A DNA stretch of 64,000 bases from Alteromonadales bacterium alter-6D02 (GTDB taxonomy: Bacteria > Pseudomonadota > Gammaproteobacteria > Enterobacterales > Psychrobiaceae), in assembly GCA_002835545.1 (NCBI GenBank), contig PIZK01000003.1, forward strand, positions 1-64,000, in the 5' to 3' direction. Positions within the stretch are counted from its first letter, which is position 1. Each line of letters begins with the position of its first letter. Made by a program: the position numbers and the translations under genes. Below are positions 1-64,000 of the stretch, one piece after another. Under the pieces are notes generated by a model. That model was not told the DNA's origin, ran no database searches, and saw only the letters and a program-made list of their open reading frames with translations.

Positions 1-76
1 CGATACTTGTTGTGTAAAGAAATTGAAAACAGCTTTCCAAGTTGAGGTGACATAAGTCATCTGAGCAAAAAATTAG
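1..76 (+). other. rRNA operon spacer (23S-5S)
   Basis: AT-rich spacer immediately before the first 5S gene, containing no ORF. Its position suggests that the 3' end of a 23S gene lies just left of the window; no 23S sequence is seen inside it. Confidence 0.6.
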
Positions 77-191
77 ATTGGTAACCATAGCAAATTGGTC
101 CCACCTGATCCCATTCCGAACTCAGTAGTGAAACGATTTAGCGCCGATGGTAGTGTGGGGTTTCCCCATGTGAGAGTAGGACATTGCCAAT
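77..191 (+). rRNA. rrf: 5S ribosomal RNA, copy 1
   Basis: The sequence carries the canonical gammaproteobacterial 5S core: GGTCCCACCTGA, CCGAACTCAG, AGTGAAAC, AGCGCCGATGGTAGTGTGGGG and the CATG-GAGAGTAGG arm. The ends were set by helix I, in which ATTGG (77-81) pairs perfectly with CCAAT (187-191). The length of about 115 nt is normal. It is the first of two tandem copies with a 166-bp period. Ends may be off by one to three bases. Confidence 0.96.
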
Positions 192-242
192 CACCTATTT
201 GATTTATTGTGTTGAGAATACTCCACGATAAGTAAAAATTAG

Positions 243-357
243 TCTAGTAACCATAGCAAATTGGTCCCACCTGATCCCATTCCGAACTCAGTAGTGAAAC
301 GATTTAGCGCCGATGGTAGTGTGGGGTTTCCCCATGTGAGAGTAGGACATTGCTAGA
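243..357 (+). rRNA. rrf: 5S ribosomal RNA, copy 2
   Basis: A second 5S gene, nearly identical to copy 1 except at the two ends. Here helix I is TCTAG (243-247) paired with CTAGA (353-357), so the changes relative to copy 1 are compensatory. Short flanks are shared by both copies (AAAAATTAG before, CACCTATTT after), so the duplication unit was slightly larger than the gene. The operon terminator follows directly. Confidence 0.96.
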
Positions 358-370
358 CACCTATTTAGAG

Positions 371-401
371 AAAGCCGCTGCAGAAATGCAGCGGCTTTTT
401 T
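371..401 (+). terminator. rRNA operon terminator
   Basis: GC-rich stem AAGCCGCTGCA / TGCAGCGGCTT with a GAAA loop and a run of T, 14 nt after the second 5S. A standard Rho-independent terminator closing the rrn operon. Confidence 0.92.
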
Positions 402-450
402 GTTTTCTGATGTTTAGTTATTTTCGCGTGACGATAAGCCTCATCACTGT

Positions 451-473
451 GTAGTGAAACGATTTAGCGCCGA
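451..473 (+). repeat. Orphan internal fragment of 5S rRNA
   Basis: Twenty-three bases identical to the internal part of both 5S genes (125-147 and 291-313), with unrelated sequence on either side. It lies beyond the rrn terminator and cannot fold into a 5S. It is probably the scar of a lost third 5S copy or of recombination at the end of the rrn operon. Confidence 0.75.
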
Positions 474-545
474 GGCAACGATCATCGCTCGCGGATCAAC
501 ATAGGCACAGCTTGTTTCCTTGAACCTAGTCCAAGGGACTGCACA

Positions 546-1584
546 GTGCAATCCTGTTAAAGGTGTGCGTTGTCATTAACGTGACCGCGTGGGTTTTCCC
601 CAACTTATACCAATCCGCATTAAAAGTTGCTCAGTCTCTAGAGCATAAGGTTTAACTGTCTCTTTGTATTTTATAAAACTGAACCAAGCTTGAGTGCATT
701 GCTCTACGATGTCTTCATAATTCTTAAAGCAACGATTCGCTAAATGATGTTGGCGTAGCCACTGCCAGACTTGTTCTATCGGATTTAACTCGGGGGAATA
801 GGGAGGGAGTTTGATGGTTGAGCGGTTATCAAACTCAAAAGCAATATCATCAGTGTGCCAGCCTGCACCATCCATAATGAGGACGGCATATCGGCCAGCT
901 TCTGTTTTTTCTGATATCTGCGATAAGTGTTGGATCATCATTTCTTTAGAAACTAACGGTGTAATGATCGCTTCTGTTTCGCCTGTCGCTGGGCAGACAG
1001 CTCCATACATATAGGCATACTCAAACTGCTGTTGTTGGACAGCTCTTGGGCGAGTCCCCGTTTTTACCCAAATTCTTGATGTTGTGTTTTGTTGACCAAA
1101 ACGACCCTCATCTTGAAACCAAATATCCACTTGTGACAAAGACACTGTACCAGGGATCGTTTGGATCATTGTATGTTCAATTTTTTTAAACTCGTCTTGC
1201 GCTTTTGTGATTGTTTTGGGTGTTTTGAACGACTTGTGATCCAACTGAAGCCTATCTTTTAAAGTCGCTTGTATACGTGATTGAGGTGGTAATCGACGCC
1301 AAAATGAGTTGATATATAGTCTTTAATGTCGTGGCCAGTTAATCGACCACCAACGTCTGATTTTGCTTGATGCTCAATATAGCTGGCGAGCTGTTTAGTT
1401 TGTTGAGGTGGTAGTTGGGCTTTCCTTCCAAGACGAGGTTTATCTTCAAGGCCTGATAAACCTTGAGATAAATAGTTCGATACCTAGTAGTTAACACTAC
1501 CCCTACTTAGCTTAAGTGATTTGGCAACCAATGTTCTATTTTGGCTGACTAGTACTATTAAATTATATGCTTAGGGGATTGCGC
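546..1584 (-). mobile_element. Degenerate IS630-family insertion sequence
   Basis: The element is defined by a decayed IS630 transposase gene. Imperfect candidate terminal inverted repeats are GTGCAATCC (starting about 546) on the left and, read on the minus strand, GCGCAATCC (ending about 1584) on the right. The span of about 1.04 kb suits a single-ORF IS630 element. The ends are tentative, because the repeats are short and no clear TA target duplication was established. It lies just downstream of the rRNA operon. Confidence 0.6.
576..1566 (-). pseudogene. IS630-family transposase, frameshifted and interrupted
   Basis: The C-terminal 222 codons (576-1244) form an open frame with the DDE catalytic set: the first Asp in WFQDEGRFG, the second in LIMDGAGWH and the Glu in SPELNPIEQVW. 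The N-terminal helix-turn-helix half is readable upstream on the same strand (VAKSLKLSRGSVN, then GLEDKPRLGRK) but is broken. A TAG stands where family members have Trp, a TAA follows HVYKRL, and a one-base slip in an A-run near 1205 shifts the frame into the catalytic half. No start codon survives. The copy cannot make a complete transposase without recoding, and recoding cannot explain three separate lesions. Confidence 0.85.
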
Positions 1585-1645
1585 TTTGGAATTAGCTCTA
1601 AATGTATTGTAGGGGAAATTCAACGTAGTAAAGAGGTAAAACCGA

Positions 1646-1679
1646 CCATAGTAATAGCTTTAACTACTATTATCTATGG
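1646..1679. other. Hairpin downstream of the small HTH gene
   Basis: CCATAGTAATAG (1646-1657) pairs with CTATTATCTATGG (1667-1679), twelve base pairs with one bulged base. It lies just past the stop of the minus-strand gene at 1705-1887. The U-tract is poor, so it may be a weak terminator or a 3'-end stabiliser. Confidence 0.45.
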
Positions 1680-1704
1680 TAGGGAGGAGGGCGGTTTATT
1701 CAGG

Positions 1705-1887
1705 TTATATCCCACCAATGCGATCTGCTAATTCTTTATATCGTTTCACTTCATCGGCTTTAAATTGAGGGTTTTCAGCATCATCGCTTACGTTATTTAA
1801 TAAACTTTCACGAACAAGTCGTTTTACCCGTACGTCTGTAATGCCTAAAAACTCTGCTGTTTGTTCAACTGTTAAGATGTCATCCAT
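1705..1887 (-). CDS. Small helix-turn-helix DNA-binding protein (excisionase/MerR-N-like)
   Basis: A 60-residue protein that begins with a helix-turn-helix resembling the excisionase/MerR N-terminal fold: LTVEQTAEFLGI, then a recognition-helix-like VRVKRLVRES. It lacks any effector or dimerisation domain, so it is likely a stand-alone DNA-binding adaptor. The start is supported by an AAGGGA ribosome-binding site about six bases before the ATG. A hairpin follows the gene. It lies beside a dead IS630 copy but is not part of it. No specific target can be assigned; small proteins of this type are common and mostly uncharacterised in marine gammaproteobacteria. Confidence 0.7.
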   Translation of the reverse strand: MDDILTVEQTAEFLGITDVRVKRLVRESLLNNVSDDAENPQFKADEVKRYKELADRIGGI

Positions 1888-1967
1888 TGTTTATTCCCTT
1901 GTTCGATAGAATTATTATTTTTCAATTATTCATCAAGTTAGCATATATTTATACATTGTAAATATGT

Positions 1968-2954
1968 TTACTGATTGAGCATTCGTTTTCGTTGATTTAA
2001 CTTCAATAGTACTTTTAATAATATGCTAAAAAATACGATTAGGGGAAATAAAATCGTTGCACCTCCATGATGCGACGTTGAAGTATGAGAGTGATATTGA
2101 TCTGATTGTGTTGACTCTAGGTTGACGTCAGTAAAGATCGCACTAACTCTGTGTTTGTGGCTAGAAGAGTTTGCCTCGCTAACTCGAACTTCAACAGTGC
2201 GATAACGTTCATGACTATGATCCTCTAGGCTCATTGAGATATATTGAGTGTCTGCGGTTGACTCGCCTTTGATTAAAAATGGGCGTGTTTGAAAGTGCTC
2301 AACACCATCTACCATTACCTGTGCTGTTAACCATAGTTGAGGTTGAGTTGTATCGACATCAAGTGCGACTTCAAAATCAGTATAAAATGAATCGCTATCA
2401 TCATCATTTGTTAAATTGATGGATTGATCATAGATATAAAAGCTTTGATAGTGATCGTAGTGGTGACCCTCTAATGGAAGGTCCGCTAATTGAAAATAGT
2501 CATCGTAACTAGCCGTGATTAATGAGCGATGAGTAATTGCATCATGCAAGACAATGGTTACTTGGTAATCATCCGAAGCTAAATGGTTATCAACGGTCAT
2601 AACGAGCTGTTGAGTATCGAGGTTAGAGTCTTCACGTAATGTAAAAACATCGGACGTAGCGAGAAGCACTTCATCGTTGTATGAGTCCGTAGCCCAAATT
2701 TTCGCGTAAACGCCGACAGAAATGAAGTGACTATCAAAATCCATTGTTAATGAAAGCTGCTGCATATACCTATCAGAGTCTTCATCAATTGCTGTTGTAC
2801 TTTTGAGTGCATATAGCCAGAAATCTTGATGATCGTTATGGCTTCTTTTTAAACTAGCATTTGCTTTTGCCATTGGAGAGCTTTGCTTAAGCTCGGTTGC
2901 AGCAAGAGTTGAAAGGCTAATTAGGTAACAAACTAGGATAAAGATGTATTTCAT
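1968..2954 (-). CDS. Secreted surface protein, choice-of-anchor-H-like with GG-type C-terminal anchor
   Basis: A 328-residue exported protein with a cleavable signal peptide (about residues 1-19, ending LSTLAA). The body is two similar beta-rich units, near residues 43-150 and 165-275. Each opens with an aromatic-Tyr segment (FWLYALKS, FYIYDQSI), then an acidic stretch (DEDSD, DDDSD) and a DFD/DVD strand. The C-terminus is HHGG, a hydrophobic helix and a basic tail (NQRKR). That tripartite layout matches GlyGly-CTERM sorting signals processed by rhombosortase in Shewanella and Vibrio relatives. I infer type II secretion and surface attachment. Family naming is from memory of the layout; function is unknown. 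Confidence 0.65.
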   Translation of the reverse strand: MKYIFILVCYLISLSTLAATELKQSSPMAKANASLKRSHNDHQDFWLYALKSTTAIDEDSDRYMQQLSLTMDFDSHFISVGVYAKIWATDSYNDEVLLATSDVFTLREDSNLDTQQLVMTVDNHLASDDYQVTIVLHDAITHRSLITASYDDYFQLADLPLEGHHYDHYQSFYIYDQSINLTNDDDSDSFYTDFEVALDVDTTQPQLWLTAQVMVDGVEHFQTRPFLIKGESTADTQYISMSLEDHSHERYRTVEVRVSEANSSSHKHRVSAIFTDVNLESTQSDQYHSHTSTSHHGGATILFPLIVFFSILLKVLLKLNQRKRMLNQ

Positions 2955-3076
2955 GTGGCGCTCCTTTTTCTTTATTTGAACCTTTTATTCCTGAATTTTC
3001 GCTGAATTTTAAGTGGTTGTTTTTTTGCGCAGTAGTTTAAGGTCTGTCACAATTATGCTTTTGTCGTAAAGCTTTG

Positions 3077-3106
3077 TTGGTACTTAAGTGAAATATCTCG
3101 TATAAT
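3077..3106 (+). promoter_or_regulatory. Sigma70 promoter for ndk
   Basis: TTGGTA (3077-3082) and a perfect TATAAT (3101-3106) separated by 18 bp. The predicted transcript start is near 3113, about 34 nt before the ndk ATG. Confidence 0.75.
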
Positions 3107-3146
3107 GCGCGAAATTTTTCAATGATTTCTTTATGGAGAGCTTATA

Positions 3147-3578
3147 ATGGCTATCGAACGTACTTTTTCTATCGTAAAACCTGATGCAGTTGCTAAAAAC
3201 CACATTGGTGCAATCTACAATCGTTTTGAATCAGCTGGTCTTAAGATTGTTGCTTCTAAAATGGTTCACCTTTCTCAAGAGAAAGCTGAAGGCTTCTATG
3301 CTGAACATAGCGAGCGTCCATTCTTTGGCGCTTTAGTTGCGTTCATGACTTCTGGTCCTGTTATGGTTCAAGTTTTAGAAGGCGAAAACGCTGTTCTTAA
3401 AAACCGTGAAATCATGGGTGCTACTAACCCAGCTGAAGCATTAGCTGGTACTTTACGTGCTGATTACGCTGACAGCATCGATGAGAATGCAGTTCACGGT
3501 TCTGACGCTCTTGAGTCAGCTGCTCGTGAAATCGCATACTTCTTCTCTGACGAAGAAATTTGCCCACGCACTCGTTAA
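3147..3578 (+). CDS. ndk: Nucleoside diphosphate kinase
   Basis: Transfers the gamma phosphate from ATP to other nucleoside diphosphates through a phosphohistidine, balancing (d)NTP pools in the cytosol. The 143 residues are the normal bacterial length. The signature with the active-site His is present (AVHGSDA, near residue 117), as are the N-terminal [12 protein letters not shown] strand and the Kpn-loop region (ERPFFGAL). GGAGA precedes the ATG by about eight bases and a strong promoter lies upstream. The gene appears monocistronic: stem-loops and a terminator follow, although readthrough into rlmN is possible. Codon use is strongly optimised, as expected for an abundant enzyme. Confidence 0.97.
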
Positions 3579-3593
3579 TTCGAATTGTGTTAG

Positions 3594-3633
3594 TAAACTA
3601 AGTTAACAATAAATAATTGATTAACTTAGTTTA
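3594..3633 (+). repeat. 13-bp inverted repeat after ndk
   Basis: TAAACTAAGTTAA (3594-3606) and TTAACTTAGTTTA (3621-3633) are perfect inverse copies with a 14-nt loop. The hairpin sits between the ndk stop and its terminator and could protect the mRNA 3' end. Confidence 0.8.
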
Positions 3634-3641
3634 TAAAAAAA

Positions 3642-3666
3642 TCGGGGGTTTTTACCCCCGTTTTTA
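3642..3666 (+). terminator. ndk terminator
   Basis: CGGGGGT / ACCCCCG stem with a short T loop, followed by TTTTT. A clear Rho-independent terminator. Its T-tract is also the start of the next inverted repeat. Confidence 0.85.
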
Positions 3667-3718
3667 CGTTTAATGATTATATAAAATGGCAAAGCCGAGT
3701 CGTCATTAAACGTAAAAA
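3661..3718 (+). promoter_or_regulatory. 16-bp inverted repeat in the rlmN leader
   Basis: The arm at 3661-3676 (TTTTTACGTTTAATGA) is the perfect inverse complement of 3703-3718, with a 26-nt loop. The left arm shares its first bases with the U-tract of the ndk terminator, so the two structures overlap by the tract. The repeat ends 42 nt before the rlmN ATG. Confidence 0.8.
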
Positions 3719-3759
3719 CAGTCACTCAACGACCGTTTAGCAACAAAGTGAGAGTTAGC

Positions 3760-4884
3760 ATGTCTAATCAAAAAACAAACTTATTAAACCTTGATCGCAA
3801 AGCCCTAAGAGAATATTTTAGTGAAATTGGTGAAAAGCCGTTTCGCGCTGATCAATTAATGAAGTGGATTTATCACTTTGGTGTAACTGACTTTGATCAG
3901 ATGAACAACCTTAATAAAAAGTTGCGTGAAAAACTAAACCGTTTATGTGAAATTAAAGCTCCGGTGGTCAACACGGAACAGCGTTCATCGGATGGTACCA
4001 TTAAATGGTCAATGCTCCTTGAAGGTGGGCAAGAAGTTGAAACGGTTTATATTCCTGATGGCGACCGAGCGACTTTATGTGTATCGTCGCAAGTTGGTTG
4101 TGCACTCGAATGTACGTTCTGCTCAACAGCGCAACAAGGCTTCAACCGTAACTTATCGGTTGGCGAGATTATCGGTCAAGTTTGGCGAGCAGCAGAGGTT
4201 GTTGGGGTCAAAGGTGACACTGGCGAGCGTCCGATTACTAATGTGGTAATGATGGGCATGGGTGAGCCGTTGTTAAATCTAAAAAATGTCGTACCAGCCA
4301 TGCGTTTAATGCTTGACGACAATGGTTACGGTTTATCAAAGCGCCGTGTGACATTATCGACATCAGGTGTTGTTCCTGCGCTTGATATGTTAGGTGACCA
4401 AATCGATGTTGCTTTGGCAATCTCATTGCACGCACCTAATGATGAGCTGCGTGATGAAATTGTTCCTGTGAATCGCAAATACCCAATTAAAGACTTTTTA
4501 GCCGGTGTTAAGCGTTACATCGATAAGTCAAATGCAAACCGTGGCAAGGTGACAATTGAATACGTGATGCTGGATCATGTGAATGACTCAACGGATCAAG
4601 CTCACGAGTTAGCGCAAGTATTAAAAGATACCCCTGCAAAAATTAATTTGATCCCATTTAATCCTTACCCTGGTTCGCCTTATGGTCGCTCAAGTAATTC
4701 ACGCATCGACCGCTTTAACAAAGTATTAATGGAGTACGGCTTCACTGTGACTGTCCGTAAAACTCGTGGCGATGATATCGATGCCGCTTGTGGCCAATTA
4801 GTTGGTGATGTTGTTGATAGAACTAAACGAACCGCTAAAAAGCAGATGCAAGGTGAAGGAATTTCAGTCACAATGGTTCGTTAA
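3760..4884 (+). CDS. rlmN: Dual-specificity 23S rRNA A2503 / tRNA A37 C2-methyltransferase RlmN
   Basis: A radical-SAM enzyme that methylates C2 of A2503 in 23S rRNA and A37 of some tRNAs. The [4Fe-4S]-binding CxxxCxxC is visible as CALECTFC, followed by [11 protein letters not shown]. The cysteine that forms the covalent RNA intermediate lies in DAACGQL near the C-terminus. The glycine-rich [10 protein letters not shown] segment is the SAM-binding motif. The start was placed at ATG 3760 because GTGAGA lies about eight bases upstream. An in-frame GTG at 3748 would add four residues and is less likely. rlmN-pilW-rodZ-ispG-hisS is a classic gammaproteobacterial order. Confidence 0.95.
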
Positions 4885-4906
4885 GTCAGTTTTTTAAAAA
4901 AATGCA

Positions 4907-5716
4907 ATGGATATGATGAAAATAAAAAGTGGTAATGCTTCCTCAAAGATAGTCGGTCTAATTTGTACGCTGTTTTTAGTGTCCGGTTGTGTTACCCAGC
5001 AGTATGTAACAACAGGTGACAATGAAGTTACTGAGCGTGTTATCAATACTCGCGAGGCAGCTATGGCTCGCTTAAAGCTAGCGTTAGAATATTTAAGAAA
5101 CAATAAAACGGCCCAAGCAAAATTAAATTTGGATCGTGCTGCTGCTATCAACCCTAATATTGATGGTGTTCAATCTAGCTATGCTTACTATTTTCAAACG
5201 GTTGGTGAGGTCGATAAAGCAGACCAAGCCTACCGTGAAGCGCTAGATGCCTTTCCTGATAATTCTAATACTCGTAATAACTACGGTGCATTTCTATGTG
5301 ATTTGGCCCGCTATGAGCAAGCTGAGAAGCAGTTTGTGATTGCGATTGAGTCTAATGCAACCGCACAGATGGCTAATAGTTATGAAAATGCCGGATTATG
5401 TGCCCTTAGAGACCAGAACTGGGCTCGAGCTCAAAAGCACCTTTCCGCAGTATTAAAGTACGAATCATTGCGAGTGCGTTCTTTATTAGGTTTAGCCAAG
5501 GCTGAGATTGAACTGGGTAACTTTAACCAAGCACAGCAGCAGCTAAGAAGTTATCGTGGTATTTACGCGCAAACCCCGCAAAGCTTATGGCTTTCAGTTC
5601 AATTAGAGCACAAGAAGAATAATTCAGCGATGGCGAAGAAATTGGGTAGTATATTAATTAGAAACTATCCAGAGTCTAAGGAAGCAAAGACCTATTTAAA
5701 TAAAGGGTTACTATGA
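4907..5716 (+). CDS. pilW: Type IV pilus biogenesis lipoprotein PilW/PilF (TPR)
   Basis: An outer-membrane TPR lipoprotein (pilotin) needed for PilQ secretin multimerisation in type IV pilus assembly. The signal peptide ends in LVSGC, a good lipobox. The remainder is a chain of tetratricopeptide helices with typical alternation (ARLKLALEYL, KADQAYREAL, NNYGAFLCDLARYEQAEKQF). The 269-residue length suits the family. Several in-frame ATGs lie close together (4907, 4913, 4916) without a strong Shine-Dalgarno, so the exact start is uncertain. The stop overlaps the rodZ ATG by four bases (ATGA), implying translational coupling. Confidence 0.93.
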   Translation: MDMMKIKSGNASSKIVGLICTLFLVSGCVTQQYVTTGDNEVTERVINTREAAMARLKLALEYLRNNKTAQAKLNLDRAAAINPNIDGVQSSYAYYFQTVGEVDKADQAYREALDAFPDNSNTRNNYGAFLCDLARYEQAEKQFVIAIESNATAQMANSYENAGLCALRDQNWARAQKHLSAVLKYESLRVRSLLGLAKAEIELGNFNQAQQQLRSYRGIYAQTPQSLWLSVQLEHKKNNSAMAKKLGSILIRNYPESKEAKTYLNKGLL

Positions 5717-6516
5717 GTTCGTTTCCAGATGAAGACGTTGAACACAGCACTGACGAAGAAAGCATTCCTCTTGGTCAACAGCTTCGTTTAGCACGCGAAT
5801 CAATGGGGTATTCTACTAAGGATCTCTCTGAACAATTATGTGTATCAGAAACGATGGTTGCTTCAATAGAAAGCGATACTATCGATCCTAGTATTGGCAC
5901 GTTGTTTACTAAAGGCTATGTAAAGAACTACGCTCGGTTTGTTAACCTTAATGTTAATGAGATCTTAGAGTTATATGCTGAGCAATACCAAGGGAAGCCT
6001 TCGGTAAAGAAGATGCAATCATTCTCTCAACGACAGCAGGCTCTAGCGCATAACAGTTACCTGAATTTGTTAACTTTTTTTATCATTCTTGTGTTGAGCT
6101 GTGTTGTAATTTGGTTATGGTGGCAGCAAGACACCGCGACTTTAGATATTCCGCCAGAAGCTCCAGTTCAACTAGCATTAGAGAACGATGGTAATGTATT
6201 ATTACCACAAAACAATAATCAATCGTTTGAACCTCTTGCAATAGACTCAAACTTGGGTCAACAGTCGAATACCATTGATACACGATTTGAATTTTCAGAA
6301 GACTGTTGGGTTAAGATCGTCGATGCAAGCAATGCGGTGCTGGCGCAAGGTATGAAACGTCGCGGTAGTTCAGTTATCTTAACTGGCGTCCCACCCTTTG
6401 CTGTTGAATTGGGCGCACCTCATGCGGTTACTATCACTTATCAAGGTAAACAACTTGATATAACCCCTTTTATTAAAGATAAAACTGCACGATTTAGCGT
6501 GCCATTGGAAGACTAA
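5713..6516 (+). CDS. rodZ: Cytoskeleton protein RodZ
   Basis: A bitopic inner-membrane protein that links MreB filaments to the wall elongation machinery. The N-terminal cytoplasmic HTH (about residues 18-85) contains [19 protein letters not shown] and the MreB-contacting region. A single membrane helix lies near residues 115-137 ([14 protein letters not shown]). The periplasmic part ends in a DUF4115-type beta domain ([20 protein letters not shown]). At 267 residues it is shorter than the E. coli protein; the periplasmic linker is reduced. It overlaps pilW by four bases and is followed one base later by ispG. Confidence 0.93.
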
Positions 6517-6517
6517 T

Positions 6518-7627
6518 ATGCATTCTCAATCCCCAATAGTAAGACGACAATCTACCCGTATTATGGTTGGTAATGTACCCGTTGGTGATGGCGCACCTAT
6601 CGCAGTTCAGTCAATGACTAATACGTTGACCAGTGACGTGGAAGCAACTGTTGCTCAAATTAAACGTATTGAAGCCGCCGGTGCTGATATTGTTCGAGTC
6701 TCTGTTCCTACAATGAATGATGCTGAAGCATTTAAAGTCATTAAAGAGCAAACCTCGATTCCTCTTGTTGCGGATATTCACTTTGATTACCGTATTGCAC
6801 TCAAAGTGGCCGAGTACGGCGCTGATTGTTTGCGAATTAATCCTGGTAATATTGGCCGTGAAGAGCGAATTCGTTCCGTTGTTGATTGTGCTAGAGACAA
6901 AAACATTCCGATTCGAATTGGCGTCAATGGCGGCTCTTTGGAACGCGATATTCAAGAAAAGTATGGTGAGCCAACGGCCGAGGCCTTACTTGAATCTGCG
7001 ATGCGTCACGTTGATATCCTTGACCGTTTGAACTTCGACCAGTTTAAAGTGTCTGTTAAAGCGTCTGATGTGCATCTTGCCGTTGAATCATACCGCTTGC
7101 TTGCAAAGCAGATTGTTCAGCCATTACATCTGGGTATAACTGAAGCAGGAGCGTTCAGAGCGGGTGCAGTAAAATCTGCTGTTGGTTTAGGCATGCTTTT
7201 AAATGACGGGATTGGTGATACCCTTCGTGTTTCGTTAGCCGCTGATCCAGTGGAAGAAATTAAAGTTGGCTTTGATATTTTAAAATCACTACGTATCCGC
7301 AGCCGAGGTATCAACTTTATTGCTTGCCCAAGTTGTTCTCGTCAAGAGTTTGATGTGATTGCTACCGTGAATGAACTTGAAAACAGGTTAGAAGATGTTG
7401 TGAAGCCAATGGATGTGTCAATTATCGGCTGTGTGGTTAATGGCCCTGGTGAAGCATTAGTATCAGATATCGGTTTAGCAGGCGGTAATAAAATGAGTGG
7501 TTTCTATCAAGACGGTGTTCGTCAGAAAGAGCGTTTAAAAAACACTGATCTTGTTGATTCACTTGAAGCTAAAATTCGTGCAAAGCTAGCAGCTGAACAA
7601 AATAAATTAGATGTAAAAGAACTATAA
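6518..7627 (+). CDS. ispG: 4-hydroxy-3-methylbut-2-en-1-yl diphosphate synthase (flavodoxin)
   Basis: Reductively converts MEcPP to HMBPP in the penultimate step of the MEP isoprenoid pathway. The TIM-barrel half begins with [19 protein letters not shown]. The C-terminal iron-sulfur half holds the cluster cysteines in CPSCSRQ and [10 protein letters not shown], with the conserved Glu in the latter. The 369 residues match the single-form bacterial enzyme without the plant insert. It starts one base after the rodZ stop and is probably translated from the same mRNA. A 127-bp gap with a hairpin then separates it from hisS. Confidence 0.96.
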
Positions 7628-7695
7628 CTCAATAGATTGTAATTACGGTAGCATCAGGCGGCGTAATTTAGCATAATGCTTACAAATTCTCATTG

Positions 7696-7725
7696 GGCGT
7701 TGAATATTAATTAATGTTCAGCGCC
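7696..7725 (+). promoter_or_regulatory. 13-bp leader hairpin before hisS
   Basis: GGCGTTGAATATT (7696-7708) pairs with AATGTTCAGCGCC (7713-7725) around an AATT loop, 13 pairs including two G-U. No U-tract follows, so it is not a terminator as drawn. It lies 29 nt before the hisS GTG. Confidence 0.65.
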
Positions 7726-7754
7726 GAGACCCATACAAGTTAATAGGTAAAATC

Positions 7755-9026
7755 GTGGCAAAATTTATCCAAGCCATCCGTGGTATGAACGACTGTCTTC
7801 CGCAGCAAACTCCATTATGGCAACTAGCCGAGCAAGCGATCAGGGATACTGTTGCTGCTTATGGTTATAGTGAAATCAGAACTCCAATCGTTGAAAGTAC
7901 CGACTTATTTAAACGCTCGATTGGTGAAGTTACTGATATTGTTGAAAAAGAAATGTATACGTTTGATGATCGTAATGGTGATAGTTTAACCTTGCGCCCT
8001 GAGGGTACTGCATGTTGTGTCCGTGCTGGTAACCAGCATGGGTTATTGTATAACCAAGAGCAACGTTTATGGTATATGGGCCCGATGTTTCGTCATGAAC
8101 GTCCTCAAAAAGGGCGCTACCGTCAATTTCATCAATTCGGTGTCGAAGTTTATGGTATCGCTGATGCGCAGGCGGATGCTGAAGTTTTATTAATGTCTGC
8201 ACATCTTTGGAAAAAGTTAGGTATGGCACAGCATGTTCGCTTAGAGTTAAATACTTTAGGGGATAATGATGAACGTGCCAGTTATCGCGATGCCCTGATT
8301 GCTTACCTAGAACAGCACAAAGAAGCGCTTGATGAAGACTCATTGCGTCGTATGTACTCTAACCCATTGCGCGTTTTAGACTCTAAAAACCCTCAAGTGC
8401 AGGCGATTTTAGTTGATGCACCGAAGCTTTCTGAACACTTGGGCGAAGAAACTAAAGCACATTTTTCAAAATTATGTGAACTGTTAAGCCTAGCTGGTAT
8501 CGAATACCAAGTTAATGAACGTTTAGTACGAGGTCTAGATTATTACAACCGTACTGTTTTTGAGTGGGTTACAGATAGTCTAGGAGCGCAAGGTACAGTG
8601 CTAGCAGGTGGCCGTTATGATGGTTTAGTACAGCAGTTAGGTGGTAAAGCGACACCTGCTGTTGGTTTTGCGATGGGAATTGAGCGTTTAGTGCTCATGC
8701 TAGAAGCTCTTGAACTAGTTGATAACGTACCCTCTGCTGTTGATGTTTATGTTTGTGCTATGGGTGACAATGCACAGAGTCAATCAATGCTTATTAGTGA
8801 ACAGTTACGTCAGCAGCATAGCGGTTTACGTGTCATGAAGCACAACGCTGGCGGTAACTTTAAAAAACAAATGAAAAAAGCCGATCAAAGCGGTGCTAAG
8901 ATCGTGCTAATTTTCGGTGATGACGAGCTAGAGAATCAGCAAGTTAGTGTTAAATTTTTACGTGAAGATAAACCACAGCTGACGATGTCAATGTCTGATT
9001 TATCGACATTATTAGAACAATTATAA
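7755..9026 (+). CDS. hisS: Histidine--tRNA ligase
   Basis: A class II aminoacyl-tRNA synthetase that charges tRNA-His. Visible motifs include the histidine-specific [26 protein letters not shown] and motif-2-like [18 protein letters not shown]. Motif 3 is seen in [12 protein letters not shown]. The C-terminal anticodon-binding domain runs from about residue 330. The length of 423 residues is standard. The start is GTG at 7755 ([13 protein letters not shown]), with AATAGG seven to twelve bases upstream. It leads a tight run with yfgM and bamB (10- and 9-base gaps), a conserved gammaproteobacterial arrangement. Confidence 0.97.
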
Positions 9027-9036
9027 GGAGTAGACT

Positions 9037-9648
9037 GTGGAAATTTACAGCAGCGAAGAACAACAAGAAGAAGCAATTAAACGATTTTTAAAAGAAAATG
9101 GCCCAGCATTAGTTATTGGTGCGTTAGTAGGTTTAGGTGGTATATACGGGTGGAATTACTACCAGCAGGCTAAATTAGATACTATTGCAGAGAACTCATT
9201 AAGTTTTTCTAAAGTCTCTGACTCGACAGAGATTGTAGCTGAAGGCGAAAAGTTTGTTGCAGAGCATTCTGGAACTCAATATAGCCAACTGACACAATTG
9301 TTAATGGTTAAATCATTAGTTGAAAAGAAAGAGTTTGATAAAGCTTCTGCGGTCTTAAAAGAGATTATCGATAGTAGTGTTGAACCTGCTGTTAAGAACA
9401 TTGCTGTAACGCGTTTAGCACGCATCGAACTTGAACTACAACAATATGATCAGGCGGTAACAACCCTCAATACGATTAAAGACAGTGCTTTTGATGTTCA
9501 GAAAAATGAATTGATCGGTGATGCTCTTGTCGCTAAAGGTGATTTAGGCAAGGCTAGAGCCGCTTATCAAGCTGCTGTTGATGCTGCTGGTGCCCAAGCG
9601 GCTGCTGAGCTTCAAATGAAACTTAACGACTTAACCCCAGCTGTTTAA
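9037..9648 (+). CDS. yfgM: YfgM family ancillary SecYEG translocon subunit
   Basis: A bitopic membrane protein with a periplasmic TPR-like domain. In E. coli it associates with SecYEG and PpiD and helps hand over outer-membrane proteins. The N-terminus (EIYSSEEQQEEAIKRFLKENG) and the single membrane helix at about residues 24-42 (ALVIGALVGLGGIYGWNYY) are family hallmarks. Helical repeats follow. The start is GTG, chosen because AAGGAG lies six bases upstream and the N-terminal motif begins there. It is located between hisS and bamB as in most relatives. Confidence 0.93.
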   Translation: MEIYSSEEQQEEAIKRFLKENGPALVIGALVGLGGIYGWNYYQQAKLDTIAENSLSFSKVSDSTEIVAEGEKFVAEHSGTQYSQLTQLLMVKSLVEKKEFDKASAVLKEIIDSSVEPAVKNIAVTRLARIELELQQYDQAVTTLNTIKDSAFDVQKNELIGDALVAKGDLGKARAAYQAAVDAAGAQAAAELQMKLNDLTPAV

Positions 9649-9657
9649 GGAGTGATG

Positions 9658-10836
9658 ATGACTAAATGGTCTAAGTTACTAGGTGCTGGTGTTTTAGCTT
9701 CAGGTATTTTATCGGGTTGTTCTTCAAACGACGATGAGATAAAAATAGCCCCATTGCCTATTATTAATAGCCAAGTTGAACTAGCTATTGATTGGGAAAG
9801 AAGTGTTGGTGATGGTACTGGTGATTACTTTTCAAATCTAGAGCCTGCTGTTGCTTATGGTAAGGTGTTCTCTGCTGATCGATTTGGCTATGTTTCTGCT
9901 TTTGATATCGAGTCAGGTAAGGAGTTATGGCAAGCTGAACTGCATGAGGGTTCTGGTTTAATTAGCTCGGGTGTTACCGCTCAACTTTCTGGCGGCATTG
10001 TCACAGGTTACGATAAGATTGCTATCGGTGCTGAAAGTGGAATGCTTTATCTGTTAGAACAAGAAACGGGTAAATTAGTCTGGAAAATTCAAACCGATGG
10101 TGAAATTCTTTCTAAGCCATTACTTGCTGATAATAAAGTGATTACGGTCATGGCAAACGGTAAAGTCGTTGCTTATGATATCGAAAGCGGCACGGCGGTA
10201 TGGACCTATCATCAAGATGTTCCAGCACTTACTCTACGTGGAACATCGGGCATTATCGAGAATCAAGGAGCAGCTTTCTTTGGTTTACCTAATGGTAAAG
10301 TCAGTGGTGTCTTAATCGAAGATGGCCGTGCTGTATGGGAGTCTGTTGTTACTACAAAAGAGGGTGGCAATGAGCTATCTAGTATTATAGATATTGACTC
10401 TACTCCCATGATTCTTGGCGCAACAATGTATGCCGTTGGCTATAATGGTAATCTTGCTGCTATTGACGTTCGTAGCGGTAAAGTGAATTGGAAACGTGCT
10501 TACTCGTCGTTCCAAGCAATGACTATTAGCGGTTTTAATCTTTATCTTACAACGGCTAAAGGGCATGTATTTGCTGTTGATCGTCGTTCAGGCTTAGAGT
10601 TGTGGAGCCAAATGGGTTTAGAAAACCGTGAGATTACCGCACCAGCAGTATTTGATAGCTACATTGCCGTTGTCGATTTTGAAGGCTACTTACATTTATT
10701 GTCAGAAGAAACAGGTGAGTTTGTTGCACAAGAAGAAATTGATGATAGTGGTCACATCGCGACACCTATTGTTAATGATAACCGCCTCTACTTACAATCT
10801 AAAGATGGCTTATTGTCTGCTATTTCTATAAAATAG
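9658..10836 (+). CDS. bamB: Outer membrane protein assembly factor BamB
   Basis: A lipoprotein of the BAM complex that inserts beta-barrel proteins into the outer membrane. The signal peptide ends in ILSGC (lipobox). The mature part is an eight-bladed PQQ-type propeller with repeated G-K-x-x-W blade signatures (GKELWQAEL, GKLVWKIQT, GTAVWTYHQ, GRAVWESVV, GKVNWKRAY, GLELWSQMG). AAGGAG (9647-9652) gives the best spacing to the ATG at 9658. An ATG at 9655 and a GTG at 9652 are in frame but too close. A stem-loop follows the stop. Confidence 0.95.
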   Translation: MTKWSKLLGAGVLASGILSGCSSNDDEIKIAPLPIINSQVELAIDWERSVGDGTGDYFSNLEPAVAYGKVFSADRFGYVSAFDIESGKELWQAELHEGSGLISSGVTAQLSGGIVTGYDKIAIGAESGMLYLLEQETGKLVWKIQTDGEILSKPLLADNKVITVMANGKVVAYDIESGTAVWTYHQDVPALTLRGTSGIIENQGAAFFGLPNGKVSGVLIEDGRAVWESVVTTKEGGNELSSIIDIDSTPMILGATMYAVGYNGNLAAIDVRSGKVNWKRAYSSFQAMTISGFNLYLTTAKGHVFAVDRRSGLELWSQMGLENREITAPAVFDSYIAVVDFEGYLHLLSEETGEFVAQEEIDDSGHIATPIVNDNRLYLQSKDGLLSAISIK

Positions 10837-10858
10837 CCGCAATAGAGAAATTAATACC

Positions 10859-10895
10859 AAAAGCGGTCCGGGATAACATCTATCGGGCCGCTTTT
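10859..10895 (+). terminator. Stem-loop between bamB and der
   Basis: AAAAGCGGTCCG (10859-10870) pairs with CGGGCCGCTTTT (10884-10895), twelve pairs with one G-U. The T-run is only four bases before GTCG, so it may be a partial terminator or attenuator. The der ribosome-binding site starts seven bases later. Confidence 0.65.
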
Positions 10896-10912
10896 GTCGT
10901 TTGGAGAAAAAA

Positions 10913-12373
10913 ATGCTTCCTGTAGTTGCCTTAGTTGGTCGCCCTAATGTTGGTAAATCGACGTTATTCAACCGCCTAACACGCACCCGAGATGCGCTTG
11001 TTGCTGATTTTCCTGGCTTAACACGTGATCGTAAATATGGCCAAGCAAAGCTAGGTGGCTATGAATTCTTATTGATTGATACTGGCGGTATTCAAGGTGA
11101 TGAAGAAGGTATTGATGCTTTAATGGCAGAACAATCTCTTCAAGCAATTGAAGAGGCTGATGTCGTTTTATTCTTAGTTGATGCTCGCGATGGTGTGATG
11201 ATTGCTGATGAAGCCATTGCTAATCATTTACGTCAGCTTGATAAAACAGTTTATCTTGTTGCTAACAAAACAGACGGTGTCGATATTGACTCGGTAACGG
11301 CTGATTTTTATTCATTATCATTAGGCGATATCCACCCAATTGCTGCTGCACATGGCCGTGGTGTTCAAGTGTTAATTGAAACATCGTTACGCCCTTATGC
11401 CGAAGAAATGGGCATTAATAGCATTGATGATATTGAAGATGATGAGTTTGAAGAAGAATTAACAGAAGAAACCGCAGAAGCTCAAGCTAAAGCGTTGCAA
11501 GACTTGCCGATTAAACTAGCAATCATTGGTCGACCAAATGTGGGTAAATCGACATTAACTAACCGTATCTTAGGTGAAGAACGTGTTGTTGTTTACGATA
11601 TGCCTGGCACAACCCGCGATAGTATTTATATCCCAATGGAACGCGATGAGCGTGAATACGTATTGATTGACACTGCTGGTGTTCGTCGTCGTAAGAATGT
11701 AAATGAAGCGATTGAAAAGTTCTCTATCATTAAAACGCTAAAAGCCATTGAAGATGCTAACGTGGTGTTATTGGTGATTGATGCTCGCGAAGGTATTTCT
11801 GATCAAGACTTAAGCTTATTGGGCTACTCATTAAATGCAGGTCGTTCATTGGTTATTGCAGTGAATAAATGGGATGGTTTGGATCTTGATACGAAAGAGC
11901 GTATTAAGTCAGAATTAGATCGTCGTTTAGGCTTTGTTGATTTTGCACGTATTCACTTTATTTCTGCGCTTCATGGCAGTGGTGTTGGTAACCTGTTTGA
12001 GTCGGTACAAGAAGCATATAACTCGGCAACTAAGCGTACTTCAACGTCGATGCTGACTAAAATTATGCAAATGGCCGTTGATGACCATAACCCGCCGATG
12101 TTCCAAGGTCGCCGTGTTAAATTACGTTATGCTCATGCTGGTGGCTATAACCCGCCGGTAATAGTCATTCATGGTAACCAAGTAAAGAAATTAAATGCCG
12201 CATATAAGCGCTATTTAATGAACTACTTCCGTCGCACCTTGAAAATTATGGGCACGCCAATCAAAATCGAATTCAGAGATAGCGATAATCCATTTGAAGG
12301 GCGTAAAAATAAACTCAGTGTCACTCAACAACGTAAACGTGACCGTTTAGTTAAGTTCCATAAAAAACGCTAA
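10913..12373 (+). CDS. der: Ribosome biogenesis GTPase Der (EngA)
   Basis: An essential GTPase required for 50S subunit maturation. It has two consecutive G domains, each with a P-loop (GRPNVGKST twice) and its G3/G4 motifs (DTGG and NKTD; DTAG and NKWD). A C-terminal KH-like domain ends in a basic tail ([20 protein letters not shown]). The linker between the G domains is strongly acidic ([15 protein letters not shown]), as in other gammaproteobacteria. The ATG at 10913 is preceded by GGAG about six bases away; an in-frame TTG at 10901 overlaps that site and is unlikely. Confidence 0.97.
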
Positions 12374-12383
12374 ACATGCCATC

Positions 12384-12413
12384 AAAGCCGCTGCTAAGTC
12401 CAGCGGCTTTTTT
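12384..12413. terminator. Bidirectional terminator between der and the DUF6351 gene
   Basis: AAAGCCGCTG (12384-12393) and CAGCGGCTTT (12401-12410) with T-runs on both strands. It serves the convergent genes on either side. Confidence 0.88.
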
Positions 12414-12416
12414 ATT

Positions 12417-14618
12417 TCATTCCCCTAGGGCTAGCATCGTTAGATTTGTTGGACGCCCGACATCACCTTGGCTGTAATCACAAACACCGTCAGGGAATGC
12501 TTCCTCCAATTGTTTCTGGTATTTATTGATAGCAATATCACCATAGACGCTTTGTTTAATTGCGTCGGCAACAGGCTGTAACGAACATTTAAACGTGCTG
12601 CCGTCCCATGGTGCACCAGCGGCAATGCGGACGTTAGAATACATCTTAAAGTTCTGACTACATTGCCCTAACGCTTTGTTGTTCCACTCACCATCCCAGA
12701 CAGCTTTCCCTTGAGCGATGATTTCGCCATTGTCAGCAAAACAACTATCCTCTAGATTGGATGGTTTTGCCTTGGTTGTGGTTAAATTGGGGTTATGTAG
12801 TTTAGTCATCAGCCATTGATCAATGACCTTAAAGCCTTTCACTACAGGGTTAAAGTCTTTATGGCTAACCCAGATAATATGATTATCAGCGTGGCCTTGA
12901 TAGTTAGTGATTCTAGTTCGAGCATTAAAGGAGGCAGACATGTGATGCATATCTAGCTCTTCTTCTAGGTAGTGCCGAATATCAAGGGTTGGGATATTCA
13001 GCTTACCAATGAATACCTGACCGGTGTGATAGGCATTCTTCATTGCGCTTATATCTCCTTGATGACGAGGGGCGGGGCCGTTATCAGCTTGCGTGACATT
13101 CTTGTTGCCCCATAAACTGAGCCACAGGTGAGTTTTAGTAAAGGGGATCTTTTTAATCCATTCTGGTTGCATTTGTGGTTGGCGAACCCAGCTACCAATA
13201 TTTTTGTTAAGTGCGATAAATTCATCGATGCTAAGTAAGTTGGCTTTTAGTGCATTTAAACCGTACTGAACGCCAACATTATCCCAAGTAGACGCGCCAT
13301 AACCTGCAGCAGTTCGGCCATAGACCTCATGCATGTCTTCCCAATAATTCCTGTTAACTTGTTCTACTACTTCTGATGAAAAGTACGAACGCAGAAAGCC
13401 TTGTCGTGGGTTGTTGATAAAAGTTGAAAGACCAAACCAACCATTAATGCATTCACTACTCCCTGTTGGCGAACGTGGCCAGCGACCTGAGATTATTTGA
13501 TTGATTGGCGTGAGGAAGCCTGCTTTTTGTTCAAAATTATTACGAGCATTCATTCCCTCAATTGCTTGGCGTAGTCGCCAATCCTCAAATAATTCCGGTT
13601 CGGATGATCTAAAGTCGTAATAGCTATTGAGCAAATCACAATCTAACGCATAAATTGTTTGGCTAACCATATCTGGGTATGAGTAAAGGGGGATGGCAGC
13701 GTCAAGTAGGTCAGTACCATTTTGCGCAAGAAGGTATTGTGATAACCCACCACCACTCCCACCGATGCCAACCGTATACATTGGCTTACCATAAAGGGAA
13801 ATGAAGTGGCGTTTCACTCGCATCGCAGTATCTTCGGCGATTAGCATGTTGTAGGTATAACTGGTTTTGTTTGCGGTTGACGATATTACGGCATAACCGA
13901 GTTGTAGTTGTTCTTTACGCTTCTTTAATAAGTGTGGAGCACTTTGCTTCCCTTGGCGAAAGCCTATTCCTGAACCGCCTTGAAATTGGTAAATAAGTCG
14001 TTTATTCCAGTGTTGATGTTCCATTCTTGAGCCGTCGCCAGTGGCAAGCATGGCGATAGTGTAAATAAAACGATTAATGGTCCCTTGTTCAACTCGGTAT
14101 ATTTCATTAACGTTTTTATCATCAATAGTAAGCTGATTGATTTGCTGTTGTGCTGGTGGGTTGTCGACGTTATAAGGTTTTAGCTGTTGCTGGTTGTTAC
14201 GATAAAAGTACTTTAGCTGACTCAATATCGCACAGTCTTTGCTGTAACCAATAATGTGCCGAGTCTTTTTTCCTTGTCGATTGGTAGCGAAGATGGCGAC
14301 GCCTTGACCGTCGTGATTGTCGACTTGAGGTTGTCCTAACTGTGAGATCTCGCTCATGCAATAAAAAGGGTATTGTTTGGGGCCGGAGTAGAGCGTTTCG
14401 CTAGGGCCACTTTGACCTAAAGGGATTGGGAATTGATACCATTCTTGCGGACGCTTGGCCTGACTAATATGTTGTTTGATGGGCAGGAGGTAGCTAGCTT
14501 TGTCAGCGATGGCAAGCCCCCGAACTTGTCCCTGAATATAAGGGTCGTCGTCAAAGTGATAAATACTCGCTCCAGTGGTAATTAACATCGCGAGGATAAT
14601 GAAGATTAATTTTTTCAT
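12417..14618 (-). CDS. Exported DUF6351-like alpha/beta-hydrolase-fold protein
   Basis: A 733-residue protein with an N-terminal signal peptide or anchor (KKLIFIILAMLITTGASIY). A glycine-rich nucleophile-elbow-like motif, GIGGSGGG, sits near residues 284-291, giving Ser288 as the candidate nucleophile. The overall pattern (YRVEQGTINRFIYTIAML, the GIGGSGGG elbow, ALDCDLLNSYY) resembles the uncharacterised DUF6351 family, from memory and not searched. Substrate and reaction are unknown; hydrolysis of an ester in the periplasm or outside the cell is only an inference. The gene stands alone: it converges on der, and the next minus-strand gene upstream has its own terminator. Confidence 0.65.
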   Translation of the reverse strand: MKKLIFIILAMLITTGASIYHFDDDPYIQGQVRGLAIADKASYLLPIKQHISQAKRPQEWYQFPIPLGQSGPSETLYSGPKQYPFYCMSEISQLGQPQVDNHDGQGVAIFATNRQGKKTRHIIGYSKDCAILSQLKYFYRNNQQQLKPYNVDNPPAQQQINQLTIDDKNVNEIYRVEQGTINRFIYTIAMLATGDGSRMEHQHWNKRLIYQFQGGSGIGFRQGKQSAPHLLKKRKEQLQLGYAVISSTANKTSYTYNMLIAEDTAMRVKRHFISLYGKPMYTVGIGGSGGGLSQYLLAQNGTDLLDAAIPLYSYPDMVSQTIYALDCDLLNSYYDFRSSEPELFEDWRLRQAIEGMNARNNFEQKAGFLTPINQIISGRWPRSPTGSSECINGWFGLSTFINNPRQGFLRSYFSSEVVEQVNRNYWEDMHEVYGRTAAGYGASTWDNVGVQYGLNALKANLLSIDEFIALNKNIGSWVRQPQMQPEWIKKIPFTKTHLWLSLWGNKNVTQADNGPAPRHQGDISAMKNAYHTGQVFIGKLNIPTLDIRHYLEEELDMHHMSASFNARTRITNYQGHADNHIIWVSHKDFNPVVKGFKVIDQWLMTKLHNPNLTTTKAKPSNLEDSCFADNGEIIAQGKAVWDGEWNNKALGQCSQNFKMYSNVRIAAGAPWDGSTFKCSLQPVADAIKQSVYGDIAINKYQKQLEEAFPDGVCDYSQGDVGRPTNLTMLALGE

Positions 14619-14732
14619 ATTAACTTCCTTTGCTTCGATTAATTAATGTGGTGCTATCTCTATTTTATTTTTTTATACCTTCAGTATAGGAAGACTTCAC
14701 CATTAGTCGCAAAATAGTTAGTGATTATTAGG

Positions 14733-14760
14733 CAAAAAAAATCCCCGCTAGTTGCAGGGA
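14733..14760 (-). terminator. Terminator of the abgT gene
   Basis: On the minus strand TCCCTGC pairs with GCGGGGA (one G-U) across a short loop and is followed by TTTTTTTT. It begins 25 nt beyond the abgT stop. Confidence 0.8.
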
Positions 14761-14785
14761 CTACAGATTATTATTGTGCTATCGG

Positions 14786-16378
14786 TTACGGGGTGTAATA
14801 GATAGGGGAGCCAGGACCTACAGGTAGACCTAATGCAAACACCCAAATATAGAATAAAATAACCCAACCGACGAAGAAGATCATTGAGTACGGCAACATG
14901 GTTGCAACCAAGGTACCTATCCCCATATCTTTTTTGTATTTAGTCGCTACAGCAAGGATTAAACCGAAGTAGCTCATCATTGGCGTGATGAGGTTTGTTA
15001 CCGAATCACCAATACGATAGGCTGCTTGAATCGTCTCTGGGGCGTAACCAATTAACATTAACATTGGGATGAAAATTGGCGCTGTTACCGCCCATTGTGC
15101 TGAAGAAGAACCAAGAGTTAAGTTAACTAACGCACACATAAAGATGAATGCTACAAAGATTTCTGGACCCGTTAGGTTAATGGCTTGCAATAATGCAGCA
15201 CCATTGATCGCTAAAATAGTACCAAGATTAGTCCACTTAAAGAATGCAACGAACTGAGCGGCGAAGAATACTAATACGATATACATCCCCATCGAGCTCA
15301 TGCTCTTAGACATTGCATCAATGACATCACGATCATTCTTCATCGAGCCAACGACTTTACCGTAAACGAAACCTGGAATACCAAAAGTAACAAAAATGAA
15401 TACAACGATGCCTTTCAAGAATGGTGAGCCTGACACCCCTCCCGTTTCAGGATTACGTAAAATGCCGTCAGCAGGGACAATAGTTAGCGCAAGTACCGCA
15501 CAGGTAACTAGAAGAGCGACACCAGCCCATTTGAGGCCTGAACGTTCAATGTCGGTTAGCTGGGTCACTTTTTCTTGACTTAAATCGACACTGGCTTCAT
15601 CAGGGTTGTACTTACCTAAACGCGGCTCAACAATCTTCTCGGTAACAATGGTACCAAGAGTCGCAATCAAAAATACCGAGATAACCATAAAGTACCAGTT
15701 AGCTTCAGGGCCCACCTGGTAGGTTGGGTCAATCATTTGCGCTGCTGGGGTTGTGATACCTGCAAGCAATGGATCGATGGTACCTAACAATAAGTTGGCA
15801 CTATAACCACCAGAAACACCAGCGAATGCTGCTGCTAAGCCTGCAAGGGGGTGACGACCTAAGCTATGAAAAATCATCGCCGCAAGCGGGATAAGAACAA
15901 CATAGCCAAGTTCTGATGCGGTATTCGATAAAATAGCAGCAAAAACAACCATAAAAGTAACTAAGCGTTTCGATGCGCCCATGACCATGCCACGCATAGC
16001 CGCAGACAATAAACCTGAATGTTCTGCCACGCTTACACCAAGAAGAGCAACAAGTACTGTACCTAACGGTGCAAATCCGGTGAAGTTGGTCACGAGTCCC
16101 GTTACAATTTTAGTTAAGCCTTCGGCGCTCATTAAACTAACGACTTCGATAACACCATCAGGATCACGCCCTTTGGCACCTTCTGGGCGCGGGTCAATGG
16201 CGCTTAACCCTATCCAGTCAGCAAAGCCACTGAATAACACAATCGCAACACAGAAAGTCGCGAATAACGTGATTGGGTGAGGCAACAGGTTACCTAGAAA
16301 CTCAACGGTAGCAAGAAAACGGTTGAACCAACCCTTTTGTTGCTCTGGCGCTGAGGATGGAACGGCGTTCGAACTCAT
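14786..16378 (-). CDS. abgT: AbgT family transporter (p-aminobenzoyl-glutamate/antimetabolite)
   Basis: A polytopic inner-membrane transporter of 530 residues. Family features include the N-terminal LGNLLPHPITLFATF, the long first loop, and the ASELGYVVLIPLAAMIFHSLGRHPLAGLAAAFAGVSGG region that lines the transport site. A second half carries SSSAQWAVTAPIFIPM and DSVTNLITPMMSYFGL. E. coli AbgT imports p-aminobenzoyl-glutamate, while several homologues export sulfonamides by proton antiport. Which applies here cannot be told. No abgA/abgB hydrolase genes are adjacent, so the local context does not support a folate-salvage operon. It has its own terminator. Confidence 0.9.
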   Translation of the reverse strand: MSSNAVPSSAPEQQKGWFNRFLATVEFLGNLLPHPITLFATFCVAIVLFSGFADWIGLSAIDPRPEGAKGRDPDGVIEVVSLMSAEGLTKIVTGLVTNFTGFAPLGTVLVALLGVSVAEHSGLLSAAMRGMVMGASKRLVTFMVVFAAILSNTASELGYVVLIPLAAMIFHSLGRHPLAGLAAAFAGVSGGYSANLLLGTIDPLLAGITTPAAQMIDPTYQVGPEANWYFMVISVFLIATLGTIVTEKIVEPRLGKYNPDEASVDLSQEKVTQLTDIERSGLKWAGVALLVTCAVLALTIVPADGILRNPETGGVSGSPFLKGIVVFIFVTFGIPGFVYGKVVGSMKNDRDVIDAMSKSMSSMGMYIVLVFFAAQFVAFFKWTNLGTILAINGAALLQAINLTGPEIFVAFIFMCALVNLTLGSSSAQWAVTAPIFIPMLMLIGYAPETIQAAYRIGDSVTNLITPMMSYFGLILAVATKYKKDMGIGTLVATMLPYSMIFFVGWVILFYIWVFALGLPVGPGSPIYYTP

Positions 16379-16533
16379 GTTAAATACCTACTATGCTAAA
16401 AATGCACGCAACATATCACAAATAGACGATGTTGTTCTAGCCCAAAGTCTAATAAGAGTAAGAATAGAGATAAAAATGAGGTTTAGTTTGAATAACAGGC
16501 AAAAAGTGGTGTGGATTAAAGCAGAAAGTAGGG

Positions 16534-16573
16534 CAGCACCTTAACGGTACTGCCCTAAGGGGTTAAGGTGCTG
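16534..16573. repeat. 12-bp inverted repeat spanning the M16 stop codon
   Basis: CAGCACCTTAAC (16534-16545) and GTTAAGGTGCTG (16562-16573) are perfect inverse copies. A competing 7-bp stem (AGGGCAG at 16530 with CTGCCCT at 16550) overlaps the left arm. There is no U-tract, so this is an alternative-fold 3' end rather than a standard terminator. Confidence 0.6.
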
Positions 16574-19403
16574 TATAGTCGATTACATCATACCCTAAGG
16601 CTTTTAGCTGTGGTTTTAATGTTTTGGCATCGCCAACAATCACTATCGCCATATCATTCACATCAAGGTATTGCTTTGCTAGCTCATTGATTCGTGACTG
16701 AGTAATTGTTGAAACAATTTTAGCGCGCTCTTTAACAAAGTCTGCACTTAAGTTATGTTCAAGGATCTGTGCTAAAAAGTTAAGCTTAGCTTGAGGCGTT
16801 TCATACTCTAGGGCATCTTGTTGGTTAATTGCGTTACGCATGAAAGTAAGCTCATCAGCAGTAATACCTTGCTGCTGATATTGCGTTAATTCCTTGGTAA
16901 TCTCTTTTAAAGACGCAATTGTTGCATCTGCGCGTACTGCAGTCGAGACCACCATCGCGCCGCCAAACTTATCACCGTAGAAACTAGACCCCGCACCATA
17001 GGTATAACCTTTATCTTCGCGAAGATTAAGGTTTAAGCGCGAATTAAAGTTACCGCCCAGGGCAAAGTTCACCAGACCTAATTGATAAAACTCGCCAGTA
17101 ATGTCTTGCTTGATACTGCGCTGTCCAACACGAATAGCGGATTGAGTTGCATCGTCTTTATTGACTAAGTACACAGTGTTCTTTGCATAGCTCGGTGCGT
17201 TTAAAACCACATTGTTGATTTTGCTTTGGCCTTGCCACTGCTTTAGCTTAGTTAACTTCTGTGATAACGCCGCTTGTGTAAGATCTGATACAGCAATGAT
17301 CTGAGCGCGTTGAGGGTTGTAGTGTTGTTGGTAAAAAGCGCTAACATCATCAAGTGTTAAGGTCTTTAGTGACGCGGCTGTTCCTTGAGATGGCAGGGCA
17401 GCGATCGAACCGTCAAACATGATTGCTCTAAATGCGTTTCGTGCTAGAGCGCCGGCATCTTTTTGACTAAATAAAACACTTTCTAACTGATTTGCACGTA
17501 CACGAGCAAAGTCTTGCTCGGTAAACGCAGGCTTAAATAGCTTTTCATTAAGCAGAGCAATAGTTGGATCAACATTTTTAGTCAATGTATTCACAAAGAC
17601 ATTGGTGTAGCTATTACCAGCACTAAAAGAGATAGAGCTCCCCAGTTTCTGTAACGCTTTAGCCATGTCCTCTGAAGACGTGTCTAACGTAGACTCATTC
17701 ATTAAACTTGCGGTTATAGACGCTAAGCCGGCTTTGTTTGAAGATTCTGCGTAATGACCATTTGGAATGCGAATTAAAAGTGACGTCGTAGGCGTTTCAT
17801 CATTTTCGGTGCCTAGCATGCTCATGCCATTTGAAAAGTCCTCTCTCCAAAACGCAGGAACATCAACGGCTCTATTTTTACCTGCAACAGGCTTAACACT
17901 ACGGTTAAACGTTAATGGTGTGGTACGTAAATCGAGATCATCGGCTTGAGTGGTTGATTTACCCTCAAGTTTAACAATATCTGCGGCAAAGTTGTCTGCT
18001 GCAGCAACAGCGTTTATTTGTCCTTTTGGTACAACGCTGGCAATAACACTTGGCTTATTTTTAACATACTGCTCGAATACACGCATCACGTCCGCTTTGG
18101 TCACACTGTTGTATCGTTTGATGTCTTGCTCGATGTAATTTGGGGTACCTGTAAATGTTTGGTAGGCAGCTAGTTGAGCAACCTTCCCTTGTACACTTTG
18201 CAAGCCAAAGATAAAACTAGACTCGATAGCCGCTTTTGCTTTAATTAAATCATCATCAGTCACACCGCGTTGTTCAAATTCAGCAATAGTTTGACGTAAA
18301 GTGGCTTCTATCTCTGTTAATGATTTACCGCTTGCTGGGTGTGGTAAAGCAAAAATATCAAATGAACATGATAATTCACCACAAGTATGGTTAGTCGATG
18401 CTTGGACTGCCATTTGGTTTTTAACGAGGTTTTTATAAACCAATGACGTCTTCCCGCCACCGATAATTGACGCTAATAAGTCCAGTGCAGGCTCATCTTC
18501 ATGGCGCGCATAAGCGGTCGGAAATGAAAGGTAAACCAAAGGCAGGTGAATGTTATCTTCAAATGAAATATAACGATTCTCGGTTAAGGTAACGGGCTCT
18601 TTCGCCAATTTTTCAACGCTTGGGCCCGTTGGAATTTCGGCAAAATATTGTTTCACTAATGTCAGTGTTTCTTTGGTGTCAATATCGCCACCAATGGTAA
18701 TAGTGGCATTGTTTGGTCCGTACCAATTTAGGAAAAACGCTTTGAGGTCGTTAACATTAACTCGGTTTAAGTCGTCCATGTAGCCAATCGTTGGCCATGA
18801 GTATGGGTGACCTTTTGGGTAAAGAGCTTGAGCTACTCGCTCACCTAAACGACCGTAAGGTCGGTTATCGACACGTTGTCCGCGCTCATTTTTTACCGTT
18901 TCACGTTGTACTTCGAACTTTTCTTGAGTCACCGCTTTTAATAAAAAGCCCATGCGGTCTGATTCTAGCCACAGCATCTTTTCTAATTGATTAGCAGGTA
19001 CTGTTTGGTAATAGTTAGTACGATCACGATTAGTTGTACCGTTCATGTTACCACCAGCTTCGGTAACAATTTTAAAGTGCTCATCATCAGCAACGTGTTC
19101 TGAACCTTGAAACATCATGTGCTCGAAGAAATGAGCAAAACCTGATTTTCCAAGCTCTTCTCGAGATGAGCCAACATGATAAGTCACATTGACATGGACT
19201 AGAGGGTCGGAATTGTCTTGGTGTAAAATCACCGTTAAACCATTATCAAGAACGTACTTTTGGTACGGAATGGTCGTTTTTCCTGTCTGAGCTTTTACTT
19301 GTTCGACGAAGGTTAAGCCTGAGACCTCTGCAATAGTGTTGTTTGGAGATTGAGAACAAGCGGTAAGTGCGAGCGCGGCAGCGCTTAAGAGCCATTTTTT
19401 CAT
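16563..19403 (-). CDS. M16 (pitrilysin-type) zinc metalloprotease lipoprotein
   Basis: A two-unit M16 peptidase of 946 residues. The N-terminal unit has the inverted zinc motif HxxEH (HFFEH, residues 91-95) with the downstream Glu ligand in the VKNERGQRVDN segment near residue 170. The C-terminal unit is the inactive half, with the substrate-binding LREDKGYTYGAGS motif. The signal peptide ends in LTAC, so it is a lipoprotein, probably periplasmic and membrane-attached. Such enzymes degrade peptides or misfolded fragments; the actual substrate is unknown. It is monocistronic, transcribed away from the orphan secreted protein upstream. Confidence 0.92.
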   Translation of the reverse strand: MKKWLLSAAALALTACSQSPNNTIAEVSGLTFVEQVKAQTGKTTIPYQKYVLDNGLTVILHQDNSDPLVHVNVTYHVGSSREELGKSGFAHFFEHMMFQGSEHVADDEHFKIVTEAGGNMNGTTNRDRTNYYQTVPANQLEKMLWLESDRMGFLLKAVTQEKFEVQRETVKNERGQRVDNRPYGRLGERVAQALYPKGHPYSWPTIGYMDDLNRVNVNDLKAFFLNWYGPNNATITIGGDIDTKETLTLVKQYFAEIPTGPSVEKLAKEPVTLTENRYISFEDNIHLPLVYLSFPTAYARHEDEPALDLLASIIGGGKTSLVYKNLVKNQMAVQASTNHTCGELSCSFDIFALPHPASGKSLTEIEATLRQTIAEFEQRGVTDDDLIKAKAAIESSFIFGLQSVQGKVAQLAAYQTFTGTPNYIEQDIKRYNSVTKADVMRVFEQYVKNKPSVIASVVPKGQINAVAAADNFAADIVKLEGKSTTQADDLDLRTTPLTFNRSVKPVAGKNRAVDVPAFWREDFSNGMSMLGTENDETPTTSLLIRIPNGHYAESSNKAGLASITASLMNESTLDTSSEDMAKALQKLGSSISFSAGNSYTNVFVNTLTKNVDPTIALLNEKLFKPAFTEQDFARVRANQLESVLFSQKDAGALARNAFRAIMFDGSIAALPSQGTAASLKTLTLDDVSAFYQQHYNPQRAQIIAVSDLTQAALSQKLTKLKQWQGQSKINNVVLNAPSYAKNTVYLVNKDDATQSAIRVGQRSIKQDITGEFYQLGLVNFALGGNFNSRLNLNLREDKGYTYGAGSSFYGDKFGGAMVVSTAVRADATIASLKEITKELTQYQQQGITADELTFMRNAINQQDALEYETPQAKLNFLAQILEHNLSADFVKERAKIVSTITQSRINELAKQYLDVNDMAIVIVGDAKTLKPQLKALGYDVIDYTAP

Positions 19404-19840
19404 AGTGACGAGTTATCATATTTTTTAAATTAGAGTAGTAATTTAGCAAAATCTATTAATAAGTACCATCTCGTGGAAGATATTGCCTTGAGCTGTGTGT
19501 AAAAAGTTATTTCCGCACAGCGAACAACAGATAGATTAGTGTCAGTTTTTTTTACAAAAAGCTTGTTTAATTATTAGATAGTAAAGGTTACTTGTTGAAA
19601 ATTAGTCTATTAAAGTCTAGGCCTAATTATTGCTAACTTTCAGTGGGTGCGTCTTTTTTAATAACTTTTAATAACAAAGGTGCAGTTCTTGTCTAGCCTA
19701 TAATAAGGGGTAATTAAGCTTGTTTAGTCGAATTAAAGCTGATTGGTGTTTCCCTGTATGCTTTTTGAACGTGGTTAAACGTTAGGCTGCCTATGAACTC
19801 ACATTGATAACCCTTAAATATCATCAGTGAGGAACTTATA
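19404..19840. other. 437-bp divergent intergenic region
   Basis: Separates the minus-strand M16 gene from the plus-strand secreted protein. It holds a perfect TATAAT (19699-19704) in the plus orientation without a convincing -35, and a GAGGAAC ribosome-binding site just before 19841. No ORF, tRNA or strong hairpin was found. Its length suggests room for regulation of the secreted protein. Confidence 0.5.
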
Positions 19841-22093
19841 ATGAATAAGAATAAAAGGTCTGACTGTTATCGTCGCCTTAGTTGGGAACGACTTAGTAAG
19901 AAAACTATAACTGTGATGGCTTTAGGACTGTTTTATACAGCACCTATTCAGGCAATCACACCCCTTCAAACTTATTATGTGCCTTTTACCGAAGCTCAAG
20001 TCTCTGATGTTCTCTCAACATTACATCCTGAAGCGATTGGTAAAAAGAATCATGCAGTTATTTCTATCTCAATCGGTTATAACGGAACAACCATTCACTA
20101 TGATCATCATGAAGACTCGTATGAAACTAATTTGCTAAGCCCGCTTAGTTCAACGACTCAAATATGGGGTGATGGCAATGATGCTAATGGTAAGCCACCA
20201 GGCTTTGCATCTGATGTATTAAATAGCGGTGATGTCATCATTTTAAACAATGAAATGCCTGTTGATTATTACATCAATGATCCAGCAGCAATTCCACCTA
20301 ATGTTCCTTATGACCCCTTAGTTTGTGATGGTGATGGCGATGGTGTACAGGAATTTTGTTATGACGGACAGGATAAGTTTGTTACTGATAAACCTGTTGC
20401 TGTTACTCGCGTTGGTTGGGTGGGGACTTGGCAAGGTGGTGACATACCAAATCCTGAGCCTGGTACTTTATTGGCCGGTGCTGTGGAAGTTTATCCTACC
20501 AGTGAATGGGGCACCTCTTTTGAAGCGCCGCTAGGTGAGCCAAATTCAATGAAAGGTGATGGTACACTGACCTTCCCTGGATTTCCTGAAATGCCAGACC
20601 ATGATGGTATGTTTGAGTTGGTTTCAAACTCTATTATGGCTACCTCTGATGGAACGGTTCTTCGGTTTGATTTAAATGGTGACGCAGACCCCACTGCAGA
20701 TCTTGTTACTGAAATAGGTAAGTATGAGCTTGTGGTTACGCTAGATGAAGGTGAGTCTTTTATGCCTCCACTGATCCCTTCAGGTCCAATAACTGATCTT
20801 CAAGCATTTTTTCCACTGGGGAGCCGAGTTTATGCAGGGACTGCAACAAGTTTAGAGTCTACTCAACATGTTGTTCAAGTGCATGGCTTTACAGGTGATA
20901 TCGGGGCTAGGTATGAGTCTCGTTGGGCGGCAATTCTGCCTAAAGAGCGTTGGAGTGATGAATATTTTATGCCAGTGAGTACAAGTAGAAACTCACTTAA
21001 TAACGATTATGATCCGACGGATGTGTTCCTTTATAACCCAGGGGATTCGAGCCTTTCTGTTTGTTGGCAGACGATGGGGGGAGAACAAACGGTCATCGTA
21101 ATTGAGCCTAACGAACTTTACCGACAACAAGCGATTACAGACGGAAGCGGTGCTCGCTTCATCAGTTGTGGAGCGACAGCGGGCGAGACGTTCTGGGGGA
21201 TAGCAACAATAGACTCCGATTGGGATCGAAACCCTGACGGAACTCTTGATGATGAGTTCACCAATGAATCCAGTGACTGGGCGATAGCTCTAGCATCTAA
21301 AGAGCAATTATCTACAGAGCTGCTTGTTGGGTTTGCTCCGGGGGTTGACCCTAATCTATGTCAGCCTGGTGCACCATTTGATTGTAGTGGCTTTAGCCCT
21401 AGTGGAAGTCCTGTTTGGGTGATGGCTGACGATCTTATTAATAACACGACAGTGTCAATTGATTACGATGGGGACTCGATTGTTGATCACACAATCGTGT
21501 TGACGCCGTTAGAACGCGCTAAGGTGTTTGATCCATCAGATAACGATATGACAGGAGCAAGGCTGTTTACGACTAATGGGACTAAACTAACAGCAGCGTG
21601 GGGACAAGACCCTGCTAATTCAGAGCCTGCTTTTTCATACTTTGATGTTGGTACTACGATTCCGGGCTTACCGATGTTTACTGAAGAAGGAGGTGGCGAA
21701 GGTTGTACCCCTGGTTATTGGAAGCAGAGACACCACTTTGGTTCATGGGCCTCTCCTTATGTGCCTACGATGGCCTTTGAAGACGCGTTTAGTAATAATG
21801 TCTTTGGAGATATGACCTTACTTGAGGTGTTAAAACAAGGTGGTGGTGGCATTAAAGCACTAGGTAGACATAGTGTTGCTGCGCTCCTTAATGCTGCTGC
21901 GAGTTCTGTTTCATACGATCTTAATGTCGCACAAGTGATTAGTGGCTTTAATACCGCCACTGATACCGAGGCTCAAAAAAATATTTTTGAAAAATTTAAT
22001 GAGTTAGGTTGTCCGCTTGGACGAAGCTCAGTTGAAGAGTCGGGGATAGCTAGTTCGTCAACACCAAAGAAAGGTAAAGCAAAACATAGGTAA
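19841..22093 (+). CDS. Large secreted protein with C-terminal CTPGYWK domain, function unknown
   Basis: A 750-residue protein with an extended N-terminal region (about 20 basic residues), then a hydrophobic signal ending at PIQA. The mature part is acidic and beta-rich, with several Asp/Gly/Asn-rich loops that look like calcium-binding turns (CDGDGDGVQEF near residue 162, DLNGDADPTAD, DYDGDSIVDH, DRNPDGTLDDE). A distinct C-terminal module (about 620-730) begins with CTPGYWKQ and is bracketed by cysteines near 622 and 724. CTPGYWK modules occur in assorted secreted environmental proteins of unknown role. A basic tail (KKGKAKHR) ends the chain. It has its own terminator and long leader. An adhesin or matrix role is only a guess. 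Confidence 0.7.
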   Translation: MNKNKRSDCYRRLSWERLSKKTITVMALGLFYTAPIQAITPLQTYYVPFTEAQVSDVLSTLHPEAIGKKNHAVISISIGYNGTTIHYDHHEDSYETNLLSPLSSTTQIWGDGNDANGKPPGFASDVLNSGDVIILNNEMPVDYYINDPAAIPPNVPYDPLVCDGDGDGVQEFCYDGQDKFVTDKPVAVTRVGWVGTWQGGDIPNPEPGTLLAGAVEVYPTSEWGTSFEAPLGEPNSMKGDGTLTFPGFPEMPDHDGMFELVSNSIMATSDGTVLRFDLNGDADPTADLVTEIGKYELVVTLDEGESFMPPLIPSGPITDLQAFFPLGSRVYAGTATSLESTQHVVQVHGFTGDIGARYESRWAAILPKERWSDEYFMPVSTSRNSLNNDYDPTDVFLYNPGDSSLSVCWQTMGGEQTVIVIEPNELYRQQAITDGSGARFISCGATAGETFWGIATIDSDWDRNPDGTLDDEFTNESSDWAIALASKEQLSTELLVGFAPGVDPNLCQPGAPFDCSGFSPSGSPVWVMADDLINNTTVSIDYDGDSIVDHTIVLTPLERAKVFDPSDNDMTGARLFTTNGTKLTAAWGQDPANSEPAFSYFDVGTTIPGLPMFTEEGGGEGCTPGYWKQRHHFGSWASPYVPTMAFEDAFSNNVFGDMTLLEVLKQGGGGIKALGRHSVAALLNAAASSVSYDLNVAQVISGFNTATDTEAQKNIFEKFNELGCPLGRSSVEESGIASSSTPKKGKAKHR

Positions 22094-22101
22094 ATTTTCT
22101 G

Positions 22102-22151
22102 AGCGAATATTAAGAGACAAATATTAACTTTTAATGTTCGCTACTTTTTTT
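22102..22151 (+). terminator. Terminator of the secreted protein gene
   Basis: AGCGAATATTAA (22102-22113) pairs with TTAATGTTCGCT (22131-22142), with one G-U, and is followed by ACTTTTTTT. Confidence 0.75.
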
Positions 22152-22285
22152 ATGGGCTGTTTTAGAACTTTGTAAGGGAAGCGAGCTCATCCCTTAGTTT
22201 TAGTAAATCAAAACCCTTTATAATCCTTTTTAATAGTTTCTTTTGCCAACGATAGTGCTTTATAATTACGCTTTTAATTAATCTA

Positions 22286-22299
22286 TTGATTTGGATCAA
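22286..22299. promoter_or_regulatory. Perfect FNR-type palindrome
   Basis: TTGATTTGGATCAA matches the FNR consensus TTGAT-N4-ATCAA at all ten specified positions. It ends two bases before the ATG of the small membrane protein, so it covers the place where the ribosome-binding site should be. Confidence 0.55.
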
Positions 22300-22301
22300 A
22301 A

Positions 22302-22511
22302 ATGAGCGAAAGAACAGCGGAAAATAAAAAGAGTGAATTGACCTTGGCGTTAGTTTTAATTGTGGTAGTTGCAATGTTAGGTGTGCCTTTTGCCCTATCG
22401 TTGTTCCGTGAAAGCTCAGTGCTAGTGGCTGGTCTGCTACAAGCAACCCCGTTTGTACTTATTGGTAGTGCGATTGCAAGTATGCTTTATGTTCGTAAGA
22501 ACGATAAATAA
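22302..22511 (+). CDS. Small two-helix membrane protein, unknown function
   Basis: A 69-residue protein with two predicted membrane helices (about residues 14-32, LALVLIVVVAMLGVPFALS; and 42-62, GLLQATPFVLIGSAIASML). The N-terminus is polar and the end is basic (RKNDK). No recognised family. The proposed ATG lacks a good Shine-Dalgarno; only GGA within an FNR-like palindrome precedes it. An ATG at 22372 is a possible alternative, although it would remove one helix. The gene is followed by a terminator shared with the convergent pntB. It is probably real, judging by its membrane-protein composition and tidy boundaries. Confidence 0.6.
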   Translation: MSERTAENKKSELTLALVLIVVVAMLGVPFALSLFRESSVLVAGLLQATPFVLIGSAIASMLYVRKNDK

Positions 22512-22537
22512 TTTTATATTTATTATTCTTAAGATAA

Positions 22538-22567
22538 AAAAAGGAGCTCGAATTGAGCTCCTTTTTT
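22538..22567. terminator. Bidirectional terminator
   Basis: AAGGAGCTC / GAGCTCCTT stem with A-run before and T-run after. It lies between the small membrane protein (+) and pntB (-). Confidence 0.9.
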
Positions 22568-22583
22568 GTTATCTAATCATTGG

Positions 22584-23954
22584 TTAGATAGCTTTTAAGA
22601 TATCTTCAACACTCTCTTTGGCATCACCAAATAGCATTTGTGTATTATCTTTAAAGAATAATGGGTTTTGAACACCAGCATAACCTGTTGCCATACCACG
22701 CTTAAATACAATAACGTTTTTAGCATTCCAAACTTCTAAGATTGGCATACCAGCAATTGGGCTACCTGGCTCTTTAGCAGCAGGGTTTACTGTATCGTTA
22801 GCACCAATAACTAATACGGTGTCTGTATCACTGAAATCTTCATTGATTTCATCCATTTCTAGTACGATGTCATATGGCACTTTTGCTTCAGCCAATAATA
22901 CGTTCATGTGACCCGGTAAACGGCCTGCAACAGGGTGAATACCAAAGCGAACATCAATGCCTTTAGCTCGCAATTTCTGGGTGATTTCAAACACTGGGTA
23001 TTGTGCTTGAGCAACGGCCATGCCGTAACCTGGAGTAATGATGACACGTTGAGATGATGTTAATAAGTCAGCCACTTCAACGGCCGTAGTGGCAACGTGT
23101 TCACCTTGCTCTTCATCACCCGTTGCTACGACATCGCTACCAAAACCACCAGCAATTACTGAGATAAATGAACGGTTCATTGCACGACACATAATGTAAC
23201 TTAAGATTGCGCCAGATGAGCCAACTAAGGCACCTGTTACAATTAATAAGTCATTTGATAGCATGAAACCTGCCGCTGCTGCTGCCCAACCTGAATAAGA
23301 GTTAAGCATTGATACAACCACTGGCATATCAGCACCACCGATTGAAGCAACTAAGTGGTAGCCAAAAATAAAGGCAATTAATGTCATTACAATTAACGCA
23401 CCTGTAGAGCCGCCTGCATTAACAAAGCTTACTAACAGGTAGCCTGACACTAATAAAGCCGCCAAGTTCATCTTATGACGATGAGGTAGCGCTAGCGCAG
23501 CTGAGTTAATTAAACCGCGTAACTTAGCAAAAGCAACAATGGAGCCCGTAAAGGTCACAGCACCGATAAATACCCCTAAAAACACTTCAACTAAGTGAAT
23601 GTTTTTCATTGCACCCGTTAGTGCAGGGTGATCGATATAGCTATTATAACCAACCAATACTGCAGCTAGACCCACGAAGCTATGTAAAATAGCGACAAGC
23701 TCAGGCATTTCAGTCATTTCGACTTTTTTTGCTAACTTAACACCAATGGTTGCACCAATTGCCATCGCAATTAGAATGAAAATAACTCCACCAACACTTG
23801 GGTTTAAGATAGTTGCGATAAGTGCAATTGCCATACCTGCAACACCGCTATAACAGCCATTTTGCGCTGTTTCTTGTTTTGATAAACCTGCCAAACTCAT
23901 TATAAAGAGAACGGCCGCTACAATATATGCAGCACTTACTAATCCTTCCGACAT
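22584..23954 (-). CDS. pntB: NAD(P) transhydrogenase subunit beta
   Basis: The membrane-bound beta subunit of the proton-translocating transhydrogenase, which reduces NADP+ with NADH at the expense of proton motive force. It has the multi-helix domain II (about residues 1-260) and a C-terminal NADP(H)-binding domain III. The latter shows [36 protein letters not shown] and [14 protein letters not shown]. At 456 residues it is near the usual length. The gene starts 12 bases after the pntA stop and is co-transcribed with it. A strong terminator follows. Confidence 0.96.
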
Positions 23955-23966
23955 GAGAGTTCCCCT

Positions 23967-25517
23967 TTATTTTCTAAACATTTTTAACATGCGTTGTGTG
24001 ACATAGAAGCCACCAACAATATTAATGGTAGCGATTAATGTCGCAATTAACGCTAGTATGGTAACTAGTACACTATCAGTACCGACTTGGAGTAGAGCAC
24101 CGACAACGATGATGCCTGAAATGGCGTTTGTTACGCTCATTAATGGCGTATGTAGAGAGTGACTTACATTCCAAACAACGTAGTAACCGATCACACAAGC
24201 TAAAACAAAGACGGTAAAGTGAGCTAAAAATTCAGGTGGCGCATAGGAAGCGATAGCACCAAAACCTGCTAAACCTGCTGCAAACAAACCAAGTTTTACC
24301 TCTTTTGGCATTTCTTGTTTTTCAGGTTCAGCAGGAATATCGTTTGCCGCTTCTTTAACAGGAGTTACGCTAACTTTAATTGGCGGAGCTGGCCAAGTGA
24401 TTTCTCCAGATTTAACGACCGTTACGCCACGTACCACTTCATCTTCAAAGTCGATAGTTACTTCACCGTCTTTTTCTGGCGCTAAAAGCTTTAGAAGATT
24501 AACTAAGTTCGTACCGTAAAGTTGTGACGCTTGAACAGGCAAGCGGCCAGGTAAATCAGTATAGCCAAGTACTTTTACGTCATTCTCAGTGACAAAAAGC
24601 TCACCTGTTTGACAGTATTCACAGTTACCACCGTTTGCGGCGGCTAAATCAACAATAACACTACCAGGCTTCATTGAATCTACCATTTCTTTGGTGATCA
24701 GTTTCGGTGCTGGCTTACCCGGAATAAGGGCGGTAGTGATAATAATATCAACATCTTTAGCTTGCTCGGCAAATAAAGCCATTTCTGCTTCGATGAATTC
24801 TTTACTCATGGTTTTTGCGTAGCCATCACCAGAGCCTGACTCTTCTTCAAAGTCTAGCTCTAAGAACTCTGCCCCCATTGAGTTAATTTGCTCTTTAACT
24901 TCAGGACGAGTATCGAAAGCACGAACAATTGCGCCTAAGCTACCAGCTGCACCGATAGCAGCAAGACCCGCTACACCCGCACCGATAACTAGAACTTTAG
25001 CTGGTGGTACTTTACCTGCGGCAGTAATTTGTCCAGTAAAGAAGCGACCGAATTGATTTGCTGCTTCAATAACCGCTCGGTAACCACCAATATTTGCCAT
25101 TGAACTTAATGCATCAAGTGATTGCGAACGAGACATACGTGGTACGCAGTCCATTGCCATTACATTAATGTTTCGGCTACTTAGCTTCTCCATTAAAGTG
25201 TCATTTTGTGCAGGCCAAATAAAGCTAATTAGGGTAGCTTGGTCTTTTAATAACGCTACTTCGTCAGTCGTGTTATCTTCGCCTGTGGTTGGTGCGTTGA
25301 CTTTCAATACAACATCACTAGCAAAAACCTGTGCTGCATCCTCACCAATCGTTGCGCCTGCGTCAATAAAGGCCTGGTCGTTAAAGCTTGCTGCTTTACC
25401 TGCGCCAGACTCTATTATGACATCAAATCCCAGTTTTTTTAGCTGAGATACCGTTTGAGGTGTTGCGGCAACACGCGTTTCCCCCAGAAGGTTTTCTTTT
25501 GGTACGCCGATAAACAT
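23967..25517 (-). CDS. pntA: NAD(P) transhydrogenase subunit alpha
   Basis: The alpha subunit, with the NAD(H)-binding domain I (about residues 1-380) and four C-terminal membrane helices. Seen in the sequence are the N-terminal [17 protein letters not shown] shared with alanine dehydrogenase, the Rossmann glycine motif ([20 protein letters not shown]), and [17 protein letters not shown]. At 516 residues it is the fused E. coli-type subunit, unlike the split PntAA/PntAB of alphaproteobacteria. AAGGAAG lies upstream of the ATG. It leads the pntAB operon. Confidence 0.96.
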
Positions 25518-25831
25518 AGTGCTTCCTTTAATAAATAAAAAGTTACAAATTTAAATGGATAGATTGTTTTTCATACTACCGTTTAAATTTTAAATGTTAA
25601 CAATTTTTTAACTGAATAATGATAATGAGAATGGTGAATATTTTATATGCTACCAACAGGCCGTTTATTCCTATACTTAATGATGGCATAAGTATGATAC
25701 CTGCTGATGATAGATTAATTACTTATTTGTTATGTTGATTTGACAAGGCTGCCGAGGGGGATATAAATGAGAGTGTATGTACTTTTGAACACAGCAGCAA
25801 GTGTTGCTACTGTGTTCATTAGTCGGCATTT
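25518..25831. other. 314-bp intergenic region upstream of pntA
   Basis: Lies between pntA (start) and the sodium-symporter gene (stop), both on the minus strand, so it should hold the pntAB promoter. It contains a hairpin, GAACACAGCAGCAA (25787-25800) with TTGCTACTGTGTTC (25804-25817), fully paired only on the minus strand through one G-U. It lies just past the symporter stop but has no U-tract. A partial Fur-like run sits near 25614-25632. No ORF was found. Confidence 0.5.
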
Positions 25832-27178
25832 TTATAATGAATGAATAAAGACAATTGCAATGGCAGTCGGACAGACTAATTTAGTGTACCAAGGCCAGAT
25901 CTTCCAAAAAAGTTGATGTTCAATTTGTTCATTGCCCGCTTTTAGTTCCTCTAATAATGAAGAACGATGCCAAACCCAACCGACAAAAATACAGCAGAAC
26001 ATACCGATGATAGGTTGACCGTATTGGGTCGTTAGGGCAATGACAAAACCAAACAATGTTGAGAAGTTAAAGATGATTAAACAACTGGTGGCAAAGATTA
26101 AACTGCCGATAACGATAGTGGCTTTATTACGCTCAATGTTAAAGCGCTCAACAGTATAAGACACTGGGGCTTCAAGCATCGAAATCGATGAAGTTAATGA
26201 GGCGATCGACATTAAAGAGAAAAAAGCGAAGCCGACAAAAACGCCAATACTACCCATACCATCAAACAAAGCCGGTAAAACAGTTAGCACGAGCGTATCA
26301 CCTGATTTTAAGCTGCCGTCTGCGGAAAATATTTCAACCCCTTGTGCGGCAGCTACGTACATTGCAGGAATAATTAACAGGCCTGCGAGGAAAGCAATAA
26401 ATACATCAATTAAAGTGACCGAGGCACTTAAGGATACGAGATTCTCATTTCGAGCAACATATGAGCCGTAGATAATGATCACACTAGTGCCTAGAGATAG
26501 AGAGAAAAAGGCTTGTCCAAGCGCACTAACAATAAGATCAGGCTCAAAGAGACGGCTAATATCTGGAATCAAGTAAGCCTTTAGGCCGTCAGTTGCGCCG
26601 TCTAACGTAAGGACATATACGGTCAATGATACTAACAGGGCAACTAATGCTGGCATTAAACGCTTTGACCAACGCTCAATACCATTTTCAACACCTCGGC
26701 TGATGATGTAAACGGTCAGTACAGTAAAAACAAGAGTAAAAATAATATTACGAGAAGTACTTTGACTCGTAAGCCAATCCGATGCGGCATTTGCACCGAC
26801 AGCCGTTGTTATAGGCTCTGCGGTGAAGGCTAGCATCCAACCGGCGACAATGGAGTAAAAACTCATCAGTAATGCAGCACATAAGATACCACCAAAGCCA
26901 ACAATGAAGGCGAAACGCTTTTGCATTGCGGTGGTCGAAATTTTTCGTAAAGACTCAACGGCATTTGCTTGGCCGTGACGGCCAATAATTAATTCCGCCA
27001 TAAAAGCTGGATAGGCCAGACAGAATGCGAGTACTAAGTACATTAATACAAATGCTGCACCACCATTGCCTGCTGCTTGTGTTGGGAATCCCCAAATATT
27101 ACCTAAGCCGACAGCACTGCCAGCGGCGGCTAAAATAAAGCCGATGCGGGAATTAAACTTACCTCTGGTTGAACTCAT
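25832..27178 (-). CDS. Sodium:neurotransmitter symporter (NSS/SNF) family transporter
   Basis: A LeuT-fold sodium-coupled transporter of 448 residues with about eleven to twelve membrane helices. The N-terminus carries the family hallmark of TM1 (FNSRIGFILAAAGSAVGLGNIWGFP), where an unwound helix binds sodium and the substrate carboxylate, followed by NGGAAFVLMYLVLAF. Bacterial members carry amino acids such as tryptophan, tyrosine or leucine; the substrate here is not determined. It stands alone on the minus strand. An FNR-like site lies 19 bases before the ATG, and a hairpin follows the stop. Confidence 0.92.
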   Translation of the reverse strand: MSSTRGKFNSRIGFILAAAGSAVGLGNIWGFPTQAAGNGGAAFVLMYLVLAFCLAYPAFMAELIIGRHGQANAVESLRKISTTAMQKRFAFIVGFGGILCAALLMSFYSIVAGWMLAFTAEPITTAVGANAASDWLTSQSTSRNIIFTLVFTVLTVYIISRGVENGIERWSKRLMPALVALLVSLTVYVLTLDGATDGLKAYLIPDISRLFEPDLIVSALGQAFFSLSLGTSVIIIYGSYVARNENLVSLSASVTLIDVFIAFLAGLLIIPAMYVAAAQGVEIFSADGSLKSGDTLVLTVLPALFDGMGSIGVFVGFAFFSLMSIASLTSSISMLEAPVSYTVERFNIERNKATIVIGSLIFATSCLIIFNFSTLFGFVIALTTQYGQPIIGMFCCIFVGWVWHRSSLLEELKAGNEQIEHQLFWKIWPWYTKLVCPTAIAIVFIHSL

Positions 27179-27196
27179 AATTTTTTCTTCTTATTG

Positions 27197-27210
27197 TTGA
27201 TTTAAATCAC
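27197..27210. promoter_or_regulatory. FNR/CRP-like palindrome upstream of the symporter
   Basis: TTGATTTAAATCAC differs from TTGAT-N4-ATCAA at one position. It is centred about 25 bp upstream of the start codon, which would fit repression better than activation. Confidence 0.35.
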
Positions 27211-27411
27211 GATGTCATTAATTTACGCAAAACCAATGAAAAAACAAAGCCACAAACCTGATTAAAAGTAAAAAATAGTATCAAATGTTATTAATTTTTA
27301 CAGTTGTATCTGTTTTGTTGTTTGAGTTTATCAATTAATTTGGTGGTTGTGGTTGTCTTTATCGTAAAAGTTGAACTGGTTGCCTGTTTTGTAGGCGTTG
27401 GCAGGCAATAA

Positions 27412-27439
27412 AAAAGTCAGCTAGGAATCGCTGACTTTT
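27412..27439 (-). terminator. asd terminator
   Basis: On the minus strand AAAAGTCAGC pairs with GCTGACTTTT around an 8-nt loop, followed by more T. It starts about 50 nt past the asd stop. Confidence 0.85.
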
Positions 27440-27490
27440 AGAGGTGATTATTATGTTTTATTTTTGTTAACTATTTATTCGATCAATATA

Positions 27491-28600
27491 TTAGTCGATC
27501 AATATACGTAACATGCGTCGAAGTGGCTCAGCTGCTCCCCACAATAACTGATCGCCCACAGTAAATGCGCTGATGTATTCAGGCCCCATGGTCAATTTAC
27601 GCACGCGACCAATAGGCACGGTAAGCGTACCATTAACTTTAGCCGGCGTTAGCTCTTGCATACTCAATTCACGATCGTTAGGAACGACTTTTACCCACTC
27701 GTTGTGCGCGGCTAATTTAGCTTCAATCTCTTCTACTGAGATGTCTTGCTTTAACTTAATCGTTAATGCTTGGCTGTGACAACGCATGGCACCAACGCGT
27801 ACACATAACCCATCAATTGGGGTCGGCGCAGTTTCTGTCCCTAAAATCTTATTTGCTTCAGCTTGTGCTTTGTACTCTTCTCGACTCTGACCTGAAGGAA
27901 GCTGCGTATCAATCCATGGGATTAAGCTACCTGCTAGTGGCACGCCGAATTGATCGGTATTAAGCTCACCACTACGGATAAACGCAGATACCTTTGCATC
28001 AATATCAAGAATTGCTGAGCTAGGCGAGTCTAACTCTTCACTCACTTCATCTCTAATTGCACCCATCTGGTTTAATAGTTCACGCATATGGCGTGCACCG
28101 CCACCAGAAGCTGCTTGGTAAGTCATTGGGCTAACCCATTCAATTAAGTCTTCAGCAAATAAACCACCTAATGCTAATAGCATCAATGAAACAGTACAGT
28201 TGCCACCAACAAACGTTTTAACGCCATCTTTGATGCCTTGATCGATCACGTCACGATTAACTGGGTCTAATACGATAATACTGTCATCTTCCATACGTAA
28301 TGATGAGGCAGCATCGATCCAGTAACCAGCCCAACCCGCTTCACGTAACTTAGGGTAAACGTCTTTGGTGTAATCGCCACCTTGACAGCTAATAATAATG
28401 TCTTGTTTAGAAAGGGTGGTAATATCAAAAGCATCTTGTAAAGTGGTTACCGGTTTACCAATATCTGGACCCGCTTGACCTGTTTGAGAGGTGCTAAAAA
28501 ACACTGGCTCAATGTGGTTAAAATCATTTTCATTTTGCATGCGTTCCATAAGCACTGAGCCTACCATGCCACGCCAACCAACAAGACCTACTTTTTTCAT
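27491..28600 (-). CDS. asd: Aspartate-semialdehyde dehydrogenase
   Basis: Reduces aspartyl phosphate to aspartate semialdehyde, the branch-point precursor of lysine/diaminopimelate, threonine and methionine. The N-terminal nucleotide-binding motif [18 protein letters not shown] and the active-site cysteine in [10 protein letters not shown] are present. The catalytic His is in [14 protein letters not shown]. This is the gammaproteobacterial Gram-negative type of about 370 residues. The start was set at ATG 28600 ([10 protein letters not shown]) with GGAA upstream; the in-frame TTG nine bases further out overlaps that site. Confidence 0.95.
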
Positions 28601-28744
28601 TGTTTCCAATCTTCCTATTAACTTTAATACAGTTGAAAGATGAGACTACCTTATCTATTGCTAAAACGTTAGTAGTTTTTGTTGTTAGTTAGACCAAAGT
28701 TAATTGCGGTGATGGACTAAGCATATAAGCTGTAAAAGCCTTTA

Positions 28745-28760
28745 TGGCATAAATAATGCT
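28745..28760 (+). promoter_or_regulatory. Sigma54-type promoter for the FlgO-domain lipoprotein operon
   Basis: TGGCATAAATAATGCT: the -24 GG (28746-28747) and -12 GC (28758-28759) are exactly ten bases apart. It matches TGGCAYRN4TTGCW at every specified position but one. Predicted transcription starts near 28771, giving a 28-nt leader to the first ATG. It closely resembles the flgB promoter at 62292-62307. Confidence 0.7.
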
Positions 28761-28798
28761 TTATATTTTCCATTAATGATAACTTAAGTGAGATTTCA

Positions 28799-29386
28799 AT
28801 GAGGGTTAACCATTTTATCTTAGTCTTAGGCTGTTTTTTTGTATTTGGTTGTCAATCTTTTGACCCACAGACACATCAGGCAGTTAAGCAAGATCAACGG
28901 GCGGCATATTTTGACGCCCAAGTGACGAAGATAGCCGATAACTTGATTGCGATGGATACTTATCAATATCGTGAAAAGGCGTCGATTGTGACGACTTTTG
29001 TCCGATTAGACTCATTACGCTTTAAAAAAATGCCGTACCATGGTTTAGAGCTATTGGGCCATCAAGTGGCACAAGGCTTGACAACTAAACTTGTTGAACG
29101 TGGTGCTATAGTGGCTGAGCACCTTGCGGGGACTTCGGTGGCAGTTTCTAAAAATGCATCGTACTTTTTAAGTCGAGACGTTAAAAAACTGAATGGTGAC
29201 ATCCAGGCTCAATATGTTATTTCTGGAACTATGAGTCAAATGGAGCAGGGAATTGTGTTTAATATTGAAGTGATTGACTTAGATAACCAGCAAATTGTTA
29301 GTGCCACAGATAAATACTTCTCGATCGAGCAGCTAATAGAGCAGGGACAAGCCACTAAAATGAAGAACGGTTATATTTTTAGGTAA
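28799..29386 (+). CDS. FlgO-domain outer-membrane lipoprotein, first of operon
   Basis: A 195-residue lipoprotein (lipobox VFGC at about residues 15-18). The mature part fits the FlgO fold: a conserved first strand (SIVTTFVRLDSL), a helix (GLELLGHQVAQGLTTKLVERG), then IQAQYVISGTM and a final FNIEVIDLDNQQIVSAT strand pair. FlgO in Vibrio is an outer-membrane lipoprotein needed for flagellar stability. This protein resembles the domain, but orthology cannot be claimed because paralogues follow. It is the first gene after a sigma54-type promoter, with GTGAGA as ribosome-binding site. A 26-base gap leads to the next gene. Confidence 0.75.
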   Translation: MRVNHFILVLGCFFVFGCQSFDPQTHQAVKQDQRAAYFDAQVTKIADNLIAMDTYQYREKASIVTTFVRLDSLRFKKMPYHGLELLGHQVAQGLTTKLVERGAIVAEHLAGTSVAVSKNASYFLSRDVKKLNGDIQAQYVISGTMSQMEQGIVFNIEVIDLDNQQIVSATDKYFSIEQLIEQGQATKMKNGYIFR

Positions 29387-29412
29387 ATTGGACGCAACAG
29401 GTAGGTAAAAAG

Positions 29413-30120
29413 ATGAAAAAATATAGTCTCTTATTAACCCTTTTTCTTGGCGGCTGTAGCGTAATCAATAGCCCGTTTCAAGAAGTGGCAGGAAAAGATA
29501 GTCAGCAGATGATTGAAAAAAAGCAAGCTGAACGTGCTGAACATTCAGTGAGCTACTATGATGCCCCATTAATTAAGAACGTTAATCATTACTCTAAATG
29601 GGTAGTACAAGACTTATTAACGGACTTTGACATGCCTGATAATAGAGCTGTTTTTGCCGTTGCTGATTTTGCGTTACTCGATTCAGGTTTGCGAACAACC
29701 AATCACTTTGGTCGCCAATTAACTGAGGCAATAATGCACCAAATCAATCGTGCTGGTTACTCGGTTATCGATATCAAGTCGAGCAGTTCGCTTAAGCTTA
29801 ATGAGCAAGGGGATTTATTCTTTCAGACTGAAGTTCCTGATGAGCTGTCTGATGACATCGCCGCAACCTATATTGCAAATGGGACTATGACTAGACACAG
29901 AGGGGGCTACATTTTAAATGCTCGGGTGGTAGATGTTGAAAGTAATGCATTGGTTAGTTCGGCTCAGATTTTTGTTCCTCATGACGTTGTCGATTCGGTG
30001 CTATTAGAAGGGCATGTGCCACAAGCAGTTAACCCAACAACGGGAGAGGGCGAACCTGAGGCACCGCCTCTACCTGCTCCTAATCGTATTGCAATCACTG
30101 AAGCTGATACACAAGAGTAA
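29413..30120 (+). CDS. FlgO-domain outer-membrane lipoprotein, second
   Basis: A 235-residue lipoprotein with a short signal peptide and lipobox LGGC. After a linker, the FlgO-like core (about residues 70-200) shows AVFAVADFALLDSG, GRQLTEAIMHQINRAGYSVIDI, then ATYIANGTM and GYILNARVVDVESNALVSSA. A Pro/Glu-rich tail (EGEPEAPPLPAPN) ends the chain. It resembles canonical FlgO more than the first protein does in the last two strands. It sits between two related genes, so the family has been amplified locally. The next ATG begins four bases after its stop. Confidence 0.75.
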   Translation: MKKYSLLLTLFLGGCSVINSPFQEVAGKDSQQMIEKKQAERAEHSVSYYDAPLIKNVNHYSKWVVQDLLTDFDMPDNRAVFAVADFALLDSGLRTTNHFGRQLTEAIMHQINRAGYSVIDIKSSSSLKLNEQGDLFFQTEVPDELSDDIAATYIANGTMTRHRGGYILNARVVDVESNALVSSAQIFVPHDVVDSVLLEGHVPQAVNPTTGEGEPEAPPLPAPNRIAITEADTQE

Positions 30121-30124
30121 GACT

Positions 30125-30652
30125 ATGACCCTAATAAAACGTATGATTACAACTTTGTCGAGTGCAACACTGCTGGTCGGGGCTGCAGGTTGCAGTACTA
30201 GCTATACAGAAGATGAAGTTGAAGTATTAAATAGTCATGGTAAACCTTTAGTTAAGGTTTTTACCTTCCACACCCACCAACTGGTTAGTGATTATACCGA
30301 TCGGCTCGCTCATGACTTAGTTTCAGATTATCGTGGCGCAGAGTGGGACTCACCACTCGTTATTACTAAGTTCAATGCGTTACAAGGTGAGTCATACAGT
30401 GACGTGCAATTAGGGTTATTAGTGAGTGAAAGTCTTGTTGGTCAAATTCAAAAGTATCAAATCCCTGTTGTAGTTGGGTATACCAATAGTAAAGATGAAT
30501 TAACAGACAAAGCAAAATATATATTATATGGTGTGCTAGTAGAAAATGAGCGAGGCTATGAAGTGAATGCGAGAATTCTAGACTCCACAACACAAGTCAT
30601 TGTATCGTCTGCGACTACCATCATTCCAAAGTACGTGGTCGAGTCACTTTAG
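30125..30652 (+). CDS. FlgO-domain lipoprotein, third
   Basis: A 175-residue lipoprotein with lipobox GAAGC near residue 23. The FlgO-like core has PLVITKFNALQG, LGLLVSESLVGQIQKYQIPVV, AKYILYGVLV and GYEVNARILDSTTQVIVSSAT. Its pre-core helix (HTHQLVSDYTDRLAHDLV) parallels HYSKWVVQDLLTDF of the second protein, implying duplication. The ATG at 30125 was chosen because it begins a proper lipoprotein signal and follows the previous stop by four bases; the frame is open further upstream, but inside the previous gene. Confidence 0.75.
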   Translation: MTLIKRMITTLSSATLLVGAAGCSTSYTEDEVEVLNSHGKPLVKVFTFHTHQLVSDYTDRLAHDLVSDYRGAEWDSPLVITKFNALQGESYSDVQLGLLVSESLVGQIQKYQIPVVVGYTNSKDELTDKAKYILYGVLVENERGYEVNARILDSTTQVIVSSATTIIPKYVVESL

Positions 30653-30677
30653 TGATTAATTAAAAGTAGAGCTTTTT

Positions 30678-30980
30678 ATGAAATTATTTATGGGTATGTT
30701 TATTTGTTTGTTTTTTGCCAGTGGCTGTTCTATTGTTTCTAGTGATGAACGTGCGCAACAAATGAAGACGCAACAACGCGATAAAGAAATTCAGCGTTTA
30801 CTTGCGCTAGAATCGAATGTGGTGAAAATTGTTAATGCCTTGGAAAAAAAAGTGGGTGAGACTGAAGGTGAAGGTATTGACGAACCTTCCGAGGATAATA
30901 AAGAGAAAACCATACGCAGTAGCGGTGAAAGCATGCGCTGTCCTAATGCTAAGTTAACGACATTAGGACACTGCTTTTAA
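30678..30980 (+). CDS. Small lipoprotein of unknown function
   Basis: A 100-residue lipoprotein with signal peptide and lipobox FASGC. The mature chain is a charged helix (RAQQMKTQQRDKEIQRLLALESNVVKI in two parts, likely coiled coil), followed by an acidic stretch and a C-terminal segment with two cysteines (MRCPNAKLTTLGHCF) that could form a disulfide. It has no FlgO core. It is the fourth lipoprotein in the operon; the HDOD gene starts 19 bases after its stop. No family is recognised. Confidence 0.7.
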   Translation: MKLFMGMFICLFFASGCSIVSSDERAQQMKTQQRDKEIQRLLALESNVVKIVNALEKKVGETEGEGIDEPSEDNKEKTIRSSGESMRCPNAKLTTLGHCF

Positions 30981-30999
30981 ATCTTAATTTCAATAAGGT

Positions 31000-32457
31000 G
31001 TGTCTATCGATACGGATTTTTGGGTCAACAAACTAAGCCAACAAGAGTTACCAGCATTGGCCTCTACGGTAAAGAATCTCGCCTTACTTTCTGAAGACGA
31101 CCTAACCTCTTTGTCTGATATAGGTCGCTCAGTTACCCATGATTCCGCATTAACTTCTTGTATTTTAAGGGTTGCCAACCGTCCGGGGCGGAGTCATGTT
31201 CAAGTGACGACTGTCAGTCGAGCTTGTGTTGTTTTAGGTTTTAAGCGCTTAAGAAATGTCTGCTTAACCTCAACGTTATTAAGCGGTTTGCTAAAAAGCA
31301 AAAAGTTATCCAAGCCCGTCTACTTCCAATTAATTAAGTTGATGTCAAAATCGTTTTATGCGGCGATGATTTCAAAAATGATGATGTCAGCCTATGACGA
31401 AGACACTCAAGAAGAAATCTTTATTGCGACTTTATTGTATCACTTAGGTGAAAGTGCATTTTGGAGTATTGGCGGAAAAGTGACTGAGCAGTTAGAGCAT
31501 CGATTACGGCACACAACAGATACCGAAGCTAGAGAAAAAGTAGCTGAACAATACTTAGGTGCAAGCTTTGAAGCAATTAATAGAGGGCTAGTGAAAGCTT
31601 GGAATTTAAGTGAGGTATTAGTTAAAGCGCATGATAATCCAAATAGCAGAACACCTGAATTACAGGTCATAAAAATCGCTGACCGTTTAAGTGATTGCTT
31701 ACTTGAAAGCCAATCATTACCAAGTGTGAAAAACAAACTTTTACAAAAAGTCAGTCAGTATATGCAATTAGATGTTCCTTCTGTGGTACGTCGAGTGAAT
31801 CGTTGTAATGAGCAGACAATTTCAATGTTAGAGGCATTGGGAATCGATGTGCTTAAACAGTTTTTACCAACACAGCCAGTGATTTACATTCCTTTGAATG
31901 AGCCTTCAGAGAGGGGGGGTGTAAGTGTCCATCATAACTCTTGTGAGCAATTAAAACAGCAATTAAACTTCTTGCAACAGTTAACTCACCTAGCCAGTGA
32001 AGGTATTGGGCTTAATCAGTATTTAGAAACAGTTGTACAAGGCTTAGAGTCTGTATTAAATGTGGACCGCGCTTTAGTGCTGATGTTTGAGCGAGATGGG
32101 GCTAGAGTCGTATCAAGGTTCGCAAACCCTTCGTGCGATTTAGCGTCCCAACAACAGTTTAAATTCTCATGTCGCGCTCAAAATGATCTCTTCATTACTA
32201 TTGGCCAAGAGTGTGATCCTGTTTGGGTAAGAGAACAAGTAGGGGAAAAGTACAAGCGGTTGTTAAGTAAAGAGCTCCAAGCTGTGACCAGCGATAAAGG
32301 CTTCTTTATTGCTCCGCTTCTCACTAATAATAAGTGTATTGGTTTCGTATTTGTTGATCGGCGACAGTCTAATAAAGGATTTGTAAGTCATGAGTTTGAT
32401 ACTTTTTCACATGTGATTAAACTGATGAATTTAAGTTTGTACCAAGTGCTAAATTAA
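31000..32457 (+). CDS. HDOD-GAF signalling protein
   Basis: A 485-residue cytoplasmic protein. The N-terminal HDOD domain (about residues 10-270) is related to HD-GYP proteins but lacks a phosphodiesterase motif (LSDIGRSVTHDSALTSCILRVAN, FIATLLYHLGESAFW). The C-terminal GAF domain (about 325-480) shows LESVLNVDRALVLMFE and KGFFIAPLLTNNKCIGFVFVDR. HDOD proteins act as protein-interaction hubs in motility and stress signalling. The start is GTG, with AAGG only one base upstream, so initiation may depend on coupling to the preceding lipoprotein gene. It closes the operon before a terminator. Confidence 0.85.
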   Translation: MSIDTDFWVNKLSQQELPALASTVKNLALLSEDDLTSLSDIGRSVTHDSALTSCILRVANRPGRSHVQVTTVSRACVVLGFKRLRNVCLTSTLLSGLLKSKKLSKPVYFQLIKLMSKSFYAAMISKMMMSAYDEDTQEEIFIATLLYHLGESAFWSIGGKVTEQLEHRLRHTTDTEAREKVAEQYLGASFEAINRGLVKAWNLSEVLVKAHDNPNSRTPELQVIKIADRLSDCLLESQSLPSVKNKLLQKVSQYMQLDVPSVVRRVNRCNEQTISMLEALGIDVLKQFLPTQPVIYIPLNEPSERGGVSVHHNSCEQLKQQLNFLQQLTHLASEGIGLNQYLETVVQGLESVLNVDRALVLMFERDGARVVSRFANPSCDLASQQQFKFSCRAQNDLFITIGQECDPVWVREQVGEKYKRLLSKELQAVTSDKGFFIAPLLTNNKCIGFVFVDRRQSNKGFVSHEFDTFSHVIKLMNLSLYQVLN

Positions 32458-32472
32458 TGAGCTCGGAAATGA

Positions 32473-32504
32473 AAAAGCTGTGTTATCTCTAACACAGCTT
32501 TTTA
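32473..32504. terminator. Bidirectional terminator after the HDOD gene
   Basis: AAAAGCTGTGTT (32473-32484) pairs with AACACAGCTTTT around ATCTCT, with A and T runs at the sides. It separates the plus-strand lipoprotein/HDOD operon from scoB. Confidence 0.9.
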
Positions 32505-32526
32505 TGATGTGAAGGGCCCATTAAAT

Positions 32527-33183
32527 CTAGCACTTCATCTCAGGTACATCATCTGGCACGACAAGTTTGCCTGCCGTTTTCTCGATGATTTCACCAACAC
32601 TCACACCAGGTGCTCGTTCAAGTAAGTGAAATGCACCATCTTTTATTTCTAGTACCGCGAGGTCAGTGACCACTTTCTTGATACATTGTGCGCCCGTTAA
32701 TGGCAGAGTACAGCTATCAAGCAGTTTAGAATTGCCTTTTTTATCCGCATGCATCATGGTCACGATGATATTATCAGCGCCAGCGACTAGATCCATTGCG
32801 CCGCCCATGCCTTTAATTAACTTTCCTGGGATCATCCAAGAAGCGATGTTACCGCTAACATCAACTTCAAAAGCACCTAGTACGGTTAAATCTACATGAC
32901 CACCACGGATCATGGCAAAGCTTTCAGCGGAAGAGAATAATGAGGCTCCGGTTGCCATGGTCACCGTTTGTTTACCCGCATTAATAAGGTCGGCATCGAC
33001 TTCCTCTTCAGTTGGGAATTGTCCCATACCCAATAAACCATTTTCTGATTGCAGCATTACTTCCATGCCCTCAGGGACATAGTTTGCCACTAGGGTTGGG
33101 ATACCAATACCTAAGTTGACATAAAAGCCATCTTGTAATTCTTGTGCGATACGAGCAGCGATTTGTTCACGAGTTAACGACAT
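32527..33183 (-). CDS. scoB: 3-oxoacid CoA-transferase subunit B
   Basis: The beta subunit of succinyl-CoA:acetoacetate CoA-transferase, which moves CoA onto acetoacetate to make acetoacetyl-CoA for thiolysis. The catalytic glutamate lies in LQSENGLLGMG, and GGHVDLTVLGAFEVD and KGMGGAMDLV are family signatures. The 218-residue length is normal. The gene starts two bases after the scoA stop. It lies downstream of the liu operon, whose end product is acetoacetate, so the pair completes leucine breakdown. AtoA is a possible alternative name. Confidence 0.93.
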   Translation of the reverse strand: MSLTREQIAARIAQELQDGFYVNLGIGIPTLVANYVPEGMEVMLQSENGLLGMGQFPTEEEVDADLINAGKQTVTMATGASLFSSAESFAMIRGGHVDLTVLGAFEVDVSGNIASWMIPGKLIKGMGGAMDLVAGADNIIVTMMHADKKGNSKLLDSCTLPLTGAQCIKKVVTDLAVLEIKDGAFHLLERAPGVSVGEIIEKTAGKLVVPDDVPEMKC

Positions 33184-33185
33184 AA

Positions 33186-33887
33186 TTAACCCTCCCTTAC
33201 TGTGCGTTGTTCAATACGTTTTTCAAAGGTACCTTTGATAACACGATCGACGTAAATCCCTGGTGTATGGATAAAGTTAGGATCTAGTTCACCCGCTGGA
33301 ACGATTTCTTCAACTTCAACAACCGTAATTTTTCCGGCTGTAGCCATCATTGGGTTAAAGTTCATTGCAGTGTTGCGAAATATTAGATTGCCCATAGTAT
33401 CAGCTTTCCATGCTTTGATTAGCGCAAAGTCAGCAGTCAATGATGGCTCTAAAACATAGTGACGACCGTCGATCTCACGTGTTTCTTTACCATCAGCCAC
33501 AGGCGTACCGTAACCTGTTGCGGTGAAAAATGCTGGAATACCCGCACCACCGGCACGAATTTTTTCAGCAAGTGTCCCTTGCGGCGTTAAAATAACATCC
33601 AACTCACCACTTAGCATTTGTTGTTCAAACAAGGCGTTTTCACCAACGTATGAAGCATAAATTCGACTGATTTGTTTCTTTTGTAATAATAAACCAAGGC
33701 CAAAGTCATCAACACCGGCATTGTTTGAAATACATGTTAGGCCTTTAACGCCTAAATCACGCATTTTAATAATTAAATTCTCTGGGATGCCACAAAGGCC
33801 GAAACCGCCGACCATCAGTGTCATATCATCGGTTAGACCTGCTAATGCTTCGTCATAACTGGTGACTACTTTATTAAAACCTGCCAC
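33186..33887 (-). CDS. scoA: 3-oxoacid CoA-transferase subunit A
   Basis: The alpha subunit of the same CoA-transferase, 233 residues. Family motifs include the CoA-binding [15 protein letters not shown] and [21 protein letters not shown]. Downstream is [13 protein letters not shown]-like sequence, here [25 protein letters not shown] precedes the ATG. A 180-bp gap separates it from liuE, so scoAB could have its own promoter while still following the liu operon. No terminator was found in that gap. Confidence 0.93.
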
Positions 33888-34067
33888 TTCTCTCTCCTTA
33901 TTAAACCCTTTGCTTGAGTATTATTAACCTGTTGTACAAACTCTATTCGATATAGTCTATACAAATTAGCTAATATACGGCTAAAGGACGATATAGATTG
34001 TGATGCTGTATCAATTAATTTTGCTTATTATCGCCTGTAGTGTAAATGCTACTATAGGGCACTATCG

Positions 34068-34961
34068 TTATACTTTTATGGCTAAAGACACTTTAGAATT
34101 TGGTTGCCTGCCTAAGGCTTCACTGATTTGCCAGCCAGCTTGAGCTAAAGTTTCTAAATTAACCCCATGAACAATGCCTAAGCCATTTAGCATGTAGACT
34201 AATTCTTCAGTGGCAACATTTCCCGATGCACCTTTTGCATATGGGCAGCCGCCTAATCCGGCTACGGCACTATCAACAACACTAATACCACACTCTAGTG
34301 CACTATAGATATTGGCTAGGGCTTGGCCATAAGTGTCGTGGAAGTGCACTGCTAGTTGATTAATTGGTACTAATTTAGTGACTTCTGCAATCAATGCCTT
34401 AACTGCCAATGGGGTACCGACACCAACAGTATCACCTAGGCTAACTTCATAACAGCCCATATCAATTAACTTTTTAGCGACTTTAGCAACTTGTGTTGGG
34501 GCTATTTTTCCCTCATACGGGCAACCTAGAACACAAGAGACATAACCACGTACTTTGATACCACGGGCTTTGGCTTGTTCGATAACTGGGGTAAAACGCT
34601 CAATTGACTCATCAATGGAACAGTTAATATTCTTTTGACTAAAGCTTTCAGAAGCCGCGCCAAAAATAGCGACTTCATCGGCATCTGCTGCAATCGCAGC
34701 GTTAAAGCCTTGTAAGTTAGGAGTTAGCGCAGCAAAAGTAATACCGTCGGTACGCTCAATTTTGGCAAACACCTCACTACTATCTGCCATCTGCGGTACC
34801 CACTTGGGGGAAACAAAGCTGCCTGTTTCAATGTATTTTAATCCGGCCTGGCTTAGCGAATTTATCAGATTAACTTTATCATCTAGGCTAACAGGCTTTT
34901 CATTTTGCAGGCCGTCTCGCGGGCCGACTTCAACAATTTTTACAAATTCAGGAAGTGACAT
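34068..34961 (-). CDS. liuE: Hydroxymethylglutaryl-CoA lyase
   Basis: Cleaves HMG-CoA to acetoacetate and acetyl-CoA, the last step of leucine degradation. The TIM-barrel N-terminus ([16 protein letters not shown]) carries the catalytic Asp, and the active-site cysteine is in [16 protein letters not shown]. The metal-binding HxH is in [11 protein letters not shown]. The 297 residues match the bacterial family. The gene begins three bases after the liuD stop, so it is co-translated with the carboxylase subunits. Confidence 0.95.
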
Positions 34962-34964
34962 AGC

Positions 34965-36971
34965 TTAACCCTCCGTCGCGGTTAGATCGATTAACAGTTC
35001 ACCGTCTTTAACCATATCCCCAGTGTGAAAATAGACCTCATTGACCGTGCCGTCGTGCGGTGCAGTGATGCTGTATTCCATTTTCATCGCTTCCATAATC
35101 ACTAGCACGTCACCTGCTTTGACTAATTGATTTGCATTCACTGGCACATCAACAATAGTACCATTCATTGGCGCGGTTAATTTGTCATCACTTTCATCCA
35201 CCTCAAAGCTGTTGCCATCATGGTATTTACGGCTAAAGTGGTGAACTTCTTGTTTTATGAATAAACTAACTTGTTGAGTAGAGATATCAGTGAGTAAGCT
35301 CGTCTTGTGGCCATTAATCGTCGCAACAAGGTGATCATTATCGAGTATCGCTGTTGCAATAAATGCCTGACCATCGAAGGTGAAACGATAGCTGTCGTTC
35401 AGTTGCTCTACACTAATTAAATGCGAGTTTTCATGACTGTCGGTTAACTCTATAGTATGAAGAGCTGACTCGTTTAAGCGCCATGCATTGGTCGCGCCCC
35501 ATGGTGAAAATGGGTCGTTATCTTGTAAGTGTACGGCTGGGCTTGCTTGATGCTTTTGCTGCTCTAAGATAGCGAGTGAAGCAAGCATTAAAGCCCTGTA
35601 GCAAGTCTCGTTTTTTGGCGTAAATAATAAGTCCTGATGCTTCTCAATAAAGCCCGTATCAAGTTCAGCGTCTTTAAAAGGCTGGGCATCGACTAAGTTA
35701 GCTAGAAAACCGAGATTGGTTTTTAAGCCGCCAATGCGGTAGTCCTCTAAGGCTCGTGACATTCGGGCAATAGCGCGCTCACGCGTATCATCCCAAACAA
35801 TAAGCTTGGCAATCATTGGGTCGTAAAAACTACTGACCTGATCGTTTTGTATCACACCAGTATCAACACGAACATGATTACTCGCTGGTGGCTGACGTAA
35901 ATAATCTAAGCTACCTGTTGCCGGTAGAAACTCGTTATCAGGGTCTTCGGCGTAAATACGCACTTCAATAGAGTGGCCATCAATAGTGACTTGTTCTTGG
36001 TTAAGTGGCAAGGGTTCACCATAAGCGGCTTTTAGCTGCCAACTCACTAAATCAAGCCCCGTAATCATTTCTGTTACTGGGTGTTCAACTTGTAGGCGAG
36101 TATTCATCTCCATGAAATAAAAAGAGCCGTCTTCATCAAATAAGAATTCAACCGTACCTGCGCCTTGATAATTAATCGCTTTGGCAGCGGCTACAGCCGC
36201 TTCACCCATAGCAACACGGGTTTCTTGACTTAAATTAGGGGCAGGAGCTTCCTCAATGACTTTTTGATGACGACGTTGAATTGAACAGTCACGCTCAGAT
36301 AGATAAATGCAGTTACCATGACTGTCGGCAAAAACTTGAATCTCAACGTGACGAGGCTTAGTTAAGTAACGTTCAATCAACATCTTATCATTACCAAAAC
36401 CAGCAATGGCTTCACGTTTGGTTGACGCGAGTGCAGCGTCAAATTCATCCTCGCTCCATACAACGCGCATACCTTTACCACCACCGCCATAAGCGGCTTT
36501 TAGGAGCTGTGGGTAGCCAATCTCAGCGGATTGTTGTTTTAAAAAAGCAGGATCTTGTTCTTCACCATGATAACCTGGCACTAATGGTACGCCCGCATTA
36601 GTCATGATTTCTTTAGCGGCACTTTTAGAGCCCATCGCATCGATTGCTGCAACAGGTGGTCCGATAAAAGTAATATCATTATCTAGGCAGGCTTGGGCAA
36701 ACTCGACATTTTCAGACATGAAGCCATAACCCGGGTGAATGGCTTGTGCGCCTGATTCTTTGGCTGCGGCTAAGATATTATCCATTTTTAGATACGAGTC
36801 TTTGGCTGGCGCTGGGCCAATATGAAACGCTTCATCGGCCATTTTAACGTGTAACGCATCTTTATCTGCGTCAGAATAGAGTGCAACACAGCGAATGCCT
36901 AACTCGTGACAGGTCTTAATAATACGACAGGCTATCTCACCACGATTGGCAATTAAAATTTTATCGAACAT
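34965..36971 (-). CDS. liuD: Methylcrotonyl-CoA carboxylase, biotin-containing alpha subunit
   Basis: The ATP-dependent biotin carboxylase and carrier subunit, 668 residues. The biotin carboxylase part (about 1-450) has FDKILIANRGEIACRI, the ATP-grasp glycine loop KAAYGGGGKGMR, and EMNTRLQVEHPVTE. The C-terminal biotinyl domain has the modified lysine in EAMKMEYS. A less conserved linker domain lies between them. It works with LiuB to turn 3-methylcrotonyl-CoA into 3-methylglutaconyl-CoA. It could be confused with a propionyl-CoA carboxylase subunit; the liu context settles it. Confidence 0.95.
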   Translation of the reverse strand: MFDKILIANRGEIACRIIKTCHELGIRCVALYSDADKDALHVKMADEAFHIGPAPAKDSYLKMDNILAAAKESGAQAIHPGYGFMSENVEFAQACLDNDITFIGPPVAAIDAMGSKSAAKEIMTNAGVPLVPGYHGEEQDPAFLKQQSAEIGYPQLLKAAYGGGGKGMRVVWSEDEFDAALASTKREAIAGFGNDKMLIERYLTKPRHVEIQVFADSHGNCIYLSERDCSIQRRHQKVIEEAPAPNLSQETRVAMGEAAVAAAKAINYQGAGTVEFLFDEDGSFYFMEMNTRLQVEHPVTEMITGLDLVSWQLKAAYGEPLPLNQEQVTIDGHSIEVRIYAEDPDNEFLPATGSLDYLRQPPASNHVRVDTGVIQNDQVSSFYDPMIAKLIVWDDTRERAIARMSRALEDYRIGGLKTNLGFLANLVDAQPFKDAELDTGFIEKHQDLLFTPKNETCYRALMLASLAILEQQKHQASPAVHLQDNDPFSPWGATNAWRLNESALHTIELTDSHENSHLISVEQLNDSYRFTFDGQAFIATAILDNDHLVATINGHKTSLLTDISTQQVSLFIKQEVHHFSRKYHDGNSFEVDESDDKLTAPMNGTIVDVPVNANQLVKAGDVLVIMEAMKMEYSITAPHDGTVNEVYFHTGDMVKDGELLIDLTATEG

Positions 36972-36982
36972 GAGCTAATTCC

Positions 36983-37795
36983 TTAATCTTGCTTATTAAG
37001 CCAACGAGGGCTACGTTTTTCTAAGAATGAACTAAGGCCTTCTTGACCTTCTTCTGAGACTCTAATCGCGGCGATACGCTCAGAGGTACCGTGAATAGTT
37101 GCTTCATTGATTTCTTTATCAGCAACAAAGTGAATCAGCTCTTTGGCTTGGGTCATGGCTGCTGGACTATTGGCTAAGAGGGCGTCGACGATAGGCATTG
37201 CACTATTGAGTAACGCATCGTCACCTTCTTCGTCACAAATGTGGTGGACTAAGCCAAACTGTAAGGCTTGTTCTGCTCTAAATCGCTCCGCGGTTAAGAA
37301 GTAGCGTTGAGCTTGACGTCGACCTATCGCAGCAACAACGTATGGGCTGATTACAGCAGGAATTAAGCCTATTTTAACTTCACTTAAACAGAAGCTGGCA
37401 CGGTTAGTCGCGACAGCAATGTCACAACAAGCCACTAAGCCAACGGCACCGCCAAACGCCGCCCCTTGAACGAGAGCTATTGTTGGCTTTGGCGACTGAG
37501 CGATTACTTGCATCAATCTGGCTAGCACCCCTGCATCATCAAGGTTTTCTTGATAATTTTTCTTGGCCATTGATCGCATCCAGTTAAGGTCTGCGCCTGC
37601 TGAAAAGTTTTTACCTAACGAGCGTAAAATCAGCACGCGAGCTTTAGGTTCTGCGCTTAAGGTTTCGAATGCATTGATTAACTGGGCAATCATTTCATCA
37701 TCAAAGGCGTTATGCACTGCTTGGCGTAACATAGTGATGGTAGCGATACCACGGTCATCAATATTAGTTGCAACATACTGGTGAGGTTGAGTCAT
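36983..37795 (-). CDS. liuC: Methylglutaconyl-CoA hydratase
   Basis: An enoyl-CoA hydratase-fold enzyme of 270 residues that hydrates 3-methylglutaconyl-CoA to HMG-CoA. Crotonase signatures are the oxyanion-hole segment NFSAGADLNWMRSMA and VQGAAFGGAVGLVACCDIAVA, and LSEVKIGLIPAVISPYV, in which the usual catalytic-region Glu is present. Liu genes flank it: 11 bases to liuD and 12 to liuB. The assignment over generic enoyl-CoA hydratase rests mainly on the operon. Confidence 0.92.
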   Translation of the reverse strand: MTQPHQYVATNIDDRGIATITMLRQAVHNAFDDEMIAQLINAFETLSAEPKARVLILRSLGKNFSAGADLNWMRSMAKKNYQENLDDAGVLARLMQVIAQSPKPTIALVQGAAFGGAVGLVACCDIAVATNRASFCLSEVKIGLIPAVISPYVVAAIGRRQAQRYFLTAERFRAEQALQFGLVHHICDEEGDDALLNSAMPIVDALLANSPAAMTQAKELIHFVADKEINEATIHGTSERIAAIRVSEEGQEGLSSFLEKRSPRWLNKQD

Positions 37796-37807
37796 GTGCT
37801 GTTACTC

Positions 37808-39415
37808 CTACATTCTAAAGATACCGAATTTGGTATCTTCGATTTCTTTATTTAAAGCGGCGCTAATCGCTAAGCCTAGGACTTGTCGTGTTTGTGCGGG
37901 ATCGATAATGCCATCGTCCCATAAGCGTGCACTAGCATAATAAGGGTTACCTTGCGCTTCGTATTGTTCGATGATGGGTGCTTTAAATTCATCTTGTTGT
38001 TGCTCGGTCATGCTTTCGCCTTTACGTGCCAAACCGTCTTGACGAACTTGGGTTAACACGCCAGCCGCTTGCTCGCCGCCCATTACTGAGATACGTGAGT
38101 TTGGCCACATCCACATCATGGTTGGATCGTAAGCACGGCCACACATGCCATAGTTACCTGCACCATAACTGCCACCGATTAATACGGTAAATTTAGGGAC
38201 TTTAGCACAAGACACGGCTGTTACCATCTTCGCGCCATGTTTAGCGATACCTTCGGCTTCGTATTTTTGACCCACCATAAAACCGGTGATGTTTTGTAAA
38301 AATACTAATGGAATTTTGCGCTGACAACACAGCTCAATAAAGTGTGCGCCTTTTTGTGCAGATTCAGAAAATAAGATCCCGTTATTAGCGACAATACCCA
38401 CCGGATAACCGTGAATACGAGCAAAGCCACACACTAAAGTCGAACCATAGTATTGCTTGAATTCATCAAACTCAGACCCATCAACGACACGAGCAATCAC
38501 TTCTTTAACATCAAACGGCTTTTTCAAGTCGGTACCGACGATCCCGTAGAGCTCTTTGGCATCGTATAATGGCTCAACACTTGGCAACAGACTTAAGTTT
38601 GGCTTTTTGACATGATTAATACGGCTAATTGCTTGGCGCACTAGCTGTAATGCATGCTCATCATTTTGCGCGTAATGATCACTTACCCCAGAGACTTTAC
38701 AGTGAACGTCTGCACCGCCAAGGTCTTCTGCGCTCACTTCTTCACCTGTGGCTGCTTTTACTAAGGGTGGGCCGGCAAGGAAAATAGTCCCTTGCTCTTT
38801 AACGATGATTGACTCATCTGCCATTGCTGGAACATAAGCACCACCAGCGGTACATAAGCCCATTACAGAAGCAATTTGTGGAATGCCTTGCGCTGACATA
38901 TTGGCTTGGTTAAAGAAGATACGACCAAAATGGTCACGATCTGGAAATACTTCATCCTGACGCGGTAGGAAAGCACCACCTGAATCGACTAAATAAATAC
39001 ACGGCAGGTGACAACGCTCGGCGATATCTTGCGCGCGTAGGTGCTTCTTAACGGTCAGTGGGTAATAAGTCCCCCCTTTTACCGTCGCGTCATTGGCGAC
39101 AATCATACATTCGACACCGGAAACACGTCCAATACCAGCGACAACACCCGCACAAGGGACATAGTCTTCGTAGCATTGCCATGCCGCAAATTGACTAATC
39201 TCTAAAAAAGGTGAGCCTTGATCAATTAAGGTATTAATCCGGTCGCGAGCAAGCATTTTGCCACGGGATTGATGACGCTGTTGTGCGACTTCGCCACCAC
39301 CTTGCTTTAATTTTTCAATATTGGCGTTTAGTTCATCAACTAAGTCTTGCATAGCCGTACTTTTATCAATGAATTCTTGACTGCGGGTATTGATCTTACT
39401 GGAGATTGTAGCCAC
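37808..39415 (-). CDS. liuB: Methylcrotonyl-CoA carboxylase, carboxyltransferase beta subunit
   Basis: The carboxyltransferase subunit of 535 residues, which moves the carboxyl group from biotin to 3-methylcrotonyl-CoA. The two crotonase-like halves show [43 protein letters not shown], and later [21 protein letters not shown] and [17 protein letters not shown]. The C-terminus ends DTKFGIFRM, typical of this subunit. It is preceded by a 142-bp gap with a strong hairpin, unlike the tight spacing of the genes after it. Confidence 0.95.
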
Positions 39416-39480
39416 TAGATAGCTCCTCGTTATTATTAGGGGAACGCTTCATTGGGCTAGGGGAGTTTATTGATATGAAT

Positions 39481-39511
39481 ATTACGAACGCATTAACGCT
39501 GCGTTCGTAAT
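39481..39511. repeat. 12-bp hairpin between liuA and liuB
   Basis: ATTACGAACGCA (39481-39492) and TGCGTTCGTAAT (39500-39511) pair perfectly around a 7-nt loop. No U-tract lies on the transcribed (minus) strand. It is likely an mRNA stability or processing element in the 142-bp gap. Confidence 0.75.
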
Positions 39512-39557
39512 GTTGATTAGTACTGACCCCTAGTGAAACGTTTGACGCACAATAGGG

Positions 39558-40727
39558 TTATTTCGATTCTGAGAATAATTCACGGCCAATTAACATACGG
39601 CGAATTTCAGAGGTGCCGGCACCAATTTCATAGAGCTTGGCATCACGTAGTAGGCGACCTGCGGCAAATTCATTAATGTAACCGTTACCGCCAAGTAGTT
39701 GGATTGTATCCAGTGCCATTTTAGTTGCTAATTCAGCACTGTATAAGATGACTCCTGCGCTGTCTTTACGCGTTGTTTCACCGCGGCCACATGATTGAGC
39801 AACATTGTAGGCATAGCTTTTTGCTGCGTTCATTTGTGTATACATATCGGCAATCTTGCCTTGAACTAGCTGGAATTCACCAATAGATTTACCGAACTGA
39901 ACACGATCATGAATATACGGTACCACTAGATCCATACACGCATCCATGATACCTAATGGGCCACCTGTTAACACAACACGTTCATAATCAAGACCGCTCA
40001 TTAAGACCTTAACACCTTCGTTAAGCTTACCTAAGATGTTTTCTTCTGGTACTTCACAGTCTTGGAAGACAAGCTCACAAGTATTTGAACCGCGCATTCC
40101 TAATTTGTCTAGTTTCTGTGCTTGACTAAAGCCTTTAAAGCCACGCTCGATGATGAAAGCGGTAATGCCGTGAGGGCCTTTCTCTGTATCTGTTTTTGCA
40201 TAAACAACATAAGTATGTGCATCAGGACCATTAGTGATCCACATTTTGTTGCCGTTTAAGATAAAGCGATCGCCTTCTTTACGCGCGTTCAGCTTCATTG
40301 AAACGACATCTGACCCCGCATTGGGTTCACTCATCGCAAGGGCACCGATGTGTTCTCCGCTAACAAGCTTTGGTAGATATTTTTCTTTTTGTGCTTGATT
40401 ACCGTTACGGTGAATTTGGTTCACACACAGGTTTGAATGTGCACCGTAGCTTAACCCTACTGACGCGCTGGCGCGGCTGATCTCTTGCATTGCAACCATA
40501 TGCGCTAAGTAGCCCATATCGACGCCGCCAAACTCTTCGGAAACGGTTATGCCTAATAATCCCATGTCACCAAATTTACGCCATAAGTCTGCTGGAAATT
40601 GGTTATCTAAATCGATTTGCTCAGCACGCGGTGCAATTTCATCTCTGGCAAATGCGTTAACAGTGTCGCGTAACATGTCAATTGTTTCGCCAAGGCCAAA
40701 GTTTAATGAACTGAATGTTGATTGCAT
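39558..40727 (-). CDS. liuA: Isovaleryl-CoA dehydrogenase
   Basis: An FAD-dependent acyl-CoA dehydrogenase of 389 residues that oxidises isovaleryl-CoA to 3-methylcrotonyl-CoA. Family marks are the FAD-contact [13 protein letters not shown] and [15 protein letters not shown], the [12 protein letters not shown] segment, and the catalytic Glu in GLDYERVVL, at the position typical of isovaleryl-CoA dehydrogenases rather than the C-terminal position of short-chain enzymes. It is the first enzyme gene after liuR. Electrons pass to ETF, which is not encoded in this window. Confidence 0.95.
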
Positions 40728-40752
40728 GGGGTCTCCAAAAACCGCTTAGCGG

Positions 40753-41139
40753 TTAAGTTAGGTCTTTTAATTCGCTGCGACAGCGAGTTTCTACCGAACT
40801 AAGCTCCATCAAAACTACAGTGATATCTTCCATTTGCTGTTGAAGGTGTTGTTTTTTCTCATCTATCAACGTCAACATGGTATGTAGTTGTTGGACACTT
40901 GAACGGTCAGCGTCATATAAATCAAATAAACGTCTTGTTTCTGCTAAGGAAAAACCAAGGCGTTTACCGCGTAAAATTAGTTTCAGGCGTACACGGTCTT
41001 GTGGGCTATACACGCGAGTTTGTCCTCGACGTAACGGCTTAATTAAACCTTGATCTTCATAAAACCTGATGCTCCGAGTGGTTACATCAAACTCTTTTGA
41101 AAGATCGCTAATTGAAAATGTTTTTTGTGTTTCTAACAT
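40753..41139 (-). CDS. liuR: MerR-family regulator of leucine/isovalerate catabolism
   Basis: A 128-residue MerR-type regulator. The N-terminal winged HTH is clear (FSISDLSKEFDVTTRSIRFYEDQGLIKPLRRGQTRVYS), followed by RLKLILRGKRLGFSLAETRRLFDLYD and a dimerisation coiled coil. LiuR is the known regulator of liu operons in Shewanella and other gammaproteobacteria, where it controls branched-chain acyl-CoA use. It is the first gene of the operon it presumably controls. A palindromic operator candidate lies 32 bases upstream. Confidence 0.93.
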   Translation of the reverse strand: MLETQKTFSISDLSKEFDVTTRSIRFYEDQGLIKPLRRGQTRVYSPQDRVRLKLILRGKRLGFSLAETRRLFDLYDADRSSVQQLHTMLTLIDEKKQHLQQQMEDITVVLMELSSVETRCRSELKDLT

Positions 41140-41410
41140 AAGACACAGTCCTGAAGTTTGTTATACCGTACTTGAAGTTTACGTAAAGGTAAAGATTTTA
41201 TTTTTCCATCTCAACTTTACTCACTAAAAATAAGGCTTTCAATAAGTTAATTTCCCCCATTATAAGTGGTCTTACCGTAATTTCTAGTGCTCTTAGCGCT
41301 AAGTCTAATGTTTCAACGTTACTTTAACGTGTTAGTTATATATTAGCTGTTTTTTGTACAGGTGAAGTATGAAAAACGCACTAATAATAACAATCTAATG
41401 GGGTGCAAAG
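41140..41410. other. 271-bp divergent control region, liuR / acyl-CoA synthetase
   Basis: Holds the LiuR operator candidate near the liuR side. Read on the minus strand, a TATAAC (41160-41165) lies between that operator and liuR and could be the -10. For the divergent synthetase only a GGTGCAAAG leader next to the ATG is visible. A second AT-rich partial palindrome (AACGTTACTTTAACGT near 41310) may be another site. Confidence 0.45.
41171..41194. promoter_or_regulatory. Candidate LiuR operator
   Basis: An imperfect 24-bp palindrome centred on TTTACGTAAA, with outer CTT...AAG half-ends (17 of 24 positions symmetric). Its position just upstream of a possible -10 fits MerR-type activation through a stretched promoter. 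The assignment to LiuR is inferred from location. Confidence 0.55.
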
Positions 41411-43300
41411 ATGAGTGAATTGGCAAATTACCAACAGTGGGTAACGCAAGCTACTGAAGAACCGGAACATTATTGGAGGAATGCCGCTGAGGCTATTAGC
41501 TGGGATCGTCAGGCTGATACCATTCTTGATGATGCTGATAAGCCGTTTTATCGTTGGTTTGCGGGTGCAGAGCTCAACACGTGTTTTAATGCTGTAGATC
41601 GCCATGTTATTGATGGCTATGGCGAGCAAGATGCCATCATTTATGACTCCCCCGTCACAGGAACAAAACAGAAAATCACCTATTTACAACTGCAACAGCA
41701 GGTGGCGTCACTTGCTGGAGCAATGGCAAGTGCGGGGGTTACAAAAGGTGATCGCGTGGTGATTTATATGCCAATGATCCCACAAACACTAGTCGCCATG
41801 TTAGCTTGTGCCAGACTCGGTGCAATTCACTCTGTCGTATTTGGTGGCTTTGCTGCGCCTGAATTAGCAACGCGAATTGATGACGCCAAACCCAAGCTAG
41901 TATTATCGGCTTCTTGTGGTATTGAGCCTAATCGATTGATCCCCTACAAACCATTGCTTGATGAAGCTATTGAGTTATCAACACATAAACCCGATCACAC
42001 TATTATCTATCAGCGTCAGCAGCTGGAAGCTGAGCTACAAGTTGAAAGAGACCTCGATTGGTTAACCGCTTGTGAGCAAGCGCAGCCTCATGATTGTGTC
42101 AGCGTAAAGGCTACCGATCCACTTTACATTTTATATACCTCTGGAACGACCGGGCAACCTAAAGGTGTGGTGCGTGATAATGGTGGGCACGCCGTGGCTC
42201 TTGCGTGGTCGATGAAGCATATATATAACGTTAACCCCGGTGATGTGTTTTGGGCTGCCTCTGATGTCGGCTGGGTCGTTGGCCACTCTTATATCTGTTA
42301 CGGTCCACTGATTAATCGCTGTACCACAATCGTGTTTGAAGGTAAGCCAATAGGTACACCCGATGCTGGGACATTCTGGCGAATTATCAGTGAATATCAG
42401 GTGAAAAGTTTCTTCACCGCTCCTACCGCTTTTCGTGCTATTCGTGGTTGTGACCCTGATGGTGATTTTATTAAACAATACGATATCAGCTGTTTAAGTG
42501 CATTATATTTGGCTGGGGAACGTTGTGACCCAGCAACACTTACTTGGGCGCAAGAACAGTTACAAATTCCGGTGGTAGACCATTGGTGGCAAACAGAGAC
42601 AGGCTGGCCGATGGCGGCAAACTTAATTGGCGCGTGTCCAGTGCCGATAAAAGCAGGCTCACCAGCGAGAGCAGTTCCTGGATTTAATATTGAAATTGTT
42701 GATAGCGCGGGTGAGCCAGTGGTCAAAGGTGAGTCGGGAATGATTGTTGTTAAGCTCCCCCTCCCACCGGGCACTTTGCCAACGTTATGGCAAAATAACC
42801 AGCGCTATTATGATGCTTACTTAAGCCAAGTTGAGGGTTACTATTTAACTGGTGATGCTGGTTATATCGATAGCGATGATTATTTGTGGGTGATGAACCG
42901 TATTGATGATGTGATTAATGTTGCAGGACATCGTTTATCGACGGGTCGCATTGAAGAGGTGCTCAGCGAGCATGCATCAATCGCTGAAGCCGCTGTGATT
43001 GGGGTTAACGATGAGCTTAAAGGGGAGCTGCCATTGGGCCTAGTCGTATTAAGTAGCGATAATGAGCTGTCGCAGGATGAAGTCAGCAAGGAATTGATCG
43101 CATTGGTGCGAGAACACATTGGTGCAGTCGCTGCGTTTAAACACGTAGTTGTTGTTGATAAACTACCCAAGACCCGCTCGGGGAAAATTTTACGGGCTAC
43201 GATGAAAAAAATAGCCAACGGCGACACTTATAAAGTGCCTGCAACTATTGAGGATGAAACAGTGCTAGCGCAAATTGCAGATGTGTTAGCTACCGCATAG
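41411..43300 (+). CDS. prpE: Propionyl-CoA synthetase-like acyl-CoA ligase
   Basis: An acetyl/propionyl-CoA synthetase-family AMP-forming ligase of 629 residues. Motifs are the P-loop-like YTSGTTGQPKGVVRD, WWQTETGWPM, and the C-terminal acylated-lysine motif KTRSGKILRATMKKI. ASCGIEPNRLIPYKPLLDEAI is characteristic of PrpE rather than Acs. It activates a short-chain acid, propionate or possibly isovalerate or acetoacetate given the neighbouring liu operon. It is divergent from liuR with a shared control region, so co-regulation is likely. Substrate remains uncertain. Confidence 0.85.
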   Translation: MSELANYQQWVTQATEEPEHYWRNAAEAISWDRQADTILDDADKPFYRWFAGAELNTCFNAVDRHVIDGYGEQDAIIYDSPVTGTKQKITYLQLQQQVASLAGAMASAGVTKGDRVVIYMPMIPQTLVAMLACARLGAIHSVVFGGFAAPELATRIDDAKPKLVLSASCGIEPNRLIPYKPLLDEAIELSTHKPDHTIIYQRQQLEAELQVERDLDWLTACEQAQPHDCVSVKATDPLYILYTSGTTGQPKGVVRDNGGHAVALAWSMKHIYNVNPGDVFWAASDVGWVVGHSYICYGPLINRCTTIVFEGKPIGTPDAGTFWRIISEYQVKSFFTAPTAFRAIRGCDPDGDFIKQYDISCLSALYLAGERCDPATLTWAQEQLQIPVVDHWWQTETGWPMAANLIGACPVPIKAGSPARAVPGFNIEIVDSAGEPVVKGESGMIVVKLPLPPGTLPTLWQNNQRYYDAYLSQVEGYYLTGDAGYIDSDDYLWVMNRIDDVINVAGHRLSTGRIEEVLSEHASIAEAAVIGVNDELKGELPLGLVVLSSDNELSQDEVSKELIALVREHIGAVAAFKHVVVVDKLPKTRSGKILRATMKKIANGDTYKVPATIEDETVLAQIADVLATA

Positions 43301-43324
43301 TTACACTATTTAACCGTTTGACAT

Positions 43325-43358
43325 AAAATGCCGCTGAAATACAACAGCGGCATTTTTT
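43325..43358 (+). terminator. Terminator after prpE-like gene
   Basis: AAATGCCGCTG pairs with CAGCGGCATTT around AAATACAA and is followed by a T-run. It begins about 25 nt after the stop. Confidence 0.9.
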
Positions 43359-43421
43359 TATCTAGTTGATTATGTTAGCGTGTGCCAATAAACACTCAAG
43401 CTAAGCGAACAAGGAACTCTC

Positions 43422-44219
43422 ATGTCATTTTTTAAAAAAGTATTATCGTCTGTTGGAATTGGCAGTGCGACTGTTGATACGATAATTGATAATCCTCAGT
43501 TAGCCCCAGGCGAAAGCTTAGTGGGTTATGTCGCGGTCAAAGGCGGAAGTACCGAGCAAGCTATTAATCACATCGCTGTCGCTATCTGTTGTAACTACTT
43601 TTCTGAAGAAACTTACACTGAAACAGATGAAGACGGTGAAGAAACTGAGCACACTAGAATCGTTGAACATGTGGCGAAACTAACTTCGTTTAAAGTCAGT
43701 GATAGCTTTACTACCCAAGCAGAGCAAGAGTTACGTTTCGACTTTTCTGTTGAGTTACCTTTTTATACGCCTTTGTCCCTAGGACGCTGTCAGGTGTGGG
43801 TTGATACTGATTTAGATATCGATTTTGCCTTCGATAAATCAGATAAAGACTACTTAGATGTTGTACCGTCCCCTCGTCAATCAAGTGTGCTAACGGCGAT
43901 GAGTCAATTAGGCTTTGTACTCGCTGAAGTTGAGTGTGAGAAAAGCTCGCAGTTAGGCCAGCCTTTTGTTCAAGAGTTTGAATTTGAGCCACAAGGTGGT
44001 GAGTTCAGAGGTCGTGTCGATGAGGTAGAAATGTTGATGGTTAGCCATCCTGAACAGTTAGAAATTTTAGTGGAAGTGGATCGTAAAGCGCGTGGTTTAG
44101 GCGGCTTTTTCTCAGAACTCTTAGGGCGAGATGAATCAAAATTGTGGGTTGATATTAATGATTTTGAGCAAGAACAGGTAACTGAGATATTACACCAAGC
44201 GATTAGTCACCACTGTTAA
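43422..44219 (+). CDS. Spo0M-like arrestin-fold protein
   Basis: A 265-residue cytoplasmic protein of the SpoOM (sporulation-control) family: FFKKVLSSVGIGSATVDTIID at the N-terminus, then PGESLVGYVAVKGGSTEQAI and the C-terminal EVDRKARGLGGFFSELLGRDE. The fold is arrestin-like beta sandwiches. In Bacillus it affects sporulation and cell morphology; this organism is not a spore former, so the role is unknown, probably as a scaffold or envelope-stress factor. An AAGGAA ribosome-binding site precedes the ATG. A stem-loop follows. Confidence 0.88.
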   Translation: MSFFKKVLSSVGIGSATVDTIIDNPQLAPGESLVGYVAVKGGSTEQAINHIAVAICCNYFSEETYTETDEDGEETEHTRIVEHVAKLTSFKVSDSFTTQAEQELRFDFSVELPFYTPLSLGRCQVWVDTDLDIDFAFDKSDKDYLDVVPSPRQSSVLTAMSQLGFVLAEVECEKSSQLGQPFVQEFEFEPQGGEFRGRVDEVEMLMVSHPEQLEILVEVDRKARGLGGFFSELLGRDESKLWVDINDFEQEQVTEILHQAISHHC

Positions 44220-44262
44220 GGGTTTAATAGTTAAGCTATATCTTAATTTTAATTCTCGAATT

Positions 44263-44291
44263 ATTAGCCAGTTTTGTTAAAATTGGCTAAT
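44263..44291 (+). other. 13-bp hairpin before the RRF-related gene
   Basis: ATTAGCCAGTTTT (44263-44275) pairs with AAAATTGGCTAAT (44279-44291), with one G-U and a three-base loop. Weak T-rich sequence follows (AGTTTAATT). It could terminate the Spo0M-like transcript or form a leader of the next gene, 24 nt on. Confidence 0.6.
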
Positions 44292-44315
44292 AGTTTAATT
44301 ATTATCGAGTTTATC

Positions 44316-44684
44316 TTGGCCGATAAAAAACAGTTACTGCTGCGCGCTTTTTTACGAAAGTGTTTTGATTCCTATCTACTAAAAGCCATCATTCGTGATA
44401 GCGGTGCCCACTTGTCTCGCAAAGGACGTTCGAGAGATTGGATTTTAATTGCAGATGCACAGCAAATGCAGTCGATTGTTAGTCAAATTGAACAAGCGCA
44501 GCAGCCGAGCTGGCAATGGCTAGTAAAGCTACTAAAAGAGCAGCGAATGCAATTAACTCACAATGAGTTAGTGAACTTAGTTAAACGAAACCCTGCCATT
44601 TCCACCAATCAATTAATTGGTTTAACCGACTGTACTTTAGCGCAAGCCCGAGCTGCCCTAGATGAAGTTGAGTGGGCCGAATAA
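44316..44684 (+). CDS. Ribosome recycling factor family protein (RRF_GI-like)
   Basis: A small basic protein of about 122 residues. RDSGAHLSRKGRSRDWILIADAQQMQSIVSQIE and the C-terminal TDCTLAQARAALDEVEWAE fit the gammaproteobacterial family annotated as RRF-related, which is much smaller than true RRF and of unproven function. The start was placed at TTG 44316 with GAG six bases upstream. The frame stays open to a TTG at 44274, but that falls inside the hairpin. The actual start is uncertain. It is a single gene with no operon partner visible. Confidence 0.6.
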   Translation: MADKKQLLLRAFLRKCFDSYLLKAIIRDSGAHLSRKGRSRDWILIADAQQMQSIVSQIEQAQQPSWQWLVKLLKEQRMQLTHNELVNLVKRNPAISTNQLIGLTDCTLAQARAALDEVEWAE

Positions 44685-44897
44685 AATAACGAGATTTTAT
44701 CCAAATTAGAGGAGGCTGTACTCAATAACACGTGTAGTGTGACACGTGAACGCTCATGCCAACGAGCACACCAAGTAAGTGGATCGTTAGATTAAAAGAG
44801 CTGTTAAGGATAAACAGGTTCTATAAATTCTTTAATTACAAACTTTAGATAGTACATACAACACCGTCGTATTTAGTTGTATCGCTTAGGAAAATAG

Positions 44898-46451
44898 ATG
44901 TTTAGACAAATAAAAATAAAAAATAGAATGTTTAGCCTTGGGTTAAGTGTAACGCTAGTGCTGGTTTTATTAGGAACATTAGCAGTATCAGCCATTAATG
45001 CTATCTTAACGCAAATTGAGATTGATAACCGACTAGTCGATGTTAACAAGTTGATGTATCAAGCTAGGCTTGGTCAAGCTGATTATATTATTACTGGAGA
45101 GAAGCGCTTTTTAACGATTAATCGAGAGAAGGCTGCTCTAGCGCTTAAAACAGCTTCAGAGCTCAAGCAACAAATGGCCGTTGAGAGCTCAATCACCCAG
45201 ATGAAAAGGGCGATTAGTAGTATTGAGGCTTATAATAAGGCCGTTGAATTAGCATTTCGTGATAGCCATTTACCAAGTAATGCGAATACTCAGACAATGC
45301 TGAGTGCTGCGCAAAAAGTGACAGATATTATTTCGAAACTTAGTGACGCGGAAGAAAAAATTGCTCTCCAAACGGTAGATAGTCAAAAGAGCACATTAAC
45401 GTTTATTACTATATTTGCGTTGCTATTAATTGTGACAGCATTATTTTTAATTGTGCGTAGTGTCATTGAGCCGTTAAATAACTTAGAAAAAAAGTTTAAA
45501 TACGTTGCTGATAGCTCGAACCTTTCGGCGAGTGCTGACACCTCTGGTCAAGATGAGATTTCTAATATTGCCATTAGCTTTAATGCCATGCTCAATAGTT
45601 TTAGTGAGACACTTCGAACGGTACAAGAGAATGTACTAAACACAAGTTCTCAAGCACTTGTTATGACAGATCGAGCTATCGACGGTAGTGAAGTTATCAG
45701 TCACCAACAAGTTCAACTTGAAGATTTAGCGGCGTCAATGAATGAAATGGCGCTTAGTAGCAAAGAGGTTGCACAGCATGCAGAACTGATGGCTCAAATG
45801 AGTCAAGAGTCTCAACTCGAAGCCGCCGCAGGTCAGCAACAAATGGCGTTAACGATGGATAATATTCAGCAAGCGGCTAGTGAAATCTCACGTGCTGATG
45901 TTATTGTTCAAGAGCTCAAAGATGGGGTACTACAAATTGGTGATATTGCTGAAGTGATTCGAGGAATATCAGAACAAACCAACTTATTAGCGCTCAATGC
46001 TGCTATTGAGGCTGCTCGTGCCGGAGAGCAAGGCCGTGGTTTTGCTGTTGTGGCAGATGAAGTACGAACGTTGGCTGCTCGGACACAGCAGTCAACTCAA
46101 GAAATTAAAAGTACTATCGATAACCTTCAGCTGAATGCCGTTAATGCTGCTGATGCGATGCAAGAGTCACAAACTCAGATGGAACAGTGTGTTAGTTCGT
46201 CAGATAATACCAGTCAAGAGTTGACCAAAATTGTCGAAAAACTCGAGCAAACAAATGAGATGGTTGCGGGGATTGCTACTTCTGCTGAGCAACAAAATTC
46301 GGTATCGGAACAAGCTAGTGCAAACATTCGAGAAATCAGTAGTGTTTCGCAAGGAGTAACAGAGTCATCTGTCTCTTTAGCTAATGATAGTCGTGCGATG
46401 GCGAGCGAAGCATCCGTGCTTCGAGAAAGTTTAGATAAGTTTAAATTTTAA
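44898..46451 (+). CDS. Methyl-accepting chemotaxis protein
   Basis: A 517-residue transmembrane chemoreceptor. The first membrane helix is near residues 12-34 ([22 protein letters not shown]). A periplasmic helical sensor of about 130 residues follows, then a second helix near 165-186 ([20 protein letters not shown]), a HAMP domain, and a long coiled-coil signalling domain. The hairpin tip is conserved: [41 protein letters not shown] is the family signature, here split for brevity. There is no C-terminal CheR-tethering pentapeptide. The ligand is unknown. It lies away from the cheV/cheR genes at 60-62 kb. Confidence 0.94.
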
Positions 46452-46568
46452 GTAATGCACAGAGGACTAGATAGCCCTCTCATTTTATTTATGACTAAAG
46501 TTGCAGAAGTAATTAAGGTATAATCATGCCTTCTCGTATAAAAATAATTAAAAATTAAGTGTAATTAT

Positions 46569-48875
46569 ATGAAATTAAATAAATTTGCTATTAGTTCAGT
46601 TGTCGCTAGCTGTGCGATAGCCCTCGGTGGTTGTGCGACAACTAGCGGATCATCATCTGAGCAACTTACTGTTGCTGATTATCAACGTGCTGAAAAGCAA
46701 CTTCGTGCAACTACAAGTACTCTGGTGTTTGGTACGGTAGAAGGTTCACAGTGGTTAGGTGAAAATAAGTTAGTTTATCGTACTCCGATCGCTGGCGGGC
46801 ACCGCTTTGTGTTAGCTGATACAAAAACGGGCACTAAACAGGCCGCGTTTGATCATCAGGCGATTGCTCAATCGCTATCTGCATTGTCATTGGAAGCCAA
46901 CGCTGTTGCGCTGCCGTTTAAGTCGATTAAATTTAATCCTGAGCAGTCGAGCTTTAGCTTTAAAGTTAAAAAGCAAGGCTATCAATGTGTGATTACTACA
47001 TCGCAATGTCAAGAGGTTGACAAAGCGGCGAAGCAGCGCGGCGAAGTGATCTCCCCTGACGGCAAGCAAGCGGCATTCATCCGTGATTATAACCTATGGG
47101 TGCGTGATATTGCGTCGAACACCGAAACGCAACTGACCACTGATGGGGTAAAAGACTTTGGTTATGCCACTAACAACGCTGGCTGGATTCGCTCGAAAAC
47201 ACCCGTGATGTTGTGGTCGCCAGATTCAACTAAAATTGCAACTTTTCAACATGACGGACGTAATGTTAAAGAAATGCATTTAGTGACTACTAATGTTGGC
47301 CACCCAACTCTAGATAGCTGGAAGTATCCTTTACCAGGTGATGAGCATATCTTTATGCTTGAACGTGTCGTTATTGATGTTGCAACAAAGAAAACGACAC
47401 GCTTAAAAATGCCAGCGGACGCTCAGCGTTCAACGGTGACCGATCATGTTTATAGCCGTGGCAAGATGTTAGACGTGCAATGGAATCAAACCAGTGATTC
47501 GTTAGCGTTTGTTTCTGTTAGCCGTGACCATAAAGAAGCCACGTTCCGCTTTGCTAACCCAACAACGGGTCAAGTGAAAACAGTATTAGATGAGCGCGCT
47601 GCTAGCTTCTTTGAATCAGGGATGAATAAAGCCAACTGGCAATATCTGCCTGAGTCTAATGAAGTGATTTGGTTCTCTCAACGCTCTGACTGGGGCCACC
47701 TTTACCTATATGATTTAACCACTGGTCGTTTAAAGCATGGCATCACTTCTGGTGATTGGAATGTGCTGCAAGTATTAAACGTTGATACAAAAAATCGCGT
47801 GATTTATTTCACTGGTGCCGGGCGTGATGGTGATGATCCTTACTTCCAGTATTTATACCGTGTTGACTTTGACGGTGATAACTTAAAGCTATTAACCCCA
47901 GAGATCGCCAACCATAAAATTACGTTTAACGCTGAAGGGACTCAGTTTGTTGATTTGTTTTCAACACCGAGTCAACCAGAACAATCGGTGATCCGTGACG
48001 TTCAAGGCAATACTTTAGTTAAACTCGAGCAGGCAGATATCAGTAAGCTAGTTGCCAACGATTGGGTTGCACCTGAAGCCTTTGTGGTTAAAGATCGTAA
48101 CGGTAACTACGATATCCATGGTTTAATGTATAAGCCGTCTAACTTTGACCCAAGTAAGTCTTACCCTGTGGTGAATTACCTGTATCCGGGCCCACAAACG
48201 GGCAGTATTGGTAGCCGCTCATTTTCTGCATCACGTGGTGATAAGCAAGCCATGGCAGAATTAGGCTTTATCCTTATTGAGATTGATGCATTAGGGACAC
48301 CAATGCGTTCAAAACCATTCCATGAGTTTTATTTTGGTAATATGGGCGATAGCGGTGTGCCAGATCAAATCGCTGCAATTAAACAATTGGCTGCTAAGCA
48401 TTCGTGGATTGATATCGACCGTGTTGGTATTTGGGGGCACTCAGGTGGTGGTTTTGCATCAACTAATGCTATCTTAAATTACCCTGATTTCTTCAAGGTC
48501 GCCGTATCAGGTGCAGGAAACCACGATAACCGTAACTATGCTGATGCATGGGGTGAAAAGTGGCAAGGACTATTACAAACTAATGCTGACGGTTCAACAA
48601 ATTATGATAATCAATCAAACCCACTAATGGTTGATGGGTTAAAAGGTAAGTTGTTATTAGCTCATGGCACTTTAGATGATAATGTGCCACCGTACAGTAC
48701 ATTAATCGTGGTAGATGCATTAATAAAAGCTAACAAAGACTTTGATTTATTAATGTTGCCTAACCGTCGCCATGGCTTCGCGCGTGAAGCGTACATGATG
48801 CGTAAACGTTGGGATTATTTTGTAGAGCACTTGATGGGTAAAACACCGCCTAAAGAATACAAAATTAATAAATAA
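46569..48875 (+). CDS. S9 family (dipeptidyl-peptidase IV-type) serine peptidase lipoprotein
   Basis: A 768-residue peptidase with an N-terminal lipobox (LGGC), a beta-propeller domain (about 60-500) and an alpha/beta-hydrolase catalytic domain (about 510-760). The catalytic serine is in IWGHSGGGFAS. The acid is in HGTLDDNVPP and the histidine in NRRHGFAREAYM, all in the expected order. It is therefore likely an active prolyl-type dipeptidase attached to the outer membrane or periplasm. Relatives cut X-Pro dipeptides from peptides. It stands alone, with a terminator just downstream. Confidence 0.93.
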   Translation: MKLNKFAISSVVASCAIALGGCATTSGSSSEQLTVADYQRAEKQLRATTSTLVFGTVEGSQWLGENKLVYRTPIAGGHRFVLADTKTGTKQAAFDHQAIAQSLSALSLEANAVALPFKSIKFNPEQSSFSFKVKKQGYQCVITTSQCQEVDKAAKQRGEVISPDGKQAAFIRDYNLWVRDIASNTETQLTTDGVKDFGYATNNAGWIRSKTPVMLWSPDSTKIATFQHDGRNVKEMHLVTTNVGHPTLDSWKYPLPGDEHIFMLERVVIDVATKKTTRLKMPADAQRSTVTDHVYSRGKMLDVQWNQTSDSLAFVSVSRDHKEATFRFANPTTGQVKTVLDERAASFFESGMNKANWQYLPESNEVIWFSQRSDWGHLYLYDLTTGRLKHGITSGDWNVLQVLNVDTKNRVIYFTGAGRDGDDPYFQYLYRVDFDGDNLKLLTPEIANHKITFNAEGTQFVDLFSTPSQPEQSVIRDVQGNTLVKLEQADISKLVANDWVAPEAFVVKDRNGNYDIHGLMYKPSNFDPSKSYPVVNYLYPGPQTGSIGSRSFSASRGDKQAMAELGFILIEIDALGTPMRSKPFHEFYFGNMGDSGVPDQIAAIKQLAAKHSWIDIDRVGIWGHSGGGFASTNAILNYPDFFKVAVSGAGNHDNRNYADAWGEKWQGLLQTNADGSTNYDNQSNPLMVDGLKGKLLLAHGTLDDNVPPYSTLIVVDALIKANKDFDLLMLPNRRHGFAREAYMMRKRWDYFVEHLMGKTPPKEYKINK

Positions 48876-48898
48876 TACATAATTTGATGTGTAAATAA

Positions 48899-48925
48899 AA
48901 AAGCGCGGTCATCCGCGCTTTTTTT
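48899..48925 (+). terminator. Terminator of the S9 peptidase gene
   Basis: AAAGCGCGG pairs with CCGCGCTTT around TCAT and ends in a T-run. The ribosome-binding site of the next gene starts three bases later. Confidence 0.9.
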
Positions 48926-48939
48926 ATAAGGAGTAGATG

Positions 48940-49581
48940 ATGGTGATGTTTAAAGATGAACTACTCAGACTAGTTTCTTTAGGGTTAGAAGAACTTGAAA
49001 AGTCTCAACAGTCTGGGAAAACCCCGAATAACCCACTCAGTGAAAATCATTTCTTTAGTGTTTGGGTGAGTAAAGCTATTAAAGAGCAACGTTTTGATAA
49101 GGCGGTTGCTCTGATACTAAAAGAGTGGCAACAGCAAGCAAGAACATTAGGCGCTGGAGCTCAATTAAAACAATGTTTTAGTGATTTAATGCATACATAT
49201 CTCAACCTAAAACAACGTTCGAAAGCCGAATCAGCTCAATCTAATTTTGAGCAATTACAATCTCAATTAAATGAGGCTAAATGGCAAGTCAGCGTGACGG
49301 AGCTACACCCCAAGAAAAATACCATTCATAGTGACGGCTTATCATCGTTTGTTGTTGACGAGAGCTGCATTGAGCGTGCATTTGACGAGCGTGGAGCTCA
49401 GCTTAGTAATATTAGCTGCTTTATCCGCGGAGACAGTGAATTGTTTATTAAGCAAGCATATCTGTTAGGTTGGTTGGCGTTTAAAGTCAGTGATTATAAA
49501 TCGATTGTTAAATTCCACGGTGAGTATGTACTCACTGCAAATAATAATAAAGCACAATTACCTGAAGTAGTTGTTGATTAG
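48940..49581 (+). CDS. DUF2913 family protein
   Basis: A soluble protein of about 213 residues, mostly helical. The pattern LLRLVSLGLEELEKSQQSGKTPNNPLSENHFFSVWVSKAIKEQRF, given here only in outline, and the C-terminal IRGDSELFIKQAYLLGWLAFKVSDYKSIVKFHGEYVL segment match DUF2913, a family of unknown function found in Vibrio and Shewanella relatives. AAGGAG (48928-48933) is best spaced for the ATG at 48940; an ATG at 48937 is equally in frame. No membrane segment was seen. It is convergent with the halogenase operon. Confidence 0.75.
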   Translation: MVMFKDELLRLVSLGLEELEKSQQSGKTPNNPLSENHFFSVWVSKAIKEQRFDKAVALILKEWQQQARTLGAGAQLKQCFSDLMHTYLNLKQRSKAESAQSNFEQLQSQLNEAKWQVSVTELHPKKNTIHSDGLSSFVVDESCIERAFDERGAQLSNISCFIRGDSELFIKQAYLLGWLAFKVSDYKSIVKFHGEYVLTANNNKAQLPEVVVD

Positions 49582-49620
49582 TCGCAGCACTGCTCCGCTA
49601 CGATAGAATGTGTGGTAAAT

Positions 49621-49646
49621 CCGGTTATTACGGGCTTAATAACCGG
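49621..49646. terminator. Hairpin between convergent genes
   Basis: CCGGTTATTA (49621-49630) and TAATAACCGG (49637-49646) pair perfectly around a 6-nt loop. There is no T-run on either side, so this may be a weak bidirectional terminator for DUF2913 and sapC. Confidence 0.5.
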
Positions 49647-49674
49647 TATCTTGCAATGAATAATTGACTAGACG

Positions 49675-50376
49675 TTATTTTGTAGCAAGCTTTAAGCGCA
49701 CAATGTTATGGATACGCTGCATTGAAATTAATGATGCATAAATTGGGGTTAATGCACCTGTTTTACGCAGTTGGTTAAACTTATCGTCGTCTAATTGGTT
49801 TAGTTTGTTTTCATCAATCGCGTATAAACCATTGAGTGTGTACTCTTCATTATCCTCTAGCGTGAGGCTTAAGGATTGAGGTGAAACGAGCTCAAAATCT
49901 AATAACATTTTTATAAATTGGTCTGTCATTTGAGACTTCTCGACGTACTGCACTACACGCTCACCTTGCTCTTGTAACCAAGGTGTTTCGGCTTCTTGTT
50001 CAAATAAGGCTTGACCTTGCGTCTCATTGATTAATGGCGAAGCACTATCAAAGCAAAGAATTGCTGAGTCGTCATCTTTATTTTGGCTAATTAAGAAGGG
50101 GTACAGGGTAAGTGCTTCCGGTGTGTAATTGCCTCTCCATCCTTGTGGAGAGTAAAATTCATTTTCTCCTGGCTTTAGGCCAAGTAGTGCAATGGCTTTA
50201 AATTGGCCTGTGTCTGAATCTTTAACAAATACGACTGGGTAATCTTGACTTGCTGCAACAAACTCTTGCACGACAAGGGGCGCGAAGTGTCTCCCTTCAC
50301 TTTGTAGTAGTGTCGGGTTAGCGCTAACTTTTAAATTGTTATGTTTATTTTTATCGATAGCTTGAATAGTGGTCAC
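49675..50376 (-). CDS. SapC family protein
   Basis: A 233-residue protein resembling the SapC family: HFAPLVVQEFVAASQDYPVVF, then GLKPGENEFYSPQGWRGNYTPEALTLYPF and a C-terminal region. No signal peptide was found. SapC genes in Caulobacterales, Sphingomonadales and Alteromonadales commonly sit beside TonB receptors and tryptophan-halogenase genes; the name derives from an S-layer-type protein and the biochemical role is unknown. It starts 28 bases after the stop of the first halogenase-like gene on the same strand, as the last gene of the cluster. Confidence 0.85.
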   Translation of the reverse strand: MTTIQAIDKNKHNNLKVSANPTLLQSEGRHFAPLVVQEFVAASQDYPVVFVKDSDTGQFKAIALLGLKPGENEFYSPQGWRGNYTPEALTLYPFLISQNKDDDSAILCFDSASPLINETQGQALFEQEAETPWLQEQGERVVQYVEKSQMTDQFIKMLLDFELVSPQSLSLTLEDNEEYTLNGLYAIDENKLNQLDDDKFNQLRKTGALTPIYASLISMQRIHNIVRLKLATK

Positions 50377-50404
50377 AATAACACTCCATATTGTTTAATA
50401 GCTT

Positions 50405-51964
50405 TTATAATTTTTGAAAGCCATATTGATTAACTTTGTTTAATAAGTCACGGTTGCTCGGCAGTTTACTTTCTACTTGCTGAGCAATATGTTGTACATT
50501 ATTAAAGTTTTGTATTGCCTGTGCACTCTTTGAGTAGCGCCCAGCATTAAATGATAAATCTTGCTTGAAGCCCATTCCGTAAAGGACGTATTGATAACTT
50601 TCCATTGGAAAAGGTTCATACACATTATCAAAGTCATAATCACTGACCGGATGGTATCTCCAGCGCTCTAATAACTCTGTTAGGGTTTCCGGTATAGTTT
50701 CTTGATGCTGATTGGCTAACCAAAAAGGCTCTGTTCGTTGTGATAAAACATAATGCATTTTGATAAAATCAATGGTTTTATTCCAACGGAATTGGAAAGA
50801 TTGGTTGAACTTTTTTTCAACCACTGCCATCGCTTGGCGGTCACGAGGAAACAAATCGCAAAGCATGTTTGATGCTGCTTCCATTAAAAAAATTGCCGAT
50901 GCTTCTAAAGGTTCAATAAAGGCTGCGGATAGGCCAACGGCAAGGCAGTTCTTATGCCAAAATTTTTCCCGATAACCGATATTCATTGGAATAACGCGGG
51001 TCATTAAGCCTTCACTTTCCGGGCCTACATAGTCACGTAATGTTTGCTCAGCTTGTTCATGGCTCGTGAACTTTGAGCTATAGACATAGCCTGTACCACG
51101 GCGATTACTTAAGCCAATGTCCCAAATCCAACCTGCTTCTTGAGCCGTTGAGATGGTGCAGCTGGCAATTTCTTGTTGCTCGTCTTGATATGGGACTTGC
51201 ATAACCACGGCGTGATCGGTCAGTAGAGCGTTATCAACTTTTTTAAATTTTACCCCGAGCGCATCACCTAACAGCAAACACTTAAAGCCTGTGCAATCAA
51301 TAAAAAAATCGCCTTCAATAACACCACTGCGATCGGTGGTGACTGAGGCAATGTACTCATCTTTATCAAGGTTCACTTGAGAGACATTTGCAGCGATGTG
51401 TTTAACGCCAAGAACTTCAACGGCGTGTTGTTTGAGCAAGTCCGCAAATAAGCCCGCATCTAAATGGTAGGCATAGTTCTGCGCTCCTTCGTATTCTTTG
51501 TGGGTAATAGCTTTAGGCGCTAATTTACGCTCACAAACTTCACCTTGCACACTGACACTTTGAGCATAAGTACTTGAACCTAAATCTCCTCGCTGCCAGT
51601 ATGGGGCAAGATTAAAATCTGAGGCATCATAGACAGAAGTAAATAAATGATAGTAATGATTTGAATCACCTGCAGCAGGTGTTTCACGCCAGTTAACAAA
51701 TTTTGTTGCCTGTTTTAATGAAGCATTACACTTTACTAAAAACTCAGTTTCGCTAATCCCTAGATTGGCTAAAGTCTTGCGCATGGTTGGCCAGGTACCT
51801 TCGCCAACACCAATGGTTGGAATATCCGGCGACTCAACGATAGTTACTTGAATTGAGCCGGGCTGTGTCGAGTTAAAACGTTTGGCTAGGTTTGCCGCGG
51901 TTAACCAGCCTGCGGTACCACCGCCAACGACAACGACTTGTTGCACTGTTTGTTGGGTCATCAT
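50405..51964 (-). CDS. Flavin-dependent tryptophan-halogenase-family protein, copy A
   Basis: A 519-residue FADH2-dependent halogenase homologue. It has the FAD motif GGGTAGW (residues 14-20) and the VGEGTWP segment. The catalytic lysine candidate is K84 in SLKQATKFVNW, corresponding to K79 of PrnA/RebH. The Glu candidate is E354 in FIEPLEASAIF. The usual WxWxIP motif is WIWDIGL here (Pro replaced by Gly). A soluble cytoplasmic enzyme needing a flavin reductase from elsewhere. The substrate is unknown. It begins five bases after the stop of its paralogue. Confidence 0.88.
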   Translation of the reverse strand: MMTQQTVQQVVVVGGGTAGWLTAANLAKRFNSTQPGSIQVTIVESPDIPTIGVGEGTWPTMRKTLANLGISETEFLVKCNASLKQATKFVNWRETPAAGDSNHYYHLFTSVYDASDFNLAPYWQRGDLGSSTYAQSVSVQGEVCERKLAPKAITHKEYEGAQNYAYHLDAGLFADLLKQHAVEVLGVKHIAANVSQVNLDKDEYIASVTTDRSGVIEGDFFIDCTGFKCLLLGDALGVKFKKVDNALLTDHAVVMQVPYQDEQQEIASCTISTAQEAGWIWDIGLSNRRGTGYVYSSKFTSHEQAEQTLRDYVGPESEGLMTRVIPMNIGYREKFWHKNCLAVGLSAAFIEPLEASAIFLMEAASNMLCDLFPRDRQAMAVVEKKFNQSFQFRWNKTIDFIKMHYVLSQRTEPFWLANQHQETIPETLTELLERWRYHPVSDYDFDNVYEPFPMESYQYVLYGMGFKQDLSFNAGRYSKSAQAIQNFNNVQHIAQQVESKLPSNRDLLNKVNQYGFQKL

Positions 51965-51969
51965 GTCAC

Positions 51970-53541
51970 CTATACTTTGGCAAAGCCATATTGTAATACT
52001 TTATCAACGAGTTCTTTTTGCTTAGGCAGTTTATCAATGAGTAAATCACTAGCCTTATTAATATCGTTAAACATTGCTTGTGCTGCGTCTTTTTCCGTGT
52101 ATTTAGTAGCGACATTCGCGGCGTCAGTCTCAAATCCCATGCCGTAAAGCACGTATAAATAGCTATCTAAATTGAACGGTTCCCAAGCATTGTCAAAGTC
52201 ATATTTTGTCGGTGGTAAGCTCTTCCAATAGGACAATCGTTGCTTCAGGTTGTCAGGAATACTCTTATCATCACAGTTATCAATCCAGTACTGGCTATCA
52301 CGGCGTTGTGATATACAGTAATGCAGCTTGATAAATTCGACGGTACGCTCCATTCGCATAGTGAAATGTTGATTGAATTTCTGCTCAACATAAGGCATTT
52401 GCGCTTTATCTCGAGGAAATTGTGCTGCGATCATATTAGCGGCTGCATCAAACAAGAATATCGCAGATGCCTCTAACGGTTCAACAAACCCTGCCGACAT
52501 GCCAATCGCGACACTGTTTTTATGCCAGAACTTTTTGTGATAGCCGTGATTAAGCTTAATGGTTCGAATCATTAAATCATCGCTATAATCCGTACCGATA
52601 TAATCAATTAATTGTTGTTTGGCTTTGGCTTCTGTGGTGTATTTGCTACTGAAAACATGACCAACACCCCGGCGATTTCGAAGGCCAATGTCCCAAATCC
52701 AACCTGCATCTTGAGCGGTGGCAATGGTATGCGTTTTTATTTCACGGTCATCATTAGGGTAGGGCACTTGCACCGCTAAGGCGGTATCATTGAAAATTAC
52801 ATCACTAATATCTTGCCAATCGATATTATAAGTTTGTTTTATAATTAAGCCCCGATTACCAGAACAATCAATAAAGAAATCTGCTTCGAGGTGTGGCTGC
52901 TCAGCACTATCTGTTGTAACGTGGCTGATAAACTCATCATGATCGAGAACGACTTCGGTGACGTTAGCACTAACGAAGTTTACCCCTAATTTTTCAATGC
53001 AATGGCGCTTTAAAAAGTCGGCAAATTTATTAGCATTCAGATGATAGGCATATTCTTGTACGGCGCTATATTCTGGCATTACAATTTGTTTTGGCGCTAA
53101 ACCGTGATCGCACAAACGCGCTTGGGTGGCAACCGCCCTGTCATAAGGCAGTCGCGTTGCGACATCTTGTTGTAACCAGTATGGGGCAAGGCTGAAATTA
53201 TATGATGAATGGTTAACCGTACTTAATGGGTGATAATAGCTGTGAGGCTGTTGCGGTGTCGGCGTGTGAGACCAATTAACAAACTCAGCGCCTTGCTTAA
53301 AAGTCACGTCACATTCGCGAATAAAGTCGGTTTCACTGACCCCGATTCTTTGTAATGTGCCTCTAAGGTTAGGCCATGTGCCTTCGCCAACGCCAATAAT
53401 GGGTACATCAGGTGATTCAACAAGGGTTAATTTAACCCCATCCTTGGACTGACTATTTAAGCTTTTAGCAAGAATTGCTGCGCTTAACCAGCCTGCGGTT
53501 CCACCGCCAATAATCAGAATATGGTTATTATCTTGTGCCAT
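51970..53541 (-). CDS. Flavin-dependent tryptophan-halogenase-family protein, copy B
   Basis: A 523-residue paralogue of the next gene along the strand. Matching features are GGGTAGW (residues 12-18), VGEGTWPNLRGT, candidate catalytic lysine K82 in TFKQGAEFVNW, WIWDIGLRNRRG, and the Glu in GFVEPLEASAIF. The two copies align throughout but differ in many surface residues, so the duplication is not recent. It may act on a different substrate or site from copy A. A 19-bp inverted repeat and the receptor gene's terminator lie just upstream, so the pair may have its own promoter. Confidence 0.88.
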   Translation of the reverse strand: MAQDNNHILIIGGGTAGWLSAAILAKSLNSQSKDGVKLTLVESPDVPIIGVGEGTWPNLRGTLQRIGVSETDFIRECDVTFKQGAEFVNWSHTPTPQQPHSYYHPLSTVNHSSYNFSLAPYWLQQDVATRLPYDRAVATQARLCDHGLAPKQIVMPEYSAVQEYAYHLNANKFADFLKRHCIEKLGVNFVSANVTEVVLDHDEFISHVTTDSAEQPHLEADFFIDCSGNRGLIIKQTYNIDWQDISDVIFNDTALAVQVPYPNDDREIKTHTIATAQDAGWIWDIGLRNRRGVGHVFSSKYTTEAKAKQQLIDYIGTDYSDDLMIRTIKLNHGYHKKFWHKNSVAIGMSAGFVEPLEASAIFLFDAAANMIAAQFPRDKAQMPYVEQKFNQHFTMRMERTVEFIKLHYCISQRRDSQYWIDNCDDKSIPDNLKQRLSYWKSLPPTKYDFDNAWEPFNLDSYLYVLYGMGFETDAANVATKYTEKDAAQAMFNDINKASDLLIDKLPKQKELVDKVLQYGFAKV

Positions 53542-53570
53542 AGCTACTACTCGTTATGGTTAATTATAGT

Positions 53571-53634
53571 TGTTATACCAAAACAACTTCAGTGTGGGTA
53601 GGTAAAATAACAGGAAAGTTGTTTTGGTATAACA
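53571..53634. repeat. 19-bp inverted repeat, MITE- or REP-like
   Basis: TGTTATACCAAAACAACTT (53571-53589) and its perfect inverse complement (53616-53634) enclose 26 nt. It is short and without an ORF. It could be a miniature inverted-repeat element or an mRNA hairpin upstream of the halogenase genes. Confidence 0.8.
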
Positions 53635-53645
53635 GAGGGTTAAAA

Positions 53646-53674
53646 AAGGAAGGAAAGTTGAACTTTCCTTCCTT
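53646..53674 (-). terminator. Terminator of the TonB receptor gene
   Basis: On the minus strand AAGGAAGGAAAG pairs with CTTTCCTTCCTT around a five-base loop and runs into TTTTTT. It begins 22 bases past the receptor stop. Confidence 0.85.
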
Positions 53675-53695
53675 ACCCCTATCGTTTATGAAAAA

Positions 53696-56266
53696 TTATA
53701 AACGGTAAGAGAATTTCAAGTACAGATTACGACCGTTTTCTGCCGATAAACGCATTGCGTCAAAATCAGTAGATAGACGTTGTGTTGTACTTTCATCAAG
53801 TAAGTTTGTTGCTTCAAAGCTTAGGTCAATGTTTTCAGTTGCATGCCACGTTAAGCTAGCATCTACAAAACCATGAGCATCCCAAGATGTGTTGCCACCA
53901 ATACCTGTAGATTGCGCAATGAAGTCATCACGGTAAGTATAAGCTAGACGTGATGAAATGATGTCATTCTCAAAGAAAGCACTTACGTTGTAGCTAATTT
54001 TAGACATACCAGGTAGGTCTACTTCAACGATAGCATCATCAACTTCTTGCATGCCGAAGCCTTCAGAATAAGTGATGTTAGCAGACCAACCGAACTCGCC
54101 CATTTGCTGCTGGTATTGTAGCTCCAGACCTTGGATTTCGCCGCCTAGCCCTTGTGCTGGTTCATTCAGAGTATAGGTCTCGCCATCTACTGGGTTAACA
54201 ATACTTGATTTGTTTGCACCTTGGATAACGAAAGAGCGGATGTCTTTATTAAATAAGGTTGCAGAAACCAGTGATTCTTCGTTGAAGTACCATTCAACGC
54301 CGATATCAGACTGTGTTGCACGGTAAGGGTCTAACTTGACTGTACCACGAGTAATTTGACGGGTTGTTTCCGTCGTGCTCGCTGCTGGATTTAAGAAAGT
54401 GTAGTTAGGGCGACTGATCACTTTTGCTGAAGATATACGTAAGATAACATCATCAGCTAGATCGATGGCTAAGTTAAAGCTTGGTAACCAATCAGAATAT
54501 TCACTTTCTTCTCGCTCAATAATGTTCGTATCAAAGAAGTTATAATAATCTGCACCTGTATCAGTTTTTACATAACGTAAACCGATATTACCGCGATAAT
54601 CATCACCGCTAAAGTCACCTTGGACATAAGCTGCAAAGATATCTTCAGAGATTACACCATAGCTATTTTTGTTGAGAGAATCACTCGCTTTAAAGCTGTT
54701 GATATGTGAGCGAAGAGCATCACCATCAACACGTGCGATAGCCGTTGGTGAACCAGCTTGTAAACCTACACCTGAGTGATTAAATGTACCATCTGCAAAG
54801 TTAGCTTTAGTGATACCAGTTGTTAGACCGTCTTTAAACTGCCAAGCTTCTGAGAAACTAGTGAATTCATGATCGCGAAGTTTAATACCTGTTTTTAAGT
54901 TAGAAACAGGTCCCCATTCTACGTCAAAATCGAAATCAACTTGAGCAAACGTTTCTTCATCTTTACGGTATCCCGCAGTAACAGAAGCATTATTCATCAC
55001 GTATTCTGCGTGATTACTCGCATCAGTGTTTACCGGTTGTAACAACATTGAATTTTTGCCTGACATATCAAAGTTAATACTTTGATTGTCATTACTAGAA
55101 ACCCAACCTACATTATAGTTACCACCATCACCACCAGTTGCTTTTGTTTTACCAAATTTACTATTTACAGTGAAGCTGTCAGCTTGGTAGTTAACTTCAA
55201 ATGCGACAACTTGTGTTTCCATCTCAGCATTACGTGAGTTGGTATCGTCAAATGGGCCACCTGCGAAAGTACCGTTTAATGCACGACCACCATCTGGTGC
55301 AAATTTTGTTGCACCTGTAACACGCTCATTAAAGCCTGGAGTGTACACGCCATCATCGTCGGTCGAACCAAGCGCCGCACCAGGAATGATTAGGTAGTTT
55401 TGATTGGTATTACCTGCATCTAAATCTACTTTAAAATAATGTAGATTCATTGATAATGAATCTGTTGGTGCATACTGAACAGTTAAATCAATCGCGTCAC
55501 GTTGACGATCTTGATAAAACTCTGAAATACCAGCGCCTGCCCAGCCATCATCCATGTAGTTTTCAGCTTTGTGACTACGACCTACCGCTTGTAAAGTAGA
55601 TAACGCCGCTAGAACACCGAAGTTTTCATCTTCATTTTTCCAGCTGTACATGCCGGTAGCACCCATACCGTTATCGTCAGCTAGGCTGTTATCTTGTACT
55701 TCAGCTGAGAAGTAAACAGTGTTTGAGTCTAAAGATAGAGGCTTACGAGTACGAACGGCAACAGTACCACCCACACCACCTTCATCTAAAGAGGCCATTG
55801 GTGATTTGTATACATCAACGCCAGCAACAAGTTCTGGTGGTAATAAATCCATATTAAATGAACGTGTTGCAGGTTGTTGAGAGAACCAACCTGTCGATGC
55901 AACGTAGTTACCATTCATGCTGATTAGCGTTAATTCAGGGTTGGTACCACGAATAGAGACACTGCCACCTTCACCAGCAAAGTTTCTTGCGATAGTTACA
56001 CCTGGAATACGTTGTAGAGATTCAGCGATGTTACGGTCAGGGAACTTACCAATATCTTCAGCTGAAATTGAATCAACAACGGCGTTAGCAAAACGCTTTG
56101 AGTTAAGGGCCGCTTTTAAACTACCACGGATACCGCTAACTTGAATCGTTTCGATTTCTTTAGCTTCATCTTTGTCAGCAGCTAAAGCTGGGGTGATTGC
56201 AACACCACTTACAGCAACAGCGATGCTGCTTGCTAATAGGTGTTTCTTGAAATTGATGCTCGACAT
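53696..56266 (-). CDS. TonB-dependent receptor (Xanthomonas/Caulobacter type)
   Basis: An outer-membrane active transporter of 856 residues. It has a signal peptide ending ALAA, a TonB box (IETIQVSG), a plug domain with the group signature FPDRNIAESLQRIPGVTI and RGTNPELTLISMNG, and a 22-strand barrel ending in LKFSYRL. Members of this group often import carbohydrates or derived compounds. The start was set at ATG 56266 with AAAGGAAAG upstream; the frame stays open 13 codons further. Two LacI-type operators lie upstream, which fits a sugar-linked inducer. Confidence 0.92.
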   Translation of the reverse strand: MSSINFKKHLLASSIAVAVSGVAITPALAADKDEAKEIETIQVSGIRGSLKAALNSKRFANAVVDSISAEDIGKFPDRNIAESLQRIPGVTIARNFAGEGGSVSIRGTNPELTLISMNGNYVASTGWFSQQPATRSFNMDLLPPELVAGVDVYKSPMASLDEGGVGGTVAVRTRKPLSLDSNTVYFSAEVQDNSLADDNGMGATGMYSWKNEDENFGVLAALSTLQAVGRSHKAENYMDDGWAGAGISEFYQDRQRDAIDLTVQYAPTDSLSMNLHYFKVDLDAGNTNQNYLIIPGAALGSTDDDGVYTPGFNERVTGATKFAPDGGRALNGTFAGGPFDDTNSRNAEMETQVVAFEVNYQADSFTVNSKFGKTKATGGDGGNYNVGWVSSNDNQSINFDMSGKNSMLLQPVNTDASNHAEYVMNNASVTAGYRKDEETFAQVDFDFDVEWGPVSNLKTGIKLRDHEFTSFSEAWQFKDGLTTGITKANFADGTFNHSGVGLQAGSPTAIARVDGDALRSHINSFKASDSLNKNSYGVISEDIFAAYVQGDFSGDDYRGNIGLRYVKTDTGADYYNFFDTNIIEREESEYSDWLPSFNLAIDLADDVILRISSAKVISRPNYTFLNPAASTTETTRQITRGTVKLDPYRATQSDIGVEWYFNEESLVSATLFNKDIRSFVIQGANKSSIVNPVDGETYTLNEPAQGLGGEIQGLELQYQQQMGEFGWSANITYSEGFGMQEVDDAIVEVDLPGMSKISYNVSAFFENDIISSRLAYTYRDDFIAQSTGIGGNTSWDAHGFVDASLTWHATENIDLSFEATNLLDESTTQRLSTDFDAMRLSAENGRNLYLKFSYRL

Positions 56267-56369
56267 TAACTTTCCTTTCACACTTTTATTGTATTTTTTA
56301 ATCAAATTGTCGCTTGCAATGATGATCTTAGTCGTTGTCTAAAAAGTACTACTGAATCCTTTTATCAAC

Positions 56370-56398
56370 TATTTATGATAAACAAATCAACCGACCAA
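56370..56398 (-). promoter_or_regulatory. Candidate promoter for the TonB receptor gene
   Basis: Minus strand: TTGGTC (56393-56398) and TAAATA (56370-56375) with 17-bp spacing. Both boxes are imperfect. The first LacI-type operator begins four bases upstream of this -35. Confidence 0.5.
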
Positions 56399-56401
56399 CT
56401 G

Positions 56402-56415
56402 TGACAGCGCTGTCC
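56402..56415. promoter_or_regulatory. LacI-type operator 1
   Basis: TGACAGCGCTGTCC is palindromic around a central CG, with one symmetric position lost at the end. This form is typical of LacI-family sugar regulators. It pairs with a second site 24 bp away centre to centre. Confidence 0.7.
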
Positions 56416-56425
56416 AACTCACTTA

Positions 56426-56439
56426 TGACAACGCTGTCA
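56426..56439. promoter_or_regulatory. LacI-type operator 2
   Basis: TGACAACGCTGTCA is near-perfectly palindromic around CG and shares 12 of 14 bases with operator 1. The 24-bp centre spacing puts both on about the same face of the helix. No LacI gene is present in the window. Confidence 0.7.
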
Positions 56440-56666
56440 CACAAAACTAACAATTACATAAAAATTGTTTAAATTCCAGTCTAAAGTTTAATAAATTGTG
56501 TGTCTTTTGCTTGGTTATTTTACTTTTTTGTAACAAGTGTGCTTGGTGGAATAGGAGGTAATTTCTTTTAAGTTATTGGTTTTAAAAAGGAAGGTTGGTG
56601 GTGTGGATGGTGTTCAAGAGATTGTTTTTTGTGATTTAAAGTTATCTAAAAATCAAAAAAAGGGAA

Positions 56667-56743
56667 TGGCGTCCCCGAGACGATTCGAACGTCCGACCTG
56701 CCGCTTAGGAGGCGGCTGCTCTATCCAGCTGAGCTACGAGGAC
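56667..56743 (-). tRNA. tRNA-Arg (anticodon CCT)
   Basis: Minus-strand cloverleaf. Acceptor stem GTCCTCG / CGGGGAC, D-arm AGCTCAGCTGGATAGAGC, anticodon loop CTCCTAA (anticodon CCT, decoding AGG), and TTCGAAT T-loop are all present. The discriminator is G and CCA is encoded. It is a single tRNA followed on its own strand by a T-rich run. Confidence 0.96.
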
Positions 56744-56759
56744 AAGTAAAGTATTGCAA

Positions 56760-56787
56760 ACTATACTAAATTTTTTTTATAAAACAA
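56760..56787 (-). promoter_or_regulatory. Promoter of the tRNA-Arg gene
   Basis: Minus strand: TTGTTT (56782-56787) and TATAGT (56760-56765) with a 16-bp spacer. The predicted start lies about ten bases before the mature tRNA. Confidence 0.6.
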
Positions 56788-56921
56788 GTTGTACTTTTAA
56801 TAATCTCTTACTTGTCTCCTTATTACTAGTTGTAATTGGGAGCACTACCGAAAACATCGACTGTATTGATGAGATTATGATGAAAGTAGCAAATAATAAT
56901 GTATTAAAAAATTACGTTACA

Positions 56922-56946
56922 AAAACAGCGCCCAAGGCGCTGTTTT
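56922..56946. terminator. Terminator downstream of flgT
   Basis: AAAACAGCGCC / GGCGCTGTTTT with a CAA loop. T-runs lie at both sides, so it ends the minus-strand flgT-flgP transcript about 65 nt after the flgT stop. Confidence 0.85.
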
Positions 56947-57010
56947 GATTTTTGCATTGTTGTTTCAAGGTGAGTAATAGATAGAGTCAATAACAAGCCA
57001 ATGTATACCC

Positions 57011-58174
57011 TTATTGCTTTCTTATTAAATCCCCTAATTGGATATCGCCATAAAGTACCTGCTCGGCTGCCGCGGTCAGGTGGTTACGGTTGATATTTTT
57101 TACAACTAATACGGTGCTGTTAATGGTCGTTGATTGGCGTAGAATACCGTTTGAGTCGGTAAATGTTTGCCTATGGAAGGCGGTGAGTTTGTCACCTAAT
57201 TTTAAACCGTGCATTGTCCCTAAGTTTATCGTCAGTTGTTCTGGTTCAACTTTTAAAACTTCCCCAGTCAGTTCTTCACAAAATAAACGTTGATTAATAT
57301 CGGAGACGGCTTGAGTTAGTTGATTGTTAATCGCAACACCATACTCGCTGTACCAAAATGCTTGGCTACTAACATCAACCGTTTGTTGCGGTTTATACTT
57401 CCAAGGGGCTATTGTCTGGTATTTTTTTGACCAAATACGTTCGCCACTTAGGCCATGAAATAAAGTCATAGTGAGGCTAAATTGCCTTTTTGGGGCGTTA
57501 TTACTTAAACCAAACCACTTACTCTCAGCTTGAAATAATGAAATGTCATCGATTTGCCCCGTCAATAAATATTGACTATCTGCTTGTTGTGTCAATAGTT
57601 GTTGTTCGTTGGTTGTAAAGGGTTGGTCTCGCGATGAAATAAGTTGTTCAATCGGCAATAGTTGCTTGGCTAAATAGCTTCCTTTGTGCAGAGACATTTT
57701 ATCAAACAATTGCATTGAGGTATGCTTGCCAAGATCAAACACTGAACCGTTGACTGCTTGTTGGCGGTTAAGAATAGGAAATTGCGTTAATGCAAGCGTT
57801 TTAGTGTGTTGTGCCGTGTCACATTGAAGTGGGTCCGCCACAATATCTGCTCGTATTGTTACTTTAACATAATCAGGAGCTTGGGTTTCGTTGATAAGCT
57901 TCAAATCCCGGACACTACCTTGTGAGCGAACTTCAAAGTGATCGCTCATTAGTAGCCCTTGACTTAGCTTAGAGACACTTTGAATTTGAGCTCCGTTAAA
58001 AAGTAGGGCATGTCTAAGGGCATCTTCTACGGCCTGTTGTCGTGCAACATCTAGATTGCTGTTAATAATTGGCGCTTGACCGTGAGCCTCGAACCACTCA
58101 CTTTTAACGGTAGGAGAAAAAACTAATAAGGAGATATTAAGTAGGATAAATGACATTAAGTTAAATTTGGTCAT
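57011..58174 (-). CDS. flgT: Flagellar H-ring assembly protein FlgT
   Basis: A periplasmic protein of 387 residues with a signal peptide (LLVFSPTVKS, cleavage before EWFEAHG). In Vibrio, FlgT forms the H ring around the flagellar basal body and helps anchor the motor. The N-terminal ARQQAVEDALRHALLFNGAQI is a strong family segment, followed by GSVRDLKLI and a C-terminal domain with ITINLGTMHGLKLGD-like sequence, here LTINLGTMHGLKLGDKL. It lies 14 bases downstream of flgP, with no flgO between them. Confidence 0.92.
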   Translation of the reverse strand: MTKFNLMSFILLNISLLVFSPTVKSEWFEAHGQAPIINSNLDVARQQAVEDALRHALLFNGAQIQSVSKLSQGLLMSDHFEVRSQGSVRDLKLINETQAPDYVKVTIRADIVADPLQCDTAQHTKTLALTQFPILNRQQAVNGSVFDLGKHTSMQLFDKMSLHKGSYLAKQLLPIEQLISSRDQPFTTNEQQLLTQQADSQYLLTGQIDDISLFQAESKWFGLSNNAPKRQFSLTMTLFHGLSGERIWSKKYQTIAPWKYKPQQTVDVSSQAFWYSEYGVAINNQLTQAVSDINQRLFCEELTGEVLKVEPEQLTINLGTMHGLKLGDKLTAFHRQTFTDSNGILRQSTTINSTVLVVKNINRNHLTAAAEQVLYGDIQLGDLIRKQ

Positions 58175-58188
58175 AGATTATTACTCGC

Positions 58189-58635
58189 TTAATTTTTTAC
58201 TCGACGAGGTAAGTTGGCTGACTGATAAAGTTGATAGATAGTTTTAAAATCTAGCTCTAACTCTGTCGCATAGATATCATCATCGATTGGGTAGCTTTTC
58301 TTAACCGTTGCTCCACGGATCAGTCCTTGGACTGAGGTTTGCATCGAAGAGTTTTCAATAATTAATTGATTAAATGTGGTTTGGCCATTGAGCTGAAAGC
58401 CATGGACTTGTTCAGATAACTCTCTGTAGGCATTTAATTTTGAGGCGTGGATTGCATTTAGCATTTTTGTGGTTCGATCTTTACCTGGCTGCTGATTGAT
58501 CGGTGCATAACCAATGGCTGTTAAAACGACAAATTCTTGCGGTTGTTGTGTTTCATATTCAATAAACTTAGTTGAATTACACCCGACAAGCGACAATATG
58601 CTAGTAAAAAGAATTATTTTCAAAGTTTTACTCAT
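58189..58635 (-). CDS. flgP: Flagellar outer-membrane lipoprotein FlgP (LPP20 family)
   Basis: A 148-residue lipoprotein with lipobox LVGC. The mature part (VVLTAIGYAPINQQPGKDRTTKMLNAIHASKLNAYRELSEQVHG, quoted in outline) is the LPP20/FlgP family core. FlgP in Vibrio is needed for flagellar stability and outer-membrane ring formation. The ATG at 58635 is supported by GAGG upstream. The frame remains open further upstream, but that part lacks a signal-peptide start. About 70 bases separate it from flgN. Confidence 0.92.
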   Translation of the reverse strand: MSKTLKIILFTSILSLVGCNSTKFIEYETQQPQEFVVLTAIGYAPINQQPGKDRTTKMLNAIHASKLNAYRELSEQVHGFQLNGQTTFNQLIIENSSMQTSVQGLIRGATVKKSYPIDDDIYATELELDFKTIYQLYQSANLPRRVKN

Positions 58636-58705
58636 GATTATATCCTCATGCTTGGATGTATGACTACCACTAGCCATAGTCGGAAGGCTAATATGTGGAT
58701 TGGAA

Positions 58706-59134
58706 TTAAGCTGAGACGTAACCACCTGATAAGGAACCGCCCCGGGTTTTACCCTTGGCTGTATAAGTCATCGAATTACCTGCACGCTTTTGAATCAAGG
58801 AGCCTTGCAGTCGCTCAAGGCTATTGAGCCCTAAGGCAATAGCTTTGCCATTTTGTTGGTTTTTTTCTTGGCATTGCTTAAGTAGTAGATCAACTTGCTC
58901 TTTATGAGATTGCAATTCAGCGGGAAACTCTTTGGGATTAGGAAGGGAGTTAGCTAGTTGCTGATCGGTTTGCTGCAATTGTTCAATAAGCTGTTGCTTT
59001 TGTTCAGCGAGTTGATTGATGGCTTCATATTGACGGGCTATCAAGGCTTGTTCTTCTTGCGCGAGCAGTGTTAATAGCTGCTCGGCATACGTAATTTGAA
59101 GAGATAAAAATTGTAATGGTTGTTCAATATTCAT
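58706..59134 (-). CDS. flgN: Flagellar chaperone FlgN
   Basis: A 142-residue, almost entirely helical protein that acts as export chaperone for the hook-filament junction proteins FlgK and FlgL. The coiled-coil heptads are obvious (LTLLAQEEQALIARQYEAI, LAEQKQQLIEQLQQTDQQL). The C-terminal part (GLNSLERLQGSLIQKRAGNSMTYTAKG) is family-typical. It directly abuts flgM with no intervening base, and the two are co-transcribed. Confidence 0.9.
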   Translation of the reverse strand: MNIEQPLQFLSLQITYAEQLLTLLAQEEQALIARQYEAINQLAEQKQQLIEQLQQTDQQLANSLPNPKEFPAELQSHKEQVDLLLKQCQEKNQQNGKAIALGLNSLERLQGSLIQKRAGNSMTYTAKGKTRGGSLSGGYVSA

Positions 59135-59479
59135 TTAAAAGATCTTCTCTAGATCTCCCTCGAATTTCGCCAAGTTAGCGGCTAATTTTTCAGGGTCTAC
59201 TTTATAGTCCCCAGATGCAATCGCTTTGCGAATGCTCTCTACTTTTTCTTGGTTTACCGAGGAAGTATTGTTTAACTTCTCTCGAATACCGTGCAATTGC
59301 TGTGCCTGTTTTGTTAACGAGACAGAGTCCTTGGCCTGAGGTTGGCTTTGTGCTTGAGTTTGCGACTGCTGTTGAACATTTTGCTGCTTAACTTCAGTTG
59401 CATTGTTCTGCGACTTATTCTTGAGGCTGTCAAGTTGTTGACTATGGTTGCCTGCAAGTTTATTAATATCAATTGCCAT
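59135..59479 (-). CDS. flgM: Anti-sigma28 factor FlgM
   Basis: Inhibits FliA (sigma28) until the hook is complete, after which FlgM is exported. The 114-residue protein has a largely disordered Gln-rich N-terminal half and the conserved C-terminal helices (VNQEKVESIRKAIASGDYKVDPEKLAANLAKFEGDL) that bind sigma28, given in outline. It has its own sigma28-type promoter inside the end of flgA, matching the autoregulated arrangement in other bacteria. Confidence 0.92.
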   Translation of the reverse strand: MAIDINKLAGNHSQQLDSLKNKSQNNATEVKQQNVQQQSQTQAQSQPQAKDSVSLTKQAQQLHGIREKLNNTSSVNQEKVESIRKAIASGDYKVDPEKLAANLAKFEGDLEKIF

Positions 59480-59513
59480 GATAGCCTCTACAAAAAATTA
59501 TTCTTCAACCACT

Positions 59514-59540
59514 ACATCGGCGGCGGTTTAGAAAACTTTA
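59514..59540 (-). promoter_or_regulatory. Sigma28 (FliA) promoter for flgMN
   Basis: Minus strand: TAAAGTTT (59533-59540), an 11-bp spacer, and GCCGATGT (59514-59521). The consensus is TAAAGTTT-N11-GCCGATAA, so 14 of 16 positions match. It lies directly behind flgA, mostly in the 68-bp gap before flgM. Confidence 0.8.
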
Positions 59541-59547
59541 GCACAAT

Positions 59548-60270
59548 TTATAATTTTATCTCAATTTCACCAACCGCGACGACAGTCCCTTCTACGGTTC
59601 GACCTGAACTTGAATTCTTTACAGATATAATTTGCCCAATACTACCATCATTTAATGCTATGCCTGAAGACTTTATGATTAAACTTCCTTTTTTTGCATA
59701 GATAGATACGGGATCACCACGACACACAAGACAAACAGAAGTAAATAAAATGGGTCTACCTTGTTGAATATAGCGTTTAACTTTCGAACCTGTTACCTGA
59801 GACAGTTGCTCGACAGTCTGTCCCATGGTTATTGTCATGTCAGCGTAGGCTTTTTTTAAATTACTTTTATTGAGTAATGTACCTGGCGAGAGATTCTTTG
59901 CTGCGACAATTACAGACATCAATTGTTTGACCTGAACAGGAACATACAGATTCCATGTCCCTTGGCAGCTGACGTGAATTGTACTATTACGCTTCAGGCC
60001 CTGTTTACCCGCCACTTTAATTTCTAATGGTGTCTGGCAAACGGCTAATTTTTTCCGCCGATCTATTTTAGATACATTTATTTCGGTTTTTTTATTCGAG
60101 GAATCATCTAACTGTGCTTTAATATAAGTATGGATTTGATTTTCTATTGATTGGTGAACGGTAGTTGCTTTGGCATTGGTCGATAAAAGGTACAATACTA
60201 AAACGGCAACTATTGTCGTTATACTAAGGGTGTTGTATTTATTCGTATATCTTTGTTTGACACTACTCAT
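59548..60270 (-). CDS. flgA: Flagellar P-ring assembly protein FlgA
   Basis: A periplasmic chaperone for P-ring (FlgI) assembly, 240 residues. A signal-anchor-like segment occurs near residues 17-35 (ITTIVAVLVLYLLSTNAKA). Family features are ICQTPLEIKVAG-like sequence (here AVCQTPLEIKVAG), the SAF domain (VVAAKNLSPGTLLNKSNLKKAY), and a final GDPVSIYAKKGSLIIKSSGIALNDG. It lies divergent from cheV. Confidence 0.92.
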   Translation of the reverse strand: MSSVKQRYTNKYNTLSITTIVAVLVLYLLSTNAKATTVHQSIENQIHTYIKAQLDDSSNKKTEINVSKIDRRKKLAVCQTPLEIKVAGKQGLKRNSTIHVSCQGTWNLYVPVQVKQLMSVIVAAKNLSPGTLLNKSNLKKAYADMTITMGQTVEQLSQVTGSKVKRYIQQGRPILFTSVCLVCRGDPVSIYAKKGSLIIKSSGIALNDGSIGQIISVKNSSSGRTVEGTVVAVGEIEIKL

Positions 60271-60417
60271 AAGTCACTATATTTTATATAAGTAAATTAA
60301 ATTTTATTGCTTATCGCTATGGTAGAAGCAGTAGTTGAGTTGTAAAAACTCTGTTACAGGGATGAATCTAACATAAAATAAGCCTTTTCACTATCTGTCT
60401 ATTGAAATGGAGCCACT

Positions 60418-61383
60418 ATGGCCGGTGTACTAGATTCAGTAAACCAGCGTACTCAACTCGTCGGACAAAATCGTCTTGAGCTCTTACTGTTTAAATTAAA
60501 TGGTCGACAACGCTACGGTATCAATGTTTTTAAAGTCAAAGAAGTTCTGCAGTGTCCCAAATTAACGTCTTTGCCTAACCTTGCGCGCGAAGTGCGTGGT
60601 ATTGCTCATATTCGTGGTGAGACTATCTCTGTCATTGACTTAAGCTTAGCCACTGGCGGCGCTGCAATCGATGACTTAACTAATCGTTTTATCATTATTA
60701 CCGAATACAATCGTTCTATTCAGGGCTTTTTAGTTGATTCTGTCGAACGCATTATTAACCTTAATTGGGAGCAAATTATGCCGCCTCCTGAAGGTGCTGG
60801 TGATAAAAATTATCTTACGGCTGTCACAGAAGTCGATAACGATATGGTTGGGATTTTAGATGTAGAAAAAATTCTAATGGAAGTAGCACCTACTAATGAA
60901 GAAATGACAGATGAAGTGTTACAAGAAGCCAAAGAAATAATTGCTGACAGTGAAAAAATGTTGATGATTGCTGATGACTCGACTGTGGCATTGAATCAGG
61001 TTAAACGAGCCCTAACCCCACTGGGTTTAGAGATTATGCAAGCGAAAAATGGTCGAGAAGCATTAGAACAGCTTATCGCTTTAAGTGAAACTTGCGAGCG
61101 TTCAGTTACTGAAAAATTAGGTTTGTTAATTTCTGATATTGAAATGCCTGAAATGGATGGCTATACCTTAACCGCTGAAATCAGAACGATGGAAAAATTG
61201 AAAGATCTTCGAGTTATTTTGCATACCTCGTTGAGTGGTGTCTTTAATCAGGCGATGGTTGATAATGTCGGTGCAGATGACTTTATCGCTAAATTTAACC
61301 CTGATGACTTAGCCGCCGCTGTTGAGCGTAATATTAATATCTTGCACTCTCAACCAGCTAGGGAAATATCGAGTGACAAATAA
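60418..61383 (+). CDS. cheV: Chemotaxis protein CheV
   Basis: A CheW-response-regulator hybrid of 321 residues. The N-terminal CheW domain (about residues 1-160) is seen in LLLFKLNGRQRYGINVFKVKEV and LPNLAREVRGIAHIRGETISVIDL. The C-terminal receiver domain has ADDS and the phosphoacceptor Asp in LLISDIEMPEMDGYTL, with HTSL and later KF completing the set. It couples receptors to CheA and may help adaptation. It is conserved beside cheR and the flg genes, and its 3' end overlaps cheR. Confidence 0.94.
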   Translation: MAGVLDSVNQRTQLVGQNRLELLLFKLNGRQRYGINVFKVKEVLQCPKLTSLPNLAREVRGIAHIRGETISVIDLSLATGGAAIDDLTNRFIIITEYNRSIQGFLVDSVERIINLNWEQIMPPPEGAGDKNYLTAVTEVDNDMVGILDVEKILMEVAPTNEEMTDEVLQEAKEIIADSEKMLMIADDSTVALNQVKRALTPLGLEIMQAKNGREALEQLIALSETCERSVTEKLGLLISDIEMPEMDGYTLTAEIRTMEKLKDLRVILHTSLSGVFNQAMVDNVGADDFIAKFNPDDLAAAVERNINILHSQPAREISSDK

Positions 61384-62206
61384 AGACTTGACTGAAAAAG
61401 AGTATACTGACTTTTGCCGCTTTCTTGAGCAGCATTGCGGCATCGTTTTAGGTAATAGTAAGCAGTATTTAGTCAGAAGCCGTCTCGCACCGCTGATGAG
61501 CGAATATAAGTGTGAGTCGTTATCGCAGTTAGTCAAAAAAGCAATGGAACTTCGAGAACGGGCGTTACGGGCGGTTGTTATTGACGCTATGACGACGAAT
61601 GAAACATTATGGTTCCGTGATAAGTATCCTTTTGAAGTATTAACTCAACGTTTGCTGCCTGAGTTTGCCGATTTAAAGCGGCCATTGAAAATCTGGTCTG
61701 CAGCGAGCTCATCAGGTCAAGAGCCTTACTCCATTGCAATGACGTGTTTAGAGTTTAAAGAGAAAAATCCAGGAATGTTAAAGTATGGCTTTGATATTTT
61801 AGCTACTGATATTTCAACTAGCATGCTGGAGCATTGTAACAAGGGGGAATATGACAACTTAGCTTTAGCTCGTGGTTTATCACCTGAGCGTAAACGAAAG
61901 TTTTTCAATCCGTCATCAACCAATTGTTTTTCGGTTAAGCCTGAAGTGAAAAAGCACGTTAAATTTAAACAGTTTAATCTGCTTGATAGTTTTAATGTGC
62001 TGGGTCGTTTCGATATAATCTTTTGTCGAAATGTACTTATTTACTTTTCTCCTGAAGTTAAACGGCAGATTTTTGCCAACTTTGCCAAGGTAGCTAATAA
62101 AGATGGCTATTTAATGTTAGGTGCATCAGAGTCAATTAATGGCTTAACAGATGAATTCACAATGAACCGCTGTAAAGCAGGCATTGTTTATCAGGCCAAT
62201 AAATAA
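61373..62206 (+). CDS. cheR: Chemotaxis protein methyltransferase CheR
   Basis: An S-adenosylmethionine-dependent methyltransferase of about 277 residues that methylates glutamates of chemoreceptors. The N-terminal helical domain (DLTEKEYTDFCRFLEQHCGIVL) and the SAM-binding WSAASSSGQEPYSIAM are visible, followed by DIIFCRNVLIYFSPEVKRQIF. The start was placed at GTG 61373, within the last codons of cheV, because the family N-terminus begins there and AGGGA lies upstream. The frame is open a further 17 codons. Confidence 0.93.
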   Translation: MTNKDLTEKEYTDFCRFLEQHCGIVLGNSKQYLVRSRLAPLMSEYKCESLSQLVKKAMELRERALRAVVIDAMTTNETLWFRDKYPFEVLTQRLLPEFADLKRPLKIWSAASSSGQEPYSIAMTCLEFKEKNPGMLKYGFDILATDISTSMLEHCNKGEYDNLALARGLSPERKRKFFNPSSTNCFSVKPEVKKHVKFKQFNLLDSFNVLGRFDIIFCRNVLIYFSPEVKRQIFANFAKVANKDGYLMLGASESINGLTDEFTMNRCKAGIVYQANK

Positions 62207-62232
62207 TATATTAAGCACTATCAACTAGTTAT

Positions 62233-62259
62233 AGGGTAAGCGTTCGCTTGCCCTTTTTT
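62233..62259 (+). terminator. Terminator after cheR
   Basis: AGGGTAAGC pairs with GCTTGCCCT (one G-U) around a GTTC loop and is followed by TTTTT. It closes the cheV-cheR transcript before flgB. Confidence 0.85.
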
Positions 62260-62291
62260 ATTTCCTCATAAAAAATATGTTTTATTGTTTC

Positions 62292-62307
62292 TGGCATAGC
62301 TATTGCT
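62292..62307 (+). promoter_or_regulatory. Sigma54 promoter for flgBCDE
   Basis: TGGCATAGCTATTGCT matches the sigma54 consensus TGGCAYRN4TTGCW at all specified positions. The predicted start is near 62318, 23 nt before flgB. This fits the FlrA/FlrC-RpoN hierarchy of polar flagella. Confidence 0.88.
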
Positions 62308-62340
62308 TTATATATACAAAACCATTGAAGAGACAAAATT

Positions 62341-62736
62341 ATGACGATCTCATTTGATAAAGCATTAGGAATTGCACAGCACACTGTGGGTATTAGAGCC
62401 CAGCGTGCTGAGTTAATTGCCAGTAATATTGTGAACGCCGATACTCCGCATTATAAAGCGCGAGATATGGACTTTGCTACAGCGATGCGAAATGCGGAGT
62501 CTAATTTATCTTCAAGTATGGCTAGAACTCATGATAAGCACTTTAAAGTCACTTCTTCTGTTGGTGACGGTGTGGCGTATCGTATTCCAAATCAACCTGA
62601 TACTGGTGATGGCAATACAGTTGATGTACAAATGGAACGAAACTTGTATATGAAAAACGCATTGGAGTATCAGTCTAGTCTACAATTTCTCGGCGGTAAG
62701 TTTAAAGGGCTTAGATTAGCCATTAAAGGATCTTAA
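62341..62736 (+). CDS. flgB: Flagellar basal-body rod protein FlgB
   Basis: A proximal rod protein of 131 residues. The conserved N-terminal FDKALGIAQHTVGIRAQRAELIASNIVNADTPHYKARDMDF, abbreviated here, and the C-terminal rod motif NALEYQSSLQFLGGKFKGLRLAIKG are typical. First gene of the sigma54-driven rod/hook operon; the flgC ATG follows two bases after the stop. Confidence 0.95.
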   Translation: MTISFDKALGIAQHTVGIRAQRAELIASNIVNADTPHYKARDMDFATAMRNAESNLSSSMARTHDKHFKVTSSVGDGVAYRIPNQPDTGDGNTVDVQMERNLYMKNALEYQSSLQFLGGKFKGLRLAIKGS

Positions 62737-62738
62737 TT

Positions 62739-63155
62739 ATGAGTTTATATAATATTTTTGATGTCGCCGGTTCTGGAATGAGTGCTCAGTCATTGAGATT
62801 AAATGTTACGGCATCTAATCTTGCCAATGCTAATAGTGTCAGTAGCAGCGTCGAAGAGACCTATCGTGGTCGCCATCCGGTTTTTGCCGCTGAGCTACAA
62901 AAAGCTGCCGCTAATCAAGAAGAGTCAGTGCCAGTAAAAGTGTTAGGTATAGTTGAAGATCAAGATCCTTTACGCCAAGAGTATAACCCTAATCACCCAT
63001 TGGCAGATGAAAACGGTTATATATATAAGCCGAATGTCAATGTGATGGAGGAGATGGCCAATATGATGTCAGCTTCACGTTCTTATCAAACTAATGTGCA
63101 AGTCGCTGATGCTGCAAAGCAAATGCTAATGAAAACACTGCAATTAGGTAAATAG
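62739..63155 (+). CDS. flgC: Flagellar basal-body rod protein FlgC
   Basis: A proximal rod protein of 138 residues. The N-terminal FDVAGSGMSAQSLRLNVTASNLANANSV and the C-terminal VNVMEEMANMMSASRSYQTNVQVADAAKQM, in outline, are the shared flagellar rod/hook D0 motifs. It is two bases from flgB and eleven from flgD. Confidence 0.95.
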   Translation: MSLYNIFDVAGSGMSAQSLRLNVTASNLANANSVSSSVEETYRGRHPVFAAELQKAAANQEESVPVKVLGIVEDQDPLRQEYNPNHPLADENGYIYKPNVNVMEEMANMMSASRSYQTNVQVADAAKQMLMKTLQLGK

Positions 63156-63166
63156 GGGAATTAGTA

Positions 63167-63856
63167 ATGAGCACAATTGATACTAGTAATGCTTATCTAG
63201 ATTCGATGCGCTGGCAAAAAGAGCCAGTGAAAGTTGATGATGGTTCTAATCAGACATTAGATCAAGAGGACTTTCTTCGCTTATTGACTGAGCAGTTAGC
63301 AATGCAAGATCCATCAAAACCTGTTGATAATGATCAGATGATTTCACAAATGGCTTCCTTTAGTACGGTGGAAGGTATTTCTCAAATGACCAATCAGTTT
63401 GAAGATTTAAATTCGGTTATGACATCTTCTCAAGCATTACAGGCTTCGAGCTTGGTCGGTCAAAAAGTTCTCATTCCTGCGAATGTGGGGCATGTTAAGC
63501 CTGGTGAAAGTATTGAGGCGGTTATTAGTTTACCTGAAGCAACCCCTGGTATGTCAGTTCGTATAGAGAACGAAACGGGTGAGTTAATTAAAACTATCAA
63601 GCTGGCTAATATGCCGGCAGGTAATAATGAATTCACTTGGGATGGCACTAACGAAAAGGGAGAAGCTGTGCCTGAAGGTAATTATTCAATTAAAGCCACT
63701 GGCAGTGTTGGTGGAGAACAACAAGAATTAGCTGTTTCAACATACAGTCATGTAGCGAGCGTTAGCTTAGGGAATTCTGCTAACGGCGTAGTATTAAATT
63801 TAAGAGGGCTAGGCAACATTTCACTGAATGAAGTGTTAGCAGTTGCCGAAGGTTAA
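63167..63856 (+). CDS. flgD: Flagellar hook cap protein FlgD
   Basis: The hook scaffolding cap of 229 residues, needed for FlgE polymerisation. The N-terminal part (LDQEDFLRLLTEQLAMQDPSKPVDNDQMISQMASFSTVEGISQM, in outline) is highly conserved. The FLIB-like and Tudor-like C-terminal half includes FTWDGTNEKGEAVPEGNYS. It is followed 20 bases later by flgE. Confidence 0.95.
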   Translation: MSTIDTSNAYLDSMRWQKEPVKVDDGSNQTLDQEDFLRLLTEQLAMQDPSKPVDNDQMISQMASFSTVEGISQMTNQFEDLNSVMTSSQALQASSLVGQKVLIPANVGHVKPGESIEAVISLPEATPGMSVRIENETGELIKTIKLANMPAGNNEFTWDGTNEKGEAVPEGNYSIKATGSVGGEQQELAVSTYSHVASVSLGNSANGVVLNLRGLGNISLNEVLAVAEG

Positions 63857-63876
63857 TCTGAAAAGAGGGTTTTAAA

Positions 63877-64000
63877 ATGTCTTTTAATATCGCACTAAGT
63901 GGCATCGCTGCATCAAAGAAAGATTTGGATGTGACGGCCAATAATATTGCTAACGTAAACACTATCGGCTTTAAAGAGTCTCGTGCAGAATTTGCCGATG
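63877..64000 (+). CDS. flgE: Flagellar hook protein FlgE (partial, 5' end)
   Basis: The first 41 codons of flgE; the window ends inside the gene. SFNIALSGIAASKKDLDVTANNIANVNT is the D0 motif of hook proteins, given in two parts. GAGGG lies about ten bases before the ATG. Confidence 0.9.
   Translation, partial: MSFNIALSGIAASKKDLDVTANNIANVNTIGFKESRAEFAD

Follow-up and report, generated by a model that had tools for sequence, protein, structure and literature searches.

Three consecutive FlgO-domain lipoprotein genes form a conserved, sigma54-associated set that probably takes the place of a single flagellar flgO

The closest described counterpart of the locus reported here is the flgOP-flgT locus of Vibrio, which contains one FlgO. 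Two reports describe Vibrio flgO as FlrA-dependent and as required for flagella, in part via polarity on flgP (PMC3948606), and the H-ring as disrupted when flgO is lost (PMC7175336). PDB entries matching the H-ring families hold 58 FlgO, 58 FlgP and 26 FlgT chains, and the solved structures matching the FlgO family contain 58 FlgO chains per entry. In the window, i.e. the whole stretch of 64,000 nucleotides analysed (contig PIZK01000003.1), three FlgO paralogues were found, located about 27 kb from a flgP-flgT pair that lacks flgO. The features are as follows.

28745..28760, + strand: sigma54-type -24/-12 site, TGGCATAAATAATGCT, fitting GG-N10-GC, ahead of the operon
28799..29386, + strand: flgO1, FlgO-domain lipoprotein of 195 aa (PF17680, 95.8 bits), clustering with position-1 proteins of other triples
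29413..30120, + strand: flgO2, FlgO-domain lipoprotein of 235 aa (PF17680, 107.6 bits), clustering with position-2 proteins
30125..30652, + strand: flgO3, divergent FlgO-domain lipoprotein of 175 aa (PF17680, 57.5 bits), clustering with position-3 proteins
30678..30980, + strand: Lp4, small lipoprotein of 100 aa assigned to no family, with a signal peptide and lipobox in its sequence
31000..32457, + strand: HDOD-GAF protein of 485 aa with a GTG start and both HDOD and GAF domains; by comparison with relatives, a local addition to the operon
32472..32503, + strand: likely terminator hairpin at the operon end, with a 14-pair stem (z -4.45)
57011..58174, - strand: flgT, with a FlgT_M match and a match to PDB FlgT chains (E 2.1e-45)
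58189..58725, - strand: flgP, directly upstream of flgT, named from gene order and a match to PDB FlgP chains (E 1.9e-20)
62292..62307, + strand: second sigma54-type site, an exact match to the pattern, ahead of flgB (ORF at 62341, named by reading)

Five genes on one strand were confirmed, with intergenic gaps of 26, 4, 25 and 19 bases; flgO3 was taken as 30125-30652, the mechanically listed ORF beginning too early. The hairpin that appears to close the operon folds, within 32455-32512, at -17.9 kcal/mol (z -4.45) and was not among the terminators listed by a terminator scan. All three FlgO proteins score above the curated PF17680 cut-off of 22.6 bits, and each of genes 1-4 starts, as read from the sequences, with a signal peptide whose last residues are Gly-Cys (lipobox). 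The three paralogous FlgO-like lipoproteins, the small Cys-containing lipoprotein, the signalling protein and the tight arrangement described in the first-pass annotation were thus all recovered.

A search of the genome itself found flgO1, flgO2 and flgO3 as its only FlgO genes. The FlgO2 family profile matches PDB FlgO chains with an E-value of 1.9e-46, and FlgO2 shares 45-46% identity within the genus, compared with 21-29% for FlgO1 and FlgO3; FlgO3 is strongly divergent and FlgO1 is divergent too. The predicted model of FlgO3 adopts an LpoB/PelC-type fold and appears PelC-like in a fold search. The 9y.. PDB FlgO entries were absent among the fold-search matches listed, which carries no weight against the sequence match.

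The site at 28745-28760 scores 15.5 of 16.5 on a simple scale of our own. The pattern used to scan the window was chosen after this site had been seen, and within the window alone the site is not significant (24 matches at one mismatch or fewer versus 18.8 in shuffles, with 16 of 100 shuffles reaching 24); the only other exact match is the one at 62292. The site becomes significant because it is conserved ahead of other triples: a site scoring at least 14 lies upstream of all 11 triples of a first set and also upstream of 62 of the 67 triple runs from named loci, a frequency to be compared with 1.2% in shuffles and 5.6% for control genes. A sigma54-type site, as proposed at the outset, is supported.

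The FlgO proteins form three clades, each holding the same 5 genomes of the genus and 6 genomes of other families (supports of 96, 94 and 90). In a tree of 74 triples, which omits L167, L168 and L171 as copies of G007, G006 and G001, respectively, and which took in only part of the genomes of the earlier tree, the proteins at positions 1, 2 and 3 again fell into three near-clades. The order is broken in G136, in which O3 comes first, and in G094, in which O3 lies on the other side of the pilus genes. Tree placements are unsure because of long branches. Judged from these sequence comparisons, the three-gene FlgO set is old and widespread. The flgO1-flgO2-flgO3 order extends far beyond this strain, and an expanded outer-membrane flagellar set, as first suggested, can be retained for these three genes on the strength of their conserved order and sites; neither the wider occurrence of the order nor the idea of a single unit was supported for genes 4 and 5.

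The flgP and flgT genes share the window with the triplet and had gone unremarked in the first-pass annotation. The flgP coordinates are those of the ORF as listed, and the searches used a later start at 58656. Gene order and the FlgO search of the genome placed no flgO between or beside the two genes (57011-58725). The triplet adjoins flgP/flgT in two genomes (G058 and L197), and FlgO lies within 3 kb of flgT or flgP in 66 of the 77 stretches from relatives with a called FlgO, the local model having called none in 7 of the 84 stretches examined; these stretches did not include G011, G036 and G095, which have only weak matches in large proteins. Among 295 genomes of a related family, 247 carry both FlgO and FlgT, 42 carry neither, and 6 are discordant (4 + 2). 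This table omits 7 weak FlgO matches (E above 1e-10) and comes from a comparison of positive lists by eye, in which both counts gave the same total of 247. In four of the discordant genomes FlgO is present but FlgT has no match, and one of these, G282, is 99% complete.

In the four relatives of the same genus that carry the triple, the operon lacks genes 4 and 5. Lp4 matched no Pfam family above its cut-off. It occupies the place where Colwellia ponticola L169 has a SPOR lipoprotein and is similar in layout to such proteins; a first small search gave an E-value of 0.009, and a search among 3487 proteins gave 11.0 bits and an E-value of 0.048 at rank 65-66, not above unrelated rows. The fifth protein contains an HDOD domain (82.4 bits; cut-off 22.9) and a GAF domain (26.6 bits; cut-off 22.4), and full-length relatives with about 28-39% identity occur in other families of the order. 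None of the 80 named FlgO loci contained its orthologue. Conversely, neither the nine short stretches around its relatives nor the five wider ones read around them carried a gene labelled FlgO. The cytoplasmic hub role originally assigned to the HDOD-GAF protein was rejected on this synteny (0/80 loci, and absence in the four congeneric relatives). On gene-order comparison, Lp4 and the HDOD-GAF protein are local additions to the triplet operon, and perhaps are only read through from the promoter of the triplet.

In relatives, FlgO genes were unexpectedly found to neighbour, repeatedly, the genes of an atypical chaperone-usher pilus. FlgO was located within 15 kb at 43 of 93 usher places in 82 genomes, and reading added three further places; 14 genera are represented. 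Usher places here are matches of about 200 bits and upwards, with weaker matches left out and a gene split into pieces counted only once. The figure of 43 is a lower bound because mostly one FlgO place per genome was used; of the 50 far places, five were read, and FlgO lies beside the usher in three of them and not in the other two. Near and far places numbered 26 and 7 for ushers of at least 700 bits, 16 and 15 for 500-700 bits, and 1 and 28 for 200-500 bits, a rise that is partly built in because the usher profile, A5, was made only from FlgO-adjacent ushers. Ushers were present in 18 of the 80 named FlgO loci and absent from the stretch examined in the other 62, and a search of the present genome found no such usher. 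The Pfam Usher model PF00577 matched none of 24 genomes, six of which carry the atypical usher; no usher was matched by the profile among PDB sequences, profile comparison with Escherichia coli FimD and EcpC and, on the chaperone side, EcpB was not significant, and NCBIfam gave nothing above cut-off on the pilus proteins. The fold was settled by a structure model, which matched where the Pfam search had found none: the predicted usher resembles FimD (Foldseek E 4.1e-28) and PapC, consistent with an usher-fold barrel. One PapD-like chaperone is just over the PapD_N cut-off (23.5 versus 23) and another is below it, and a DUF4402-like pilin reaches 24.4 bits against a cut-off of 25.2. The loci also encode extra SdrD_B or carboxypeptidase-like domains and often SPOR domains, and FlgO3 is fused to a SPOR-lipoprotein-type region in L249 and L250. 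A sigma54-type site was found at 3 of 40 pilin genes. At least three FlgO matches occur in 158 genomes, and only 82 have an usher place at the threshold of about 200 bits.

We consider it probable that the conserved set flgO1-flgO2-flgO3 has taken the place that a single flgO holds in the polar flagellum. In favour of this are that these are the only FlgO genes found, that flgP-flgT lacks flgO here but usually lies close to FlgO in relatives, that the triples fall into groups by position and keep their sigma54-type sites, that FlgO tracks FlgT, and the PDB matches and Vibrio findings given above. The triplet would be transcribed by sigma54 RNA polymerase together with other flagellar genes, probably with the assistance of an FlrA-type activator, by analogy with Vibrio. 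After export, the three lipoproteins would be attached to the outer membrane on its inner side and would assemble with FlgP and FlgT to form the H-ring around the L/P ring. The FlgO layer of the H-ring would most likely be mixed rather than made of one subunit, and the ring would help the flagellum to cross the outer membrane and steady the motor. The four FlgO-bearing genomes without a FlgT match, the triples that break the order, the divergence of FlgO3 and the unsure tree placements count against this reading.

The repeated pilus neighbourhood leaves room, as far as gene order can tell, for another or an added role. The triplet, or some of its members, might serve the pilus by forming a ring beneath the usher, in the manner of PelC and PelB, while SPOR-domain lipoproteins help to tie the pilus to the cell wall. 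On this view the ring proteins of the present genome would be retained although the pilus was lost or was never there. The usher-FlgO adjacency over 14 genera, the FlgO3 fusions and the two predicted structures (FimD- and PapC-like for the usher, PelC-like for FlgO3) speak for such a role, but it is unlikely given that most named FlgO loci, and this genome, showed no usher, that pilin genes seldom have a sigma54-type site, and that FlgO follows FlgT and has three or more matches in more genomes than have an usher place. It is about equally doubtful that one FlgO alone acts in the ring, most likely FlgO2, which is closest to the classical protein, with co-transcription preserving the other two, whose tasks in the envelope would have become accessory or unrelated by drift. 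The top score of FlgO2, its match to PDB FlgO chains and its higher identity within the genus agree with this, but most triples over many genera keep all three genes in a mostly fixed order, and drift alone would not give such retention.

A five-gene envelope or flagellar structure with the HDOD-GAF protein as its hub, for which one could cite the tight spacing and the absence of a likely terminator before the end of gene 5, is extremely unlikely in view of the distribution of genes 4 and 5. Quite improbable, although less so, is a reading in which FlgO1-2-3 is a portable outer-membrane ring module common to two machines: it would form a sigma54-controlled mixed ring with FlgP around the polar motor. 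In relatives with the pilus, some of the same subunits, together with SPOR lipoproteins to which FlgO3 is sometimes fused, would hold the atypical chaperone-usher structure in place close to or at the flagellar ring, giving the machinery for swimming and for adhesion a common outer-membrane platform.

The structure had also been thought possibly undescribed. The FlgO family is already known from the H-ring; among the papers listed by a literature search, outside which most subscription papers lay, none dealt with three FlgO paralogues or with FlgO and a pilus locus. The three-paralogue version and its chaperone-usher neighbourhood are what was not found described.

Among known systems, HDOD-GAF signalling proteins share both domains with gene 5 and have full-length relatives in other families; they are unlinked to FlgO in the loci examined elsewhere, whereas here the two are in the same operon. 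LpoB/PelC/CsgG-type outer-membrane lipoproteins have the same fold as the FlgO3 model but share little sequence with it (identity about 14-16%), and reading of the window revealed no synthase, curli or polysaccharide genes beside the triplet; a fold common to these proteins shows no function. The pilus loci of relatives have in common with chaperone-usher pili a predicted usher-fold barrel, PapD-like chaperones and DUF4402-like pilins, here beside FlgO, but differ in that the usher has no Pfam usher match and in the extra domains. The repeated proximity of FlgO to an usher type missed by the standard model, together with the fusion of FlgO3 to a lipoprotein region of the pilus locus, connects pilus assembly with a family of flagellar ring proteins in a way that can be tested. 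The triplet resembles the Vibrio H-ring FlgO in its Pfam family, its lipoprotein nature and the presence of FlgP and FlgT in the genome, and a conserved sigma54-type site precedes it. Knowledge of the H-ring comes from Vibrio, where there is one FlgO. A mixed ring would be expected in Alteromonas, Colwellia, Pseudoalteromonas and the present genus if these use three paralogues, and the composition of that ring and its role in piercing the outer membrane would then be directly comparable with those in Vibrio.

The sigma54-type site followed by three FlgO-domain lipoproteins, a fourth lipoprotein and an HDOD-GAF protein, as proposed in the first-pass annotation, is present in the window, where flgP and flgT were also identified by search.

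28745-32503, + strand: sigma54-type site, five genes and closing hairpin
28799-29386, + strand: gene 1 (flgO1), FlgO-domain lipoprotein, above the Pfam cut-off
29413-30120, + strand: gene 2 (flgO2), FlgO-domain lipoprotein, above the Pfam cut-off
30125-30652, + strand: gene 3 (flgO3), FlgO-domain lipoprotein, above the Pfam cut-off
30678-30980, + strand: gene 4 (Lp4), small lipoprotein without family
31000-32457, + strand: gene 5, HDOD-GAF protein
57011-58174, - strand: flgT
58189-58725, - strand: flgP, directly preceding flgT

By reading, flgN, flgM and flgA come next in the flgP-flgT stretch of the - strand, and cheV, cheR and flgB onward lie on the + strand. Also by reading only, the window contains a transposase-like ORF close to its left end (576-1244) and a region (49675-56305) encoding a pair of tryptophan-halogenase-like proteins together with a SapC-like protein and a TonB receptor.

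The FlgO triplet is a real unit. It was found in five of the nine genomes of the genus (including that of the window), a single FlgO of the canonical clade in three, and a weak FlgO match only in the remaining one (88% complete). In a tree of 109 FlgO proteins, three clades (supports 96, 94 and 90) each comprise the same five genomes of the genus and six of other families. The FlgO2 alignment was scanned against genome contigs, and the best 80 of 371 loci, including ones from Alteromonas, Colwellia, Pseudoalteromonas, Paraglaciecola and Thalassomonas, were kept; 75 of these 80 contain at least three FlgO genes. A 244-protein tree with 74 triples required 5 label changes per position versus approximately 64 in shuffles. 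The order O1-O2-O3 is kept in most triples, far beyond this strain; the exceptions are G136, in which O3 is first, and G094, in which O3 is on the far side of the pilus genes (both relatives' genomes). Among 295 genomes of one related family, 251 gave a firm FlgO match, 158 of them with three or more. The three-paralogue set is widespread among marine relatives, and no description of it was found in the literature searched. The O1 and O3 of the window (triplet at 28799-30652) are separate from other genus members and cluster with those of Thalassomonas sp. RHCl1 and two Colwellia (supports 99 and 100), a placement that hints at exchange or hidden paralogy.

The sigma54-type site is conserved. 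Using a simple weighted score (maximum 16.5; sites of 14 or more counted), a site lies upstream of the leading FlgO gene in all 11 triples examined, of each of the 3 single FlgO genes in the genus, and of the leading gene in 62 of the 67 triple runs in the 80 loci. Shuffled upstream sequences gave such a site in 1.2% of cases, and a set of 780 other genes in 5.6%. One report describes the Vibrio fischeri flgO promoter as FlrA-dependent (PMC3948606).

Lp4 and HDOD-GAF look like local additions to the operon. The suggested five-gene unit with an HDOD-GAF hub finds no support: HDOD-GAF is in 0 of the 80 loci, and eight genus relatives yielded just shorter HDOD matches, none full-length. Full-length relatives occur in other families; no FlgO was labelled in five wider stretches around them, two of which adjoin aceA and aceB (names by reading). 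Lp4 occupies the position of a SPOR lipoprotein in Colwellia ponticola, and its likeness to that protein is no better than chance.

A repeated and unexpected neighbour of FlgO is an atypical chaperone-usher pilus. Among the genus members, a gene cluster with pilin-like, chaperone-like and large usher-like members adjoins two of the triplets and all three of the single FlgO genes. The usher census yielded 93 places in 82 of 295 genomes; FlgO lies within 15 kb in 43 (39 of them within 6 kb), and adjoined the usher in 3 of 5 read among the other 50, giving 46 places in 14 genera. By our estimate, chance alone would place one FlgO locus of a 4.5-Mb genome at most 15 kb from an usher in under 1% of cases. 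FlgO may precede the pilus genes, come after them or flank them on both sides, and in two relatives' loci (L249, 3831-5192; L250, 8460-9737) FlgO3 is fused to a lipoprotein region resembling that of the pilus locus's own SPOR lipoproteins (E 1.3e-8 and 3.5e-10). A frame of similar length occurs in genome G332, and in a Colwellia metagenome assembly (L172:1758-10934) one pilus cluster is surrounded by five genes with a FlgO domain, of which one is a weak match at 27.9 bits. A strict tie between FlgO and the pilus is, however, opposed by the lack of an usher in the stretch covered at 62 of the 80 loci, by sigma54-type sites at pilin genes in only 3 of 40 cases, and by the making of the usher profile from FlgO-adjacent members. 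No usher of this type was found in the window's genome.

FlgO also shows a link to the flagellum. FlgO and the FlgT middle domain were both found in 247 of the 295 genomes and neither in 42, with FlgO only in 4 and FlgT only in 2 (7 weak FlgO matches set aside). One 99% complete genome (G282; L269:348-1883) has two FlgO genes, two usher genes and no FlgT match. Of 84 stretches fetched from relatives, FlgO was called by the local model in 77, in 66 of which it is no more than 3 kb away from flgT or flgP, often as flgT<>flgO-flgP; six genomes of one genus carry a second FlgT gene and are arranged as flgT<>flgO-flgP-flgO. Each PDB entry matching FlgO2 holds 58 FlgO chains; for FlgP and FlgT the numbers per entry in that set are 58 and 26. 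FlgO, FlgP and FlgT are components of the Vibrio H-ring (PMC6375700), flgO loss disrupts that ring (PMC7175336), and the survey tables consulted give a single FlgO candidate per species, Colwellia psychrerythraea included (PMC6375700). A whole-genome search returned genes 1-3 as the only FlgO genes. On balance, we lean towards the three-paralogue set taking the place of the single FlgO in the polar motor ring as the most likely reading.

Among known systems, the FimD and PapC ushers are matched by the predicted structure of a Pseudoalteromonas member of the usher-like group (pLDDT 85.0), although the Pfam usher model gave no match to these usher-like genes in the 24 genomes searched. In Vibrio, the single flgO belongs to a flgOP-flgT locus, whereas in the window the flgP-flgT locus is without flgO and three FlgO genes lie elsewhere.
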